Below, one piece after another: positions 1 through 64,000 of a stretch of DNA of 64,000 nucleotides. The notes beneath the pieces are model-generated. The model saw nothing but the letters and a program-made list of their open reading frames with translations, made no database searches and had not been told where the DNA came from. The stretch lies in NCBI GenBank assembly GCA_016125225.1, contig WGME01000014.1, forward strand, positions 1-64,000, in the 5' to 3' direction. Both the position numbers and the translations under genes were made by a program. Origin of the DNA: a bacterium. GTDB taxonomy: Bacteria > Planctomycetota > Planctomycetia > Planctomycetales > Planctomycetaceae. Within the stretch, counting starts at the first letter, position 1, and each line of letters starts with the position of its first letter.

Positions 1-53
1 AACAGCGGTGCAACCAGCGACCATAATTCGTCCGACACAATCAACCGGGCCAT
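1..53 (-). CDS. IS5-type transposase, N-terminal fragment (runs off left edge)
   Basis: Only the first 17 codons lie in the window. They read MARLIVSDELWSLVAPL, which resembles the opening of IS5-group transposases (a DELW...PLL-type start). An excellent Shine-Dalgarno (AAGGAGG) sits 5 bases before the ATG at 53. The Nramp-like gene ends at 152, so the right end of the element must lie between 54 and about 151; I could not fix its terminal repeat because the other end is outside the window. The family call rests on a very short stretch. Confidence 0.55.
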   Translation of the reverse strand, partial: MARLIVSDELWSLVAPL

Positions 54-151
54 GCTGTCCTCCTTGACACACCAACCAACCATCAGCCCAGCCTATCGCT
101 CAAACACCAATTCTCCAAGATGGGTTTTGTTAGGTGAGTCTTAGTCACAGC

Positions 152-1684
152 TTAGCCCATCAGCATCGGGATGAGTGATAGTCGCAGAGCTTGAACGGTA
201 AAGTAACCGAAGAACGCACAGGCCCAGACCATCGCCACAAATCGCCAGGGGGAAATTGCCAGCGAGCGCGGCAGAATCTTGCTGTTCATGTAGAGCAACA
301 GTATCGAATACAGGAACATCACGCCGCCATTGAGGGCTGCGGAAATCTGGATCAGGGCTTTCGGCTCTTCGATGCCAAAAAACAAAATCAGCGACCCGAG
401 TGCGATCTCGCTCCAGAGAAACACAAAGTACAAGCGGCCCACTGTCCACTTCCGATGATCGCGCAGGAAGTTGACCCGTACGAGGTCGGCGGAGATGCGG
501 GCGACGCAGTCGAGCACGCCTAGTTCCGTGGTCAATAAGATCGCGGCTCCCGCCATGAGGTAAGCGATCCGCAGGAATTGTCCGGCAGGATAGTCCTGCA
601 GCAACAGCGATTGCGCATAGACAAAGTCCATCCCGCCCGAAAGATTGCGGGCCTGTTCCCGCAGTTGCCCCTGTTCATCGTACAACAGGGAATAGGCGAT
701 CATCGCGAGCAGGAAGAGCGTGATGACGCACGTCAGCAAAAAGCTGAAAGCATGCTCGATATTCGCCGCTCGCCACCAATCTCGCCAGCGTGCGTGGTTT
801 TCCGGCGTGTGGTGAAAGTGGTACCCCGTCTCTTCGACCGTCTCTTCTTTACCGGTGAGCGGGCTGGTGATGCGGCCGATGTATTGGCCCATTCCGTAAC
901 CCTTGTCTTTCACGTAGTTGCTTTGGCCCAGGTTCAAAGTTCCCCCGGCACCGGCAAAGGCCAAGGCTCCGAGCAGTTGCATCATCGACAAACCCGTTGT
1001 CTGTTGATCGGGCAGGCGGCCTACGCTGAGCAGCCCTCGTCCTAACCCGGCCAAGGCGTCCCAGCGCACGGTGATGAACGCGATGACCACGACCAGCAAT
1101 AGGATGCTGGCCACCAGCCACGTTTGAATTCGTTCGACGGTGTTGTAGACCACAGGCCCCGCAGTCAATACGACACCACACAACACCAGGCCACCAATCG
1201 CCAGTTCCCTCAGGTAGTACGCCTGATATTGTGGCCCGGCGGCGGTTGCCGCTGAGACATCTGGTCCCCAGATCAACCAGCTCAGTAACTGTGCCCCGCC
1301 GGTCCCCCAACCGGGAAAGGCATACGGAATGATGTTCATCGCCAGAAAGATGTACGACCAGTGCCAACTAAGGCGGCAGAACCCCGTGATAGTGCTTTCG
1401 CCGGTGAGCAGCGTCCACCGTTCAATTTCCATATTGATGAAGTACTGCGTCACAATCCCCAGCAGCGCGGCCCAGAAGAAAACAAAGCCCGATTTGTAGA
1501 CGATGTTCGGCCACAAGATGAACTCGCCAGACCCCAGCGCCAATCCGGCGAGAATCAGGCTCGGACCTACCATCCGACGCCAGGAAATCGCTGGTGGCAT
1601 GTCGCGATACCGCAAGGGCGGCAAGTGCTGATGCGGTATGACGGCATCGGGGACCAGTTCCTCTTCCGATGGGTTCATGATCAT
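152..1684 (-). CDS. Nramp-like (LeuT-fold) metal ion transporter
   Basis: Polytopic inner-membrane protein of about 510 residues with roughly 11 hydrophobic segments, related to the Nramp divalent-metal transporter family. The first helix (GPSLILAGLALGSGEF) lacks the classical DPGN motif, and the helix 6 region (GTLNLGQSNYVKDKG) lacks the MPH motif that binds the metal in true Nramps. It therefore belongs to a divergent Nramp-related branch and its substrate cannot be stated. A soluble, His-containing insertion (EETGYHFHHTPENHARW) lies in the middle of the chain. The reading frame is open up to 1933, but the extra residues look non-coding and would overlap the divergent gene, so I place the start at the MIMNPSEEE methionine (1684; 1678 is an alternative). 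Confidence 0.7.
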   Translation of the reverse strand: MIMNPSEEELVPDAVIPHQHLPPLRYRDMPPAISWRRMVGPSLILAGLALGSGEFILWPNIVYKSGFVFFWAALLGIVTQYFINMEIERWTLLTGESTITGFCRLSWHWSYIFLAMNIIPYAFPGWGTGGAQLLSWLIWGPDVSAATAAGPQYQAYYLRELAIGGLVLCGVVLTAGPVVYNTVERIQTWLVASILLLVVVIAFITVRWDALAGLGRGLLSVGRLPDQQTTGLSMMQLLGALAFAGAGGTLNLGQSNYVKDKGYGMGQYIGRITSPLTGKEETVEETGYHFHHTPENHARWRDWWRAANIEHAFSFLLTCVITLFLLAMIAYSLLYDEQGQLREQARNLSGGMDFVYAQSLLLQDYPAGQFLRIAYLMAGAAILLTTELGVLDCVARISADLVRVNFLRDHRKWTVGRLYFVFLWSEIALGSLILFFGIEEPKALIQISAALNGGVMFLYSILLLYMNSKILPRSLAISPWRFVAMVWACAFFGYFTVQALRLSLIPMLMG

Positions 1685-1863
1685 GATGGCAGCGCTTCCA
1701 TGAGGATTTGAACAGGACTCGCATGGTAACGGCCGGACATCGTCAACGCATCCAACTTTCCCGATCTTGACAATTGGCCGGGGTGGCAAACCCGTGCTCG
1801 TGTCGAATGAAGAGAATCTGGCTACAATTTGCGGGAACACGAGATTGGAACCGAGCGCCCACG

Positions 1864-2859
1864 ATGACCGACCATTCGCATTCCGCCCACGACTCTGCCT
1901 CTCTGCCTGATGATTTGCCCCCGGTGCAACCACCGTCGGCCGGGTTTATCGTGCAGTTATTCGTGGTGCCGGCCCTGATTGTTCTGGCCGTGGTCGCCGT
2001 GTGGGCGATGTTCGGACGGATTGCCGCCGGAGAACAGGATTGGCACTTGCTGGTGCAGGAACTGGAAAGCCCGAATCCGCATGTTCATCGTCGGGCCATG
2101 TTCGGACTCGCCCAATTGCTCGATACCGATCGCCGCCTGGAGCAGGACGGGCAACACCTCGCCAGCAATCCGGAAATCGCGACCGCGCTGACAAAGCTGC
2201 TCGAGAAGCAACTGCAGTCACCGAATGCTGACGAAGAAACCTTGAGTTCTCAAGTCTATTTGACCCGGGCTATGGGTTTAATTGATCTTCCCGAGGCGGC
2301 CATACCAGTGCTGAGTAAGGCGTTAGATGATCAATACGATATCGAGGTCCGCAAAGGTGCCGTGACCTCGATCGCTTTGATCGCAGGTCGGGCGATGGAA
2401 CGTGGTACTCCGGTCTCTGGACCTGTGGCCGATGCGCTGATTGATCTCTCGCAGGATTCCGATCCCACACTCAAGCGGGCTGCGGCTTTTGCGTTAGGCC
2501 TGGTCGACAGTCCCGAAGCCAAAGATCGCCTGCAAGTCCTGCTGCAGGACACCGGCGATCCGATGACGGCCATCAATGCGGCGATTGCGTTATCACGTTC
2601 CGATTCCACGGCGGGGTATCACGTCTTCGTCTCCGCGCTCACGGCGTCGAAACCGCAGAAATCGGCCGAAGCCGAGCAGGATCGATTGCTGATCCTCAAG
2701 AATACGCTGAAAGCCGTGGGCGACTTGGCTGCGAAGTTTACGCCTGAGCAGCGGGCCGAGTTGCTGAAACTCGTCATCCAGTTGGCGGAAGAAGATGCGG
2801 AGACGCGGGTGCGTGTGGATGCCCGAGCCGCCGAGGCAGCCCTTTCCGCCGTGAACTGA
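1864..2859 (+). CDS. Membrane-anchored HEAT-repeat protein
   Basis: About 331 residues. A His/Ser-rich N-terminus precedes one transmembrane helix (about residues 24-46, FIVQLFVVPALIVLAVVAVW). The rest is alpha-helical HEAT/PBS-lyase-type repeats, for example VDSPEAKDRLQVLLQD and NPHVHRRAMFGLAQLLD, which normally act as a protein-binding scaffold. No catalytic motif was seen. The frame is open from 1774, but the ATG at 1864 gives a sensible protein start and avoids the divergent neighbour. It is transcribed away from the Nramp-like gene, so the 180-base space between them should hold both promoters. Confidence 0.75.
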   Translation: MTDHSHSAHDSASLPDDLPPVQPPSAGFIVQLFVVPALIVLAVVAVWAMFGRIAAGEQDWHLLVQELESPNPHVHRRAMFGLAQLLDTDRRLEQDGQHLASNPEIATALTKLLEKQLQSPNADEETLSSQVYLTRAMGLIDLPEAAIPVLSKALDDQYDIEVRKGAVTSIALIAGRAMERGTPVSGPVADALIDLSQDSDPTLKRAAAFALGLVDSPEAKDRLQVLLQDTGDPMTAINAAIALSRSDSTAGYHVFVSALTASKPQKSAEAEQDRLLILKNTLKAVGDLAAKFTPEQRAELLKLVIQLAEEDAETRVRVDARAAEAALSAVN

Positions 2860-3263
2860 GTTCGGAGTGAACTCCTGTCTGAACGATCGTATCGATTCTG
2901 ACGTGGTCACCGGGTTTAGCGGTCAATGCCCCTCTGGCGATTGTGCCCTGGCTACGTATTGTACGTCGGAATCGTTGCGGTATTCGACATCCCTGCGATT
3001 TGTAACGTGATGTCGCCAGATCGCCACGCGGAATCGGGGCTTTGCTGCCTGTCTTCACCACACCGCAACCTCAACCTGATTTATCGTTGTTCCATAGTCG
3101 TTACGTGCGGCCTGTACCTGAACAGGTCCGGCTGTAACGAGCGTTTTTCTTTTGCGATCTGTCGGCCCTCTTCTCATACTAGGACCTATCGGGTCTTGGC
3201 AAACTCTTGGGACAGAGTGGTACCGAACTGGGAGAAAACCACGTACTCGGGGGAGATTGAGTG
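2860..3263. other. Intergenic region upstream of the YTV-protein gene
   Basis: About 400 bases with no convincing coding frame. It contains a short dyad ACCTG-AA-CAGGT near 3116 and, at its right end, a purine-rich ribosome binding site (GGGGGAG) before the start at 3264. No terminator with a T-run and no tRNA was seen. It probably carries the promoter of the surface-protein gene. Confidence 0.4.
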
Positions 3264-4610
3264 ATGAACAGGGGATGGATCGGAGCGGCTGCCGTAGCGC
3301 TGCTGACTCTGATAGCTGGGCCGAACCCAGCATTGGCCGCTTATTGCGGGGGAGCTTGCTACAACAGTTGTCCGACGACCGCCTGTCAGCCGACGGCTTG
3401 CTACACAACGTGCAAAGTCGAACGGCAGACATGCTACCGCACTGTTTATGACACGGTGCAGGAGCCGGAACAGTACACGGTCAACCGCACCACGTATGAC
3501 ACCGTCTACGATGACGTGCAGGAAACCTGTTACCGGAACGTGGTCGAAACCGCGTTTCGCGAAGAACAGTATCAGGTCGCGCGTCCGATTTACGAGACCG
3601 CCGAACGCGTCGAGAATTACACGGTGATGCGGCCAGTGACTTCGGTGACCTATTACGACCGCAGCTACACCGTCCAGCGGCCGGTCTGGGAGGATTCCGT
3701 CCGCCAGGTCACCCGTTCGGTGATGCGTCCGGTCACCGAAACCGTGGAACGCGAAGTCCGCTGCACCGTGATGCGGCAAGTGACGGAAACCGTCAACCAG
3801 GAACGCTGTTACACGGTGATGCGGCCGGTGACGACCTATCGCACGGTCCGCCAGGATTGTGGAAAATGGACCACGCAGCAGGTGTATCATCCGGGTCCGG
3901 TTTGTCCGATGCTGGTGCCCGATGCCTGTGGTTGCCCGCGTGTGACGATGGTGCAACGCCCCGGCTTCACCACCTGTAAACGCGTCTGGTGTCCGCAAGT
4001 CGTGGAACGCCAGATTCCCTGCACCACCTACCAACCGCAAGTGGTCCGTCAGGTGTGTCCGGTGCAAGTCTGTCGGATGGTGCCGGAACTCGTGGTGAAC
4101 AAGGTGCCGGTGCAGGTTTGCCGGATGCAGTGTGAACAGGTCGTGCAGAACATTCCAATTCGCACCTGCAAAATGGTTTGCGAAACGAAGACCTGCAAGG
4201 TTCCGGTTCGCAGTTGCCAGATGGTCGCCGAACAATGCACCCGCAAGATTCCGGTTCGCACCTGCCGCATGGTCACCGAGACCTGCAGCCGTCGTGTGCC
4301 CTACTGCGTGACTCGTCAGGAACCCTTCACGGTGACCCGCCGCGTGGCTCGCTGTGTGCCCAAGACCGAAGCCGTGACCTGCACCCGCATGGTGCCCAAG
4401 TGTGTGGCTCGCCAGGAAGCCTACGAAGTCTGCAAGATGGTGCCGAGCACCGTCTGCCCGACGAACAATAGCTGCCCCAGTTGTGCGACGGGCGGTTGTG
4501 CTTCCGGCAACTGCGGCTTGCCCGCCACCAATGAAAGCTACCGCCCGCTGACACCGACACCAGAACCGGAACCGACTCCGGTAACACCTATGTCAGGTCC
4601 GAATGTCTAA
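3264..4610 (+). CDS. YTV-repeat, cysteine-rich secreted surface protein
   Basis: About 448 residues with a clear signal peptide (IGAAAVALLTLIAGPNPALA|AY), so exported. The first half is built of repeats containing YTVxRP, YTVMRPVT and TETVxRE, the hallmark of the planctomycete YTV domain known from cell-wall proteins of Rhodopirellula-type species. The second half is a different tandem array with the consensus VPVRxCxMVxExC (for example VPVQVCRM, IPIRTCKM, VPVRSCQM, IPVRTCRM). It carries paired cysteines, which suggests extensive disulfide cross-linking. A Pro/Thr/Glu-rich tail ends the chain. ATG at 3264 or GTG at 3261 may be used; a GGGGGAG site lies just upstream. Likely structural envelope material. 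Confidence 0.85.
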   Translation: MNRGWIGAAAVALLTLIAGPNPALAAYCGGACYNSCPTTACQPTACYTTCKVERQTCYRTVYDTVQEPEQYTVNRTTYDTVYDDVQETCYRNVVETAFREEQYQVARPIYETAERVENYTVMRPVTSVTYYDRSYTVQRPVWEDSVRQVTRSVMRPVTETVEREVRCTVMRQVTETVNQERCYTVMRPVTTYRTVRQDCGKWTTQQVYHPGPVCPMLVPDACGCPRVTMVQRPGFTTCKRVWCPQVVERQIPCTTYQPQVVRQVCPVQVCRMVPELVVNKVPVQVCRMQCEQVVQNIPIRTCKMVCETKTCKVPVRSCQMVAEQCTRKIPVRTCRMVTETCSRRVPYCVTRQEPFTVTRRVARCVPKTEAVTCTRMVPKCVARQEAYEVCKMVPSTVCPTNNSCPSCATGGCASGNCGLPATNESYRPLTPTPEPEPTPVTPMSGPNV

Positions 4611-4637
4611 CGCGGTTTGATCGATTGAATGAGAAAG

Positions 4638-4670
4638 CAGCCCAGGGATCATCATCCCTGGGCTGTTTTC
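4638..4670 (+). terminator. Rho-independent terminator after the YTV gene
   Basis: Perfect 12-bp stem CAGCCCAGGGAT / ATCCCTGGGCTG with a 4-base loop, followed by TTTTC. It lies between two convergent genes. The opposite strand shows a weaker T-rich tail (CTTTCTC), so it may work in both directions. Confidence 0.85.
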
Positions 4671-4684
4671 ATTTGCTCGTCCGC

Positions 4685-7666
4685 TCACTTCCCGACAGGG
4701 ACCGCTCCGTCGAGATACCGCCAGTTTTTCAGGAAATTGAGCAGGTCGGCCATCTCGGCTTTCGACAGATTCTTCTCGAAGCCCACCGGCATCAGCGACA
4801 TCCCGGTGTTCCGCAATTCCTCGATGTCAGACCGCAGAATCGTCTCGGTTTTGCCTTCTGGCTGTCGCAGTGTGATAGCCGCTGAAGTTTCCGCGGAGAT
4901 GATGCCCGTCATCACTTTGCCGGCCGTCGTGGTGACGGTGTAGCCGAAATAGTTGTTATCAACCGCCCGATTGGGGTCGAGGATCGCGGTCAATAACACA
5001 TCCGGCGTTTTGGTGCGGGTGTCGGCAATGTCCGGGCCGACATTTACGCCACGCTCACCCACGCGGTGACAGGTGACGCAATGCTTCTCGAACAACAGCC
5101 GGCCGCGTTGCGGGTCGGAGGTCAACGTCAACGCAGTCTGGTAGTCAGCCAGAACTTGGGAACGCTGAGCAAATGCCGCTTCCAGAATGGTGACCGCCCG
5201 GTTTCGAATCGCCGCATTGCGATGTTTCGTTAAACGGGGAACCCGTACCGGATCGATTTCCGTCGGTTGGATCTGGCCCTGCTCCAAAGCCGCTAGCAGC
5301 AGTTCCGTTCGGGCTTCCTGGGCCAGCAGCACATCCAGAATACCACGCCGAACTGCCGGAGAAGCCGAGGCAAACTGATCCAGTAATGGTTGGGCGATGT
5401 CCGCACTCGGCGAGAATGCCAAGGCATCGAGGGCCGCTTGCTGGATGGTCACATCGCGATCTTCCAGGGCCAGCGACAACAACTGCTCAGCCGTCGCCGC
5501 ATCGCGCTGCAATCGCATCAGTTGAATGGCGGTCATTCGCAACTCGGCAGGAACCGCGGCGTCCATCGCGACCGTCGAGGCTTCTTGCAACCAGGAGTTC
5601 AACCGGGCCGCCAGCTCATCCGGTAACGCGGGGTCGGTCAACAACGCTTTCCCGCGTGACGCCAAGCCCTGCTGTAAACCTAAGAGGACCGACCATCGCA
5701 GGCTTCGAGTGACATTGTCCGATTCCGCCCATACTGGAGCGGCCAGGGACTGCCAGATGCTTCCCCGAACGGCATCAAACCGTTCCGCACCGGAAATCGC
5801 GGCGAGATCCTGCAGGGCGATTCCCACTACCTCGGAAGATTCTGACGGAGAAAGAGCGGTGAGGACTTGAGCCAGCAGGTTCGGTGCCTGATCGCGAACG
5901 GTCGTCAAAATCGCTGACCGCATCCAGGGATCGGTGGCATCTTGCAAAGTGACTTTCAGCAAAGCCGCCGTCAATGAATCGTCGACTGGCAAGAGCGACA
6001 ACGATTCCACGGCCTGAAATCGCACCCGGGCATTTTCATCCGCAACGAGGGCTAGCCACTGGTTGCGGACTTCGGGCGAATCGCGATGGAATTCGGAGAT
6101 CCGCACGGCCACTTCCCGAACATTCGCATCAGCATCGGACATCGCCGTCAAAACATCGGCGGGGGTGAGTTGCCCGAGTTGCTGTATCAACTGCAGTACG
6201 GTAACCCGAGATTCGGCGGACAAATCCTGCGCAAGCAGAGCACGGAGTGCCGTCAGATCCGCAGTAGCATGACCTTCGAAAATCCGCCGGGACGCGGTAT
6301 CGCGCGTCCAGCCGTTGGTGGAAACAAGTGCTTGGATCAACTCGTCAGCCGACGCTTTCGCCAGGCTTGTCGGTGCCGTGGTCGTCTTCGATTTCGAAGT
6401 CACTCGATAGATGCGGCCACGATCCGTCCCGAGCAGCAAATCGGGACGGGTCTTCAATTCTTCCGGCATGAAGTCGGGATGTTCGATGACGGCACGATAC
6501 ATATCGACCACGTACAGAGACCCATCAGGACCATGTGCTAGATTCACCGGCCGGAACCATGTGTCGGGCGAGGCCAGAAACTCACGGTGTGCATACGGCG
6601 ATTCCCCCGCGAAAGTTGCCCCGGAATTTGACAACACTTCACGATGCACCAGATTCCCGGTGGGATCGCAGGTGAAAGCATTGCCGTGATACCCGGTCGG
6701 CAAGGCATCACCTCGATAAATCGTCACCCCGCAGGCCGCAGTGAACTGATTGGCATGCAACGTCGATGTTGTCCAGGCCTGACTGATGGGATAGAGCCGC
6801 GAGTTTTCCCCGGCGGCACAGACATCGTGCATCACCTGTTGGGGTCCATAGAACGGATTTTGCTTCAGGTAGCGATCATCGAGCATCACCTGCGAACAGG
6901 GGTTGCGGTTACTGCAGACGAACTGATGGCCGTAGCTGTCGAAGGTCAGGCCGAATTGTCCATGTCCTGTTACTGTCCCGAAATCGCCGGTTTCCGGATG
7001 AAAACGGAAGTCAAAACCACTGATCGTCAACGGTTCCCGGCTCGATTTCCATTCCGGACGCTCGGCGACGACTTTGCCCCCGCGCAGACCATTCGCGATG
7101 TAGACATAACCATCCGGGCCATAGGTCGGATGGTTGGCCCGAAGTTGCGAGTTTTCCTGAGCGAAACCGCTGAACCAGGTTTCCCGGAACTCGGCGACAC
7201 CGTCACCATCCCGGTCGGCAAAGAAGGCCACTTGACCTGCCATCGTCACAATCACGCCATCGCGATAGGGAAGCACGCCAGTGACGAAGAGCAGTTGATC
7301 CGCGAAGACCTGAGCCGTTTCATACCGGCCATCGCCATCGTGATCGAACAGCATTTTGATGCGGGAAGACGGCGGTGACCCGGCGGCCGGACCGTGCGGA
7401 TAGTCTCGCATTTCGACCACCCACAACTTCCCATCGGCACCGAAGTGGACGGCGACCGGGTCAATGACCTCAGGTTCTGCCGCGACCAGTTCGATCTGCA
7501 ATTCAGGATCGAGAGCGAAGGTCCTCAATGACTGGCTGGGTTCCAGCGGTCCTTTGAGGGCGGCCGGGGCAGTTGTTTCCGCCGCGATGCTCTCCGATGG
7601 TGACACCCCGAGACAAAATCCCATTCCGCTGGCACAAACCGCGAGCCAGCCCACAAACTTCTGCAT
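4685..7666 (-). CDS. Secreted propeller-HEAT-cytochrome c protein (PVC 'membrane-bound dehydrogenase')
   Basis: About 993 residues. The signal peptide (MQKFVGWLAVCASGMGFCLG) is followed by a beta-propeller like sugar/PQQ dehydrogenases (repeats such as DHDGDGRYE, DRDGDGVAEF and HGPDGSLYVVDMYR). A long alpha-helical HEAT-repeat region comes next, then a C-terminal heme domain with CVTCH and a likely axial methionine in TGMSLMP. This order matches the TIGR02604 plus TIGR02603 architecture that is greatly expanded in planctomycetes. The role is presumed periplasmic oxidation of a carbohydrate with electrons passed to heme; the substrate is unknown. The start at 7666 is chosen because AGAGGAG precedes it by 8 bases; the frame is open to 7687. 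Confidence 0.85.
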   Translation of the reverse strand: MQKFVGWLAVCASGMGFCLGVSPSESIAAETTAPAALKGPLEPSQSLRTFALDPELQIELVAAEPEVIDPVAVHFGADGKLWVVEMRDYPHGPAAGSPPSSRIKMLFDHDGDGRYETAQVFADQLLFVTGVLPYRDGVIVTMAGQVAFFADRDGDGVAEFRETWFSGFAQENSQLRANHPTYGPDGYVYIANGLRGGKVVAERPEWKSSREPLTISGFDFRFHPETGDFGTVTGHGQFGLTFDSYGHQFVCSNRNPCSQVMLDDRYLKQNPFYGPQQVMHDVCAAGENSRLYPISQAWTTSTLHANQFTAACGVTIYRGDALPTGYHGNAFTCDPTGNLVHREVLSNSGATFAGESPYAHREFLASPDTWFRPVNLAHGPDGSLYVVDMYRAVIEHPDFMPEELKTRPDLLLGTDRGRIYRVTSKSKTTTAPTSLAKASADELIQALVSTNGWTRDTASRRIFEGHATADLTALRALLAQDLSAESRVTVLQLIQQLGQLTPADVLTAMSDADANVREVAVRISEFHRDSPEVRNQWLALVADENARVRFQAVESLSLLPVDDSLTAALLKVTLQDATDPWMRSAILTTVRDQAPNLLAQVLTALSPSESSEVVGIALQDLAAISGAERFDAVRGSIWQSLAAPVWAESDNVTRSLRWSVLLGLQQGLASRGKALLTDPALPDELAARLNSWLQEASTVAMDAAVPAELRMTAIQLMRLQRDAATAEQLLSLALEDRDVTIQQAALDALAFSPSADIAQPLLDQFASASPAVRRGILDVLLAQEARTELLLAALEQGQIQPTEIDPVRVPRLTKHRNAAIRNRAVTILEAAFAQRSQVLADYQTALTLTSDPQRGRLLFEKHCVTCHRVGERGVNVGPDIADTRTKTPDVLLTAILDPNRAVDNNYFGYTVTTTAGKVMTGIISAETSAAITLRQPEGKTETILRSDIEELRNTGMSLMPVGFEKNLSKAEMADLLNFLKNWRYLDGAVPVGK

Positions 7667-7758
7667 GCGTGCACTCCTCTCCACCACCGCGAGGGATTAT
7701 AACAACGATTGTTGATGTTGTCGGCTGACAAGAGACCTGATTCCGGAAGACTTGCTGC

Positions 7759-8262
7759 ATGAGCCTGAATGCTCGGATTTCACAGATGGCCGCGTGGATT
7801 GCGCGCTCAGCCGTCACCGCGTGGATTGGAGCCGCGGGCCTGTTCGTGATGGTCGGCGTCCGCGAAGTCACCACGCCGGAATTCAGCAGCGAGATTCGAG
7901 ATCGGCTGGTAGTCGTACGATTCCCGTTGTTTTATGCGACGGGATTTTTTCTCGTGGGGTTGGGTTGGTTATTGAGCGCCGTGATTCCACGGGCACCACA
8001 AATGTCTGGTTGGCGGACCTGGACAATTTGCGGTCTGTTGACGGTCGCGCTGATTGGCATGGTGGGCGATTACATCTGGATCTACTTGCCGCTGGAGCAG
8101 ATGGTCACCCCCCCCGGACAGCCGCGTACTCAACAGTTCATCCACTTGCACGAATGGTCGGCCCGAATCAACAGCATTAATCTGGTGTGGTGCCTGATTG
8201 CCGCCAGTCTGATGAACTGGCAGAGCGTTGCCATTCCAAGTGACAACTCGGTCTCAGTTTGA
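7759..8262 (+). CDS. Small four-helix membrane protein, unknown function
   Basis: 167 residues with about four hydrophobic helices (WIGAAGLFVMVGVRE, FPLFYATGFFLVGLGWLLS, WTICGLLTVALIGMVGDYIW, INLVWCLIAASLMNW). The pattern of a GVRE-type loop after helix 1 and a second helix starting RFPLFYAT is loosely similar to DUF4149/TMEM205-like proteins, but I do not regard this as established. Its 3' end overlaps the convergent trmB-like gene by 9 bases. Confidence 0.65.
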   Translation: MSLNARISQMAAWIARSAVTAWIGAAGLFVMVGVREVTTPEFSSEIRDRLVVVRFPLFYATGFFLVGLGWLLSAVIPRAPQMSGWRTWTICGLLTVALIGMVGDYIWIYLPLEQMVTPPGQPRTQQFIHLHEWSARINSINLVWCLIAASLMNWQSVAIPSDNSVSV

Positions 8263-9183
8263 CCGTTTGGGTCGTTTCGGGCGATGCGGTCGCTTCGGTT
8301 TGAAGTTGCGGCGAAACGGGGGCTTCTTCGCCGGTTGGCTTGCATCGCGGCCGGTTTCGAGCAGATCGTACTTGGCCAGACTGCGGTCAGCATCGAAATC
8401 GGGCCGCGGGAGTTGCGGCAGCCGTTCGGAAATCTGTTCCGGTGACAGATCCTCCCGTTTCACGCCAATCGCCCGGTAGATCGGCAGATTTTCGCGGATC
8501 GCCAGAATCTCACGGCGGGTGCGGCCTTCCGGAGTTTCCGGCCACCGACCGGGCAATTCCGTCACCGTGAAGAACTCGCCGAAAATGCTCCGCATGTACT
8601 TCGCATAAGCCGGGTTGTCGGTTTGCAGGTAACATTGCCCACCCGGTTGCAGCACGCGATGGACATCGGCCAGAAACTCCGGCGTGATCAAGCGCTGATG
8701 GATCTGCTCGGGATCGTAATACGGCTGCGGATGGTAGCAGTGAATTTCGGCGATGGAACCGGGAGCGAAATGATACTGCACCAATTCGCGACCACCGATC
8801 ACGCCGACCCGCACGTTTCCCAACCCCCGTTGATTGGCCCGCCGCGTGGCATAGCGCACCACCACGGGCAGAATGTCCACGGCCAGATGCAGGTGATCGG
8901 GCCGCGCCAGCGCGCTCCACAAGGTGAAGCGACCGTTGCCACAACCGATATCAATCACCACGGGACCCGAGCGGCCGAACATCGCCGCCAGATCTAGCGG
9001 CCGTTCCTTGGGCCAGCGCTTGAGTGCCGTCTTCGCCCATTGCTCCTGAGGCAGAATCACACCCGGAATGGCGACATCAAATTCGGTTTCGATGGTGCCC
9101 GGTTCCGGGATTTTTGTCGGAGTGGCTGCCAGGGGGGAATCCGGCGTTTCGGGGGCATCGGCAGGCAGTTCGGCGTCGGTCAT
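8254..9183 (-). CDS. trmB: tRNA (guanine-N7)-methyltransferase
   Basis: Class I SAM-dependent methyltransferase that makes m7G46 in tRNA. The SAM site VVIDIGCGNGRF lies near residues 75-86, with a second motif AVDILP near 101-106. The TDNPAYAKYM stretch matches the TDxxxYxxxM region of TrmB. The usual FPDPWPKKRH motif is altered here to CYHPQPYYDPEQIHQR, so substrate contacts may differ. At 309 residues it is longer than the E. coli enzyme: about 60 extra residues precede the core and a very basic tail (KPKRPHRPKRPKRSN) ends it, probably for RNA binding. It is divergent from thiC. Confidence 0.8.
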   Translation of the reverse strand: MTDAELPADAPETPDSPLAATPTKIPEPGTIETEFDVAIPGVILPQEQWAKTALKRWPKERPLDLAAMFGRSGPVVIDIGCGNGRFTLWSALARPDHLHLAVDILPVVVRYATRRANQRGLGNVRVGVIGGRELVQYHFAPGSIAEIHCYHPQPYYDPEQIHQRLITPEFLADVHRVLQPGGQCYLQTDNPAYAKYMRSIFGEFFTVTELPGRWPETPEGRTRREILAIRENLPIYRAIGVKREDLSPEQISERLPQLPRPDFDADRSLAKYDLLETGRDASQPAKKPPFRRNFKPKRPHRPKRPKRSN

Positions 9184-9373
9184 GACAGTTCCCGCGGGGC
9201 GAATCAGGGCGTGACGCGTAGTCTACCGCTTCCGCCGGTCCGGCGTGAGTGGACAACGCCCAGTACCGGAATTCGTGGCACCGATTGCAAATCCAGTCTG
9301 TTCGACTACGATTGTGGTGGAACGATTTAACACATCATCGCCTGTCGATGTTGATGATAAGGATATCTCACGC

Positions 9374-11287
9374 ATGACTATGACCGGGAACAGCCCGAGT
9401 TACACGCTGCCAGAGTTGGGCAGCAATCCGTCCACGCAGGCCCAGGGAACCAATCCCGGCAGTTTCGCGTTGCCCCCGGTGATTCGGCCGGGTGTCGCCG
9501 GAGCGCGGACATTTGCCTCGCCCGATACCCCCGGCATGCCTGCCTTGTCGGATAAGACCGCGTGGGATTTTCTGCCCGAGGGCTGGTCGGCAGATGTGCT
9601 TGCGGATAAACGCATTCTCGATCCCAGGCAGGCAGAACGGGCCGCTCAACAATCTCCAGAACGAATCGGTCACTATACCGGAGCCACGAGTTATACATTC
9701 GTGGAAAGTGACGGGACACCACGTCAGGTGGTTCTGCCGGCCGGACTCGACTTTGCCCCTGTGACACAACTCGAACATGCGCGGCTGGGATTCATTACTC
9801 CCGAAATGCAACGCGTGTCCGACCGAGAACCGCATCTCACCCCGGCTCAAGTGCGTGACGAAGTCGCCGCTGGTCGCATGGTGATCCCCGCGAACAAGGT
9901 GCATCTCGGCTATCAGCTCGATCCGATGGCCATCGGCCGGGCGACCAAAACCAAAATCAACGCCAACATGGGAGCCTCGCCGGTTTCGTCGAGCACCGAC
10001 GAAGAGGTCGAAAAGCTCAAATGGGCCGAGAAATGGGGGGCCGACACGGTGATGGACCTGTCGACCGGCGGCGATCTTGATGCCTGCCGCGACGCCATCA
10101 TCCGTAACAGCAACGTCCCCATCGGCACTGTGCCGATTTACTCAATGATTATCGGCCGCAAGATCGAAGACCTCACCCCGGCAATGATTCTCGAATCGCT
10201 GGAGTATCAGGCTCGGCAAGGCGTCGATTACTTCACGATTCATGCTGGCGTCCTACGCGAACATCTGCCGTATGTGCACAAACGGCTCATTGGCATCGTC
10301 AGCCGCGGTGGTTCACTTTTGGCCAAATGGATGATTACCCATTCAAAGCAGAACCCGATGTACGACCATTGGGAAGACATCTGCGAAATCATGCGGCGGT
10401 ATGACGTCACCTTTTCGATTGGTGATGGTTTGCGGCCCGGTGGTTTGGCCGATGCGTCGGACCGGGCTCAATTGGCCGAACTCTGCACGCTGGGCGAACT
10501 GACCGAGCGGGCCTGGCGGATGGGTGTGCAGGTGATGATCGAAGGTCCCGGCCATGTGCCGTTTGATCAGATCGAGTACAACATGAAGTTGCAGCGGACG
10601 GTTTGCCACGGGGCACCGTTTTACGTACTCGGCCCGTTGGTCACCGATATTTTCCCCGGTTACGACCACATCACCAGTTGCATCGGTGCGACCGCGGCTG
10701 CGTACCACGGCGCGAGCATGCTCTGCTATGTCACGCCAAAGGAACATCTCGGCTTGCCAAAGAAGGACGACGTGAAGCAGGGCTGTATCGCCTACAAAAT
10801 CGCTGCCCATGCTGCCGATGTCGCACTCGGTATCCCCGGTTCCCGTGATCGCGATGATGAACTGACCAAGGCCCGGGCCGCGCTCAACTGGGAAAAACAC
10901 TTCGAACTGAGTTTCGATCCCGATACCGCTCGCGCGTATCACGACGAAGATCTCGATGTTGATACCGACTTCTGTGCCATGTGCGGTCACGACTGGTGCA
11001 GCGTCCGCATCAGTAAGGAGATTCAGGAGTTTACCTCGGGCAAAGAAGACGCCTATCAATGGGATAAGGCAAAAGTCTCTGCGGCTTTGAGCGAAGAGCA
11101 GCAGGAAATCCTCGAAAAGCGCGGGGTGCTGTCACCGCAGGAAATCCACAAGCTGGCCAGCAAAACCAAGAAGGCCGTGGCAGCAGAAGGCAATAAAGCC
11201 GCCTGCCACAGCGACGTAGCCGACAGCGCCACGGCCCGCACCATCCAGGAATCGCAACGCGAACTGGTCACATTGTCACTTCCGTAG
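9374..11287 (+). CDS. thiC: Phosphomethylpyrimidine synthase (HMP-P synthase)
   Basis: Radical SAM enzyme that converts aminoimidazole ribotide to HMP-phosphate, the pyrimidine half of thiamine. About 637 residues. It carries the unmistakable ThiC signatures: the NxNMG..SS region ([14 protein letters not shown]), [18 protein letters not shown], and near the C-terminus the cluster-binding CxxCxxxxC ([11 protein letters not shown]). The start at 9374 follows an AAGGA element about 10 bases upstream; the frame is open from 9245 but those residues are not ThiC-like. No TPP riboswitch could be recognised upstream, and no other thiamine gene is nearby. Confidence 0.95.
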
Positions 11288-11302
11288 TGGCCAGGACAAT
11301 CC

Positions 11303-11566
11303 CTACTGGATTTGCTTCAGAGGGATGTACATTCCATCCCGGTGGGAGCAGATTCGAACCATCTCATCCAACTCCAGATACCAGCAATCTGACCGGCCAA
11401 CATAGCGATTGGTGACGATTCGATTGTTGTGCGGAAAGGCAAATCGCTTGGTCAACAGCAGAAACATGTCGGCTGGGACGTCAGCCAATTCGTTCCAGTA
11501 TCCAAATGGCGCAGCTTCCGAAACTGCGCCTACCGATCCAGGTAAGAAGAATCCGATCGAACACAC
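11303..11566 (-). CDS. Short hypothetical protein (doubtful, perhaps a remnant)
   Basis: An 87-codon frame in the 326-base space between thiC and amt, on the amt strand. The product (for example PHNNRIVTNRYVGRSDCWYLELDE) has a natural amino-acid mix and its codons look biased like coding DNA. The only upstream start is a GTG without a good ribosome binding site, and I recognise no family. It could be a genuine small protein or the 3' remnant of a longer lost gene. Confidence 0.35.
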   Translation of the reverse strand: MCSIGFFLPGSVGAVSEAAPFGYWNELADVPADMFLLLTKRFAFPHNNRIVTNRYVGRSDCWYLELDEMVRICSHRDGMYIPLKQIQ

Positions 11567-11613
11567 GGCGGCCAGCCGAGCGCAGGCTGGTCAGCCGTCA
11601 TAATTGAGACGCA

Positions 11614-13077
11614 TCACTCGGTAAACTGGAATCCGTGGTAGGCTTCGTTGCCATGTTCGCCGTGATCCAAGCCGCCGACTTCTTCTTCTGCGGTCACACG
11701 AATTCCAGTGGTGAACTTAAGCAGCAGCCAGGCAACCGAAGCGACCACCAGGACATAGCCTGCGCAGGCGGCGACACCAATGGCTTGTGTGATCAATTGC
11801 TTCGCACCGCCTCCATAGAATAGTCCCGCCACGTGCTCGGGATTCGCGCTGCGAGCGATGCGGTCCGGATGGCTGAACAGCCCGACGCAGAGTGTCCCAA
11901 ACACGCCGTTCAGAAGATGCACGCTCGTCGCACCGACGGGATCATCCGCCCCAATCCGGTCGAAAAAGAGGACTCCGACGACAACCAGAGCACCAGCAAT
12001 CACTCCGATCAGGAGTGAAACAGGGACTGTCACGAAGGCACACGGTGCGGTGATGGCCACCAACCCGGCGAGGCAGCCGTTCAATGTCATGCCCAAATCG
12101 GGCTTACCAAGAATGAGCCAGGCCACCAGTGTGGCACTCAATGCCGCCGCGGCACCGGCCGAGTTCGTTGTGACAGCGACTTCACCGATGGCGACGGGGT
12201 CGACAGCCATCGTGCTGCCAGGATTGAAGCCGAACCAGCCAAACCAGAGGACCAGGCAGCCCAGTGTCGCCAGTGGCAGGTTATGACCGGGAATGGCCGT
12301 CGGTTTCCCATCCGTTCCATACTTGCCCAACCGTGGACCGAGGATGAAGACACCTGCCAGGGCTGCCCATCCTCCGACGGAATGGACCTGAGTCGAACCC
12401 GCGAAATCCACAAACCCCATCGCCTGTAACCAACCGCCCCCCCAAACCCAATGGCCGACAATCGGGTAAATCGCCATCGCCATGATGAAGCTGAAGATGA
12501 TGAAGGCGTGATACTTGATTCGCTCTGCGACAGCCCCAGAAACAATTGTGGCAGCCGTTCCCGCAAAGACTAGTTGAAAGAAGAACTTGGCCCACAGGGG
12601 AACACCGGCCCAGGCAATCGAAGCATAGTCGCCGGTGTAGTCTGCCACGGCGGGGCTGTTGTCGGCACCATCCACCATCCAGATCCCTGCGGTCCCCACA
12701 TAGGGCGTGCCATTGCCAAACATGAGCCCCCAGCCGACCAGCCAGAAGCCGATCGAGGTGACAGCAAAGACGATAAAGTTTTTGGAGAGGATGTTAACGG
12801 CGTTCTTCTGGCGACACATTCCTGTTTCCACGCAGGCAAAGCCCAGATTCATGAAGAACACCAGCATCCCTGTGATCATGACCCACAAAGTATCGAGCAT
12901 CACTTTCAACTCGGCATTAGAGGGGCCGGTGGGGGCTGCTTCGACTTCTTCAACGGTAACGGCCACCGGGGCTGGTTCCGGCTCCTGGCAAAACGCCGGT
13001 GGCGGATCGGCAAGTGATAAGACGACTGTCATCATAACTGCGGCCAGTAAAACATTTCGAATGAGAGACGTACGCAC
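11614..13077 (-). CDS. amt: Ammonium transporter (Amt family)
   Basis: About 487 residues: a signal-like N-terminal segment and 11 further helices, typical of the Amt/AmtB/Rh channel that conducts ammonium across the inner membrane. Recognisable Amt features are the phenylalanine-gate region GFACVETGMCRQKN, the first pore histidine in VHSVGGWAALAGVFILGPR and the second in HLLNGVFGTL. The frame is open to 13182, but the GTG at 13077 has AAGGAG 6 bases upstream and gives a normal signal peptide, so that start is chosen. No glnK/glnB gene lies next to it, unlike many bacterial amt loci. Nitrogen regulation is plausible but no clear sigma54 site was found. Confidence 0.9.
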   Translation of the reverse strand: MRTSLIRNVLLAAVMMTVVLSLADPPPAFCQEPEPAPVAVTVEEVEAAPTGPSNAELKVMLDTLWVMITGMLVFFMNLGFACVETGMCRQKNAVNILSKNFIVFAVTSIGFWLVGWGLMFGNGTPYVGTAGIWMVDGADNSPAVADYTGDYASIAWAGVPLWAKFFFQLVFAGTAATIVSGAVAERIKYHAFIIFSFIMAMAIYPIVGHWVWGGGWLQAMGFVDFAGSTQVHSVGGWAALAGVFILGPRLGKYGTDGKPTAIPGHNLPLATLGCLVLWFGWFGFNPGSTMAVDPVAIGEVAVTTNSAGAAAALSATLVAWLILGKPDLGMTLNGCLAGLVAITAPCAFVTVPVSLLIGVIAGALVVVGVLFFDRIGADDPVGATSVHLLNGVFGTLCVGLFSHPDRIARSANPEHVAGLFYGGGAKQLITQAIGVAACAGYVLVVASVAWLLLKFTTGIRVTAEEEVGGLDHGEHGNEAYHGFQFTE

Positions 13078-13083
13078 AGAAGG

Positions 13084-13089
13084 CTCCTT
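13084..13089 (-). promoter_or_regulatory. Ribosome binding site deciding the amt start
   Basis: AAGGAG on the minus strand, 6 bases before the GTG at 13077. It decides for GTG over upstream in-frame starts. Confidence 0.75.
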
Positions 13090-13278
13090 CAGGAAGAACG
13101 AACGGGAATGCCAGCACTTGGCACAGCACCAAATTCGGCTGCTGACCAGTGTGTAACCACGTAAGAGGGTGCGACTCGCCATGTCCTGAATTAGTTAGGG
13201 CATGGCAGCGCATTGCCAGATTGGGAGAATGCCCCTGTCGAGCGGAGGGACATCAACGGAAGCGACCGCAGGGTCAGA

Positions 13279-13647
13279 CTATATCCGAAGACGAATGTGA
13301 CCAGTCACCGCCAGAACATTGAGATATGTTCGTGGTCGAGCCGGATTGCTCCAAGAGAATGCGTAGCCCACGGGCGACACATCCGGGGCAAGGTCGATGA
13401 TGAGCAAGGGCGAATAGAGTGACTCTTCACTGACTTCAATCAGCCGGTCAACCGCTGGCCGCTGAGTGGGATCACCGCCATCACAATTGTGAACAGCGTG
13501 AAGCGTTGCTGGCCCCGAGAGTGTGATGAACGCCGCTGCATTGCCCGACTGTGACAACAACGAGGCGCTGGCATCATTGCCGCTGATGAGCCATATCAGG
13601 GCCAGCAAACAGACAACCACGATCTGCCATAGCATTCTGGGTTGCAC
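13279..13647 (-). CDS. Small secreted protein, unknown function
   Basis: Up to 122 residues. The N-terminus is a signal peptide (MLWQIVVVCLLALIWLISGNDASA) and the remainder is a beta-rich soluble domain with one cysteine (HAVHNCDGGD). The start may be GTG at 13647 or ATG at 13635; the latter begins directly at the hydrophobic signal. No family recognised. The 70 bases after its stop and the amt start suggest an independent unit. Confidence 0.5.
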   Translation of the reverse strand: MQPRMLWQIVVVCLLALIWLISGNDASASLLSQSGNAAAFITLSGPATLHAVHNCDGGDPTQRPAVDRLIEVSEESLYSPLLIIDLAPDVSPVGYAFSWSNPARPRTYLNVLAVTGHIRLRI

Positions 13648-13917
13648 AATTGCCGATCATTAAAACCGCGCTTCAACTTTCAATCTCGTCCTGAAGTAGG
13701 GCGTGAGTCAAATCATGTCAGCCAGTCGATCTCTTTTCAACTCATCAGAATAGGAACTTCTCAGCGGGACATCATCCATCCCGTCCGATAAGGCGATCGG
13801 CAACAATTCCCGTCATAATTTCTCAAGTCTTACAGTTTGACTGTCCAGTGGTAGTTGAAGCGGGCAAGAACAAACCGTTTCTGACAACTGCTGACTTGGA
13901 TGGTCTTTCCCGCGAAC

Positions 13918-16900
13918 TCAATCAGGCAGCAGATCTCCCCACGCCGGTATTGCGCCGGTTCCCTGGTCTTGAAGGGTTAATACGATGTCCACTCCGCGGT
14001 CATTGAATGCTGACAGGGTGGCTTTGACGAGTCCGAAAGGAACATCGGGATGTCTTACGATTTGCCACTTCGGAAATTGCAGCTTCCCCACTTTTTCTGA
14101 AAGCGATTCTCCTCTGTACATCTCGCAGCTCAGCTTCCCTGCGGGCGTGTCGATGTCCTCGCGAGAAATCTGCTTGTAAGCATTGTGAGTCACCCCTGTG
14201 AGGAAATAACTGAAGGTCGGGTCCGCATCGAATGAAGTCAATGGTAGCACGGGACCATTTTGCGGCCCTTCCCACATCTTGACCGCATGGTACAGCGGAT
14301 GCCGGAAACGCCCGAAGGTACCCTCAGGTATCGCCAGACGGTAAATACCTGAGGGAATCAGGTCCGAATCGGTTTTGATTTCCAATTCCAGAAGACGCAG
14401 CGTATCACCCGCGCGGGGAATACGGCCAACTGAGCGAAGAGTGACATTGGCCCGGTGCTCCAGACGAGTATCGGGAATGGGCATCTTCTTACTATCAGCA
14501 TAGAGAGGCCAATTGAGGTTCATTCGTAATTGATAACGCACCCAGGTTCCATCGGCAGGCAGAGTTTCGATTAGAGGGACCATTGCGGGGGTGCGAACAA
14601 AAGGCAACTGCTTCTTGAAATAGTGTTGAATGCGCTCGTGCATCATATAACGATCATTTGTCGAAGGTTGCTCCAGGGCTTTCTGCTGGAGTTCAATCGC
14701 TTCATCGAAATTTCCCTCGGCAGCGGCCAGAACCGCCTTAAGTTCAAGCTCAGCCGACTGGCTTTTGGGCCCTCGTCCAAACGAGTGTTCCGCATGAAAT
14801 CTTCCTCTCGGGAGATCGCGGCAGTTCTCATCCGTGTCAGTCAGCAGCAACCACGCCAGATCATTGTGGATAATTTTGTTGTGAGGATCGATCTGGAGGC
14901 CCATCTCATAGTCTTGCATCGCTTGCTGTGGCATCAAGAGAGATTCATAGAACCGGCCGCGATTGTTGTAGAAATCGCTGATGGATGGCGCGAGAGCAAT
15001 CAACTTATTGAAGCTCTCTTCGCTCTCACGTGAATGCCCAAACTGCCAGGCTATGAGGGCAAGATGGTAATGAGCCTGTAGAAAATCGGGGCTGATGGCG
15101 ACCGCTTCACGATAGCGACCCAAAGCCGTTTCCACCTCGGATTGACGCATCAGTTGCTGTCCCCTGATCAGCAAGTTGACAGCCTGGGCATACTCCGTCT
15201 GAATCTCAGAGCCACGACGTTGCGGGGAATCATGGCCGGACTGTGTCAATTCCCAACCCGCAACGGTAACGAGATACTTATTACGTACTGGTGAGGCGGC
15301 ACAACGTTCCAGCCACTCCGTTGACCGGTCATCACCCAGCATCCGCAGGATGTGAGAAATAAAATACATAGCGTTGCTGGGTTCGCCATCGTTGAGATTA
15401 AACGCTGCGTACCAGTCGAGTTCAGCGTCAGTGGGTGCCCAGTTTTCCCCAGAATTCGCCTTTAAGTAGTTTCGAGCCAGCAGGACTGTTCCGTTAACGT
15501 AAGGCCAGTCGGCCAACTGTTGTAACCATTTTTTGCACTCGGCGTCATTCCCCATTTTGTTAGCGAAAATGGCCGCTAACATCATGTAATACTCGTTATC
15601 ATTCTTCTCGGCACACTCGGAGATCAGGTCGTAGGCTTGTTGCTGGTCGCCTTCCATGTGGCGAATGACACCCCGTTCCAACTTGACCAGATAAGGGTCG
15701 GTATTTGTGGGACGATTCAACATTTGCTCAGCGAGTGGCAGGGCTCGTGCCGAGTGACCATGGCCGGTCCGCTTGCACCAGAGGTACCAGAGATCTTGTG
15801 AACCCTCGTAGCGTTCCGAACAAGCCCGCATCAACTCTTCGGCCTTTTCCCAGTCTCGGAAACCTTCGTAGTTCACTGCAGCACAGATCAGACCCCAGGC
15901 GGAATAGGACGAGGCGGCACTGTCTGCATAAGGCTTAGCCTTGCCCCACTCCTGCCGGTCCATATGTCCATAGGCCAACATTTTGGATGACTGAGCATGT
16001 TCGAGTGCCAGCGATGGCAGCTTTAAAACTTCTTTGAGTGCTCGCTGCTGTCCGTCCCAGTCATCTCGTCTTTTGTAGACTTCCGCCAACCGCCAGAAAC
16101 TTTGATATCCGGGAGCGAGTTCGGTCCAACGAATCGTCGTCCGCAGTGCATCATCGAGTTGATCCAGAGCGAGATATTTTGCTGAAAGTTCGTCCTCGAT
16201 TTTGGGGCTGTCTGCGTATTTCTCTTCCCATTCCATGGCGACTGGCTCGATTTCCTCCCAATCGAGTGAGAGGGTCGACTCGGCCACCTGAGGGCATTCT
16301 GGAGAGAGGGCCTGCAGAATGGCCAGCAGATTCTTTGCGGTATGTGTATGTTGTGGCTGATTGATCTGCCGCAGCATGTCGGGGACGACCGTGTCAAACT
16401 GCTTCACAATGCGTGACACGATGATGTCTAACTGAGGAGCGTATGGTACGACTCGACGAATGAGTGTCGCTCCATGAGAAAACTCCAGCGTCTCCAAAAC
16501 AGGCCGGATCTTTTCCCCCGGGGACTTCGAGCGGTCGAGATTATTATCGTAGCAATCGATCAATCCGGCTAACGGATGATGCCGCAGCAGGGGCCTGAAC
16601 CGATTGATGCTAGCGCTGGTATCCATCCCCAACTGGAACCGCTGGTGGTCAAGTATCGAAATCACTTGAAGAAACTGGAAATCGTCGATCAACTCTCCCA
16701 AATTCTTCCAGGGGAGAGCTTCGTTGGCAGACTTGGGGTGATCAAACGTCTTCAACGCCCCCACGAGCGGTTCACGCCAATCTCCAGCCACGGCTTCTAC
16801 CATGTTGACCAGCAGGCGTTCCAAGACTGCTGCTCCTTTGGCCGGTTGGGGGGACGCAGGAATCATTTTACGTATGGATGGCGGAAGGTCGTCCAATTGG

Positions 16901-18405
16901 CTCATGAGTACGGGTAGCGTGTCTTCGATCTGCGGTAAACCGGTGGCTGCAGAGGAATGTCGGACACCTAACAACGGCATAACGGCCAATGTCGCGCTCG
17001 CACGCCAGCATTCGGGAGACCGCTGTACGATCTGTTCGGCCACGGTGACCAACTTCTGCGGTGTGCCCACCTGCTCTAAAGCCAGGAACCAGAGGTATTC
17101 CGCCAACCGGTCACCTTGTGCCGCAGCCTCCTCAAGCTGCTTCAGATCCCAGAGGCAATAGCTGGCGAGGAGTTCTCCTTCGGTCGATTGTTTTCCTTGA
17201 TTCAGCTCTCTGGCCTGTTTCAAATCATCCAATGCGAGTGCCGGCAGACCGCACAACGCGCGGGCATAAGCCCGAGTCGCCCAGACCTCGGAGAGTTCTG
17301 GCCAGCGCTGAATTGCCCGTTGTGACCATAACAGGGATCGGGCTTTATAGACTTTATGAGTCGTACTCCAATTCATGTCCGACAGACTGCCCAGCAGAGC
17401 ATAGCCACGAGCCAGCTTTGTATAAACTTCCGGCGCAGCCTCTTCCGACTCTGCCTGTTGGTGCAACAGTCGTAACGCCCCAAATTGCGAAATCGGGTCT
17501 AGGTTACCTTGTAACTCGATCACTTTGGGCGAGACTGGCGTGATAGCTTTCAACTGTCGCAGAACCGGGACATACTTCGACTCAGCTAAGATCTCCGGGA
17601 ATTTTTCCCGCATCAATTGTTCCGCGTGGCCTGGCAACATCTCGATGATCTTCGGGTGAGGCTCTCGTAATCTCTCATGGAAAACCTGTTCAACCTTCTC
17701 CGGTGTCAGCCGAGTAATCCAGTACTCGAGAAAGCCTCCCGGACCATCCGTGAGACTGATTTCAAACGGCCAATTTTTACCAGAGCCCGGTTTGTCAGAA
17801 GTTGCCTGGATAAAGGCATCTGGCGTTGCCAGTTGAAACTGCTCCTGAGCCGTTATCAGAAACGCCTGACGGAGAATCTCCCTCGCTAATACTCGGGATG
17901 GCTCGCCATCCACACGAACCACGATCGTATTTTCGGGAAGCGGATCGACCTTGAGCAACGTCGTGGAGATGGGGGCAGCCGTGTCCACCAGAGAATTGTC
18001 GCTGGCAAATTCAACGACTTCGCCCTTGGAGTTCAAGCGGAACTGCAGCACATAAGTCTTGAAGAGACTGGGCCAGGTCCAGCTCAGAATCTCTTGCCGG
18101 GGATCTTCCACACGGCTTTCGATGTACCAGCCGTGCCCCACCCCTTGCAATTGCTCAGCAGGCAGTAATTCATGTTCCAGTTCTCGTGCCTCATCGGCTT
18201 TCGAGGCTTTGGCCACAGCCTCAATTGCTGCCAATGACTGGTTGTAGCTGCGCTGCGAAGTCCATTCGAGAACGACCACTACCAAGGCCGCTGCGATGCC
18301 GCCGCGTACGAGAAGTTTTTCCCAGAGGGCTCGTTTCCGCGTCGTCGAGGTCCGCACATCTGATGCAATTGGGGCATTCACCGGCACAATCCTTCGTTTG
18401 TGCAT
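13918..18405 (-). CDS. Giant membrane-anchored TPR protein
   Basis: 1495 residues. A basic N-terminal tail and one transmembrane helix (about 33-46, GGIAAALVVVVLEW) anchor a very long helical region. Clear TPR units appear towards the C-terminus (around residues 1110-1300, for example ALGRYREAVAISPDFLQAHY, FYNNRGRFYESLL and AMQDYEMGLQIDP). The last 220 residues form a beta-rich domain without a known match. No catalytic motif is visible, so it is probably a scaffold. Base composition is lower in G+C than the flanking genes. The call as one intact gene rests on an uninterrupted frame. Planctomycetes encode several such proteins of unknown role. Confidence 0.75.
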   Translation of the reverse strand: MHKRRIVPVNAPIASDVRTSTTRKRALWEKLLVRGGIAAALVVVVLEWTSQRSYNQSLAAIEAVAKASKADEARELEHELLPAEQLQGVGHGWYIESRVEDPRQEILSWTWPSLFKTYVLQFRLNSKGEVVEFASDNSLVDTAAPISTTLLKVDPLPENTIVVRVDGEPSRVLAREILRQAFLITAQEQFQLATPDAFIQATSDKPGSGKNWPFEISLTDGPGGFLEYWITRLTPEKVEQVFHERLREPHPKIIEMLPGHAEQLMREKFPEILAESKYVPVLRQLKAITPVSPKVIELQGNLDPISQFGALRLLHQQAESEEAAPEVYTKLARGYALLGSLSDMNWSTTHKVYKARSLLWSQRAIQRWPELSEVWATRAYARALCGLPALALDDLKQARELNQGKQSTEGELLASYCLWDLKQLEEAAAQGDRLAEYLWFLALEQVGTPQKLVTVAEQIVQRSPECWRASATLAVMPLLGVRHSSAATGLPQIEDTLPVLMSQLDDLPPSIRKMIPASPQPAKGAAVLERLLVNMVEAVAGDWREPLVGALKTFDHPKSANEALPWKNLGELIDDFQFLQVISILDHQRFQLGMDTSASINRFRPLLRHHPLAGLIDCYDNNLDRSKSPGEKIRPVLETLEFSHGATLIRRVVPYAPQLDIIVSRIVKQFDTVVPDMLRQINQPQHTHTAKNLLAILQALSPECPQVAESTLSLDWEEIEPVAMEWEEKYADSPKIEDELSAKYLALDQLDDALRTTIRWTELAPGYQSFWRLAEVYKRRDDWDGQQRALKEVLKLPSLALEHAQSSKMLAYGHMDRQEWGKAKPYADSAASSYSAWGLICAAVNYEGFRDWEKAEELMRACSERYEGSQDLWYLWCKRTGHGHSARALPLAEQMLNRPTNTDPYLVKLERGVIRHMEGDQQQAYDLISECAEKNDNEYYMMLAAIFANKMGNDAECKKWLQQLADWPYVNGTVLLARNYLKANSGENWAPTDAELDWYAAFNLNDGEPSNAMYFISHILRMLGDDRSTEWLERCAASPVRNKYLVTVAGWELTQSGHDSPQRRGSEIQTEYAQAVNLLIRGQQLMRQSEVETALGRYREAVAISPDFLQAHYHLALIAWQFGHSRESEESFNKLIALAPSISDFYNNRGRFYESLLMPQQAMQDYEMGLQIDPHNKIIHNDLAWLLLTDTDENCRDLPRGRFHAEHSFGRGPKSQSAELELKAVLAAAEGNFDEAIELQQKALEQPSTNDRYMMHERIQHYFKKQLPFVRTPAMVPLIETLPADGTWVRYQLRMNLNWPLYADSKKMPIPDTRLEHRANVTLRSVGRIPRAGDTLRLLELEIKTDSDLIPSGIYRLAIPEGTFGRFRHPLYHAVKMWEGPQNGPVLPLTSFDADPTFSYFLTGVTHNAYKQISREDIDTPAGKLSCEMYRGESLSEKVGKLQFPKWQIVRHPDVPFGLVKATLSAFNDRGVDIVLTLQDQGTGAIPAWGDLLPD

Positions 18406-18622
18406 GGTCCAATGCGAGACGCTGCTGAAAAGGATTATGCCGAGTACGCGGTCACTTCAGCAACAAAGTTCACCGGGGAATCTCTTGATGACGCTGGAAA
18501 GCAATGAGGGCCTAAACGACGGAGAAGTTTCGCCGTTTTTCTATCTTGACCAGAATCCTGAATTCTGACTATGTAGTCGCGATCATAAACGCACTCAGCC
18601 TTGCAAGAACATTATTTTCAAT

Positions 18623-19279
18623 TCAGTTGGGGTCATTTACTTGTGCGCGGTCGACGCGCTGGCCACGGATGCGTAATTGTCCCTGCGCGAAAAGTTGAAT
18701 GGCTTCAGGCAACAACTGGCACTCCTGCTCGAAGACGCGGGCGGCCAACGCATCGGGCGTATCATCGTCATGCACAGGAACCGTGGCTTGGGAAATAATC
18801 GGTCCGTGGTCGTATTCATCATCGACAAAATGGACCGTGCAGCCGGAAACCCGACATCCTCGGGCGAGCACCGCTTCATGCACATGATGCCCATGAAAGC
18901 CCTGGCCGGAAAAAGACGGAATCAGTGAGGGATGGATATTCATCACACGGTACTGGAAGTCGGCTGGTATCTCAATCAAGGCCAGGAACCCGCCGCAAAT
19001 TACGAGGTCAGCTTGTACCTCGCGGCAGCGATCAAAAATGGCCTGGCTGAAACTGGCGATATCGGGGAATGACTTCCGTGTAATGACTTCACAGGTCAGT
19101 CCCGCAGCAGCGGCTCTCGACACTCCCGCGACTGTGGCCCGACTGGATATCACCAGCGGAATTTCCGCTGACAACGTCCCCGCACGAATCTGATCGACCA
19201 GATTGAGGAGTGTGGTGCCGCCCCCGGAAATCAAAACGACCAGACGGATTGGTCGGCCAAGGGGCTGCATGGGGGGCAT
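18623..19279 (-). CDS. purN: Phosphoribosylglycinamide formyltransferase
   Basis: GAR transformylase: transfers the formyl group of 10-formyl-THF to GAR in purine synthesis. About 218 residues. The phosphate-binding loop LISGGGTTLLN is near 17-26. The catalytic triad is visible as N114 and H116 in MNIHPSLIPSF and D157 in VDDEYDHGPII. The frame extends to a TTG at 19297, but the ATG at 19279 has a GGA-containing site at proper distance. It lies 44 bases behind the next gene upstream on the same strand and may be co-transcribed with it. Confidence 0.93.
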   Translation of the reverse strand: MPPMQPLGRPIRLVVLISGGGTTLLNLVDQIRAGTLSAEIPLVISSRATVAGVSRAAAAGLTCEVITRKSFPDIASFSQAIFDRCREVQADLVICGGFLALIEIPADFQYRVMNIHPSLIPSFSGQGFHGHHVHEAVLARGCRVSGCTVHFVDDEYDHGPIISQATVPVHDDDTPDALAARVFEQECQLLPEAIQLFAQGQLRIRGQRVDRAQVNDPN

Positions 19280-19323
19280 GGTGATTCCGTGAAGCAATGA
19301 AGAAGCAACTGCGGGAGAGATGG

Positions 19324-20253
19324 CTAGTGATGCGGTTCAATCGGCCGGGAGTTGCCATCGCCGAGAAATTCCTGAGGCGGGAACTCATCGAAACTTCGCC
19401 CGGCCGAATCGAACCGAGAATACGATCCCGATCGTGATCGGCTAGCCGTCCAGACAGCCCAGACCGTGGCGACAGCGAAAGCCGTTAGTGCCACGTAAAT
19501 CCACATGGGGGCGGGTGGTCGTTCATTCGCAGCGCGGCTGGGATACCATTGCACGGTGCCTGCGACAAACAGCGGCGCTTTGCGAGTGGTGTCCTGGGCC
19601 TGATACCCGTACATTTTCAGGAAGTAACCCGCGAACCGAACTTCTTCGGTAATATCCCCACCGACGGGCAAGCCTTCGGGCTTCTGAGTGAAGACGACAA
19701 CGGCCGGGTTGCCCTGCGAATCGTCGTTGTAGAACCAGCCTTCATAGATCTGATCAATCTGCAAGTCATTCGGTCCGGCATCGGACTGAATCAGCTTACG
19801 GAAGTAACCATGCAGAACGACGGGCTTGCCGCGATACTCCTGCGGATGCTGAAAGACATCGACAAACTGCGGGAACTCAGAGCTTTTCTTGTTCGCATAT
19901 TTGGGGGAAGCCGCCTGACGCTGATTGCGGAATGCGAGGGCATATTCCGTCAGCAACTTGGGGTCGAGTTGCTGACACAGCCATAACCCGTAGAAGTAGG
20001 CCGGGCGGTCGCGGTATTCAAGGCCAATGGTGTTGTCACGCAAGGGCTGCAGAAGGATGGGATTGATGGACAAGCCGTCATCCAGCGACGCCGGTGTATC
20101 GGGTGGCACATCCCACTCGGCCATGTCGGCTTGATCATCGGCCGCCATGGTGGCATCAACCCCCACGGCGGGTTGGCTCCAGGCAAGAGACTGACTGAAG
20201 ACCAGAATGCCCAGCCATTGCAGCAGTAATACGCGGGCTTTGATGCGTGACAT
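19324..20253 (-). CDS. Secreted/membrane protein of unknown function
   Basis: 309 residues: a signal peptide (VLLLQWLGILVFSQSLAWSQ), a soluble domain of about 220 residues (including PVVLHGYFRKLIQ and EEVRFAGYFLKMYGYQ, which suggest an OB-like beta barrel), one transmembrane helix near 258-277 (MWIYVALTAFAVATVWAVW) and a short Ser/Arg-rich cytoplasmic tail. No family recognised; proteins with this layout are common in planctomycetes. It is upstream of purN on the same strand. Confidence 0.65.
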   Translation of the reverse strand: MSRIKARVLLLQWLGILVFSQSLAWSQPAVGVDATMAADDQADMAEWDVPPDTPASLDDGLSINPILLQPLRDNTIGLEYRDRPAYFYGLWLCQQLDPKLLTEYALAFRNQRQAASPKYANKKSSEFPQFVDVFQHPQEYRGKPVVLHGYFRKLIQSDAGPNDLQIDQIYEGWFYNDDSQGNPAVVVFTQKPEGLPVGGDITEEVRFAGYFLKMYGYQAQDTTRKAPLFVAGTVQWYPSRAANERPPAPMWIYVALTAFAVATVWAVWTASRSRSGSYSRFDSAGRSFDEFPPQEFLGDGNSRPIEPHH

Positions 20254-20396
20254 CCCTTGTCTCGCCTGAAGTGTGTAATGTCGTCGATTGAGTTTCCGGT
20301 ATCTTGATCATTGTCGCACGATTTAACCGCGAATGCCAACCGATGTCCCGGCAACTTGCGATTGGACGGTTGCTAGCTACTCGATATGCTGATTGC

Positions 20397-20693
20397 ATGA
20401 CGTCCACGCCCGCTGAAACTGAGCATCTGCCCGTCTCGGTGAGATGGTTTGCGCCGTGGCGCTGGCGGAAGCGGTATCAGCTTTTGGGACTGCTGTTCCT
20501 GCCCGCCTATCCTTTGAGTGTCGGCCCGATCGTCTGGTTGCATGAACTTGGCTTTATCTCACAACAGCATCTTGACATCCTGAGTTCCGTTTACTACCCG
20601 CTTCAGATCGCCTACGAAAATTCAGAGTGGTGTCAGTATCTGCTGGGACAATGTACCGACTTCTGGCGTAGCCTAGCTTGGTTGCTGCAGTGA
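20397..20693 (+). CDS. Small membrane protein, hypothetical
   Basis: 98 residues starting MTSTPAETEHLPVSVRWF, with one or two hydrophobic segments (QLLGLLFLPAYPLSVGPIVW) and an aromatic-rich end. The frame is open from 20304, but the added residues are unlike protein and the ATG at 20397 gives a natural start. It is divergent from the preceding secreted-protein gene. Function unknown. Confidence 0.5.
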   Translation: MTSTPAETEHLPVSVRWFAPWRWRKRYQLLGLLFLPAYPLSVGPIVWLHELGFISQQHLDILSSVYYPLQIAYENSEWCQYLLGQCTDFWRSLAWLLQ

Positions 20694-20828
20694 CGTATTC
20701 CAGGAGAAACTGCGGTCGAAGCGAACCTAGATGCTCCGAGGGTTGTCCCTGACTTTCCGATTCGCGATAACACAGAACCGCGGGGACGGAGTCTCCTGCG
20801 CGTGTTGACACCCTCAGGATGAACGTCT

Positions 20829-22292
20829 GTGACGATCACAACCGCCGAAGACCGCACCCATGTAGGTCCGCATCCTGCGGGCAGCTATCGCGAATTGCTC
20901 GCCGTTGCTTTGCCTTTGATGCTGAGCGCCGCGACCCAATCGTTGATGCATGTCATCGATCGGGTCTTTCTGACCTGGTATTCCCAGGATGCCCTCGCCG
21001 CTGCTTTACCCGCGGGCATTTTGTACTGGTCGATGCTCAGCCTGCCGTTCGGCATCGCCTCGTATCTCAATACTTTCGTGGCCCAATATGACGGAGCAGG
21101 CAAGCCGGACCGCGTGGCTGCCGCCATTTGGCAGGGGCTGTACTTCTCCCTGGCCGTCGGCGGACTCCTGATGCTCGGCGTCCCCTGGGCCGATCAGATC
21201 TTTGCCGTCATCGGCCACGATTCCCGCGTCGCGGAAATGGAATCGATCTATTTCCGCTGGCTGTGCATTGGCGGTATTCCGGCGATTCTGCATACAGCTC
21301 TGTCTGCGTTCTACAGCGGTCGAGGAAAGACCAATGTCGTCCTCGCAGTGAATGTGATCTGCGTGTCCATCAATGCCGGGCTGGATTATGCGTTGATCTT
21401 CGGTTGGGGACCATTTCCTGAATGGGGCATTGCCGGGGCCGCGATGACCGACACCTTCGGCGAAGTACTCGCCTCAGTGATGCTGATCGGCCTGTTGCTT
21501 TCGCCAGCGAATTGCCGCGTCTATCCCTTTTGGCAAACGTGGCGGTTTGATCGCCAACTGATGACCGACCTGTTCAAGTTCGGAGGGGCCAGCGGCCTGC
21601 AGATGTTCATTGATGTCGCTGGTTTCGCGGCGTTCATGATGATCGTCGGTTGGATTGGTCCACGGGAACTGGCCGCAACAAACATCGCATTCAACTTGAA
21701 TACGCTGTCGTTTATCCCCGTGATCGGGGTGGGCATCGCGGTGTCGACACTGGTGGGCCAGCGGATCGGTGAAGGCCGTGCGGAACTGGCCATTGCCTCC
21801 ACATGGAAAGGGTTTTCGCTGGCCGGCAGTTACATGCTGGCATTTGGTGCGCTCTACACACTGTTTCCTCACTGGTTGATTGCACCCTACGCCGCACAGG
21901 CCAAGCCCGAGGAGTTTGCTGGTGTCGCGGAGACCGTGATCGTCCTGCTGCGCTTCGTCGCGATCTACTCGTTCTTCGATGCCATGGCGATTGTCTTCGG
22001 TTCGGCGATTCGCGGTGCGGGAGACACACGGTTCTCGATGCTGGTGGCATTTCTTGCCGCCTGGATGTTGCTGGTTCTGCCCACGTATTTGAGCTGGAAG
22101 TACTATGGCCCGAATCTGTTCCGCTGCTGGACGATCTGTGCGATCTACGTGATTTCCTTGGGTTTCATTTATTGTGCCCGCTTCCAGCAAGGCAAATGGC
22201 GATTGATGAACGTGATCCATCGGGGTGAAGCCGCCGAAAAGTCTGAACCGGTACCGGAACCAGCGGTGCAAACCGCAACAGTTCTGAGCTGA
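20829..22292 (+). CDS. MATE-family efflux transporter
   Basis: 487 residues with 12 predicted helices, in the MATE (NorM/DinF) family of Na+ or H+ driven drug/metabolite exporters. Typical opening YRELLAVALPLMLSAATQ followed by HVIDRVFLTWYSQDALAAA, and the internally repeated second half starts at about LFKFGGASGLQMFIDV. The start is a GTG with an AGGA-containing upstream sequence. It is 30 bases before pcm and probably shares a transcript with it. Substrate unknown. Confidence 0.85.
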   Translation: MTITTAEDRTHVGPHPAGSYRELLAVALPLMLSAATQSLMHVIDRVFLTWYSQDALAAALPAGILYWSMLSLPFGIASYLNTFVAQYDGAGKPDRVAAAIWQGLYFSLAVGGLLMLGVPWADQIFAVIGHDSRVAEMESIYFRWLCIGGIPAILHTALSAFYSGRGKTNVVLAVNVICVSINAGLDYALIFGWGPFPEWGIAGAAMTDTFGEVLASVMLIGLLLSPANCRVYPFWQTWRFDRQLMTDLFKFGGASGLQMFIDVAGFAAFMMIVGWIGPRELAATNIAFNLNTLSFIPVIGVGIAVSTLVGQRIGEGRAELAIASTWKGFSLAGSYMLAFGALYTLFPHWLIAPYAAQAKPEEFAGVAETVIVLLRFVAIYSFFDAMAIVFGSAIRGAGDTRFSMLVAFLAAWMLLVLPTYLSWKYYGPNLFRCWTICAIYVISLGFIYCARFQQGKWRLMNVIHRGEAAEKSEPVPEPAVQTATVLS

Positions 22293-22322
22293 TGAAGCTA
22301 CGGTGACCTTGCGGAGTCTCTC

Positions 22323-23009
22323 ATGAACGCAGATGCTCCGAAACTACCAGATTGGCATCATCAAGCCGCACACCTTATGGACGTACTGCGGCAACGTGGC
22401 ATTACCGACGAACGGGTGCTGCAACGAATCGCCGCCGTGCCCCGGCATTTCTTCGTTCCCGCTGAGTTACATCCCCGGGCCTACGAAGATTGCGCACTAC
22501 CCATTGGTCAGGATCAGACGATCAGCCAGCCGTACATCGTGGCATTGATGACGGCAGCGGCCGAGTTGACGCCTCATTCTCGCGTGCTCGAAATTGGCAC
22601 CGGCAGCGGTTACCAGGCTGCGATTCTCTCAGGGTTGTGCCAGCAGGTGGTGACGATCGAGCGTCTGCCAGAACTCGCGGCGACTGCCCGAGCCAGGTTT
22701 GAAATACTGGGCCTTAGAAACATTCACAGCGTGGTCGGTGACGGTACGATTGGTGTGCCGGAGTTTGGTCCCTACGACGCCATTCTCGTCACTGCCGGAA
22801 CTCCTGTTGTCCCAGCAGAACTCTTTCAGCAGACGGCCGAGAACGGGCGTTTGATCATACCGGTAGGACCACACGAGGCTCAGGAGTTGCTACGCCTCCG
22901 CCGCAACGGCGAAACGTGGCACAGCGAAAAACTCTGTGATTGCCGCTTTGTGAAATTACTGGGCGTCTCTGGGTGGAAGCCCCCAACATCCCCGACGGGA
23001 GCGGCGTAG
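22323..23009 (+). CDS. pcm: Protein-L-isoaspartate O-methyltransferase
   Basis: 228 residues. Repairs isomerised aspartate residues in aged proteins using SAM. The family signature DQTISQPYIVALM lies near residue 60 and the SAM-binding motif VLEIGTGSGYQAA near 84-96, followed by VVTIERLPELAATAR. The DAILVTAG segment and a final FVKLLGVSGW are also typical. GCGGAG precedes the ATG. Confidence 0.9.
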   Translation: MNADAPKLPDWHHQAAHLMDVLRQRGITDERVLQRIAAVPRHFFVPAELHPRAYEDCALPIGQDQTISQPYIVALMTAAAELTPHSRVLEIGTGSGYQAAILSGLCQQVVTIERLPELAATARARFEILGLRNIHSVVGDGTIGVPEFGPYDAILVTAGTPVVPAELFQQTAENGRLIIPVGPHEAQELLRLRRNGETWHSEKLCDCRFVKLLGVSGWKPPTSPTGAA

Positions 23010-23121
23010 GTCGGGTGAGTTGATGGTCGATAACAGGTCGACTTGCCGATTGCCTGGCAAACCGCCATGATGCAACTCTTGTGCAAGTGGTCTTTTACCT
23101 CGCTGCAGAACAGACGGCGGC

Positions 23122-23796
23122 ATGACTTTGGAATTACGAAATCTCCGGAAAAGCTATCGCGAGCCGGGCGGGCGAAGTGTTCCCGTCCTGAACATCTCCG
23201 AATTCCGCATGGGTGACGGAGAACAAGTCGCATTAATCGGGGAAAGTGGCGGCGGCAAAACCACGTTGCTGAACATTATTGCCGGAATCACGACGCCTGA
23301 TGCGGGTGATGTGCAGATCGGTGGCGTGAATGTCGGCCAATTGCCAGAGGCCATCCGTGACCGCTTTCGGGCCGATCGGATTGGATATGTCTTTCAGACG
23401 TTTCATCTGCTACCAGCGTTCACCGCGTTGGAAAATGTGCTGCTGGGAATGAGTTTTTCCGGCAAGAAAGTTGATCGGCAGCGGGCCACGCAATTGTTAG
23501 AGCGCGTCGGTTTAGGGCATCGGCTGACACATCGCCCGGGACAGCTCTCGGTCGGTGAACAGCAGCGAGTGTCTGTGGCCAGAGCTCTGGCCAACTCACC
23601 GGTGTTGTTACTGGCGGATGAACCAACGGCCAACGTCGATCCGGCCAATCAGCAACTGGTGCTCGACCTGCTGCGGGACTCTTGTCGTGAACATCAGGTG
23701 AGTTTGCTGCTGGTGACGCATTCGCTCGATGTCTCTCGGCAGTTCGATCGCGTAGAACGACTCGCGGATTTTAATCGACGGGAAGCCTTGGCATGA
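23122..23796 (+). CDS. ABC transporter ATP-binding protein (LolD/MacB type)
   Basis: 224 residues, complete nucleotide-binding domain: Walker A GESGGGKTTL (about 39-48), Q-loop in YVFQTFHLLPAFTALENV, signature LSVGEQQRVSVARAL, Walker B LLLADEP and H-loop VTHSLD. The sequence groups with ATPases that energise FtsX-like permeases, either lipoprotein release or MacB-type export. Its last codons overlap the start of the permease by 4 bases (ATGA), so the two are translationally coupled and form one transporter. Confidence 0.9.
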   Translation: MTLELRNLRKSYREPGGRSVPVLNISEFRMGDGEQVALIGESGGGKTTLLNIIAGITTPDAGDVQIGGVNVGQLPEAIRDRFRADRIGYVFQTFHLLPAFTALENVLLGMSFSGKKVDRQRATQLLERVGLGHRLTHRPGQLSVGEQQRVSVARALANSPVLLLADEPTANVDPANQQLVLDLLRDSCREHQVSLLLVTHSLDVSRQFDRVERLADFNRREALA

Positions 23797-25139
23797 ATCT
23801 CGCGGTCATCGCGTGGAAGAATCTGCAACAGCGGGCCCTGGCATCGAGTCTCACCGGCATCAGCATTGCCCTGGGGGTGATGTTGATGGTGGCGGTGCTC
23901 GTGATCTCATCGGTTCTCGACGCCACCTTCAGCCAGCGCACCATCGGATACGACCTCATCGTCGGCCCCAAAGGCAGCGATCTGCAACTGGTGCTCAGCA
24001 CGGTTTATCACATCACCCCGCCCATCGAGAACTTGCCATATCGGTTTTACCGCGAGTTTGCGGCCGATCCGCGTATCGCCTCGGCAATTCCTATTGCTAT
24101 TGGTGACACGACCGAAGTGGGTGGCTTTCCTATCGTGGGAACTGTGCCACAGTATTTTCTGGAAGACTATGCCCCCAAGCGGAAATTCCTGATCCGTGGC
24201 AACACCCTGCGGCGCCCGTTTGATGCCCTGATCGGGGCTCATGTGGCCCGGACCAATGGTTGGGACATTGGCTCCACATTCAAGTTAATTCACGGTGGCA
24301 GCGACAGCCATGTCCACGACGAAGAATTCACGGTTGTGGGGGTGCTCCAAGCCACCGGCACACCCAACGACAAATCCGTGTTTGTGCATCTGGACGGCTT
24401 CTATCTCATCCAGGGACATGACAAGCCGTTTGATGAGGCCATCAAACGCGAGCGGGAATTCTTCGGGGAACCGCCGTTGACCGAGGAAGAACTGGCGGCG
24501 GAAGTCGCCCGCCTCAAAAAGAAGTACAGCCATGACCATAGTGGTCACGACCATGGCCATGATCACGATCACATGGAAGAAGTTCCCGACCTGCAGAAAG
24601 AAGTGACTTCGATTCTGGTCAACGCGAAAACGCCCATTGCGGCGAACCTGATCGCGGGGGACCTGAAAAAAGGCTTCAAGGCGATGGGCGTGAATCCGAT
24701 CATTCCCATGCGGCGTTTGATGGTCGATGTGTTGGGCGGCGTCAAGTTGCTGTTGCTCGTCCTCACCGGGTTGATTGTGGCGGTCTCGGGCATCGGCATC
24801 TTCGTCAGCATCTACAATTCAATGTCAGCCCGCCGCCGGGAAATTGCCATCATGCGGGCCTTGGGAGCCCGGCGGAGCACGGTCCTTTCGATCGTCCTTG
24901 CGGAATCGATCATGCTCTGCCTGGGAGGCGGCTTACTGGGGTTGCTGCTGGGGCATGGATTGATTCTCCTTGCCGCACCGATGGTAGAAATCCGCACAGG
25001 ATTGCTGATCAACCCGGCCACGTTCGATCCTTCAGAGCTGATTCTATTCCCGGTCCTGTTGCTGCTGGGATCGCTCGTCGGCCTGCTGCCGGGACTGACT
25101 GCGTACCGCACCGATGTCGCGGATGCTCTCAACGGCTGA
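23793..25139 (+). CDS. FtsX-like ABC permease with His-rich loop
   Basis: 448 residues. A first transmembrane helix (ASSLTGISIALGVMLMVAVLVISSV) is followed by a large periplasmic (MacB-PCD-like) domain of about 240 residues and then three C-terminal helices of the FtsX domain (starting LLLLVLTGLIVAVSGIGIFV), with the conserved MSARRREIAIMRALGARR turn. Just before the second helix lies a charged loop with seven histidines in fourteen residues (HDHSGHDHGHDHDH, about residues 246-259), which looks like a metal-binding segment. Partner of the preceding ATPase. What is moved is unknown; metal, lipoprotein or lipid are all possible. Confidence 0.85.
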   Translation: MNLAVIAWKNLQQRALASSLTGISIALGVMLMVAVLVISSVLDATFSQRTIGYDLIVGPKGSDLQLVLSTVYHITPPIENLPYRFYREFAADPRIASAIPIAIGDTTEVGGFPIVGTVPQYFLEDYAPKRKFLIRGNTLRRPFDALIGAHVARTNGWDIGSTFKLIHGGSDSHVHDEEFTVVGVLQATGTPNDKSVFVHLDGFYLIQGHDKPFDEAIKREREFFGEPPLTEEELAAEVARLKKKYSHDHSGHDHGHDHDHMEEVPDLQKEVTSILVNAKTPIAANLIAGDLKKGFKAMGVNPIIPMRRLMVDVLGGVKLLLLVLTGLIVAVSGIGIFVSIYNSMSARRREIAIMRALGARRSTVLSIVLAESIMLCLGGGLLGLLLGHGLILLAAPMVEIRTGLLINPATFDPSELILFPVLLLLGSLVGLLPGLTAYRTDVADALNG

Positions 25140-25278
25140 TGCCTGCCAAGTTTGGCGAGCGGCGGGAGGTGACTCCCACCGGTGATTCGCTTGAAGTCTG
25201 GCAATCATCACCGAAGCGACTTAGCAGTCTGTTGATTTAACGGGTGTCAATAGATCAATAGGCTGCCAGTCCAACAGC

Positions 25279-27420
25279 TTACCGCACGGCTCCGTCATCG
25301 TGCCGGAATTCGTTAAAATGCAGATATTCCCAATGCCTGTACAAGGGGGATTCCGCGACAAGTAACGCGTGTGGTCCCATCGCTTCCAGGCGACCCTGGC
25401 GGAAGACCAGAATGTCATCGGCCCGGCGTAACGTGGCCATACGGCGGGGCAGGAAGAAGACCGTGCGTTCTGCGCAGATCCGGGAATACGTATCATCCAG
25501 CAATTGCTTGGCGTCTTCATCGAGCACGTCAGCGGGTTCTTCGATGATCAACACCGCGGGCTTGCGAATCAGGGCGCGTGCCAGCGACAAACGCAGCCGC
25601 TGCCCGGCATCCAGCAACGATTCCTGTCCCGCCAGTTCCGTCTCGTACCCCTGCGATAGCCGCGAGAGGAAACTGTGAGCCCGAGCCTCTTTGGCGGCAT
25701 CGGTCGCTTGAGACAATGTGATGTCAGTCTGTCCTGCACGGATGTTGTCGAGCACCGTGCCTGGCAGGAAAGGATCATCTGCCGAGACAAAAATCGATTC
25801 GGCCCGCAATGATTCCAAGGTCGACCAGGCAATGTCTTCGCCATCGAACAATACACGGCCCGATTGCGGTTCGATGAATCGTGGCAGCAGATAGGCAAAC
25901 GCACGGGCTTCGAGCGGATCGAGACTGACCAGCGCGTAGATTCGCCCCGCCGCAAGTTTCACATCAACTTTGTCGAGTAACACCTGACCCGTGTTGAGGC
26001 GATAGCTAGCTTCGATGACATGCAGTGTCTTCGATAACGGTTGCAGGAATTTCGCTCCCACGGCCTGGCTGACGCCGGGGAGTTGATCAAGATACCGCCA
26101 GATTTTATGCGATAACGCCGCCATTTCCTGCCGCAACTCGGGAATCACTCGGCAGCGGCGCAGATCGACCAGTCCGGTCCCGAACGCCGCGAGAAAGACG
26201 GCGGCCCCTTGCGGATGGACTTCACCCGAGAGAACTTTTGCCCCGAGGATGAACATCAACAGCGAAGCCAACGCCGCGGCCGCCAGACTGGTTGCGAGGC
26301 GTAACCACAACGGGTCATCTTCCACGCGGTTCTGAATCTGGACCGCATCGAGATAGCGCTTCAACCGCTCCTGAAACAGGTTCTGCTCCTGGATGTCGAT
26401 GTTGTATCCACGGACTAGTCGAGCCGACTGCAGTGACTCGGCCAGGGAATTCAATTCATGTCGAGCCCGATCGGCCGCAAGATCACGCATCCGTCTTGCC
26501 TGGCTTTGGCTGCGCAGTATCAGATAGCCGCCGAGGATCGATAGCAAGAGCCACTGCGTGGCAAGCAGTACTTCGACGCTGAATGCCGCGAGTATCAGAC
26601 AGGCGATTTCCCAAGGGTAACGCAGATTGCGATACAGGTACTCGAACGTCGCTTCCCGAATGCGGTCCACATCGACACGGAAGAGGGTGATCGCATCGGC
26701 AATGCCCTGGCGGTCCACATCTTCCGTGGCCAGACGCATCGACTGGCGATGCAATTGCCGCCGCAACTGCGTAGTGACATCGAGCGCTAAGGCTCGACAA
26801 CGGTTACGAAGCTGGCTGACGCACCAGACCCGCAGCATCCAGGTGAAGACAAAGAAGCCTAGCAACATCAGCAATGCTGAAACATTTTGATGCAGGGCCG
26901 GAAATCTCCGGTAACCCCAGGAAAGCAGTCCGCCCCACCAGGTGTGACGGGCCCGCCAGACGCTAGGGAGGATGCCATGATCGTCGAACTTGCGAATAAC
27001 GACCTGCTCACCTTCCGGAGTCAGCCCGTCATTGTCTGCCTCAGAGTCTGGGGTGACAGTTTCGGTCGCATTGGCCGTAGTCTCGCCTGAGACGGCCGAT
27101 TTCACATCCGTAGTGGCATCGGCGGGAGGTGCCTGAGAGTCATCCGCATCCGCGGCATCTTCGGTTGTTGACGCCAAAGTACCGAAGGTGATGCCGGTGA
27201 CACGTTCGAATTCGGCGATCTGTTCGCCTTCCAGTGTCACGGGCAAAGTTCCCCGTTCAACCAGTAGACCGAGGAGCAATCCGGCCTGTAGTAGCAGGGC
27301 CAGAACCAGAAGGCCATTCATGAAGGCCCAGAGGATCGCCCATCGCCCCCAACCCGAATACCATTCACGACGGGGCAACGTGCGACGAAACGCATCCGGA
27401 GACGCAATGGACACAGGCAT
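25279..27420 (-). CDS. ABC exporter-type protein with degenerate ATPase domain
   Basis: 713 residues: an N-terminal helix, an acidic Ala/Thr-rich soluble insertion (about 75-165), a six-helix ABC exporter membrane domain and a C-terminal nucleotide-binding domain. That domain is heavily altered. Where Walker A (GxxGxGKST) should be, it reads LVSLDPLEARA. The signature is LDAGQ instead of LSGGQ. Walker B is VLIIEEP, with Glu replacing the Mg-binding Asp. The H-loop histidine is Arg (FLPRRMATL). The fold landmarks around these sites (RIYALV, SGRVLFDGEDI, LARAL) remain, and there is no frameshift, so this looks like a selected pseudo-ATPase. It lies 85 bases behind an ABC-2 permease gene on the same strand. 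Confidence 0.8.
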   Translation of the reverse strand: MPVSIASPDAFRRTLPRREWYSGWGRWAILWAFMNGLLVLALLLQAGLLLGLLVERGTLPVTLEGEQIAEFERVTGITFGTLASTTEDAADADDSQAPPADATTDVKSAVSGETTANATETVTPDSEADNDGLTPEGEQVVIRKFDDHGILPSVWRARHTWWGGLLSWGYRRFPALHQNVSALLMLLGFFVFTWMLRVWCVSQLRNRCRALALDVTTQLRRQLHRQSMRLATEDVDRQGIADAITLFRVDVDRIREATFEYLYRNLRYPWEIACLILAAFSVEVLLATQWLLLSILGGYLILRSQSQARRMRDLAADRARHELNSLAESLQSARLVRGYNIDIQEQNLFQERLKRYLDAVQIQNRVEDDPLWLRLATSLAAAALASLLMFILGAKVLSGEVHPQGAAVFLAAFGTGLVDLRRCRVIPELRQEMAALSHKIWRYLDQLPGVSQAVGAKFLQPLSKTLHVIEASYRLNTGQVLLDKVDVKLAAGRIYALVSLDPLEARAFAYLLPRFIEPQSGRVLFDGEDIAWSTLESLRAESIFVSADDPFLPGTVLDNIRAGQTDITLSQATDAAKEARAHSFLSRLSQGYETELAGQESLLDAGQRLRLSLARALIRKPAVLIIEEPADVLDEDAKQLLDDTYSRICAERTVFFLPRRMATLRRADDILVFRQGRLEAMGPHALLVAESPLYRHWEYLHFNEFRHDDGAVR

Positions 27421-27505
27421 TCTCTCTTTCGCCGCACTCCTACGGCTTCACCTCCGTGTGTGTCCCACGCTCCTGGCAAATTCGGAACTCAATCAACCTT
27501 CAAGA

Positions 27506-28438
27506 CTAAGCCAGATCGCGATCCTCGAACAGAATGAAACCGAGCAGGATAGCGGCTGAGCAATAGCAGGTGCAGTAAATTGCGGTACTTCCCAGGTAGA
27601 AGGGCGGCACAAGTTTCCCAGTCGCTACGGCAGCCTGGGTGTTGAACAACTCCAGCGAGGGCAACGCCGTCGCGATCAATCGAGCCATGAACTCGACGAA
27701 CTCGATCTGCAACCCGCCGGCCTGAACAAGCACCGGTGTCAGATGGCCCACCACAAAAATCGCCAGCATCGTCGTCAGGTTCACGACCATCGGCAAGCGG
27801 GTCGAAATCGCCACGCTGATAGCACTGAGAATGGCGATCTCCATGAACATCAGCAACAGACCGGGCATCACCTGCACGGTGATGGCGAACCGCTGAGCCA
27901 CAGTCGGCGGGTCGAGGCTGCTTTCGCGGGCGTCGTAACCCACTTTGTAATAGATCAAGGCCATGAAAATGAGCGACACGGGCAGCAGATACCACATGAT
28001 CGCCTGCAGAATGCCCATGTACTTACCGAGCACGAATTGCCGACGATTGATCGGCTTGGAGAGCAAGGTCATTGCGGTTTTGCCATCGATTTCCTCGGCG
28101 ACACTGGTGCTGGCAGTCCAAACGGCGATCAAAAGTCCGGTGATCAGAATCGTCGCCAGACCACAATCCTTCAGCATCTTCACGTCTTCGCCGAGCGAGA
28201 AGAAGGGCAGGAAAGTGTTCACGACCAGAATCACACACGCCAAAGCCAGCGACAGCAGGAAGACCGGTTGGCGGATGGCTTCCTTGGCGGTCGCCTGAGC
28301 GATCACCCCTGCCTTGGTGAAATACGTGAAAAAGAACAAGCCCGCGAGGAGCAGCATCATCACGATGTACACGGGTGCCCATTCCTTCGACAGAACAGAA
28401 TCGGCCACCAGGGCACAGAACTCTCGAAAGCGATCCAC
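27506..28438 (-). CDS. ABC-2 type transport permease
   Basis: 310 residues with six to seven hydrophobic helices, in the ABC-2/NosY-like permease family. Recognisable features are the [28 protein letters not shown] segment between helices 2 and 3, here at about 115-142, and a C-terminal helix pair ending [13 protein letters not shown]. No ATPase of the matching type is adjacent in the window. The next gene downstream on the same strand is the ABC exporter with the degraded ATPase domain, 85 bases away. Confidence 0.8.
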
Positions 28439-28827
28439 TGCTAACGCTCCCGCTTTTAGAAGCCAGGCAAAAAACTCGGAAATCAGACGAACTCACTCGG
28501 TGTACGATACTCGCCAGCAATCTGCTGGAGAAATGACGGCAAGTTTCCCGCAGCTAAAACTTTAACCACCCCAGTCGCGTAAAGGAATCGTCCATCGGCA
28601 GGGTTGGGATTGAATCACGGAAAGCTCGTGGAATCACCGGTACGGACCATCCAGAGCATCCACGGAATCGCCGTAAAGTCGCTGTAACAGTCAGAATTCC
28701 ACCATTTCTAGTCGACAATTCTCCTGCCAGACGCCATTTTGGAATTGTCTCCCCCGGAACAGGAAAATCCCCGGGTCGTCACATGTTCGTTTGGTTACAT
28801 TTTTGAGCCAGAGAGTCGCTGACCTTG
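28439..28827. other. Divergent intergenic region
   Basis: About 390 bases between the ABC-2 permease gene and the phosphatase-cytochrome gene, which face away from each other. No coding frame seen. It contains a perfect 8-bp inverted repeat GACAATTC (28714-28721) / GAATTGTC (28742-28749) with a 20-base spacer, about 80 bases before the rightward gene. This is a possible operator. Confidence 0.4.
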
Positions 28828-29805
28828 ATGACTGACTTTCGACTTTCGCTGTTTGTCCTGGCCACAGCCACCTTGCTCGCGGTGAGCTGCCAGAACTCCG
28901 TTCCCCCAGTGGAGCAACCCGCTGAATCTGAGCAGGCAGCAAAAGCGAGCCCCGCTGAATCTTCGAAACCGACTGGTTTGCTAATAACACAGCCCGATCC
29001 AGCCCAATTTCCGCATCTGCATAATCTGTTTCAGGTGACCTCGGAGATCTATTCCGGGGGAGAACCGGAAGACGCCGCAGCCTTTGAGGAGTTGCAGCGT
29101 CTGGGAATCAAGACCATTGTGAGTGTTGACGGCGCCACGCCGAGCGTTGAACTTGCTGCCAAATATGGACTTACATACGTCCACATCCCTATCGGGTACG
29201 ACGGTGTGCCACCGGAAGCCTGTGCCGGCTTGACCCGCGTTGTGAAAGATCAGCCGCAACCGATTTACGTCCACTGCCACCACGGAAAACACCGCGGTCC
29301 TGCCGCTGTAGCGATCGCAGCCATTGCCGCGGGTGCGACTGAGGGCACCGGTGCTTTGCAGATTCTGAAAGTCGCGGGGACCGGGGAGAACTATCGCGGA
29401 CTGTGGCACGATGTTGAGCATTTCGTGCCACTGCCTGCCGATACTCCGCTTCCCGAATTGACGAGTGTTGCCAAAGTCAATTCCCTGGCCGTGGCGATGG
29501 CTCAAATTGGCCGGGCCAACGATCATCTGAAGCTGCTCGCGTCTCATCAGTGGCAAACTTCGGCGGAGCATCCTGATCTGGTACCGGTCGCGGAAGCGAC
29601 TGTGCTAGCGGAAGGATTCCATGAAGCCGTGCGATTGCTCGCTGCTGACCGCCCCGCAGAACTGAAGGGCGAGTTAGAGGCTTCCGAACAATTGGCGAAG
29701 GAACTCCTGAAACGGATCGAAACGGAACCCGACATGGCGGAAGCAGTTTTCAAATCCTTGCAGCAGAGCTGCCAGAGCTGTCATGCCACGTATCGCGATC
29801 AATAA
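28828..29805 (+). CDS. Lipoprotein: CX5R phosphatase-like domain fused to cytochrome c'-like domain
   Basis: 325 residues. The N-terminus is a lipoprotein-type signal ending LLAVSC (Cys21), then an Ala/Glu/Pro linker. Residues 60-200 resemble a dual-specificity/tyrosine phosphatase: SEIYSGGEP, then LGIKTIVSVDG, then the P-loop VHCHHGKHRGP with Cys150 and Arg156 in HCX5R spacing. D125 is a possible general acid. Residues 210-325 are helical and end in CQSCHATYR, the C-terminal CxxCH heme attachment typical of cytochrome c'/c556 four-helix bundles. Both domains would be outside the inner membrane. The combination is unusual; the enzyme substrate and the heme role are unknown. Start ATG at 28828; TTG at 28825 is also in frame. 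Confidence 0.8.
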   Translation: MTDFRLSLFVLATATLLAVSCQNSVPPVEQPAESEQAAKASPAESSKPTGLLITQPDPAQFPHLHNLFQVTSEIYSGGEPEDAAAFEELQRLGIKTIVSVDGATPSVELAAKYGLTYVHIPIGYDGVPPEACAGLTRVVKDQPQPIYVHCHHGKHRGPAAVAIAAIAAGATEGTGALQILKVAGTGENYRGLWHDVEHFVPLPADTPLPELTSVAKVNSLAVAMAQIGRANDHLKLLASHQWQTSAEHPDLVPVAEATVLAEGFHEAVRLLAADRPAELKGELEASEQLAKELLKRIETEPDMAEAVFKSLQQSCQSCHATYRDQ

Positions 29806-29828
29806 TCGCTCTTCGGCGGCCTGGAAAA

Positions 29829-30788
29829 TCAACGGCGATGAACCACCCATCCGGGATAGGTCGTGCGAATCTGGTAGAGTGTACGACCAGCCGTAATGTA
29901 AAGGGTCTTTAAGTCCTCGCCTCCGAATGTGCAGTTCGTCAGCACATCTTCGGGAATCGGGATTCGCCCGATCAGGCGACCTCCGGGATGCACGACGTAG
30001 ATCCCCGCCGGTACTTCGGTGGTTTCATGCGGACCCCGGGGGCGTGAAATCCCCGCGGCGATATACAGATGCCCCTCGGCATCGACACACATGCCATCGC
30101 CGCCGCGTCCCGGAGCGAAATCGATGATCAGTCGTTGATTGGAGGTCAGCCCCTCGGCCGACAGGTAAAATGCCCAGATTTTGCGGTTTCCGCCCTCGAC
30201 CGGGCAGGAGTCGACGACATACAGCACCTGTTCGTCGGGACTGAGGGCGATGCCGTTGGGTCTTTGGATGTCGGGCTGCGAGAGCACGCGGGTCACCGTT
30301 CCGTCCGGATCGATGCGGTAGATCGACTCATGATCCATTTCCATGGTGCTGCGATCCCCATAACAGGGATCAGTGAAAAAGATCTGACCGTTCGATCGTG
30401 CCGCGATATCGTTGGGGGAGTTGTATCGTTGCCCCTCGAAGCGGTCAGTCAGCACTTCGATTTCCCCCGTGTCGAGATTTGTCCGGGTGATCCGGCGGTG
30501 GCCATCGTTCGGGCCAAATTCGTTGCCTTCACACGCCAGCAGTCGAGACTGCGGATCGAACAGTAACCCGTTGGCGCGACCGCTCGGCTGGCGGAAAACC
30601 GAGGCAAATGGTTCTGCAGGCGATTTTCTCAGAATGCGATTATTCACAATATCTGAGAAATAAACCTCACCACTGCGATGGGCCGCTGGTCCCTCCAGAA
30701 ATGCCGCAATCGCAGTTGGAGCGACATTGGTAGCCTCTTCTAGCATCCCGGCTGGCAATCCGATGCCCTGAAAATCCCGGTTTGTCAT
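29829..30788 (-). CDS. SMP-30/gluconolactonase-family protein
   Basis: 319 residues, six-bladed propeller of the SMP-30/gluconolactonase/LRE type, which hydrolyses sugar lactones using a divalent metal. Typical segments are GEVYFSDIVNNRI, NSPNDIAARSNGQIFFTDPCYG (a metal-ligand Asn and the FTDP turn), RPNGIALSPDEQVLYVVDS and GDGMCVDAEGHLYIA. The usual EGPxW opening is EGPAAH here. No signal peptide, so cytoplasmic. AAGGTGG precedes the ATG. The exact lactone is unknown. It converges with the phosphatase-cytochrome gene. Confidence 0.8.
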   Translation of the reverse strand: MTNRDFQGIGLPAGMLEEATNVAPTAIAAFLEGPAAHRSGEVYFSDIVNNRILRKSPAEPFASVFRQPSGRANGLLFDPQSRLLACEGNEFGPNDGHRRITRTNLDTGEIEVLTDRFEGQRYNSPNDIAARSNGQIFFTDPCYGDRSTMEMDHESIYRIDPDGTVTRVLSQPDIQRPNGIALSPDEQVLYVVDSCPVEGGNRKIWAFYLSAEGLTSNQRLIIDFAPGRGGDGMCVDAEGHLYIAAGISRPRGPHETTEVPAGIYVVHPGGRLIGRIPIPEDVLTNCTFGGEDLKTLYITAGRTLYQIRTTYPGWVVHRR

Positions 30789-30978
30789 GCCCCACCTTTT
30801 CGCTTTCGAGGAAGACCGCCGAGCATGCCCGGGAGCAGATCACGAGAAGCAGAAACGGATGCGTCGTCTGCCTCACATTATGATGTACACCTTGAGTTGC
30901 CTGAGCGGGAACCCTACGATAACGGAATCAGCCGCGAGTTGCTGCTGAAGACCACACAGAACCGCAGGTCTGAATCTG

Positions 30979-31395
30979 ATGGACAGCCCCCAGAAAACCA
31001 TCCTGATCATCGACGATGATCGAGAGATTGCCTCCACCATTCAGAGCGTGCTGCTGCACGCGGGATACCGCGTCTTCATGGCCAACAACGGCATGGATGG
31101 CCAGCGGCAGATCGAACACGTGAAGCCGGATCTGGTGATCACCGACATGATGATGCCACGGATGGGAGGCTTCCCTGTCCTGGAATTTCTGCGGACGCTC
31201 GAAGAACCGCCGAAGGTCATCATGATGACCGCAAATGAAGGCAGCCGTCACAAAGCCTACGCCGAAATGCTCGGCGTTTCGGACTACCTGCGGAAGCCAT
31301 TTGCGATGGAATTGATGCTGGAAGCCGTCCGCAAAGCCGTCACGGATGACGAACCCAAAACGACCAAGCGAGCCCCGCGCAAGAAGGCCACCTAA
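30979..31395 (+). CDS. Single-domain response regulator
   Basis: 138 residues: one CheY-like receiver domain with the acidic pocket IIDDD (about 9-13), phospho-acceptor Asp in [13 protein letters not shown], Thr in IMMTAN and Lys in LRKPF. There is no DNA-binding output domain; the C-terminus is a short very basic tail ([11 protein letters not shown]) that could bind nucleic acid or a partner. No histidine kinase is nearby. The preceding 190 bases separate it from the divergent SMP-30 gene. Confidence 0.88.
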
Positions 31396-31419
31396 AGCGG
31401 CCGCGACTCTCGAGGCACG

Positions 31420-31689
31420 CTATTTGTAGCCGAGATTCCGCTCGATGTCCCGTGCTTTTTTGGACATCAGCAGTGGCTTTAGTGGGTCGTTTTCATCTTC
31501 CAGGGCACGATTTCCACGGCCCTCTTTGCCGACCGAGGCCCATTTATCGGGTTCCTCATCTTCCAGGTCGGGTTCTGATTGCTTTGGCGGACTGCCGTCC
31601 CAGTTGGCGGACTTGTTGAATGTCTGGCAGCCCACAGTGAAGGCCAGCAGCCCACACAACATCCACGGACATAGGGCACGCAGTGACAC
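31420..31689 (-). CDS. Small lipoprotein, unknown function
   Basis: 89 residues. The signal peptide ends in a good lipobox (LLAFTVGC|Q); the mature part is charged (DLEDEEPDKW, KKARDIERNLGYK) and probably flexible. The start is a GTG with GGAG about 9 bases upstream. Small lipoproteins with an acidic middle and a conserved basic end occur in other planctomycetes, but none has an assigned role that I can name. Confidence 0.65.
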   Translation of the reverse strand: MSLRALCPWMLCGLLAFTVGCQTFNKSANWDGSPPKQSEPDLEDEEPDKWASVGKEGRGNRALEDENDPLKPLLMSKKARDIERNLGYK

Positions 31690-31783
31690 GGCAGCAACTC
31701 CGCTGTGGCAAACGGTTCATGAGGCCGGGCCATGCCAGCCTGTAGTAGAACGCGTTATTGCCCAGAAACGAAGTTGCGCGAAG

Positions 31784-31823
31784 GCCGTCCCGTCCGTCTG
31801 TTCGGATAACGGGACGGCTTTTT
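31784..31823 (+). terminator. Rho-independent terminator-like hairpin
   Basis: Perfect 10-bp stem GCCGTCCCGT / ACGGGACGGC with a 15-base loop, then TTTTT on the plus strand. It sits between pepA and the small lipoprotein gene, which both run on the minus strand, where no T-run follows the stem. It would therefore stop rightward (antisense) transcription more readily than pepA read-through. Confidence 0.6.
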
Positions 31824-31879
31824 CGCTGTGAGCCACGAACAAAGGCGAATTCTGCCGACTCAGCCCGTCTCAAACGGGA

Positions 31880-33379
31880 TCATTCGGCAGGGAGTTGCTG
31901 AGCACGCACGAGTTCCACCAGCGATTTGACAAAGACGCCAGTGGCCCCGGCTTCACGGTAAGGCTTGTTCGAGGAAGCAAAGGCCGGTCCGGCGATATCG
32001 AGGTGGACCCAGGGGGTATTGCCGACAAATCGCTGCAGGAACTTGGCTGCCGTGATGGCTCCGCCCCAACGTCCGCCGGTGTTCTTGATATCACCCACGT
32101 CGCCTTGAATGAGTTCATCGTAAAGATCGAACATCGGCAACTGCCAGACGTTTTCACCAGCGGACTGAGCCGCTGACAGAACCGCATCACACCAGTCCTG
32201 CTGGTTGCTCATCGCTCCAACGACGTCTTCACCCAAGGCAACAACACAAGCCCCGGTTAACGTAGCCAGATCGACAATTTTGCTCACCTTCAAATCGACC
32301 GCGTAACTCAACACATCGGCGAGCACCAACCGTCCTTCCGCATCGGTGTTGAGGACTTCAATCGTCACGCCATTCCGAGCCGTTAGAATATCGCCGAGCT
32401 TGAAGGCACTGCCGCTGGGCATGTTTTCAACCAACCCCATTAATGCCGTCACATTGACCGGCAGTTTGAGGCGGGCGATCGCGGTCATGGCTCCCAGAAC
32501 GGTGGCAGATCCGGCCATATCACACTTCATGGTGAGCATGCCGTCGGACGGCTTCAGAGAGAGGCCGCCACTGTCGAACGTGACCCCTTTCCCTACCAAG
32601 GCGATGACCGGTGCCGTGTCGCCCGCCCCTTTGTATTCGAGCTTCACCATCCGCGGCGGTTGGGTGCTGCCTTGCGAGACGGCGAGCATCGAGCGCATGC
32701 GTTCCTGCATGAGTCGCGTCTGATCCCAGATTTCGCAGCTCAACCCATGTGTTTTGGCGACCTGCTCGGCCCGAGCCGCAAAGGCCACAGGAGTGATTTC
32801 GGCCGGAGGCCGGTTCACCAGTTCCCGCGTGAGATTGACCGCTTCCCCCAGAATCACGCCTTCATCGAGCGCAGCCTGCTCGGCATCCGTGGGGACCTCG
32901 GGCAGGACAATCTGCAACTCAGCCAGGGGATGCCGATTCCGTTCGGTCTTGTACAAATCCTGTCCCTGCGAGCCCACCTGAGCACCGAATGCCGCCGATC
33001 GAATGACCGCCAATGGTTCCAGCCCATTGGCAGCTTTCGGAGCCACCAGGGCTGCGACTCGGAGATGCGGCTTATCGGAGATCGCACGAATCGCAGCTGT
33101 GAACGCCCGATCAAGATCGGCTGGTCGGCCAGTTTTCTGGGAACCTGCCCCCACCAGCAGCACGCGTGTCGCCCCGAGACCGGTCAGTCCGCGCAGGGCC
33201 AGGGTCGCTCCCAGTTTGGTCGGCAACTCACCCGACGTTTCCAGCCGGGCCAGGACTCCTCCGAGGACATGATCGAGTTGCTTGAGCGGCGGCGTCCACA
33301 CAACCGGGTCGGTGATCGCAATCACCAGCCAATCTGCCGAAACTTGAGACCATGTTCCCTTGGTCAACAGACAGTTCAT
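31880..33379 (-). CDS. pepA: Leucyl aminopeptidase (M17 family)
   Basis: About 499 residues, cytosolic two-metal exopeptidase. The N-terminal domain is followed by the catalytic domain with metal ligands visible in LVGKGVTFDSGGLSLKPS (Lys and Asp), MKCDMAGSATVLG and the M17 signature NTDAEGRLVLADVL. The C-terminal segment ends with the usual DIAGPAF stretch. The frame is open to 33523, but the ATG at 33379 with an AGGA site gives a family-like length, so that start is used. Divergent from the ferredoxin gene. Confidence 0.93.
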   Translation of the reverse strand: MNCLLTKGTWSQVSADWLVIAITDPVVWTPPLKQLDHVLGGVLARLETSGELPTKLGATLALRGLTGLGATRVLLVGAGSQKTGRPADLDRAFTAAIRAISDKPHLRVAALVAPKAANGLEPLAVIRSAAFGAQVGSQGQDLYKTERNRHPLAELQIVLPEVPTDAEQAALDEGVILGEAVNLTRELVNRPPAEITPVAFAARAEQVAKTHGLSCEIWDQTRLMQERMRSMLAVSQGSTQPPRMVKLEYKGAGDTAPVIALVGKGVTFDSGGLSLKPSDGMLTMKCDMAGSATVLGAMTAIARLKLPVNVTALMGLVENMPSGSAFKLGDILTARNGVTIEVLNTDAEGRLVLADVLSYAVDLKVSKIVDLATLTGACVVALGEDVVGAMSNQQDWCDAVLSAAQSAGENVWQLPMFDLYDELIQGDVGDIKNTGGRWGGAITAAKFLQRFVGNTPWVHLDIAGPAFASSNKPYREAGATGVFVKSLVELVRAQQLPAE

Positions 33380-33637
33380 CGTCAGTGAATCCTGCGGAAG
33401 TGAAATGATGAGCGACGGCGTCCATACCGAACTGCGGCCATTTGACCCGCTACCCAGCTTTCCGGCAAGTTCATCGCCGTAGTTTCCCCTTCGACCAAGG
33501 GCATTCCAAAGAATGAGAAACATCCAGCAGGAACTCTGGCATTCCCGCCGCTTCGGACATATGATCCCCTAGACATCGAGCGGGGATGGTTCTGGCTTGA
33601 GACTCTTAACGTGTGACGTGCATGAGGATTGCTGACG

Positions 33638-33997
33638 ATGCCGACAGTGAACTTCGTCAACGAAAAGAAGGCCGTTGAAGTTCCGTCCGGGGCCAACCTC
33701 CGACAGGAAGCCATGAAGGCCGGCGTGCAGTTGTACCCCGGAATTCATCGCGTCTTTAACTGCCAGGGCTTAGGGCTGTGCTGCAGTTGCCGCGTCGTCG
33801 TCAAGAAGGGCCTCGAAAACTGCAGCAGCCAGGGCGTGTTCGAGAAGCTGTCGATGCTGACCAACCCCGAAGGGTTCTTTGCCCGCATTGGCCACGAAAA
33901 AGAAATGCGACTCGCCTGCCAGATGCGAGTGAATGGCGATGTCGAAGTCGAAACCCAACCCCCGCTGAACCTGCACGGCGAAAAATTCTGGGGCTGA
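33638..33997 (+). CDS. 2Fe-2S ferredoxin
   Basis: About 119 residues, beta-grasp ferredoxin. Three cluster cysteines are in NCQGLGLCCSCRV (C-x5-C-x2-C) and the fourth in RLACQM further on, with the usual VPSGANLRQEAMKAG helix before the loop. It probably passes electrons to an oxygenase or reductase that is not in this window. GAGG lies upstream of the ATG at 33638; an in-frame start at 33629 is less likely. Confidence 0.88.
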   Translation: MPTVNFVNEKKAVEVPSGANLRQEAMKAGVQLYPGIHRVFNCQGLGLCCSCRVVVKKGLENCSSQGVFEKLSMLTNPEGFFARIGHEKEMRLACQMRVNGDVEVETQPPLNLHGEKFWG

Positions 33998-34025
33998 TGC
34001 GGTCGGTCAGCTGCGTAATCCACTT

Positions 34026-34048
34026 GTACCCATGCTGCGCATGGGTAC
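34026..34048. repeat. Short perfect palindrome after the ferredoxin gene
   Basis: Ten-base arms GTACCCATGC / GCATGGGTAC around TGC, 28 bases behind the ferredoxin stop. There is no T-run, so it is a weak terminator candidate or a small dispersed repeat. Confidence 0.5.
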
Positions 34049-34322
34049 GCACTGCCTGCAACGCTCTGCGTCACCCATCACCAGTTTGTCACGACTTCCA
34101 GCAGCCCCTGCAACCGGGTGTAGCTCCGCTCGCGGCAACGCGAGCAGACCCATGAGGAGCACGAACAAAAATTCGCTGGCCATGGAGCGACACTACCTCA
34201 TCAACACGGATGGCTATGAACCCGTGTATCATCGGCTGCTCAAGCGAAAGTGTCCAACATTCGACGAACTGAAACCAACTCGCCAGACCTCCCTACAAAC
34301 ACAGAACCGAGGTAATTCAACC

Positions 34323-34379
34323 AGCCCGCAGCGCCAGCAAGGGCGAATGTTAGAATCGCCCTTGCTGGCGCTGCGGGCT
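34323..34379. repeat. REP palindrome, left of the RAYT gene
   Basis: Perfect 23-bp inverted repeat (34323-34345 and 34357-34379) with an 11-base loop; arms begin AGCCCGCAGCGCCAGCAAGG. The similarity extends 3 more bases outwards with one mismatch. The same sequence with one internal base change recurs to the right of the transposase gene. Confidence 0.9.
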
Positions 34380-34399
34380 AGTTACAAAATGTGGTAATC

Positions 34400-34903
34400 A
34401 TGTCGCTGCCGCTTGCCTATCACATCACCTGGACCACCTACGGCACATGGTTGCCGGGTGACAGTCGCGGCTGGGTGCGGGATGAAGCCTTCGGGATTCT
34501 CCCCTCGGAACCCGAAACCCTGTCGGGAGCCCGTCATCGGCTACGTGAAGTTCCCGTCATTCTGGACGAATCTCAGCGAGAAATTGTTCGCAGCACGATC
34601 GAGGAACATTGTCGCATTCGCGATTGGCACATTCATGCGTTGAATGTCCGCACGAACCATATTCACTTGATTGTGACGAGTTCAGTCCAGCCAGAAACCA
34701 TCATGTGTCAGCTGAAGGCGTGGTGCTCACGCCGGTTGTCAGCAGCCGCGGGCGTGACCGAGGTCGTCGCGAAGAAAGCCGGTCGCCGCCGGTGGTTCAC
34801 CGAACATGGCAGCACGAAATGGATCAACGACAATGGCTATCTCGAACAGGCGATCCACTACGTCTTGCACGGACAAGATCACCGCGACCAGCCTTCCAAC
34901 TAG
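34400..34903 (+). CDS. REP-associated tyrosine transposase (RAYT, Y1/IS200-like)
   Basis: 167 residues of the Y1 transposase superfamily: the HUH motif is HIH at 87-89 within VRTNHIHLIV, and the catalytic tyrosine is probably Y154 in EQAIHYVLHGQD. The N-terminal YHITWTTYGTWLPGD is typical of single-copy RAYTs. It is bracketed by two related long palindromes 20 bases before its start and overlapping its stop; the TAG stop is itself part of the right palindrome arm. Such enzymes cut and move REP sequences rather than themselves. GTG at 34391 is an alternative start. Confidence 0.85.
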   Translation: MSLPLAYHITWTTYGTWLPGDSRGWVRDEAFGILPSEPETLSGARHRLREVPVILDESQREIVRSTIEEHCRIRDWHIHALNVRTNHIHLIVTSSVQPETIMCQLKAWCSRRLSAAAGVTEVVAKKAGRRRWFTEHGSTKWINDNGYLEQAIHYVLHGQDHRDQPSN

Positions 34904-34970
34904 CCCGTAGCGCGAGCAAGGGCGATTGTACGCGTGGCATGAACCGCCCTTGCTCGCGCTGCGGGCTAGT
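34899..34970. repeat. REP palindrome, right of the RAYT gene
   Basis: 26-base arms (34899-34924 and 34945-34970), beginning ACTAGCCCGTAGCGCGAGCA and pairing with one G-T mismatch around a 20-base loop. It is the same repeat family as 34323-34379; the main difference is CGAGCAAGG in place of CCAGCAAGG. Confidence 0.9.
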
Positions 34971-35121
34971 GGATGCGACGAACTGCGGATAGTGATCCTC
35001 GAAAATGCGATAGCGCGAGAGGGGCAGTTCCGAGAAAGTTATCGCGGAAGTCACGGAGGATTTATCTAGACGTTCAACGTCACAGTTTGGCTTTCCCACA
35101 CAGACCGTGAGATCGAGTGAA

Positions 35122-35571
35122 TTATTCCGGAAAGTAAGTAGCATCAAAGAGATGCCCCGGCGATTTAGACGTAACCGTTTTTCCAAAATTGTTGGCCAAC
35201 CATTGGCCGAGTTCACTTGGAGCCGGGCTTCCCTCATAGAGAAACAATCCCATCTTGACTGGATTCTCCGGGTCACTTCTGCTCACTGTATGCTTCCGTG
35301 AGATATTAAACCCAATGTCACCTTCTGTCGTGTTTCCGTCAAACCATTCCCAGGCATTCTCGCCATCGTGGCGAAAATCATCTTTTTCTGTTGGAAACCG
35401 GCTACTAAAAACCTGAAAAACATCCTCTAAATCCAAATCCGAATTAAAAAAGTACCATATGTCGTAAGGAACATAGGTGCTGTTTCCACATTTGCACTGG
35501 CACCATTTTCCCATGTTTTCATCAAGAAACTCAATGCGACAACCACACTCGAGTTGTATTCGAAGGGGCAC
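35122..35571 (-). CDS. AT-rich orphan gene, unknown function
   Basis: About 149 residues, beginning VPLRIQLECGCRIEFLDE. The first 40 residues hold five cysteines (CGC ... WCQCKCG) that may form a small zinc site; the remainder is acidic and aromatic-rich without a recognised family. GTG at 35571 has AAGGAG 8 bases upstream; GTG at 35577 is too close to it. Local DNA is strikingly AT-rich (35401-35460 is about 30 percent G+C) compared with its neighbours, and the RAYT/REP unit is next door, so recent acquisition is likely. Confidence 0.6.
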   Translation of the reverse strand: MPLRIQLECGCRIEFLDENMGKWCQCKCGNSTYVPYDIWYFFNSDLDLEDVFQVFSSRFPTEKDDFRHDGENAWEWFDGNTTEGDIGFNISRKHTVSRSDPENPVKMGLFLYEGSPAPSELGQWLANNFGKTVTSKSPGHLFDATYFPE

Positions 35572-35661
35572 GGGCACTTCTCCTTATTTTCGTAGGAAGG
35601 TCCCCGAGGGGGATGGGAACGTGCTATGCATTCGCTATTGCCGGCCTCCAGCCTAAACCAC

Positions 35662-37125
35662 TCAAAACACCTCCGGCTTGAGGAGCGGGAAGAAGATGAC
35701 GTCGCGGATGGTTTTGGTGTTCGTCAGCAGCATCACCAGGCGGTCGATGCCGATGCCCATGCCACCAGCGGCGGGCATACCGACTTTCAGCGCCCGCACA
35801 AAATCGTGGTCCATTTTCGCCATCGAGTCTTCTTCGGCGAGGCCCTGCAACTGGGTTTTGAACAGGGCTTCCTGTAGCCGCGGATCGTTGAGTTCCGTGT
35901 AGGCATTCGCGACTTCCAGGCCATCGACGAACAGCTCGAACCGCTCGGCGATTTCTGGCTGGCCGTTCTTCCGCTTGGTGAGCGGGCACATGCTGGACGG
36001 GTAATCGATGACAAAAACCGGGCCGACGAGGGCGTCTTCGACGGTGGCTTCAAAGACGTCGTTCACGATGACATCGGGGTGGCGGTTCTCCGTCGGAATG
36101 TGCAGTTCCTTCGCCTTCGCGGCCACGGCGGCGGCATCGTGCATGTCGCAAGCGGCGTGCTCGCGGAACAGGTCGCCATACTTCGCTCGCGCGAAGGGGG
36201 GCGTGAAGTCGATCGTTTTGTCACCCCAGGGGACCACGGTCGCACCGTCGTTGACGACCTTCGCGGCGTTGCTGATGATCTTCTCGGCGAGGTCCATCAT
36301 GGTCTCGTAGTTGCCGTAGGCTTGGTACAGCTCGATCATGGTGAACTCGGGGTTGTGCGTGCTGTCGACCCCTTCATTACGGAAGACGCGGCCGATTTCG
36401 TAGACCCGTTCAATCCCGCCGACCATCAACCGCTTGAGGTGCAGTTCGAGCGCGATCCGCAGATAGAGGTCGATATCGAGCGCGTTATGATGCGTGATGA
36501 ACGGCCGAGCGGCGGCTCCCCCGGCGATGGCGTGCAGCACCGGCGTTTCGACCTCGAAATACTCTTCGCCCTTGAGCGTGCTACGGACCGATTCGATGAT
36601 TTTCAGCCGTTTGAGCATGCGGTCGAGCACGCCCTCGGTGTAGATCAGGTCGGTGTACCGCTGCCGCAGACGAGTCTCGATGTCTTCCAGCCCGTGCCAT
36701 TTTTCGGGTGGCTGGGCCAGCGACTTGCCGAGGATGACCAGCTTCGTCGCGAAGACGGTCTTCTCGCCCGTCTTCGTGAGCTTGAGCACACCTTCGACGC
36801 CAATGTTATCGCCACGGTCGAGACAGTCGACGAGTTCCCAGGTCGTTTCGTCGACTTCTTTCTTCGAGACGGCGATTTGGATTTTGCCGGTGTAGTCCTG
36901 AATGTGACCGAAACGGAGTTTGCCGGAGTCGCTCCAGCGGACCAGCCGCCCGGCGACGCGGACGGTTTCGCCATCGACACCGTTTTCTTCCGGGCACTTG
37001 GCCCGCGCGGCGTCGATATGCAGATGTCCATCGAAACGCTGACCCCAAGGGTCGATGCCGAGCTGTTCGATCTTTTCCAGCTTGGCAAGACGGGCGGCTT
37101 CGAGGTGGTGGGTATTTTCGGTCAT
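35662..37125 (-). CDS. lysS: Lysyl-tRNA synthetase, class II
   Basis: 487 residues. Charges tRNA-Lys in the cytosol. An OB-fold anticodon-binding domain (about 55-150, with RVAGRLVRWSDSGKLRF) precedes the class II catalytic core: motif 2 around FRNEG and HNPEFTMIELYQAYG, and motif 3 GMGIGIDRLVMLL near the end. The C-terminus FFPLLKPE is also typical. It stands alone on its strand, with a GGGTT-type simple sequence upstream. Confidence 0.96.
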   Translation of the reverse strand: MTENTHHLEAARLAKLEKIEQLGIDPWGQRFDGHLHIDAARAKCPEENGVDGETVRVAGRLVRWSDSGKLRFGHIQDYTGKIQIAVSKKEVDETTWELVDCLDRGDNIGVEGVLKLTKTGEKTVFATKLVILGKSLAQPPEKWHGLEDIETRLRQRYTDLIYTEGVLDRMLKRLKIIESVRSTLKGEEYFEVETPVLHAIAGGAAARPFITHHNALDIDLYLRIALELHLKRLMVGGIERVYEIGRVFRNEGVDSTHNPEFTMIELYQAYGNYETMMDLAEKIISNAAKVVNDGATVVPWGDKTIDFTPPFARAKYGDLFREHAACDMHDAAAVAAKAKELHIPTENRHPDVIVNDVFEATVEDALVGPVFVIDYPSSMCPLTKRKNGQPEIAERFELFVDGLEVANAYTELNDPRLQEALFKTQLQGLAEEDSMAKMDHDFVRALKVGMPAAGGMGIGIDRLVMLLTNTKTIRDVIFFPLLKPEVF

Positions 37126-37282
37126 GGAATGGTTGAGGGTTCAGGGTCTAGGGTTGAGAGCCAATACGAGAAAATGCCCGTGATCTTAGAAGGACATGCC
37201 GCCTGAGTCACCGGTTCCGGTGGGCACTATCGGGGATCGCCCGGAAAAGGTCAACTGGCCGATGGTTCGCAGACTGACGGGG

Positions 37283-37690
37283 TTATGAGGCCGTTGGCTT
37301 TCTCTGGGAGACGTCGTCGTCACGCTCGTCATCATCATCGGGCAGATGAAAACGGTGCATCACGCGATGGATGACCGGCGCCAGTGTCACACCGGTGCTG
37401 ATCACCACAGCGAGACCGCTGTACAGGGCATAGCAACCGGCAAAGAGCTTTCCGTCGAAGGTATTGAGAGGTGTCAGTGGCCCCATGCCGGAAAGAATCA
37501 TGGAAGCGTTGGCAAAGGCATCGATCCAGGTCATGCCTTCGAAATAGCGGTAGCCAAGCATCCCGAGGAAAAGTGAAAAGCCGATAAAGAGGGCGGCGGC
37601 CGTCAGGTTACGGATCAAGCGGCGTACAAACCGGGCCTGACTGACCAGTGGTTCGTGAAATGGCTCGAAGTTGAACCAATTGAATGACAT
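37283..37690 (-). CDS. Small two-helix membrane protein with channel-like layout
   Basis: 135 residues. Helix 1 (LTAAALFIGFSLFLGMLGYRYF) is followed by a short re-entrant-looking segment (DAFANASMILSGMGPLTPL) and helix 2 (FAGCYALYSGLAVVISTGVTLAP), then an acidic tail (DDDDERDDD). The helix-loop-helix plan resembles the pore module of two-helix ion channels, but the potassium filter TVGYG is absent (SGMGP instead). I do not assign a function. Confidence 0.6.
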   Translation of the reverse strand: MSFNWFNFEPFHEPLVSQARFVRRLIRNLTAAALFIGFSLFLGMLGYRYFEGMTWIDAFANASMILSGMGPLTPLNTFDGKLFAGCYALYSGLAVVISTGVTLAPVIHRVMHRFHLPDDDDERDDDVSQRKPTAS

Positions 37691-37747
37691 TTTATGCGGT
37701 TATCACCGTAGTCGGAGATGGCAAACCCTCGTGATCTGAGGCGATTG

Positions 37748-38287
37748 TCACACTAATGACCGATGTTTTTCCAGCGATCGCAGTTGCGAAAGAATCCGCG
37801 AACGTTTTCGCTCGTGTTCCGCCTGCAAGCGAGCGAACGATTCCGCCTTCCTATACGTGGAAACACAATTCCAAAGTCCGAAGCCCACAAACATCAAAGC
37901 AAAGATGGCCGGAACGGGCGAAAACGAACCGGCAATAATGGTCCAGGCAAGTCCAAAGACCGTGATGAAAACTCCGCCAATGACAGACGACGTTTTATCT
38001 GGTGTCGAAACCGGGCCGTGCTTGCCGTGAACCATCAAATGCGAGGAGCGCTGCTCCCATTCCTGATCGAGCAGCAGGATTTCGTTTTGTAACCGCAGGA
38101 CATCGGTATTCTCGGCGATGCGGTCAGACTGCTTCTGCAGCGATTGCATGACCGATGTGAATGTCACGCTTTCGGTGTGCTGTACACGTAGAGATGATCC
38201 ACAATGCCGGCAGGTGATGTATTCCACGCCGTCCGGCACCTGCAGCCCGGCACCGCAATTCCCATAGGCGACGCGTTCCAGCTCCAT
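37748..38287 (-). CDS. Zinc-ribbon/coiled-coil membrane protein
   Basis: About 179 residues. An N-terminal zinc-ribbon (NCGAGLQVPDG ... CRHCGSSLRV) keeps only three of the usual four cysteines because the first is replaced by Tyr (VAYGNCG). A coiled coil (about 48-88) follows, then two hydrophobic helices (SSVIGGVFITVFGLAWTIIA and FALMFVGFGLWNCV) and a basic helical tail. The frame is open to 38320; the methionine at 38287 begins the ribbon. Function unknown. Confidence 0.6.
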   Translation of the reverse strand: MELERVAYGNCGAGLQVPDGVEYITCRHCGSSLRVQHTESVTFTSVMQSLQKQSDRIAENTDVLRLQNEILLLDQEWEQRSSHLMVHGKHGPVSTPDKTSSVIGGVFITVFGLAWTIIAGSFSPVPAIFALMFVGFGLWNCVSTYRKAESFARLQAEHERKRSRILSQLRSLEKHRSLV

Positions 38288-38355
38288 CTCAACTTGGCTC
38301 CTGGAACGCGTACGTGACAATTGCCTGTGCGGATCAACAGAAACTGTCGTTGAGC

Positions 38356-39753
38356 CTAGCCTTTCAGACGGTCGGCCAGCTTCGACAGCAGTTGGTACAT
38401 CAGATCGAGCGACGTTTGGACCTGTTCGGTTTTGATCGTCAGCGGCGGGCTCACGCGGAGCACCTTCCCTGCAAGTGCCCCCAGCAGATGGATACCAACG
38501 CCATCGGCACCGAGGTAACAGGCTTCGACGATTTTGGCGGCGACTTCGTTGGCCGCGAGCGCACCAAACGGGGCCGCTTCGATGCCGAAGACCAAACCTT
38601 CGCCACGGACTTTGGCAACCAGTCCCGTTTCTTTGAGGCGGTCGAGCCCCTGGAAGAAGAGGGGTGTCAACTCGGCGACATGGGGCATCAGGTTCTGAGC
38701 GTCGAATTCATCGAGCGTGGAAAGCACAGCGGCACTGGAAATCGGGTTGGCACTCCAGGTGTCCGAGGCTTCACCGTATTTCATATGACCGGCGATCTGG
38801 CTGTTGCAGGCGACGGCAGCGACGGGCACGCCATTGCCCAAGCCTTTGCCGAGGATCACCATGTCGGGTTCCACGCCATAGGCTTCAAACGCGAAGACCT
38901 TGCCGGTGCGACCGAAGTTGGCCTGCACTTCATCGAACAGGAAGAGAATGTCGTGCTCGCGGCAGAATTTCTGCAGCATCTGATGATACTTGGCGGGCGG
39001 ATGGTAACTGCCGCCGCCGCCAATGTAGGGCTCGGTGATCAGGCAGTTCAGGCGTTTGCCGTACTCTCCCCACAACGCTGCCAGTTCCTGCTCGTACTTC
39101 TCCAGTGAGATCTGGTCGAAGTTCAGGGAGTGGTCGTTGATTTCTTCCATCGGGAAGCTGATGAACTTGACCCGGGGATCGCGTTCGGGATCTTTTTCCG
39201 AGCCGGTGACGGCGTTCGCCCAGCCCTTCTTGCCGTGGAAGCCGTAGCGGGTCGCGAGCACCATGTCGCGGGATTTGTCACGGGCGAGCGACGTATAGAT
39301 GGCCTTGTGCACCCCTTCAGAGCCAGAGGCCGCCCAGATGATGGTATCGAGCCGCTTACCGAGCGGCGTGGCATTCAAGGTTTGCAGCAGACGGCTGACG
39401 GCCTGGGCTTCGACTTCCGTGATGCCGTTGTAGGCGGTCATGGTGACGGCGTCGCCGTAGACATCGGCGGAGGCTTCCGGAGCACCGAACAACAGTTCGG
39501 GAGTCCAGCCGAGATATTTCGCAAACCGCTGCATCCAGCGGCGGGGGTTATGGCCGAGGTTGGAGACCAGCACGCCCGACGTGAAGTCGTACAGTTGGCG
39601 GCCTTCCGGGGTGTAATGGAAGATGCCCGATGATTTGGCAAAGACGACTTGCGACGGAGTGAAGGTCCGCAACGCCTGCGGTTCGGACTGTGCAATCTGC
39701 GCCCGCACGGTATTGGAGCGGGCTTCACCTGGAAATTGAATCGGGGCCGTCAT
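38356..39753 (-). CDS. Class III PLP-dependent aminotransferase
   Basis: About 465 residues of the acetylornithine/GABA/ornithine aminotransferase fold. The cofactor-binding lysine lies in DMVILGKGLGNGVPVAAV, preceded by the FLFDEVQANFGRTGK segment whose Asp contacts the pyridine ring; the N-terminal YDFTSGVLVSNLGHNP region is also typical. AAAGGTGAAG precedes the ATG at 39753, so that start is preferred to 39831. The amino donor and acceptor cannot be inferred; no pathway genes are adjacent. Confidence 0.85.
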   Translation of the reverse strand: MTAPIQFPGEARSNTVRAQIAQSEPQALRTFTPSQVVFAKSSGIFHYTPEGRQLYDFTSGVLVSNLGHNPRRWMQRFAKYLGWTPELLFGAPEASADVYGDAVTMTAYNGITEVEAQAVSRLLQTLNATPLGKRLDTIIWAASGSEGVHKAIYTSLARDKSRDMVLATRYGFHGKKGWANAVTGSEKDPERDPRVKFISFPMEEINDHSLNFDQISLEKYEQELAALWGEYGKRLNCLITEPYIGGGGSYHPPAKYHQMLQKFCREHDILFLFDEVQANFGRTGKVFAFEAYGVEPDMVILGKGLGNGVPVAAVACNSQIAGHMKYGEASDTWSANPISSAAVLSTLDEFDAQNLMPHVAELTPLFFQGLDRLKETGLVAKVRGEGLVFGIEAAPFGALAANEVAAKIVEACYLGADGVGIHLLGALAGKVLRVSPPLTIKTEQVQTSLDLMYQLLSKLADRLKG

Positions 39754-40105
39754 CTTCACCTTTGCTCTGCAACGAGAACGTACTGTCCGGACCAAGAGCG
39801 AGCGCCGCATCAGCCGTTGGTTATAACACACTCGACCCGGGCTTGTCCCGGCTGACTGCGCGAGCCAGACAGATTCCCGCAGGCTGAGGTTCAGGGGAAT
39901 CTCTTCTCCGGCCGTAACTGTACATGGCCGTCACGCCCGTTCACGTGTCTGGTGGTTTTCCTTGCCAAGTCCTCACATTGAAGGCACATTATGTGTGTGC
40001 AACGGAAACTTTCAGGGCCCGGCGACGTCTCAACGTTGTCAGTAAAGCTCCGTCGGACAAAACTGGTCATCATCACATGTCTTCGATTTTGCTTAGGATT
40101 TGTGG
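39754..40105. other. Divergent intergenic region
   Basis: About 350 bases between the aminotransferase and the zinc-ribbon gene. It contains an 8-bp inverted repeat AGATTCCC (39871-39878) / GGGAATCT (39895-39902). No coding frame is supported, and no promoter was recognised with confidence. Confidence 0.35.
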
Positions 40106-40543
40106 ATGTCTGAGTGGACTGGCGGACCCTGTCCCGCGTGTGGCGAATGGATGCCTCCCATGCAGGTACACTGTCGAGAGTGCCGACAGCTTTTGAACCC
40201 GGAGCTTTCGGCCGACAGCGTTGAAATCCCGGAGTTCTTTCCGTTGAAGGAACTGGATTCCATGATTGAAATCGCCCCCAAAGGGATTTTCACCACCTGC
40301 TCGAGCTGTCAGCAGGAATTGAAAATTGCCCACAAATATTTGGGTGAGCGGGTTCAGTGCAAATTCTGTCAGGCCCCGTTTCGGCTGGAAGCCACGAACC
40401 CTAAAGTCCGTCAGGCCGATGTCTATTCGACTTGCCCGCATTGCGAGCAGCAACTCCGCTTTGCACCCAAATATCTCGGAGTGAAAGTCGCTTGCCGCTT
40501 CTGCAATGGGAAGCTGCAAGTTTTGAAAGATTCCCCCCGCTAA
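40106..40543 (+). CDS. Triple zinc-ribbon protein
   Basis: 145 residues with three CxxC...CxxC pairs: CPACGEWMPPMQVHCREC near the start, then two copies of the same longer unit with the common core HKYLG/PKYLG between its cysteine pairs (CSSCQQELK...QCKFC and CPHCEQQLR...ACRFC). The second and third ribbons are clearly a tandem duplication. No enzymatic domain. It is 36 bases before the HExxH protein gene, so the two are likely co-transcribed. A role in protein or nucleic acid binding is only a guess. Confidence 0.7.
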   Translation: MSEWTGGPCPACGEWMPPMQVHCRECRQLLNPELSADSVEIPEFFPLKELDSMIEIAPKGIFTTCSSCQQELKIAHKYLGERVQCKFCQAPFRLEATNPKVRQADVYSTCPHCEQQLRFAPKYLGVKVACRFCNGKLQVLKDSPR

Positions 40544-40579
40544 CCTTGCTGACTCTGTGTTGCGATGTACTGAGGTCTT

Positions 40580-41035
40580 GTGGTGAAAACCGCTGCCGTT
40601 TGGCGACCGCTGATTTATGCGTGGGTCTTTCCCAGCACCATGGTCGGCCTGGTCGGCGCCGGCTTCGCCTGGTGCCAGCGCGGCCACTTTCAAGTGGTCG
40701 ATGGTGTGCTCGAAGTCACGGCTCCGAATGTCCTCGCCGTCCTCAGTCGTGGCTCTGCTGTCGCACCGGGCATTGGGATCAGTGCGATCACCCTGGGACA
40801 TGTCGTGCTGGGACGAGATCTGGAGGCCTTACAACGCACTCGCCGCCACGAACGTGTCCATGTGCGTCAATACGAATGCTGGGGACCGTTTTTCATTCCC
40901 ACGTACTTGTGGTTAAGTGGCTGGATGTGGCTGTCCGGACGGCATCCGTATCTTGATAACCCGTTTGAAGTCGAAGCCTATGCCGTCGATTGGTGCCTTC
41001 CGGATGGCCAGGAAAAAGAAGAAGCCCAGGGATAG
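40580..41035 (+). CDS. Small membrane protein with HExxH zinc-protease-like motif
   Basis: 151 residues. Helix 1 spans about 11-32. HERVH at 90-94 gives an HExxH metal-binding pair within RRHERVHVRQYE. It is followed by a hydrophobic, Trp-rich helix (FFIPTYLWLSGWMWL) and NPFEVEAYAVD, whose Glu130 or Glu132 is a good third ligand. This is the layout of a compact gluzincin-like metalloprotease or a dead relative. The start is GTG at 40580 or 40583 after GAGG. The TAG stop is inside the terminator stem. Confidence 0.65.
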   Translation: MVKTAAVWRPLIYAWVFPSTMVGLVGAGFAWCQRGHFQVVDGVLEVTAPNVLAVLSRGSAVAPGIGISAITLGHVVLGRDLEALQRTRRHERVHVRQYECWGPFFIPTYLWLSGWMWLSGRHPYLDNPFEVEAYAVDWCLPDGQEKEEAQG

Positions 41036-41050
41036 CGATCCCCGGGCTTC
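41021..41050 (-). terminator. Terminator between the HExxH gene and the DUF1080 gene
   Basis: Stem GAAGCCCAGGGAT / ATCCCCGGGCTTC (one mismatch) with a 4-base loop. On the minus strand it runs into TTCTTCTTTTTCC, so it should end the DUF1080 transcript. The plus-strand gene stop codon lies in the left arm. The core stem matches the terminator at 4638-4670. Confidence 0.75.
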
Positions 41051-41076
41051 CATCATGATTCCACAAAACCAGCGAA

Positions 41077-42414
41077 TCAGTTTGCAGCCGTATCCTTGGG
41101 CAACGTCTTGATTGTCACGTTGCGGAATTCGACCGGATCAGAGTGTCCGGCAAACCCGAAGAAGCCCCGCGTGCGATCTTTTCCAGGATGAGGCGAGTTC
41201 GCCATGTACTCGGTGATCGGTGCGAGATCGGTATCGAGAATGACGTTGCCATTCAGTTCGACACGAATCTTGCTCCCTTTCACCGTCACTTCCTGGTAAT
41301 TCCATTCGCCAATCGGCCGGTGATAGCCACGATAGGCGGCGGCCATCCCATACGCAGAGCCGTGAGCCTGACGCGGGTCGAGCTTCGCATACTTGGGATG
41401 TTCGGTGTCGAGCACCTGCAACTCACACATTCCCTTGTAGGCGGTATCGCCTTCTCCGGGGTAACGAATGGCCAAGCCGTTGTTTCCGCCAGGAGGCAGC
41501 TTGAACTCGACGCGTGCGACGAAGTCTTCATACTCGTCAAAGGTATGAAGCACGCCCCCTTTGCCGGGCTTGCAACGGATGGCACCGTCGACCACTTCGT
41601 AGCTGTCGACAGCCCCCGTCCAGTGGGCGAGATCACTGCCGTTGAACAGGCTGGTGAACCCATCGTCGGAACCACGCAGGTATGTATTGGCTTCTGCTGA
41701 GGAGAGTTCGCGAACGTAGATATTCTTCCAACGGACTTCGTTACCGTGAGTCTGCAGTTGCACCGGGCCTTTGGCCACGATGGGCATCTTCCGCTCTTTA
41801 TCGAAGTAATTTTCCAGGATGGCTTTGTCGACCACGAGCTTACCATTCAGGTAGACCGAGGTGCGGGCTCCACACTGAATCACGCGGAGTTCGTTCCACT
41901 CGCCGATCGGCTTGTCGGCGAAGACCAGCGGATCTTTGCCGGGAGCGCCAGCCGAGTTGTTCCACAGGCCGCCTGAGCCCTTGTCGGCCCCAAGGTTGTG
42001 CTTGCCACCGGCTTCCGTGGTGTCCCAAATCTGAACTTGTGGGTAGCCCTTGAGATAGACGCCGCTGTCCCCGAGCGGAATCAGCTTCCACGAGACATAC
42101 AGCTCATAGTCGCCGTAGTCTTTATCGGTGGTCATGTACAGGCCTTTGCCATCATTGACCAGTTCGCCATTGTCGACCTTCCAGTGCTCAGCGAGGTCGG
42201 CGAGGCTCTTGGCGAACTTTTCAGCCCGGTCGGCTTCGGGCATGGCTTGAATCTTGGCGGGGTCTTCGGTCCCCACACCATGCCAGCCCGCGAAGTCTTT
42301 TCCGTTGAATAAGGCGGTGAAGCCTTGGGGCGGGGTATTGTCAGCCGCAGCAGCCAGATTCACCCAGCCTAAGGTCAATGAAACGGCCAGAAACACAAAC
42401 GAACGATGCAGCAC
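41077..42414 (-). CDS. Secreted two-domain DUF1080 (3-keto-disaccharide hydrolase family) protein
   Basis: About 445 residues: a signal peptide (SFVFLAVSLTLGWVNLAAAA) and two concanavalin-like DUF1080 domains. Each opens with the family hallmark (GFTALFNGKDFAGWHG near 30 and GFTSLFNGSDLAHWTG near 265) and each contains the GEWN turn. Members of this family cleave 3-keto sugars or bind glycans; planctomycetes carry many. GTG at 42414 has AAGGAG 7 bases upstream and begins the signal peptide, so it is preferred over 42486. Substrate unknown. Confidence 0.85.
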   Translation of the reverse strand: MLHRSFVFLAVSLTLGWVNLAAAADNTPPQGFTALFNGKDFAGWHGVGTEDPAKIQAMPEADRAEKFAKSLADLAEHWKVDNGELVNDGKGLYMTTDKDYGDYELYVSWKLIPLGDSGVYLKGYPQVQIWDTTEAGGKHNLGADKGSGGLWNNSAGAPGKDPLVFADKPIGEWNELRVIQCGARTSVYLNGKLVVDKAILENYFDKERKMPIVAKGPVQLQTHGNEVRWKNIYVRELSSAEANTYLRGSDDGFTSLFNGSDLAHWTGAVDSYEVVDGAIRCKPGKGGVLHTFDEYEDFVARVEFKLPPGGNNGLAIRYPGEGDTAYKGMCELQVLDTEHPKYAKLDPRQAHGSAYGMAAAYRGYHRPIGEWNYQEVTVKGSKIRVELNGNVILDTDLAPITEYMANSPHPGKDRTRGFFGFAGHSDPVEFRNVTIKTLPKDTAAN

Positions 42415-42421
42415 GTGAAAT

Positions 42422-42427
42422 CTCCTT
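42422..42427 (-). promoter_or_regulatory. Ribosome binding site deciding the DUF1080 start
   Basis: AAGGAG on the minus strand, 7 bases from the GTG at 42414. No comparable site exists for the upstream start. Confidence 0.75.
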
Positions 42428-42528
42428 GAACATTCATCAGACGACACTGATGGATGCAGAATACCGTGGCTGCTGACCGTTGTCATCTCTCAAACACGGG
42501 CGCTGTACGAACCTGCATGCTCGCCGAT

Positions 42529-43770
42529 TCAAGGTTCCAGCACGGTCACGCCATCGGAATTTCCGATGACCACAATGCCCGATTCCGTGATGGTAAAGCC
42601 TCGTGCCTGATCGCGTTGAAGGTCGTAACCAATCTCCATGCCCTCAGGCACACGCACACGCTTATCAATGATGGCCCGACGCACCTTGGCATGGCGGCCG
42701 ATCTGCACGCCATCAAACAGAATGGAGTCTTCCACGGTCGCCCAGCTATTGACGCGCACGTTGTAGCCAAGAATCGAACGTTCCACGCAGCCACCGGAAA
42801 TGATGCTGCCCGCACAGATGGCACTGTCATGGGCCTGGCCAATGCGGGGTGGCGATGCATCGTGCTGAGCGAAGACGAACTTCGGTGGGGGTTCTTGCGG
42901 CTGGTAGGTACGAATGGGCCAGGACTTGTCGTACAGATTCAGTTCCGGATCGACATGCACCAGATCCATATTGGCGTCGTAGTAAGAATCGAGGGTGCCT
43001 ACGTCGCGCCAATAGCTGGTGTGTCCGGTATTGCGATCACGGAAGGGGTAGGCCTGCAGACGGAACTTGCCCAGCATGCTCGGCAACAGGTTCTTACCAA
43101 AATCGTGCGAGCTGTTCGGATCGGTCGCGTCCTGGCAGAGCTGCTCGAACAGGAAATGCGTGTTGAAGAGATAGATTCCCATCGAGGCCAGACAATGATT
43201 CGGATCGTCTGGCATTGGTTCCGTCTGGCGCGGCTTCTCGATGAAGCTGGTCACTTCCATGCGGTCGTTCACCCGGATGATTCCAAAGTGACGACATTCC
43301 GATAAGGGAACCGGCAAACACCCGAGCGAGCATTCCGCACCGCTCGCGATATGCTGTTCAATCAGGTGGGAATAATCCATTTTGTAAATGTGATCGCCCG
43401 ACAGAATCAGTATGTAATCGGCATTGTGCTTTTCGATGGAGTAAATGTTCTGGTAGACCGCATCGGCTGTGCCTTGATACCAGTTTTCATCAATCCGCTG
43501 CTGGGGTGGCAGCAGATCGATGAACTCCCCGAGGTCGTGACTCAGAAACTTCCAGCCATAGTTGATATGGCGGTCAAGACTGGCGGCTTTGTATTGCGTA
43601 AGAATCAGAACCTGTCGCAACCCACTGTTGATACAGTTCGACAAGGTAAAATCGATGATGCGGTAAGCCCCGCCAAAAGGGACCGCAGGCTTCGCGCGAT
43701 CCCGCGTCAAGGGTTCCAGACGAGTGCCCTTGCCACCGGCGAGAATGAGTGCGAGCACGCGGCGCGGCAT
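42529..43770 (-). CDS. glgC: Glucose-1-phosphate adenylyltransferase
   Basis: 413 residues. Makes ADP-glucose for glycogen. The nucleotide-binding loop LILAGGKGTRLEPLT starts near residue 7. PFGGAYRIIDFTLSNC, YQGTADAVYQN, the sugar-phosphate region FIEKP and the C-terminal left-handed beta-helix (for example SIISGGCVERSILG) are all typical. An AAAGGATG ribosome binding site lies upstream. No other glg gene is in the window. Confidence 0.95.
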   Translation of the reverse strand: MPRRVLALILAGGKGTRLEPLTRDRAKPAVPFGGAYRIIDFTLSNCINSGLRQVLILTQYKAASLDRHINYGWKFLSHDLGEFIDLLPPQQRIDENWYQGTADAVYQNIYSIEKHNADYILILSGDHIYKMDYSHLIEQHIASGAECSLGCLPVPLSECRHFGIIRVNDRMEVTSFIEKPRQTEPMPDDPNHCLASMGIYLFNTHFLFEQLCQDATDPNSSHDFGKNLLPSMLGKFRLQAYPFRDRNTGHTSYWRDVGTLDSYYDANMDLVHVDPELNLYDKSWPIRTYQPQEPPPKFVFAQHDASPPRIGQAHDSAICAGSIISGGCVERSILGYNVRVNSWATVEDSILFDGVQIGRHAKVRRAIIDKRVRVPEGMEIGYDLQRDQARGFTITESGIVVIGNSDGVTVLEP

Positions 43771-44087
43771 GGGAGCATCCTTTCATGTGCAAGTCCTGGG
43801 TGCAGCGTCCATCAGTCTGCATCAACATCGGGAACGCTGCAAGGCCGATTGAAAGGCTATCATGAATAGTCGGCACGTGGCACGCCGCCGCATGCAGGTC
43901 AAATCGCTCTTCTCGCTTGCGAATCTGCAAGTGTTGCCGGTGGATGATGACAATCCCTTCAGACGGGTGAAAACCTCTGGCAGATCACTGTCGAAGTGCC
44001 GTATTACTGAAAATGAGAACGGAAGTGTTTCAGAAATCGCTGGAAACCTTCCCTCGTTATCAGCCGTGAGAATGGAAAGGGTCGATC
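43771..44087. other. Intergenic region upstream of glgC and the His-rich ORF
   Basis: About 317 bases between divergent genes. I see no coding frame, no terminator and no tRNA. It presumably holds the glgC promoter. Confidence 0.35.
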
Positions 44088-44327
44088 ATGGAGACATTAC
44101 GTGGTGTGACGGTGATCAGTGTGGCGGAACTGCTCGTGCTCGGGGCGTTTACGCCGTTCGTCGAGGCCAATGAAGATTCGCGTGCGGAACATCGTCGCGG
44201 TCATCATCACCATCATCGAGCCCACGCCCACCCCACGACGGTGGACCGGGGCGACTATCCGGTGATTTTCAATTGGCTGAACTCTCCGGAATCGTCACAG
44301 AATTCGACGGGTTTAACGGGCGAATAG
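44088..44327 (+). CDS. Very small His-rich secreted protein
   Basis: 79 residues. METLRGVTVISVAELLVLGAF looks like a weak signal peptide; the mature part has HRRGHHHHHRAHAH, eight histidines in fourteen residues, then a short tail. GAAAGG lies 7 bases before the ATG. A metal-buffering role is possible. With no family match the gene call itself is uncertain. Confidence 0.45.
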   Translation: METLRGVTVISVAELLVLGAFTPFVEANEDSRAEHRRGHHHHHRAHAHPTTVDRGDYPVIFNWLNSPESSQNSTGLTGE

Positions 44328-44438
44328 CAGATGCAGTCCCTATGTCCGGTTGATTTTGCATGGCAAACCCACTGAAATACGACAATGCCCGGGTAATTCC
44401 GCCCGTGGATGACCATCGCGACGGGTCGCCGGATGTTG

Positions 44439-45386
44439 ATGTATGAACAGTTGGTGCTGCTCAGTGGCCGCGCCAACCCGCCTTTAGCCGCGGAGATTGC
44501 CCGCTATCTGGGGGTAACGCTCGGGGCTGTTGAACTCAGCAATTTCCCGGACGGAGAAATCTCCGTCCGGTTGAACCAGAACGTCCGTGGCTGCGATGTC
44601 TTTCTGATCCAACCGACCGGCCCCTCCGTCAACGATACGTTGATGGAACTGCTGATTCTGATTGATACCTGCAAACGGGCTTCAGCGGCCCGTATCACGG
44701 CGGTCATCCCCTACTTCGGCTATGCCCGCCAAGATCGGAAAGACATGGGCCGCGTGCCCATCACGGCGAAACTGGTGGCCAATCTCATCACGAAGGCCGG
44801 TGCCGACCGCGTGTTGACGATGGATCTGCACGCCGCGCAGATTCAAGGCTTTTTCGATTGCCCTGTCGACCACCTCTATGCGGCACCGATTCTGGATGAA
44901 TACTTCCGCAAACTGAACCTGCCGCAGGACAAACTTGTGGTGGTTAGCCCGGATGAGGGGAGTATCAAGCGATCGCTGCAACATGTGGAGCACATCGGCG
45001 GTCAGTTCGCAATTGTCGATAAGCGCCGTACGAGTGCCGTCGATTGCCGCCAGGAAAATCTGATCGGCGGCCCGATCGCCGGCAAAGTGGCGATCATTTT
45101 CGATGATATGATCACCACCGGCGGTTCGATGGCCGGCGCAGTGAAAGTCGTGACGGCTCACGGAGCCAGCAAGGTCTATGTCGGCGCCACCCACCCGGTC
45201 TTCTGCGGTCCCGCTACCGGTCGGCTGCGCGAAGTTCCGATTGAAGAGATCGTGGTCACCAACAGCCTGCTCATTCGCCCCGAGCAATCGCTGCCAAATC
45301 TCAAAATCGTCTCAGTTGCCCCGCTGCTCGGCGAAGCGATCCGCCGCATCCACCGCAACGAATCGGTGAGTTACCTGTTTGATTGA
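44439..45386 (+). CDS. prs: Ribose-phosphate pyrophosphokinase
   Basis: Makes PRPP for purine, pyrimidine, His and Trp synthesis. From the ATG at 44439 it is 315 residues, the length of the E. coli enzyme; starts at 44409 or 44433 would only add non-family residues. Visible motifs are LSGRANPPLA at the N-terminus, MDLHAAQIQGFFD, VVSPDEGSIKRS and the PRPP loop IIFDDMITTGGSM. It converges on the ftr gene with a 16-base gap. Confidence 0.95.
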   Translation: MYEQLVLLSGRANPPLAAEIARYLGVTLGAVELSNFPDGEISVRLNQNVRGCDVFLIQPTGPSVNDTLMELLILIDTCKRASAARITAVIPYFGYARQDRKDMGRVPITAKLVANLITKAGADRVLTMDLHAAQIQGFFDCPVDHLYAAPILDEYFRKLNLPQDKLVVVSPDEGSIKRSLQHVEHIGGQFAIVDKRRTSAVDCRQENLIGGPIAGKVAIIFDDMITTGGSMAGAVKVVTAHGASKVYVGATHPVFCGPATGRLREVPIEEIVVTNSLLIRPEQSLPNLKIVSVAPLLGEAIRRIHRNESVSYLFD

Positions 45387-45402
45387 AATTGATCAACCGG
45401 AA

Positions 45403-46323
45403 TCACGCCGGATGGAGTTCCGGTTTCAGCCAGACCCAGCTTTTGCCGAGGCGGCCGCCGTAGTTGCCTGCGGAGATTTTCACGAGGCCGGGCGTCTCAA
45501 TGGCGGCGGTAATGGCGGCTTGTGTGGCTGCGGACACCGTTGCCAGATCGTGTCCGTTCAGAATGATTTCCTGAATTGACTGCACATTCGCGGGGACTTC
45601 GGAGGCGTCCCCCAGTTTTTCCCGCAGTGTCGGACAGAAGGGGTGATTCGTGCTCGCAAACAGAAACTTGTAGCTGCTTCCGGCTTTGGAGCCGCTACCG
45701 GCAATGCCACCCGGAAAGGGCATGATCACGCCGGGGACTTTGGCGGCCGCTTCCACACCCCGTTCGGTCGCTTCAAGAGCTGTATCAACGGTTTCGCCGA
45801 AGAACCACAGGTTGCCTCCCATGATGCCATCTTTGAATCCGAAGCGGCGGTCGATCAGAAACTCGCCCCCCATGATCGGTAGCGACCACAGCTTGCGACC
45901 GTAGCGTTCGCAGCGCTCCTGATAGCCATCGCCAAAGAAGGCGATCTTGCGGCCCAATTTGAAGTATGACTCGGTATCGAGTTGATTGAAGCACGCGGTC
46001 GTTGGACAGGTCAGAACATTCTGACTCAGCCGATGCAGCAGCACTTTTTCGAGCCGTTGTTCCCGATCTTTCCAGAACCGGGGAACATGGAACTGCACGA
46101 TGGCACCGGGGCGGCCATCGGGAGTCGCGACAGCCTCATCACCACCGGGACCGACATAACGATCGACTCCGGCTTCGCAGTCGCAGAAGATGCTGCTCGA
46201 GGCGTGCCCGGTGACGGCATCACAGGCATGTTGCAGCCACTTACGATCCCGTGCCGTGATCAGCACCTCCGCATAAATGCTGCGAAAAGCCTCGGCATAG
46301 GTGTCTTCAACAATGGCAGGCAT
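45403..46323 (-). CDS. ftr: Formylmethanofuran:tetrahydromethanopterin formyltransferase
   Basis: 306 residues, recognisable along its whole length as Ftr/FhcD: EDTYAEAFRSIYAEVLITA at the start, ATPDGRPGAIVQFHV, KIAFFGDGYQE, GGEFLIDRRFG, MPFPGGIAGSGSKAGS and ASTNHPFCPTL. It moves a formyl group between methanofuran and tetrahydromethanopterin, part of a C1 route shared by methanogens, methylotrophs and several planctomycetes. The other pathway subunits (fhcA, B, C, mch, fae) are not in the window, so the gene stands apart. It follows the 5-formyl-THF cyclo-ligase gene on the same strand after 100 bases. Confidence 0.92.
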   Translation of the reverse strand: MPAIVEDTYAEAFRSIYAEVLITARDRKWLQHACDAVTGHASSSIFCDCEAGVDRYVGPGGDEAVATPDGRPGAIVQFHVPRFWKDREQRLEKVLLHRLSQNVLTCPTTACFNQLDTESYFKLGRKIAFFGDGYQERCERYGRKLWSLPIMGGEFLIDRRFGFKDGIMGGNLWFFGETVDTALEATERGVEAAAKVPGVIMPFPGGIAGSGSKAGSSYKFLFASTNHPFCPTLREKLGDASEVPANVQSIQEIILNGHDLATVSAATQAAITAAIETPGLVKISAGNYGGRLGKSWVWLKPELHPA

Positions 46324-46423
46324 AGGATGAGCTGAGGGCTAAGAGTTGAGGGTTGAGTGCCAAAACAAGCGTTGATGCATCGGGTGGGATTGAGCAATTA
46401 TACTATCACTTAGCTCTAACCCC

Positions 46424-47038
46424 TTAGCTCTTAGTACTTCCCCGCCCTTTACCCTCATACACCGCGGCCTCGGTGATGACCTTGTCCATGAAGACGTCGT
46501 GGTCCTGCATGGGGATTTCTTCGAACATCTGGCACTCAAAGGCCAAAGCCACCAGCGGGGTTTCGGGCCGAGCGTGTTCGAGGAGTTTGTCGTAGTAACC
46601 CTTACCGTGACCCGTGCGTCCGCCACGGCGATCGAACGCGACACCAGGCACCATGATCAGGTCGATTTCCACGACCGGGATGTTCTTTGCGGCAATGGTG
46701 CGGAGTTCGGGCTTCGGTTCAAGAATCTTGTACATGCCCACCGAGAGTTCATCCATCTGTTCGAGATGGAAGAGTTCAAGTTCGCCATCGACACAGTAAG
46801 GAACGACGATCCGCTTTCCGCTCTGCAAAGCCGCTTCCAGCGAATGCCGCGTACGGACTTCGCTACGGACATCGAGATAGAACAACACCGTTGTGGAAGC
46901 CTGGTATTCCGGCAGGTCCATGAACTTCGCGACGATGGCCTGGCTCAATTCGTCTTTGTTTTCCTGAGCGTTGCGGTTGGCATGGGCCTGTTCACGAATC
47001 TGCTGCTTGCGATCGGCGGAACTCATCACACTGGTCAT
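46424..47038 (-). CDS. 5-formyltetrahydrofolate cyclo-ligase
   Basis: About 204 residues of the YgfA/MTHFS family, which recycles 5-formyl-THF to 5,10-methenyl-THF with ATP. The signature PGVAFDRRGGRTGHGKGYYDKLL is near the C-terminus (DRRGGRTGHGKGYYD is the key part), preceded by IDLIMVPG. Start at 47038 because AGGAGG lies 9 bases upstream; an in-frame ATG at 47056 overlaps that site. Located upstream of ftr on the same strand, so two C1-metabolism genes sit together. Confidence 0.92.
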   Translation of the reverse strand: MTSVMSSADRKQQIREQAHANRNAQENKDELSQAIVAKFMDLPEYQASTTVLFYLDVRSEVRTRHSLEAALQSGKRIVVPYCVDGELELFHLEQMDELSVGMYKILEPKPELRTIAAKNIPVVEIDLIMVPGVAFDRRGGRTGHGKGYYDKLLEHARPETPLVALAFECQMFEEIPMQDHDVFMDKVITEAAVYEGKGRGSTKS

Positions 47039-47047
47039 CTGTGGCGT

Positions 47048-47053
47048 CCTCCT
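47048..47053 (-). promoter_or_regulatory. Ribosome binding site deciding the cyclo-ligase start
   Basis: AGGAGG on the minus strand, 9 bases before the ATG at 47038. It excludes the upstream ATG, which it follows directly. Confidence 0.7.
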
Positions 47054-47240
47054 CATGACGGCGGGCGAGCGTCCAACGCCACCATCCTAACAATCCGGCG
47101 GCAGAGAACCAGCTTACCAGTCTGTTTTGGCATTCCGGCTGTCGAATGCACTGGCGACAAGCGATCTTGCGGGGGACTGAACAATCACCTAGCATCCGCC
47201 CGGCCATGATCCCGCCGCACACTGTGCGAAAAGTGCATCC

Positions 47241-48152
47241 ATGTCCCGCACACCTGACGACCTGCCGGAAGAATATCTGCTTGGCCAGTTCATTCCGCTG
47301 CATTATCACTTCAATATGCTGCAGGATGATGCCCGGATGCTGCCGTTTCAGGAAGCCATCGAACAGATGGTGCCTGTCGGTGGGAAGGTGCTGGAACTCG
47401 GTGGCGGGACGGGTGTGCTGTCGTATTTCGCCGCACAACGGGCCGAGAAAGTCTGGTGTGTGGAACGCAATCCCGCGTTAGCCCGGGCAGCCCGCGGGTT
47501 TCTCGATCAAAATCAGCATGGCGACCGCGTAGAAGTCGTGCAGGCCGATGCGCTCGACTATGTGCCGCCGGAGCCCGTCGATGTGGTGATCTGCGAGATG
47601 CTGCATGTGGCGATGGTGCGGGAAAAGCAGGTGCAGGTGCTGCGGGCATTCAAGGAAAACTATCAGCGCGTGCATGGCCCACGTCTGCCGGTCTTTCTGC
47701 CCGATGCCACCTTGATGGGTTTCCAACTGCTTGAACGCGAGTTCAACTTTCACGGCTACTTCGCTCCCGTGCCGATGTTCCAACACCCCGGCGAGCATCC
47801 CAGCACACACGTGCTCTCCGAACCGCAGTCTTACAGCACGATCTTCTATGGGCGCGATATCCCGACCCGTTTCGAATGGGATGGTGAAGTGGTCGTTCAA
47901 CACGCCGGGGAACTGAACGCTCTGGGTTTTCTGACGAACAATTTCCTGGCATTTCTGTTACGGGAACAACGGGCCATCACCTGGATGATGAGCCAACTGG
48001 TCCTGCCGCTGCCGGAACCACTGCAAGTCCGCCCTGGTGACATGGTGGCCATCCGCCTGTCCTACGACGCAGGCTGTCCCCTGGAACATCTGCAGGAGAG
48101 CCTGCAAGTTGAGCGGGCTGCGGTGCAAATGCCACGTCGCCGCGCAGCTTAA
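47241..48152 (+). CDS. PRMT-like SAM-dependent methyltransferase
   Basis: 303 residues. The SAM motif VLELGGGTGVLSYFAAQ is near 49-65, with WCVERNP (motif II acidic residue) and VVQADALDY after it. VICEMLHVAMVREKQ resembles the double-Glu loop of protein arginine methyltransferases, and the C-terminal half is beta-rich like the PRMT barrel. Substrate unknown; arginine methylation in this organism would need testing. It is divergent from the cyclo-ligase gene. Confidence 0.75.
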   Translation: MSRTPDDLPEEYLLGQFIPLHYHFNMLQDDARMLPFQEAIEQMVPVGGKVLELGGGTGVLSYFAAQRAEKVWCVERNPALARAARGFLDQNQHGDRVEVVQADALDYVPPEPVDVVICEMLHVAMVREKQVQVLRAFKENYQRVHGPRLPVFLPDATLMGFQLLEREFNFHGYFAPVPMFQHPGEHPSTHVLSEPQSYSTIFYGRDIPTRFEWDGEVVVQHAGELNALGFLTNNFLAFLLREQRAITWMMSQLVLPLPEPLQVRPGDMVAIRLSYDAGCPLEHLQESLQVERAAVQMPRRRAA

Positions 48153-48281
48153 ACCATTCACGATCATCTCTGATGAAAGAATCGTGAATCGTTCTCCAGC
48201 AACGCCGCACCGTTCGCAATCCCTGCCGATTCGCGTCATAATCCCACCACAAACTGGGTTGGACTTCGGCGGGGGTACATC

Positions 48282-50117
48282 ATGGGGAACATGGCATTCA
48301 GGCAGGTGTTTAGCCAAGGAGTGCTGGCACTCTGCTTTGTCGGTCTGAGTCTTGTGGGAGTTGCTACAGCGGCTGACCGCAAACCCAATGTGATTCTGAT
48401 CGTCGCAGACGACTTGGGGGGCAGCGACCTTGGCTGCTACGGCAGCACATTCCACCGTACCCCGGAGTTGGATCAGTTAGCCGCTGATGGGGTGCGGTTC
48501 ACTCAGGCTTATGCGGCTTGCCCGGTCTGTTCACCGACGCGGGCAGCGATCATGACCGGCAAGTATCCCGCGCGGCTGCATCTAACAGATTGGCTGCCGG
48601 GGCGGGGCAATCGGCCTGATCAATCGCTGAATCGTCCGGAAATCCGTCAGCAGTTGCCGCTTGAAGAAACCACGCTGGCCGAGATCTTCCAGACGGCCGG
48701 ATACGCCACGTGTCACATCGGCAAATGGCACCTGGGGGGTGAGGGCTTCGGTCCGTTGGAACAGGGCTTTGCGGTCAACATCGCGGGTGATCATACCGGC
48801 ACGCCGCTCAGTTACTTTGCCCCCTTCGCCCGTAACGGTCGGCAGATGCGTGGCCTGGAGAATGCCGAACCGGGCGAGTACCTGACGCCGCGACTCACCA
48901 CGGAGGCCGAACGGTTTATCACCGAGCATCAGGAGCAACCGTTCTTTCTCTATTTCCCGCACTATGCCGTGCACACACCAATGATGGCACCCGCGGAATT
49001 GGTGGAACAGTTTCCGGCGGAATCGGCTTTCGTCGGCAAACAGAACAACCCGATCTATGCCGCGATGCTGCTGGCGGTGGACCAATCTGTCGGGCGGCTC
49101 CGTAAGAAACTGACCGAACTGAAACTGGCGGAGAATACGCTCATCGTGTTCACATCGGACAATGGTGGCCTGTCGGTCGTGGAAGGCCCGAAGACCCCAG
49201 CGACTTCGAATGTTCCCTTCCGCGAGGGTAAAGGCTGGCTCTACGAGGGCGGCGTGCGGGCACCGTTAATCATCAGCGGTCCCGGTGTCGCGAAGCCCGG
49301 TCGGACTACCGATCAGGTAGCTAGCAGCTACGATTTGCTGCCGACATTGTGCCAACTCTGCGGGCTGACGGTTCCCGCAGACATCGATGGAGTCGAACTG
49401 TCGGCGGTGATCGCCGGTGAAGCCATACAGCCTCGGGAACTCTACTGGCACTATCCGCACTACAGCAATCAGGGGGGGCACCCCGGGGCGGCGATCCGCG
49501 CGGGAGACTACAAGCTGATCGAGTTCTATGACACGGGCCGCAAGGAACTGTTCGATCTCGCAAAAGATGCCCGCGAGGGCCGCAATCTAGCCCCTGATAT
49601 GCCCGAGATGGTCGCGGAACTGAGTCACAAGCTCGACGCATGGCGGACCGCCGTTGATGCGCAAATGATGACTCCGAACCCGGCTTATAAACCAAATCCG
49701 CAAGCTCCGGATGGCAGCATCACCATGCCCGCGAAGTCGGCTCGTGTCACCGGTGCCCAACTGCGATACGAACCCTTTCCGCATAAGAACACGTTGGGCT
49801 ACTGGTTCATTCCCGAAGACGCGGCTCATTTCGAGTTCACCGTCACCAAACCGGGAACGTTCGATGTCGAAGGGCTCATTGGTTGCGGCAACGGTAGCGG
49901 GGGCAGCGAAGTGGAATTCCGCTTCGGCGATCAGATTTTGAAGCTCACCGTTCCGGAAACCGGGGGCTTCCAACAGTTCCGCCCTTTGCCGCTCGGCCAG
50001 GTCGTCTTCCCTGAAGCAGGCCGGTACTCCCTCACAGTTCAACCCGTCAAGAAACCGGGGCCAGCCGTGATGGATCTGCGGCAGGTGACACTGCGTCTGG
50101 CCCCTGCCAAATCTTGA
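48282..50117 (+). CDS. Secreted sulfatase with extra C-terminal beta domain
   Basis: 611 residues: a signal peptide (VLALCFVGLSLVGVATAA) and an arylsulfatase A-type core. Metal ligands lie in LIVADDLGGSDLGCYG; the formylglycine site is CSPTR within VCSPTRAAIMTGKYPARL, so an FGE is needed. The later FTSDNGG motif completes the metal site. Residues from about 495 onward (after GSITMPAKSARVTG) form a separate beta-sandwich-like domain that could bind glycan. Planctomycetes use many sulfatases on marine-type sulfated polysaccharides; the specific substrate is unknown. Confidence 0.9.
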   Translation: MGNMAFRQVFSQGVLALCFVGLSLVGVATAADRKPNVILIVADDLGGSDLGCYGSTFHRTPELDQLAADGVRFTQAYAACPVCSPTRAAIMTGKYPARLHLTDWLPGRGNRPDQSLNRPEIRQQLPLEETTLAEIFQTAGYATCHIGKWHLGGEGFGPLEQGFAVNIAGDHTGTPLSYFAPFARNGRQMRGLENAEPGEYLTPRLTTEAERFITEHQEQPFFLYFPHYAVHTPMMAPAELVEQFPAESAFVGKQNNPIYAAMLLAVDQSVGRLRKKLTELKLAENTLIVFTSDNGGLSVVEGPKTPATSNVPFREGKGWLYEGGVRAPLIISGPGVAKPGRTTDQVASSYDLLPTLCQLCGLTVPADIDGVELSAVIAGEAIQPRELYWHYPHYSNQGGHPGAAIRAGDYKLIEFYDTGRKELFDLAKDAREGRNLAPDMPEMVAELSHKLDAWRTAVDAQMMTPNPAYKPNPQAPDGSITMPAKSARVTGAQLRYEPFPHKNTLGYWFIPEDAAHFEFTVTKPGTFDVEGLIGCGNGSGGSEVEFRFGDQILKLTVPETGGFQQFRPLPLGQVVFPEAGRYSLTVQPVKKPGPAVMDLRQVTLRLAPAKS

Positions 50118-50158
50118 TCGCCTGATAGTGATTTTGTAGATCTATACGGAGCCTTGGA

Positions 50159-50989
50159 ATGACTTGCTGGATGACACGGGGACTGTGCCTGGCAGTTCTC
50201 ATTTCGGAATGGACCATGACCGTTACGGCCGCAGAGAAGTCGATGGTGGAAATCGTGGGACACCGCGGTGCATCGTTTGATGCTCCGGAAAACACGATGT
50301 CGGCGATTCGATTGGCTTGGGAACAACAAGCCGATGGAGTCGAGTTCGATGTCTGGCTGTCGAAAGATGGCCAGATCGTTCTGCATCACGACAAAGACAC
50401 GAAGAAGACTGCGGGCGTTGAGAAGCGGGTCGATGCCCAGACCCTTGCTGAGTTGCAGAAACTCGATTTCGGAGCCTGGAAATCGCCAAAATATCAGGGC
50501 GAACCGATCGCCTTGCTACCCGAAGCTCTGGCCAGTATCCCGAAGGGTAAGCGAGTCTTCATCGAAGTGAAGTGTGGGTCGGAGATTGTTCCCGAATTGA
50601 CTCGGATTCTGTATAAAGCTCAACGTCCCGCGAGTGAAACCGCGATCATCAGCTTCTCGGAAGAGGTCTGTGCCGCCTGCGTGAAAGCCTACCCCGACCT
50701 GAAAGTTTACTGGATCGTCTCATTGAAGTACGACAAGGCGACCGGGAGCTGGAATCACACCGCTGACGAGTTGATTACCACGGCGAAGAAGTTGCAGGTT
50801 CATGGTCTCGATCTGCAGGCCTGCGATTTGATCACCCCAACCTTCGGCAAGCAGGTCCTCGACAGCGACCTCGAACTCTACGTCTGGACCGTGAACGACC
50901 TTGCGTTGGCCAAACAGATGATCGCCGCCGGTGTGCAGGGCATTACGACCGACAAGCCCGGTTGGTTGAAGGCAGAATTGGGAGAGTAG
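50159..50989 (+). CDS. Glycerophosphodiester phosphodiesterase, exported
   Basis: 276 residues with an N-terminal signal peptide. GDPD TIM-barrel motifs: VGHRGASFDAPENTMSAI (catalytic His), GVEFDVWLSKDGQIVLHHDKD (metal-binding Glu/Asp and second His) and IEVKCG. The C-terminal VWTVND and GITTDKPG are also typical. It hydrolyses glycerophosphodiesters to glycerol-3-phosphate and an alcohol, here probably in the periplasm. It lies 41 bases behind the sulfatase gene and may be co-transcribed. Confidence 0.9.
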   Translation: MTCWMTRGLCLAVLISEWTMTVTAAEKSMVEIVGHRGASFDAPENTMSAIRLAWEQQADGVEFDVWLSKDGQIVLHHDKDTKKTAGVEKRVDAQTLAELQKLDFGAWKSPKYQGEPIALLPEALASIPKGKRVFIEVKCGSEIVPELTRILYKAQRPASETAIISFSEEVCAACVKAYPDLKVYWIVSLKYDKATGSWNHTADELITTAKKLQVHGLDLQACDLITPTFGKQVLDSDLELYVWTVNDLALAKQMIAAGVQGITTDKPGWLKAELGE

Positions 50990-51037
50990 TCGCTTCGATC
51001 TTTGCCTGATTCCTGACACCTTCGACTTGATACCTGC

Positions 51038-52675
51038 TTAAAGCACCGAGAAATAGTTATCCACGGCGAAATCGAAGGCTTCGGGGGTCATGACTTTCGG
51101 AAGGCAGCGGTAGGTGCAGTAGTTCCGTACCTGCAACAGCAGGTCGCGTGGCTGACACGAGCGAAACGGGCGATTGACACCGAGGTAGTGTGTCTGGACG
51201 AGATGTTCCACCGCTTCCGGATTGTACTGAAAGCCCATTTTGGGAGCGATTCGCCGGATGATTTCCTTGAATTCGTCAACGGTGGGGTCCACCACCTGAA
51301 TCTTGTAGGGAATGCGGCGCAGAAACGCCCCGTCAACCAGATCTTTGGGTTCGAGATTGGTCGAAAAGATGATGAGCTGGTCGAACGGCACCTGCACCTT
51401 CTTACCGCTGGGCAGGTTCAAAAAGTCGTAGCGTTTTTCGAGAGGCACAATCCAGCGATTCAAGAGTTCGTCAACCGGCATGCGTTGGCGGCCGAAATCG
51501 TCGATGACCAATGTGCCGCAATTGCTCTTCAGTTGCAGGGGCGATTCACAGATGCGAGTGCTGGGGTTCAGCGTGACTTCCAGTTGTGCCATCGTCAGTT
51601 CGCCCCCCGCGATGACGGTCGGCCGCACAATCTGCACCCACCGTGGATCGACCCCGGAAAGATCGAACAGGCCGGTACTCTGTTCGGCAGAGATTTCGTC
51701 GTGAATTCCAGGGTCAAAGACGCGAATGATTTCGCCTTCGACACCCAGGGCTCGCGGAATCCAGATGGTTGACCCGAAACATTTCGTGATGCGTTCGGCG
51801 ATGCTGGTTTTGCCATTCCCCGGTTCACCGAACAGGAACATGCCTCGGCCGGAGTTAATGGCCGGCCCCAGGCGATTCAGCATATCCTCGTTGATCAAAA
51901 GATCGGAAAACGATTCCCGCAGATTTTCTTCGGTCGCTTGCTGCTTCGCGATCGACTGGGCTTCCATCGCTTTCAGATACTGCCGGAGAGGCACCGGCGC
52001 CGCACCGAAATACGTGCATTCCTCGAAATAACGGCGGGCACGTTCGCGACCGAAATCAGTGATGCCGTATTGATAGTCCCCCATCTCGGCCGAGCCGGAA
52101 TACATCAATAGCTGATCGCGCTTGAGCAGCTTCAGAATCGGATCGATGAGGCCGAAGGGCAATTTAATCTGCAACGCAATGCCGCGGCCCGAAGCTGATC
52201 CCTTCGAGAACAGGAACTTGAGAATCAGACGTTCAACATCGTCAGGCGAGATGCCCGCGTCTTCCAGACTCTCCGGGCAAGGGGGATAGTAAGCCTCTTC
52301 TTCCGCGGCCCGTTGGCTCCCCAGCAGCGACTTCACGCGATCGAACAAGGCGGAGATGCGTTTCTCATCCGTCGACAACGGCGGCAAGTTGTCCGAAGTG
52401 TTGACGGTTGGCTCAGCCTCTGTCGCTGATGTCTCGGACTGAGTCTCAGGCTGGGTCGCTGCTGCGACTTCCACATGATCATCAACCACCGGTATTGCGG
52501 GCTGTTCGACAGCTTTCTCTGAGGCTGGGGCGGCCTTCTCATCCAAGTCGGAGAAGTCGAGTGGCATCTCCTTGACCGCGCGCAGAACAGCGCTGGCTAA
52601 CTCGGCGGCCGAGGAACGTCCTTTTCCGTTCGAAGGCTTCTTGCCCGGCTGCTGTGTCGATGACGGTCCGCTCAT
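51038..52675 (-). CDS. AAA-type ATPase, unknown function
   Basis: 545 residues. The N-terminal 150 are acidic, Ala/Thr/Glu-rich and probably disordered. A winged-helix-like stretch (about 130-230) is followed by the AAA core: Walker [10 protein letters not shown] near 283, Walker [10 protein letters not shown], sensor-1-like IIFSTNLEP and a C-terminal helical lid. Seems typical of a conserved planctomycete family with no assigned role; chaperone-like or regulatory remodelling is a guess. No obvious partner gene is adjacent. Confidence 0.7.
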
Positions 52676-52845
52676 GCCGCGAATTTCTGACTGCAGGGAC
52701 TGGTGACCACGCCGGCTCGAATGGCCGCGCTCGCTGCCGAAACCTAGGTCACAGTCGGCTCGTGGTCAAATCGCAACCGTGGCACAACCGGTATCATCGT
52801 CAGGGATGGTCCAAACGATCCTCAAGGCCATGTCTGAAGAAGCGA

Positions 52846-53136
52846 CTACTCGACGACATCCGACAATCGCGAGAGGCTGACGATATCGTCGAGGCGAACG
52901 GAAACACGGTGGCGGTTACAGCGGATACCATGCCTACGGGCTTCGAGCACATAAAGTTCCCGCGTGGTTTTGCTGTCACGTAGATCATGCACATCCGCGT
53001 CAAGTAACGTCACAAAAAGCGTATCGGCCTGCTCCAGCGTTCCCAGAATCACATACGGGCTGCCCAGGTCGAGAACCAAGGCCTCGCCAACCAGACTGCT
53101 CCAGAACGATGACTCCGGATTGATGGGCGCAATCAT
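52846..53136 (-). CDS. Hypothetical small protein
   Basis: 96 residues, mostly beta (ALVLDLGSPYVILGTLEQAD, TLFVTLLDADVHDLRDS, RVSVRLDDIVSLSRL), which suggests a small barrel. The D...DI...LSRL ending recurs in planctomycete hypothetical proteins. Unknown function. It sits 33 bases downstream of the monooxygenase-like gene on the same strand. Confidence 0.55.
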   Translation of the reverse strand: MIAPINPESSFWSSLVGEALVLDLGSPYVILGTLEQADTLFVTLLDADVHDLRDSKTTRELYVLEARRHGIRCNRHRVSVRLDDIVSLSRLSDVVE

Positions 53137-53169
53137 GCAACAGTCCTATCGCCAATCGAGGGCAGGGGC

Positions 53170-53481
53170 TTACTGCGGCTCTGTCAGAATGTGAAGCTGG
53201 CTACCCGCAATGAGGTCTTTGACGCGTTCGCGGTATGGAGTCATGTGTGGTGCGACGAGATGGGCTTCGAGATCAGCGAGCGTTGTCCATTTCTCGACAA
53301 TCATCACCACGTTTTCGCCCAACTTCTTTTGCCGGGTGAGCGGAGTTTCCATATCGATGGTTGGCCCATACTCGATGCAGCCCTGTTCAGCATGCACGGA
53401 GGGCATCAGCTTTCGGAATTCCTCTAGAAAGGCTTCCCGCTTGCCTGGGTGCGTTTCGATCTGAGCCAGAACGATGACCAT
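53170..53481 (-). CDS. Antibiotic biosynthesis monooxygenase-like (YgiN/ABM) protein
   Basis: 103 residues, ferredoxin-like dimeric alpha/beta barrel of the ABM family: VIVLAQIETHPGKREAFLEEF, then GCIEYGPTID, FxxEKWTTLADLEAHL-like VEKWTTLADLEAHLVAPH. Members act on quinols or as heme-degrading enzymes, or have unknown roles. Substrate cannot be said from the sequence. Confidence 0.8.
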   Translation of the reverse strand: MVIVLAQIETHPGKREAFLEEFRKLMPSVHAEQGCIEYGPTIDMETPLTRQKKLGENVVMIVEKWTTLADLEAHLVAPHMTPYRERVKDLIAGSQLHILTEPQ

Positions 53482-53550
53482 ATATTAAATCTCGATGGAT
53501 GGGCCGAAGTGTTGTGCTGTGGAATCTTGGTCGACACCGAACCTGTGATC

Positions 53551-54657
53551 TTACGAAGCCCGCAGGTGGCGGTACAACTCGACGTGGCGTTCGACCATTC
53601 TCTCGATTGTAAATTCCGTCTGCATGCGGACCTGTCCGGCAGTCCCGAGTCGTGCTGCCAAGCCGGGTTCATCGATAAGACACCGGGTGAATTGCATCAA
53701 CCCCACCGGATCGCCGACGCGCACGAGAAACCCCTGTTCATCGGGAGTCACGAGATATCGATTGGGAGGAATCTCCGTGGCGACCACGGGCAGTCCCGCC
53801 GCCATGGCTTCCATCAAACTGTTCGACAGGCCTTCAAAGCTGCTGGCCAACCAGAAGACATCGCCCGCGGCCAGCCATTTCGTCGCATCGTCACGGTGTC
53901 CCAGAAAATGGACCATAGACTGGGCATCGACACTGGCCGCAAATTCTTCCAACCGTGTCCGCTCGGGACCGTCTCCAATGACGAGGAGATGGACCTGCGG
54001 ACGGATCTGCCACAGGGTAATCGCTCCCCAGATCAGATCGCGGACCCGTTTTTGCTCTGCCAGACGGCCGATGGAAACAATCACATAAGCCGATTCGGGA
54101 ATGCCTAACGACGCCAGCAATCGAGCCCGTTGACTGCGGTCGATTGCAATAGGCTCGACACCGTTGGGAATGCAGTGGCAACGCTCGGCTGGCATCCCCA
54201 GTTGGGCATAAAACTCGACCACACTTGGCGAATTGCCGATCAGCACGTCGGTCCGAGGAATCAACTGGCGATCAACCCACAATTGCCACCCGGCTTTCCA
54301 GGAATCGACACAGCGTTCCGAAACCACACGCTTCACGGGAGTCTCCGGCGGTAAGGCCAACCGCCCATAGGCATGAGCCGCGAACAGCCAGGTATGCAGG
54401 ATATCGGGGGGATGCTGTCGCAATTCCTGTCGCAGCCGTTGCCAGGCCCATGGATCACATTTCCAGCGTTTGCCGATGACAGTCACTGGAATATCAGCAT
54501 CAGCGAGCACGGCCGCAAAGGGTCCCCCACGGGTGAGTGCGATGACTCGTGGTTGAAATTCCTCGCGAGGCAAGCGTGTGGCCAGCCAGGTGAGCTGCTT
54601 CTCCGCTCCGGACTGGTCCAAAGTCGGAATGAGATATGTAATCCGGGTGGCCGTCAC
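53551..54657 (-). CDS. Glycosyltransferase, family 4 type
   Basis: About 368 residues, GT-B fold. The N-terminal half has ITYLIPTLDQSGAEKQLT (glycine-rich acceptor loop) and DILHTWLFAAHAYGRLA; the donor-binding end carries VIGDGPERTRLEEFA and EGLSNSLMEAMAAGLPVVATE (key residues E and the GLPV turn). Retaining transferase for envelope or exopolysaccharide sugars is likely; the donor is unknown. The upstream in-frame start is TTG; GTG at 54657 is preferred. Confidence 0.8.
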   Translation of the reverse strand: MTATRITYLIPTLDQSGAEKQLTWLATRLPREEFQPRVIALTRGGPFAAVLADADIPVTVIGKRWKCDPWAWQRLRQELRQHPPDILHTWLFAAHAYGRLALPPETPVKRVVSERCVDSWKAGWQLWVDRQLIPRTDVLIGNSPSVVEFYAQLGMPAERCHCIPNGVEPIAIDRSQRARLLASLGIPESAYVIVSIGRLAEQKRVRDLIWGAITLWQIRPQVHLLVIGDGPERTRLEEFAASVDAQSMVHFLGHRDDATKWLAAGDVFWLASSFEGLSNSLMEAMAAGLPVVATEIPPNRYLVTPDEQGFLVRVGDPVGLMQFTRCLIDEPGLAARLGTAGQVRMQTEFTIERMVERHVELYRHLRAS

Positions 54658-54827
54658 AACGCGAAATCTCGGAAAGGGTTCGGACAATGTCCCCGCTCAA
54701 TGTGGCAGAATCTCCACAATCTTCAAGTCCATTCCTGTTTTCGGGAGGGAGTTACGCCCAGTGTGAGATATCCGAGTCTCAACAACTCCCCAAATTTGAG
54801 AATCTTCGGGACCAGGACCTTGCAGCT

Positions 54828-54856
54828 TTGACAGGTTCACAGGACAACCTTAGACT
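54828..54856 (+). promoter_or_regulatory. Sigma70-type promoter for the atp operon
   Basis: TTGACA (54828-54833), an exact 17-base spacer and TAGACT (54851-54856, 4 of 6 match to TATAAT). It lies about 80 bases before the GTG of atpZ and is the only strong match I found in this intergenic stretch. Confidence 0.55.
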
Positions 54857-54936
54857 GCCAACGCCTTCCACAAGGTTCTCGCTCAACGTGTCTTAAGCCG
54901 GGCAGCGGTTGCTACCAAGCCGAGCAAGAAGAGTGA

Positions 54937-55176
54937 GTGATCGAAGGGAACCCAAACGTGACTCGCCCTGTTGATTCACGGCGGTCCGGTTCAAACCAAG
55001 GGTATGTCTGGGCAAGCCGTGCGACGAATATCGCCGCAGTCGGTGTTGTGCCGCCAGCCTTGGGGTATTGGGCAGATCAGTCCTGGGGGACATTTCCCTG
55101 GCTGCTGATTGTCGGGGGGGCCTTCGGTTTTGCGTTGTTGATGCTGGAAATTTTGAAGTTGAGTCGCCCGCGATGA
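54937..55176 (+). CDS. atpZ: ATP synthase accessory protein AtpZ
   Basis: 79 residues with two hydrophobic helices (ATNIAAVGVVPPALGYWAD and FPWLLIVGGAFGFALLMLEIL). This matches AtpZ, a small F0 accessory subunit that commonly precedes atpI in atp operons. The start is a GTG after AAGAAGAG. Its TGA overlaps the next start by 4 bases (ATGA), so the two are coupled. First gene of the ten-gene operon. Confidence 0.75.
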   Translation: MIEGNPNVTRPVDSRRSGSNQGYVWASRATNIAAVGVVPPALGYWADQSWGTFPWLLIVGGAFGFALLMLEILKLSRPR

Positions 55177-55622
55177 CGTCGTCCGATGTCGAACCCGCGG
55201 AAGAATCGGCAGCGAACGTTCCGCATGACACGCGAGCCTCGACCCTGCAGAAAGTGCTCGTCTTTACGGGCATCGTCTTGGGGTTGGGGGTGTTGACCGC
55301 CGGTGTGGCGTTCATGGTGGCGGGACGGCCCGGAATCGAAGTGGCAGCCTGGGCAACAGGACTGTGTCTTCCCCCCGGGTGGCTGGTGTTTCTGGTCGAG
55401 CCTTATTATCGTCATCCTCGCGAAGCGGTCTACGGTTCGCTGCTGGTGTCGATGGTCCGGCTGGGCTGTGTGATGGCTGGAGTGCTGGCATTGAAGGCTT
55501 GGCGGCCTGATTTGCCAAAGTGGGTGTTTGCGGCTTGTCTGGCAGTGCTCTACATGGGCAGTCTGCTGGTAGAAACCCGGGAAGTGCTGCAGGGGCTTTC
55601 GCTTCGAAAGCCCCGCGCGTAA
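55173..55622 (+). CDS. atpI: ATP synthase subunit I
   Basis: 149 residues: an acidic N-terminus and four helices (VLVFTGIVLGLGVLTAGVAFM, AAWATGLCLPPGWLVFLV, SLLVSMVRLGCVMAGVLAL, FAACLAVLYMGSLLVE). By position and layout it is the AtpI-type assembly factor that helps form the c-ring. Overlaps atpZ by ATGA. The frame is also open from 55068, but that start would run inside atpZ. Confidence 0.65.
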   Translation: MTSSDVEPAEESAANVPHDTRASTLQKVLVFTGIVLGLGVLTAGVAFMVAGRPGIEVAAWATGLCLPPGWLVFLVEPYYRHPREAVYGSLLVSMVRLGCVMAGVLALKAWRPDLPKWVFAACLAVLYMGSLLVETREVLQGLSLRKPRA

Positions 55623-55684
55623 ACCGGTGTCCTTTGTGATTCGCCTGATGGATCAGGTTCACGGGAGTTGGGTGGGTAATACGT

Positions 55685-56653
55685 ATGGCAGCGGATGATC
55701 CCTTTCATCACGTACGGGATTTCGGCTATTTCGAGCTGCCTGGCTTTGCTGCGCAGTGGCTTGGGCTGCCGGACCATAAGCTGTGGCTGCCTAAGCTCAA
55801 CATTCTCGGCTTTGAATTCCAATTAACAAAGTTCATGGTCCTGCAGGTTGTGGCAGGGCTCTTGACCTTGATCATTTTCAGCGATCTCGCCCGCCGCATT
55901 AAAGGTGGCAAGCCCGCAGCGGGCGCTTGGGCCAATTTCTGGGAATCGATCGCCGTCTTTCTGCGTGACAACGTGGTTCGTCCGACACTAGGCGGGCATC
56001 ACGACGATCATGCTGCGGAAGACCACGGTGCGGCAGCGCACGGCGCAGAGCACCATGGTCATATGGAGACGGTGCACGAACAACGCCTGGGTCAGGAATC
56101 ACACGACCACGACCCGCATCCGGAAGATAAGCACCTTCCCTTCGTGTGGTCCTGTTTCTTCTACATCCTGTTCTGCAACCTGTTAGGGGCGGTCCCAATG
56201 CTGGGTTCCGCCACGGGCAACATTAATGTCACGGGGTCGCTGGCCCTGTGTGCCTTGGGGGCCACCTATCTGGTGGGGGCTCGCGAGTTGGGAGCCGCAG
56301 GGTTCTTCAAGAATCTGGTGCCGCCCCTGGACGCCCCCGGTTGGATGAAAATTGCTCTTGTGCCGATGATGTTCGTGATTGAAATCATTGGCCTGCTGAT
56401 CAAGCACGGGGTGCTCGCAGTGCGGCTTTTTGCCAACATCATGGGAGGGCATACCGTCATCGGAGTGATGCTGGGGTTCATTGCCTCGGTGCTTCACTCG
56501 CCCTATCCCGATTTGTGGTACATCGTGATGCCGGCCAGTATTCTGGGCCAGATTGGTATCGGCATGCTCGAACTGTTTGTGGCCTTCCTGCAAGCCTACG
56601 TGTTCGCGTTCCTGTCGACGATCTTTATCTCGATGGGGTCGCATCCTCACTAA
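55685..56653 (+). CDS. atpB: ATP synthase subunit a with His-rich insertion
   Basis: 322 residues. The proton channel partner of the c-ring. The essential arginine is R247 in LAVRLFANIMGGHT. An unusual loop after the second helix (about 105-150: GGHHDDHAAEDHG, EHHGHMETVHE, SHDHDPHPEDKH) is strongly enriched in histidine and acid residues; ordinary subunit a has a short loop there. In family topology this loop should face one of the aqueous sides near the stalk. The b subunit in the same operon is modified in a similar way. Confidence 0.9.
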   Translation: MAADDPFHHVRDFGYFELPGFAAQWLGLPDHKLWLPKLNILGFEFQLTKFMVLQVVAGLLTLIIFSDLARRIKGGKPAAGAWANFWESIAVFLRDNVVRPTLGGHHDDHAAEDHGAAAHGAEHHGHMETVHEQRLGQESHDHDPHPEDKHLPFVWSCFFYILFCNLLGAVPMLGSATGNINVTGSLALCALGATYLVGARELGAAGFFKNLVPPLDAPGWMKIALVPMMFVIEIIGLLIKHGVLAVRLFANIMGGHTVIGVMLGFIASVLHSPYPDLWYIVMPASILGQIGIGMLELFVAFLQAYVFAFLSTIFISMGSHPH

Positions 56654-56713
56654 AACTGATCGGCGTCGGCCAATGCAGGCCGGGCCAGTATGTCCCTGGA
56701 ATTAGAGTCGTAT

Positions 56714-56718
56714 AGGAG
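56714..56718 (+). promoter_or_regulatory. Ribosome binding site deciding the atpE start
   Basis: AGGAG, 7 bases before the GTG at 56726. The upstream frame to 56690 has no such site. Confidence 0.75.
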
Positions 56719-56725
56719 ACTCCAA

Positions 56726-57037
56726 GTGAATTCGAAGTTGAAGTTGATTGCCTTGACTGCTGTCGTGATGTTGAGCACCGCGATGCCAGCGATGGCGCAA
56801 GATGCCGAAGCCGCCGCCAGCAGTGAACTGCTGAAGTTCTCGGGGGCCTTCGGTGCCGCTCTCACCATCATTGGTGCTGCGTTCAGCATCGCCAAGATTG
56901 GTGCTGCGTCGGTCGAGAGCATGGCTCGTCAGCCGGAAGTCGCCGGCGACATCCGTGGTGCTCTGCTGCTGTCCGCCGCTCTGATCGAAGGGGCGACCTT
57001 CTTCGCCCTGATCGTCTGTATTATCGCTGGTGGCTGA
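56726..57037 (+). CDS. atpE: ATP synthase subunit c
   Basis: 103 residues: an unusual cleavable-looking signal (LKLIALTAVVMLSTAMPAMAQ) followed by the two-helix c subunit. The polar loop is ARQPE (R68-Q69-P70) and the ion-carrying carboxylate is E88 in AALIEGATFF. Residues that mark sodium-binding rings (a helix-1 Gln and Ser/Thr next to the Glu) are absent, so proton coupling is inferred. GTG start with AGGAG 7 bases upstream. Confidence 0.92.
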   Translation: MNSKLKLIALTAVVMLSTAMPAMAQDAEAAASSELLKFSGAFGAALTIIGAAFSIAKIGAASVESMARQPEVAGDIRGALLLSAALIEGATFFALIVCIIAGG

Positions 57038-57130
57038 TTGATCCGGTCGTTTTCCGGGTCTTGTTCCGTAGTTTTCAGTCGTCCGTAATCACTTTCGGCA
57101 CGGACTGAGGCATCGTCGACGGATACTGAC

Positions 57131-57886
57131 ATGAGTCGAAGTTTCTTCTTGCAAATGATCACGGTGGGTCTCCTCGCCTGGGGGTTGACCGGCGGTGCAC
57201 TTCGTGCCGACGATCAAGCACCAGCAGCAGATGCACCTGCCCACCCACCGGAAGCGAAAGCGCCGGCGGAAGCTGCCGCCGACCATGGCGATCATGGCCA
57301 TGCGGCTGGCGATCACGCTGAGGCAGGGCATGCCGAAGCAGGGCATGAGGACACCGCCCACGCGGGTCATGAAGAGCATCACGAGACTGGTCTGCCGATG
57401 AATTTCAAAGGCGACCTGACCCTCTGGTCTCTCGTGACGTTCCTGCTGTTTGTCATGGTGCTCAGCAAATTTGCCTGGACCCCATTGTCGACAGCCTTAA
57501 GTCAGCGGGAAGCCTCCATTCGGAAAGAGATTTCCGATGCGGAAACGAATCGACTGAAGTCAGAATCCCTGCTCCGTGAGTATGAGGTCAAGCTGGCCCA
57601 GACTCAGGATGAAGTGAAGTCTCTGATCGCCGAAGCCAAGCGAGATGCGGAAACGGTCAAACAGGACATCATCTCGTCGGCGCAGCGCGAAGCAGAAACT
57701 CTGCGGAATCGGGCGGTGGCAGATATCGCTCAGGCCAAAGATGTGGCTCTCAACGATCTGTTCGACTTTGTCTCACAGAACGTTGTGCAGGCCACGGAAA
57801 AGGTGCTGCAGCGAAGCCTGACCGGTGACGACCAGGAGCGACTGGTTCGCGATGCCTTGGGGCAATTGGACGTTCGACGGAATTAG
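57131..57886 (+). CDS. atpF: ATP synthase subunit b with signal peptide and His-rich N-terminus
   Basis: 251 residues. A signal peptide (LQMITVGLLAWGLTGGALRA) is followed by a 60-residue Ala/Glu/His segment with ten histidines between 52 and 84 (HGDHGH, DHAEAGH, HEEHHE). Then comes the single membrane helix (about 98-114), the long stalk helix and the delta-binding end. Ordinary b subunits start directly with the helix and are 155-175 residues, so this is an extension of about 90. The function of the exported His-rich part is unknown. Confidence 0.9.
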   Translation: MSRSFFLQMITVGLLAWGLTGGALRADDQAPAADAPAHPPEAKAPAEAAADHGDHGHAAGDHAEAGHAEAGHEDTAHAGHEEHHETGLPMNFKGDLTLWSLVTFLLFVMVLSKFAWTPLSTALSQREASIRKEISDAETNRLKSESLLREYEVKLAQTQDEVKSLIAEAKRDAETVKQDIISSAQREAETLRNRAVADIAQAKDVALNDLFDFVSQNVVQATEKVLQRSLTGDDQERLVRDALGQLDVRRN

Positions 57887-58531
57887 TGGCCGGAAGTGGT
57901 AGCCGAACTTCAATCGTCCTCCATGCGTAAATGATGGTCATGTCGACAAACGAATCTTCAGCCAGCCAGTTTGCAACAGTCGACCCGTCGACCCTCGCGG
58001 TCGCCAAGGTTTACGCTGTGGCATTCATTAACGCCGCGGCTAAAGATCAGTCGGTCGATGCGGCGCTGGAAGAGTTTGGTTCGCTGCTGGATGACGTGCT
58101 GACTCCCCATCCCGACTTTGAAACGTTGTTATGTGGGACGATGACGTCGCTTGAGACCAAGTTGGCAATGATCGATAAGGTGATTGCTCCCCGAGCAACG
58201 CCACTGCTGGTCAGCACGCTCAAAGTGCTGGCTCGACACGAACGACTTTCGCTGGTCCGGGCGGTTTTTCTTGCCGCCCAGCTTGAGCAAGAGCATCGTA
58301 CGGGTCGGGTTCGCGTGCAGGTGACCTCAGCGGCCCCCTTATCTGAATCTGAATTGCAGGGTTTGCGCGATCGTTTGTCGCAAACTTTGTCAGCGGAGCC
58401 GATTCTATTAACCGCCTTGGACCCCGAACTGCTCGGGGGGCTGGTGATCCGTGTCGGCGACACGGTGTATGATGGATCGGTCCGAAATCGCTTAAAGCAA
58501 TTGCGCGGGCAACTGCGCCAGAGGTGCTTGA

Positions 58532-60052
<1,521 letters not shown>

Positions 60053-60123
60053 TTATGGTGCCAAATCGATTGGACAGCTGACAACCCGCTGAGGTTGTGT
60101 CTCGGAGCCTTGTAGAGTTTCCT

Positions 60124-61014
60124 ATGGCCAAAGCACGAGCGATCGTCAAGCGGCTCAAAGCCGTCCGCAATATCCGCAAGATCACGCGGACGATGGAACT
60201 GGTCGCTACGGCCCGTTTCAAGAAGGCGATGGACCGCGCGACGGAAGCCTCGGCTTATACGCGGAAAATCTCCGAGATCGTCGCCGACCTTTCAGCCACG
60301 TTAGCAAATGTGACCGGTGCCACGGGCATCACTCATCCGTTGCTGGTCCCGCATCCCACAGAAGCGCATGCCACGCTGCTGGTGTTGACTTCCAATCGCG
60401 GATTATGTGGTGGTTACAACGCCGGGGTGCTGCGTGTGGCGCAACATCGGATGCGGCAGGTCGATCCCGAGACGACAAAGTTGCGATTGGAAGTTTCCGG
60501 TAAGCGGGGTATCAATTTCTTCCGCTTCCAGAAACAGCCGATGGACGCGAGCTACACCAAGTTCGAGGACAAGCCGACATTTGAAGATGTCGAACAGCTC
60601 GCCAATGGATTGATCGAGGCCTATGTCGCCGGCAAGCTCGATCGTCTCGACGTGGCTTACACGAAATTCGAAAGTATGTCACGACAACGGGCGATTGTTG
60701 AGACCCTGCTGCCGATCGGAACTTTAGCCGGTGCGGAAGAGGCCGGAAAAAGTCAGGTCGAGTACGAGTTCTTGCCATCACCTCAGGAAATTCTGGAAGA
60801 GATCGTGCCCGCCTCGTTCAAGGCACGGTTATTCAAGTGTTTCCTGGATGCAGCCGTCAGCGAGCAGATTGCACGCATGGTGGCCATGAAGTCTGCAACG
60901 GAAAACGCCGGGGAAATGATCTCCACGCTGAAGGCCAGTTACAACCGGGCACGTCAGTCGCAGATTACCTCGGAATTGAGTGAAATTATCGGCGGTGCTG
61001 CCGCACTCGAGTAG
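60124..61014 (+). CDS. atpG: ATP synthase subunit gamma
   Basis: About 296 residues. Rotating central shaft: the N-terminal helix starts MAKARAIVKRLKAVRNIRKI, then TRTMELVATARFKKA, TSNRGLCGGYNAGVL and the C-terminal MKSATENAGEMISTLKASYN plus NRARQSQITSELSEIIGGA. The frame is open from 60097, but the ATG at 60124 gives the standard start. Confidence 0.94.
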   Translation: MAKARAIVKRLKAVRNIRKITRTMELVATARFKKAMDRATEASAYTRKISEIVADLSATLANVTGATGITHPLLVPHPTEAHATLLVLTSNRGLCGGYNAGVLRVAQHRMRQVDPETTKLRLEVSGKRGINFFRFQKQPMDASYTKFEDKPTFEDVEQLANGLIEAYVAGKLDRLDVAYTKFESMSRQRAIVETLLPIGTLAGAEEAGKSQVEYEFLPSPQEILEEIVPASFKARLFKCFLDAAVSEQIARMVAMKSATENAGEMISTLKASYNRARQSQITSELSEIIGGAAALE

Positions 61015-61196
61015 CACAGCCCTAGAGAATCGCTGCCGGGAATCCCGATGCGGGGGGCAGCCGCGAATTGAACACGAGTTTTCATAGATTGAAGGAATCG
61101 AATCTCCAGAGCGCACGTACGAGTCATCGATCTGCGAGCCAGCTGCTCTCAATCACGAGTCATGCCAGCTCCGATGAAGTCTCTACGGCTATTTGA

Positions 61197-62663
<1,467 letters not shown>

Positions 62664-62736
62664 AATGCAGGCCCGACCTTGCTGCAGAAGTGAATGTGAC
62701 TGGCAGCCCAAATGTCTGAGACCTGAAGTCTGAATC

Positions 62737-63141
62737 ATGCCTGAGAAATCGCTACGACTGGTGATTGTGACGCCGGAGAAGACCCTCTTGGACGAGACGG
62801 TCTCCGCGCTCAGCTTTCCGTTGTACGATGGTGGCATTGGCATTCTCCCCGGGCGGTTGCCGTTGATCGGCCGTCTCGGGACCGGGGAGTTGAAAGTCCA
62901 GCAGGACGGTGCGGAAAAGCTGTTTTTTATCGACGGTGGGTTTGTTCAGGTTCGCGACAACGTGGTCACACTGCTCACGAACAGTGCTCAGCCCGCCGAC
63001 CAGCTTTCAGTCGCCCAGACTCAGCAGGAACTAGACACTCTCACACAGCAGACGCCCACGACCGACGAAGGCATCAAGCAAAAACTGAACCAACAGTTAA
63101 AAGCCCGTCGCAAGTTGTCGCTTGCCCACAAAGTGAAGTGA
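62737..63141 (+). CDS. atpC: ATP synthase subunit epsilon
   Basis: 134 residues. The N-terminal beta domain begins LRLVIVTPEKTLLDETVSAL and contains IGILPGRLPLIGRLGTGELKV (the usual IGILPGHAPLLTALGTG variant) and FFIDGGFVQV; the C-terminal part is a helix hairpin that can inhibit rotation. Last gene of the operon. Confidence 0.92.
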   Translation: MPEKSLRLVIVTPEKTLLDETVSALSFPLYDGGIGILPGRLPLIGRLGTGELKVQQDGAEKLFFIDGGFVQVRDNVVTLLTNSAQPADQLSVAQTQQELDTLTQQTPTTDEGIKQKLNQQLKARRKLSLAHKVK

Positions 63142-63546
63142 AGCCTGTCGTTTCCGATTGCTCTGGGAATTCTCAGAGCGGCCATTCAGTCGGATTCTCA
63201 AGTCTCGTTATCATCCGCGAGATTTACGTAGCTTATCTCTTCGCGCGGTCGCTCGCCGGCAATCGAGATCAAAGATTCCCGAACCGCTACATTTTGCCAT
63301 GCCAAATCATGGGACGGTCTCTCGCGCTCCCTCAGGCAACTTGATACCCGCGAAAAGTGTCATCCCTTAGAAACCTTACGACCGAACTAAAACATGATTG
63401 TGTAGCTATCGAGCCGCTTTCGTCTCTGCGTACTTCCGAAAATGCGAATCGCATGACGATCCATTCTTCGGTTGGCCGTGGAGACGAGATCAAATCAAGA
63501 TCTGGCTCCGGTCTCGTGTAACGATCAGGCGACAGGTGCGGTCTTC
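63142..63546. other. Intergenic region after the atp operon
   Basis: About 405 bases without a supported gene. It contains a near-palindrome GCTCTGGGAATTCTCAGAGC (63160-63179), which lacks a T-run and is at best a weak terminator, and a 13-base dyad ATGCGA-A-TCGCAT (63442-63454). Confidence 0.4.
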
Positions 63547-64000
63547 ATGACACATTCTTCCTCGACATCCCTCCGCTCAGGGGCCTTGCAGTGCGTGGAA
63601 CTGGAGTGCCGTATTCCGGAACGACGCTTGCGCCGACTGCGAATGGACTACGATGACTTTCTGATCGGACGCGCCGAGTTCTGCGACCTGCGTCTGGATG
63701 ACACTGATTCACCGTTGGTACTAGCAGAACTGCATCGACAAGCGGATGTTCTGTGGATCGAAAGTGCGGAAGATGGCCACCCGCTGACCATTAATGGCCA
63801 AGGCTGCCAACGCCTGGCATTACGCGATGGCGATGTGTTGACCATCGGAAATGGGACCATCGAGATCTGCATCGACCGCATGCCGAGCTTTGGTACGCAA
63901 TCGGCGTCGCTCGACGAAGACCTGTCTGCCCTGTCGGCCGATGAGCTTTGCGAACGCATTATTGCCGAACAATCCGAAGTCGATGAATTCGAACGGAAAG
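63547..64000 (+). CDS. FHA-domain protein, N-terminal part (runs off right edge)
   Basis: 151 codons in the window with no stop. Residues about 30-110 form an FHA-like fold: FLIGRAEFCDLRL (the GR strand), then LAELHRQADVLWIE, the TINGQGCQRLALRDGDVLTIG stretch in part (key residues NGQGC and DGDVLTIGN) and TIEI. FHA domains bind phosphothreonine peptides. After the domain an acidic helical segment begins (ADELCERIIAEQSEVDEFER). Planctomycetes often join FHA domains to long coiled coils; the rest is outside this window. The ATG is the first in frame after the intergenic region. Confidence 0.75.
   Translation, partial: MTHSSSTSLRSGALQCVELECRIPERRLRRLRMDYDDFLIGRAEFCDLRLDDTDSPLVLAELHRQADVLWIESAEDGHPLTINGQGCQRLALRDGDVLTIGNGTIEICIDRMPSFGTQSASLDEDLSALSADELCERIIAEQSEVDEFERK

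Follow-up and report, generated by a model that had tools for sequence, protein, structure and literature searches.

The gene at positions 28,828 to 29,805 of the forward strand of the window (the whole 64,000-nucleotide stretch of planctomycete DNA analysed here) encodes a protein of 325 amino acids in which a domain of the protein tyrosine/dual-specificity phosphatase (PTP/DSP) fold is followed by a four-helix domain with a motif for covalent heme attachment. The reading we favour, tentatively and at somewhat below even chances, is that of an exported, probably lipid-anchored, cysteine-dependent PTP-fold enzyme whose Cys150 is coupled to a covalent heme c with His/Met ligation in the same polypeptide. 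Each half is of a known kind; for the pairing, no description was found in a search that covered the titles and abstract openings of open-access papers. If the reading is true, a phosphatase-fold enzyme would here be tied to a cytochrome, and cysteine-based phosphoryl or sulfur chemistry coupled directly to redox outside the inner membrane.

The reading frame is uninterrupted, as the first-pass annotation had it, running from an ATG at 28,828 to a stop codon that ends at 29,805, and the two motifs, HC-HHGKH-R (Cys150, Arg156) and C315-Q-S-C-H319, lie at the positions given there. The protein is laid out as a hydrophobic leader, a linker, the PTP-like domain and a C-terminal region carrying the CQSCH. 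Read by eye, the signal sequence (28,828 to 28,890, + strand) ends in the lipobox-like LLAVS-Cys21, and the protein is on this sequence probably lipid-anchored. A crude scan of the N-termini of 157 family members (one more copy, too short, was left out) found 96 that are lipobox-like, 53 with a hydrophobic stretch only and 8 with neither. The earlier suggestion of export behind a lipid anchor holds. The opposite strand of the gene contains stops in the one frame read, and an antisense open reading frame of 196 amino acids within the gene (28,981 to 29,571) is taken as a shadow ORF.

The PTP/DSP-fold domain (residues ~58 to 208; 28,999 to 29,451, + strand) was assigned from a Pfam profile, a predicted structure and structural matches. 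The profile, PF22785 (Tc-R-P, DSP-PTPase), matches the window protein at 8.2e-7, its 30.0 bits lying above the 27-bit cut-off, and at E<=0.01 matches 74 of 77 sequences, a set made up of the window protein and relatives from 76 of 80 loci, which had themselves been retained from 110 encoding a relative. Built from 77 aligned sequences, the AlphaFold2 model of the whole protein has a mean pLDDT of 90 and a pTM of 0.82; residues 1 to 50 are of low confidence and are followed by an alpha/beta PTP fold and then by helices at 219-238, 253-270, 277-299 and 301-322. This pTM, despite some 50 disordered residues, suggests that the relative placement of the two domains in the model is defined.

The nearest solved structures to the first domain, by Foldseek and VIA-align, are periplasmic TpbA (Foldseek E 4.2e-6; VIA-align to 4r0s_A with Z 16.0, rmsd 3.2 and 154 residues aligned) and DUSP23 (2img, Z 17.1, rmsd 2.4, 140 aligned). 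TpbA (PA3885) is a Pseudomonas aeruginosa dual-specificity tyrosine phosphatase whose target is periplasmic; it shares the PTP fold, the HCX5R loop and an aspartate at the corresponding place (its Asp105, our Asp125), but is only 21% identical to the window protein over the aligned part and has no heme domain. TpbA is reported to be a phosphatase that acts on a periplasmic domain (PMC4409338). The PRL (PTP4A) and PFA-DSP/SIW14 phosphatases are matched both by phmmer and by fold, and PRL resembles the window protein further in having no Ser or Thr after the P-loop Arg (Ala in the phmmer alignment); these are, however, eukaryotic enzymes not known to carry heme. Among PHROGs no match to the window protein was found at E<=0.01.

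The C-terminal heme domain comprises residues 208 to 325 (29,449 to 29,802, + strand). The Pfam family PF01322 (Cytochrom_C_2) matches the window protein at 5e-4 and 21.4 bits, under the cut-off of 26.5, but rises above it in some relatives (27.9 and 28.3 bits in the two cited, L053 and L105) and is found at E<=0.01 in 66 of the 77 sequences. A sequence profile of the domain has its best match in cytochromes c' (5agf, 1.7e-6), and residues 208 to 325 modelled alone give four helices with a pLDDT of 96. By VIA-align the model is closest to 6r6o_A of the Kusta0087/Kusta0088 complex (Z 13.6, rmsd 2.6, 105 residues aligned). Two further matches share a Z of 13.3, cytochrome cb562 (3nmi_A, rmsd 2.3 over 96 residues) and cytochrome c' (6a3l_A, rmsd 3.1 over 106). 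Helical bundles as a class can give Z values near 13, however, and comparable scores go to receptor and other chains, among them several whose names include a b562-type (BRIL) fusion partner. The likeness to the Kuenenia stuttgartiensis complex, which binds heme, may be generic at this Z, and comes with 10% identity to a matched chain of 111 residues that has no phosphatase domain. A Foldseek search with only the heme domain found nothing at E<=0.001, its best match being 6a3l at 0.042. Because Z values of this size can be generic and Foldseek alone gave nothing at that threshold, the assignment leans also on the profile match and on the CxxCH.

That motif, CQSCH at residues 315 to 319 (29,770 to 29,784, + strand), is retained as C315/C318/H319 in all 153 copies that reach it, and Arg323 in 151 of 151. 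The class II cytochromes c (cytochrome c', c-556; PF01322) and the engineered cb562 have the same four-helix bundle with a C-terminal CxxCH..R, the difference being that here the bundle is fused behind a phosphatase fold and scores below the Pfam cut-off in the window protein. The same genome holds cytochrome c assembly genes (two PF01578 matches above cut-off), and heme would presumably be loaded at this motif. The first-pass annotation had proposed a phosphatase-like domain joined to a cytochrome c'-like one, and both proposals came through the profile and structure checks, the second with the reservation of the sub-threshold PF01322 score: in the models the HCX5R loop sits in a PTP fold and the CxxCH in a heme-type four-helix bundle, and neither of the outcomes it had named as damaging, a loop outside that fold or a CxxCH in a non-heme helical region, occurred.

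The kind of heme site is suggested by Met224 (29,497 to 29,499, + strand), which is Met in all 156 copies that reach the position. Residues 11 to 116 of the heme-domain model superpose on residues 1 to 106 of cb562, which, with the pairing within that range inferred, puts model M17 (Met224) on M7 and model H112 (His319) on H102. Met7 and His102 we take to be the heme ligands of b562, and the Met of the new family is placed as in that protein. Since an invariant Met superposes on the axial Met7, we predict from the model a six-coordinate His/Met heme with Met224 as sixth ligand, which would carry electrons and not, like an open cytochrome c', sense NO or CO. An open, five-coordinate heme that binds these gases and switches the phosphatase domain would suit the best profile match, to cytochromes c', and the structural match to 6a3l, and class II cytochromes are reported to bind gases in vitro (PMC5368077); NO might, moreover, displace a distal Met. 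A Met would nevertheless not be expected to be fixed at that place in an open gas sensor, and the predicted blocking of the sixth site makes gas sensing in our view unlikely. The earlier proposal of a gas- or redox-sensing phosphatase survives in its redox-linked part, as something we infer; its gas-sensing part is weakened.

The conservation of the P-loop (H149-C-H-H-G-K-H-R156; 29,272 to 29,295, + strand) had to be recounted, because the string YVHCHHGK was a search pattern and is contained in all 80 loci, so that the first alignments, in which HCHHGK never varies, overstate its conservation, in part as an artefact. The recount used 158 copies (30, 14 and 114 loci, the window included) from the related-genome and phylum-sample searches, 27 to 50% identical to the window protein with a median of 37%, and picked by BLAST or by a profile from the first alignment, which makes the set less biased but not bias-free. 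Six residues are invariant in all 158: Cys150, Gly153, Arg156, Tyr124, Pro121 and Pro80. Nearly so are His149 and Tyr189 (157 each), Asp101 (156), His119 and His155 (155 each) and His152 (150). The loop is otherwise variable, with His (116) or Phe (37) at position 151 and Lys (100) or Arg (37) at 154, and the complete string HCHHGKHR occurs in 78 copies.

The residues that would complete an ordinary phosphatase are kept less strictly. Asp125 (29,200 to 29,202, + strand), which in the alignment with TpbA falls on the general acid Asp105, is present in the window protein itself but in only 96 of the 158 copies, the others having Lys (19), Ser (17), Arg (9), Asn (6) or another residue (11). A quick tree, made with the trait columns left out, calls for at least 17 changes at the position. 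The Ser or Thr that usually, though not universally, follows the P-loop Arg in PTP/DSP enzymes, and is Thr in TpbA, is Gly157 in the window protein; of the 158 copies, 120 have Gly there, 34 have Ser and 4 have Ala. With the acid and the residue after the Arg both variable, the sequences give no assurance that the family catalyses phosphatase reactions with the usual efficiency. An apparent co-variation between D125 and H151, with F151 mostly found beside a residue other than D125, had no support from independent pairs on the tree and was dropped.

A fold that has given up catalysis, and merely binds a phosphorylated or anionic partner to which it docks an electron carrier, would account for a general acid in only 96 of 158 copies and for the lack of Ser or Thr after the Arg in 124. 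Loss of the acid need not mean inactivity, however: in TpbA, where Asp105 is the general acid, the change D105A is reported to cost only 53% of the efficiency (PMC4409338). Another Asp or Glu at about residues 126 to 131 is present, moreover, in 57 of the 62 copies that lack D125, and the nucleophilic Cys and the Arg, which would be expected to drift in a passive scaffold, are retained in all 158. The pseudo-phosphatase scaffold offered by the first-pass annotation as its other reading is weakened on these grounds, even with the acid not conserved, and we hold it to be improbable. The family seems, as far as its sequences tell, to hold on to the cysteine and the heme while treating the general acid as negotiable, which a Cys-based enzyme tied to heme redox would fit better than either a scaffold or an open gas sensor.

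In such an enzyme an anionic group would bind in the P-loop HCHHGKHR, the simplest candidate being a phosphomonoester, and would be attacked by Cys150. The heme domain would pass electrons to and from the cytochrome pool of the periplasm, and would report or set how oxidised the active site is; it might, for example, reduce an oxidised Cys150, or the redox poise might switch the enzyme. As to the chemistry, phosphoryl transfer of the TpbA type is our first choice over sulfur chemistry like that of the Blh DUF442 domain, a point on which sequence cannot tell the two apart.

The sulfur alternative would make the protein an oxidoreductase: Cys150, in its PTP fold, would act on sulfane sulfur or some other sulfur oxyanion (persulfide or thiosulfate chemistry), with the heme c as electron acceptor. 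The DUF442/BLH_phosphatase domain of the Blh sulfurtransferase shares the PTP fold and its catalytic Cys; the family profile, PF04273, matches 42 of the 77 sequences at E<=0.01 (best 1.2e-5), and the DUF442 protein 3gxh_B matches the first domain with a Z of 15.8. In Blh the DUF442 domain is reported to be joined to a dioxygenase, not to a heme bundle, and to have a measured thiosulfate:cyanide sulfurtransferase activity despite its PTP fold (PMC5823870). An unconserved general acid beside an invariant Cys and Arg would also suit sulfur chemistry. So would the near-invariant or invariant D101, H119, Y124, H155 and Y189, for which we know of no need in a plain phosphatase. Yet the family-specific scores are not reached, the window protein having only 15.8 bits against a cut-off of 85.85 for TIGR01244 and 16.1 against 625 for the NCBIfam Blh model NF040641, and TpbA is the nearer relative; we regard the sulfur oxidoreductase as possible, though rather unlikely.

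The two-domain architecture is widespread. With its own genome included, 62 of 99 related genomes have a match at E<=0.001, and in 51 the match is strong (E<=3.4e-36), the alignment reaching the heme motif in 50 of these. Of the 392 genomes in the phylum sample, 137 match at E<=1e-30, 136 with a single copy and one with two, and relatives were found in records of Planctomycetota, Verrucomicrobiota and Hydrogenedentota. A chance co-occurrence of two motifs was considered and rejected, the architecture being conserved over this wide set of genomes. Common as the protein is in the phylum sample, the two plasmid-borne copies found in annotated records carry only the names 'dual specificity protein phosphatase' and 'hypothetical protein'.

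Variants of the architecture are few. Two relatives, L121 and L122, keep the PTP domain but lack the heme domain, which counts against the favoured reading, as does the absence of heme from TpbA. In two genomes of the phylum sample, belonging to one genus group, an apparently exported glutathione peroxidase domain (PF00255, 1.9e-39 and 8.4e-41) stands N-terminal to the PTP-heme part on the same chain; this segment occurs at 2 of the 158 loci and at none of the ORFs of the 110 loci from the related-genome and relative searches, although it could escape notice where a locus has little upstream DNA. At two further loci the PTP-heme part lies in one open frame behind a transporter, a complete Na+/nucleoside transporter in L114 (1415-3772, + strand; PF07662 9.4e-69) and a Na/Ca exchanger in L118 (1982-3973, - strand; PF01699 1.4e-58), the latter with a divergent P-loop, TCETGRDR. 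These may be true fusions or uninterrupted neighbouring frames and, at one copy each, have little weight. Ten relative ORFs (nine of 494 to 978 amino acids, and L105 with 373) contain no extra Pfam domain at E<=1e-5, and the N-terminal extensions of 20 long frames look by eye like out-of-frame read-through, the two glutathione peroxidase cases excepted.

The peroxidase fusions suggest a link to peroxide or thiol redox, though only two of 158 loci and one genus group are concerned, and they count in favour both of the favoured reading and of sulfur chemistry. The nucleoside-transporter frame would suit an enzyme that dephosphorylates nucleotides outside the cell membrane before their uptake, and so goes better with a phosphatase than with a sulfur enzyme. 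The fusions are rare, the peroxidase at 2 of 158 loci and the transporters at one each, and they point different ways. A broader version of the redox idea, in which the family are new heme-coupled oxidoreductases whose CX5R cysteine, on the far side of the inner membrane, acts in sulfur or peroxide/thiol chemistry, passing electrons to or from the His/Met heme c, with the PTP fold repurposed and sometimes joined to a glutathione peroxidase domain, is one we would not expect to prevail but think worth keeping in mind.

The surroundings of the gene offer little guidance as to its role. In the window it is flanked by an ABC-2 permease gene and an SMP-30-like gene, both on the opposite strand, and around the relative loci, with crude gene calling and Pfam assignment of same-strand neighbours, no recurring neighbour was found that names a substrate or partner, a further point against the favoured reading. 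The largest cluster of neighbours among the 80 loci comprises 15 loci, all near the gene and all on the opposite strand, and looks like an antisense shadow ORF; by the same gene calling no other cluster exceeds 7 loci. A Pfam scan of the 86 immediate neighbours that lie on the same strand and have at least 130 amino acids (the 70 opposite-strand neighbours were left out) has Radical_SAM as its commonest family, in 4 of the 86, and these are probably of one lineage, three being 81% identical to the first. Among the 25 families listed of 100, sulfatase and class I cytochrome c each occur in 2 of the 86 neighbours and no sulfur-oxidation family was recognised, which tells against the sulfur alternative. 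The gene appears to stand alone; with so apparently orphan a location, genome context is unlikely to reveal the role easily, and biochemistry is the way in, for which the protein is small enough.

Several other genes of the window deserve mention. The one at 34,391 to 34,903 encodes an IS200-like Y1 transposase (PF01797, 1.4e-6) and has on each side a hairpin with arms of 28 to 29 nucleotides, the two matching across the gene (33 nucleotides, 91% complementary); the whole, at 34,317 to 34,973, is a REP-associated (RAYT-like) arrangement. An ABC half-transporter gene (25,279 to 27,420, - strand) has, by eye, SLDPLEARA in place of the Walker A GxxGxGKS/T and DAGQR for LSGGQ, and its Pfam ABC_tran match begins only at profile position 29, possibly reflecting a degenerate ATPase. 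The MacB/FtsX-type permease encoded at 23,793 to 25,139 (+ strand) carries a His/Asp-rich insert (HDHSGHDHGHDHDH) suggestive of metal binding. At 45,403 to 46,323 (- strand) lies a gene for formylmethanofuran:tetrahydromethanopterin formyltransferase (FTR, PF01913/PF02741), an enzyme of the C1-transfer pathway.
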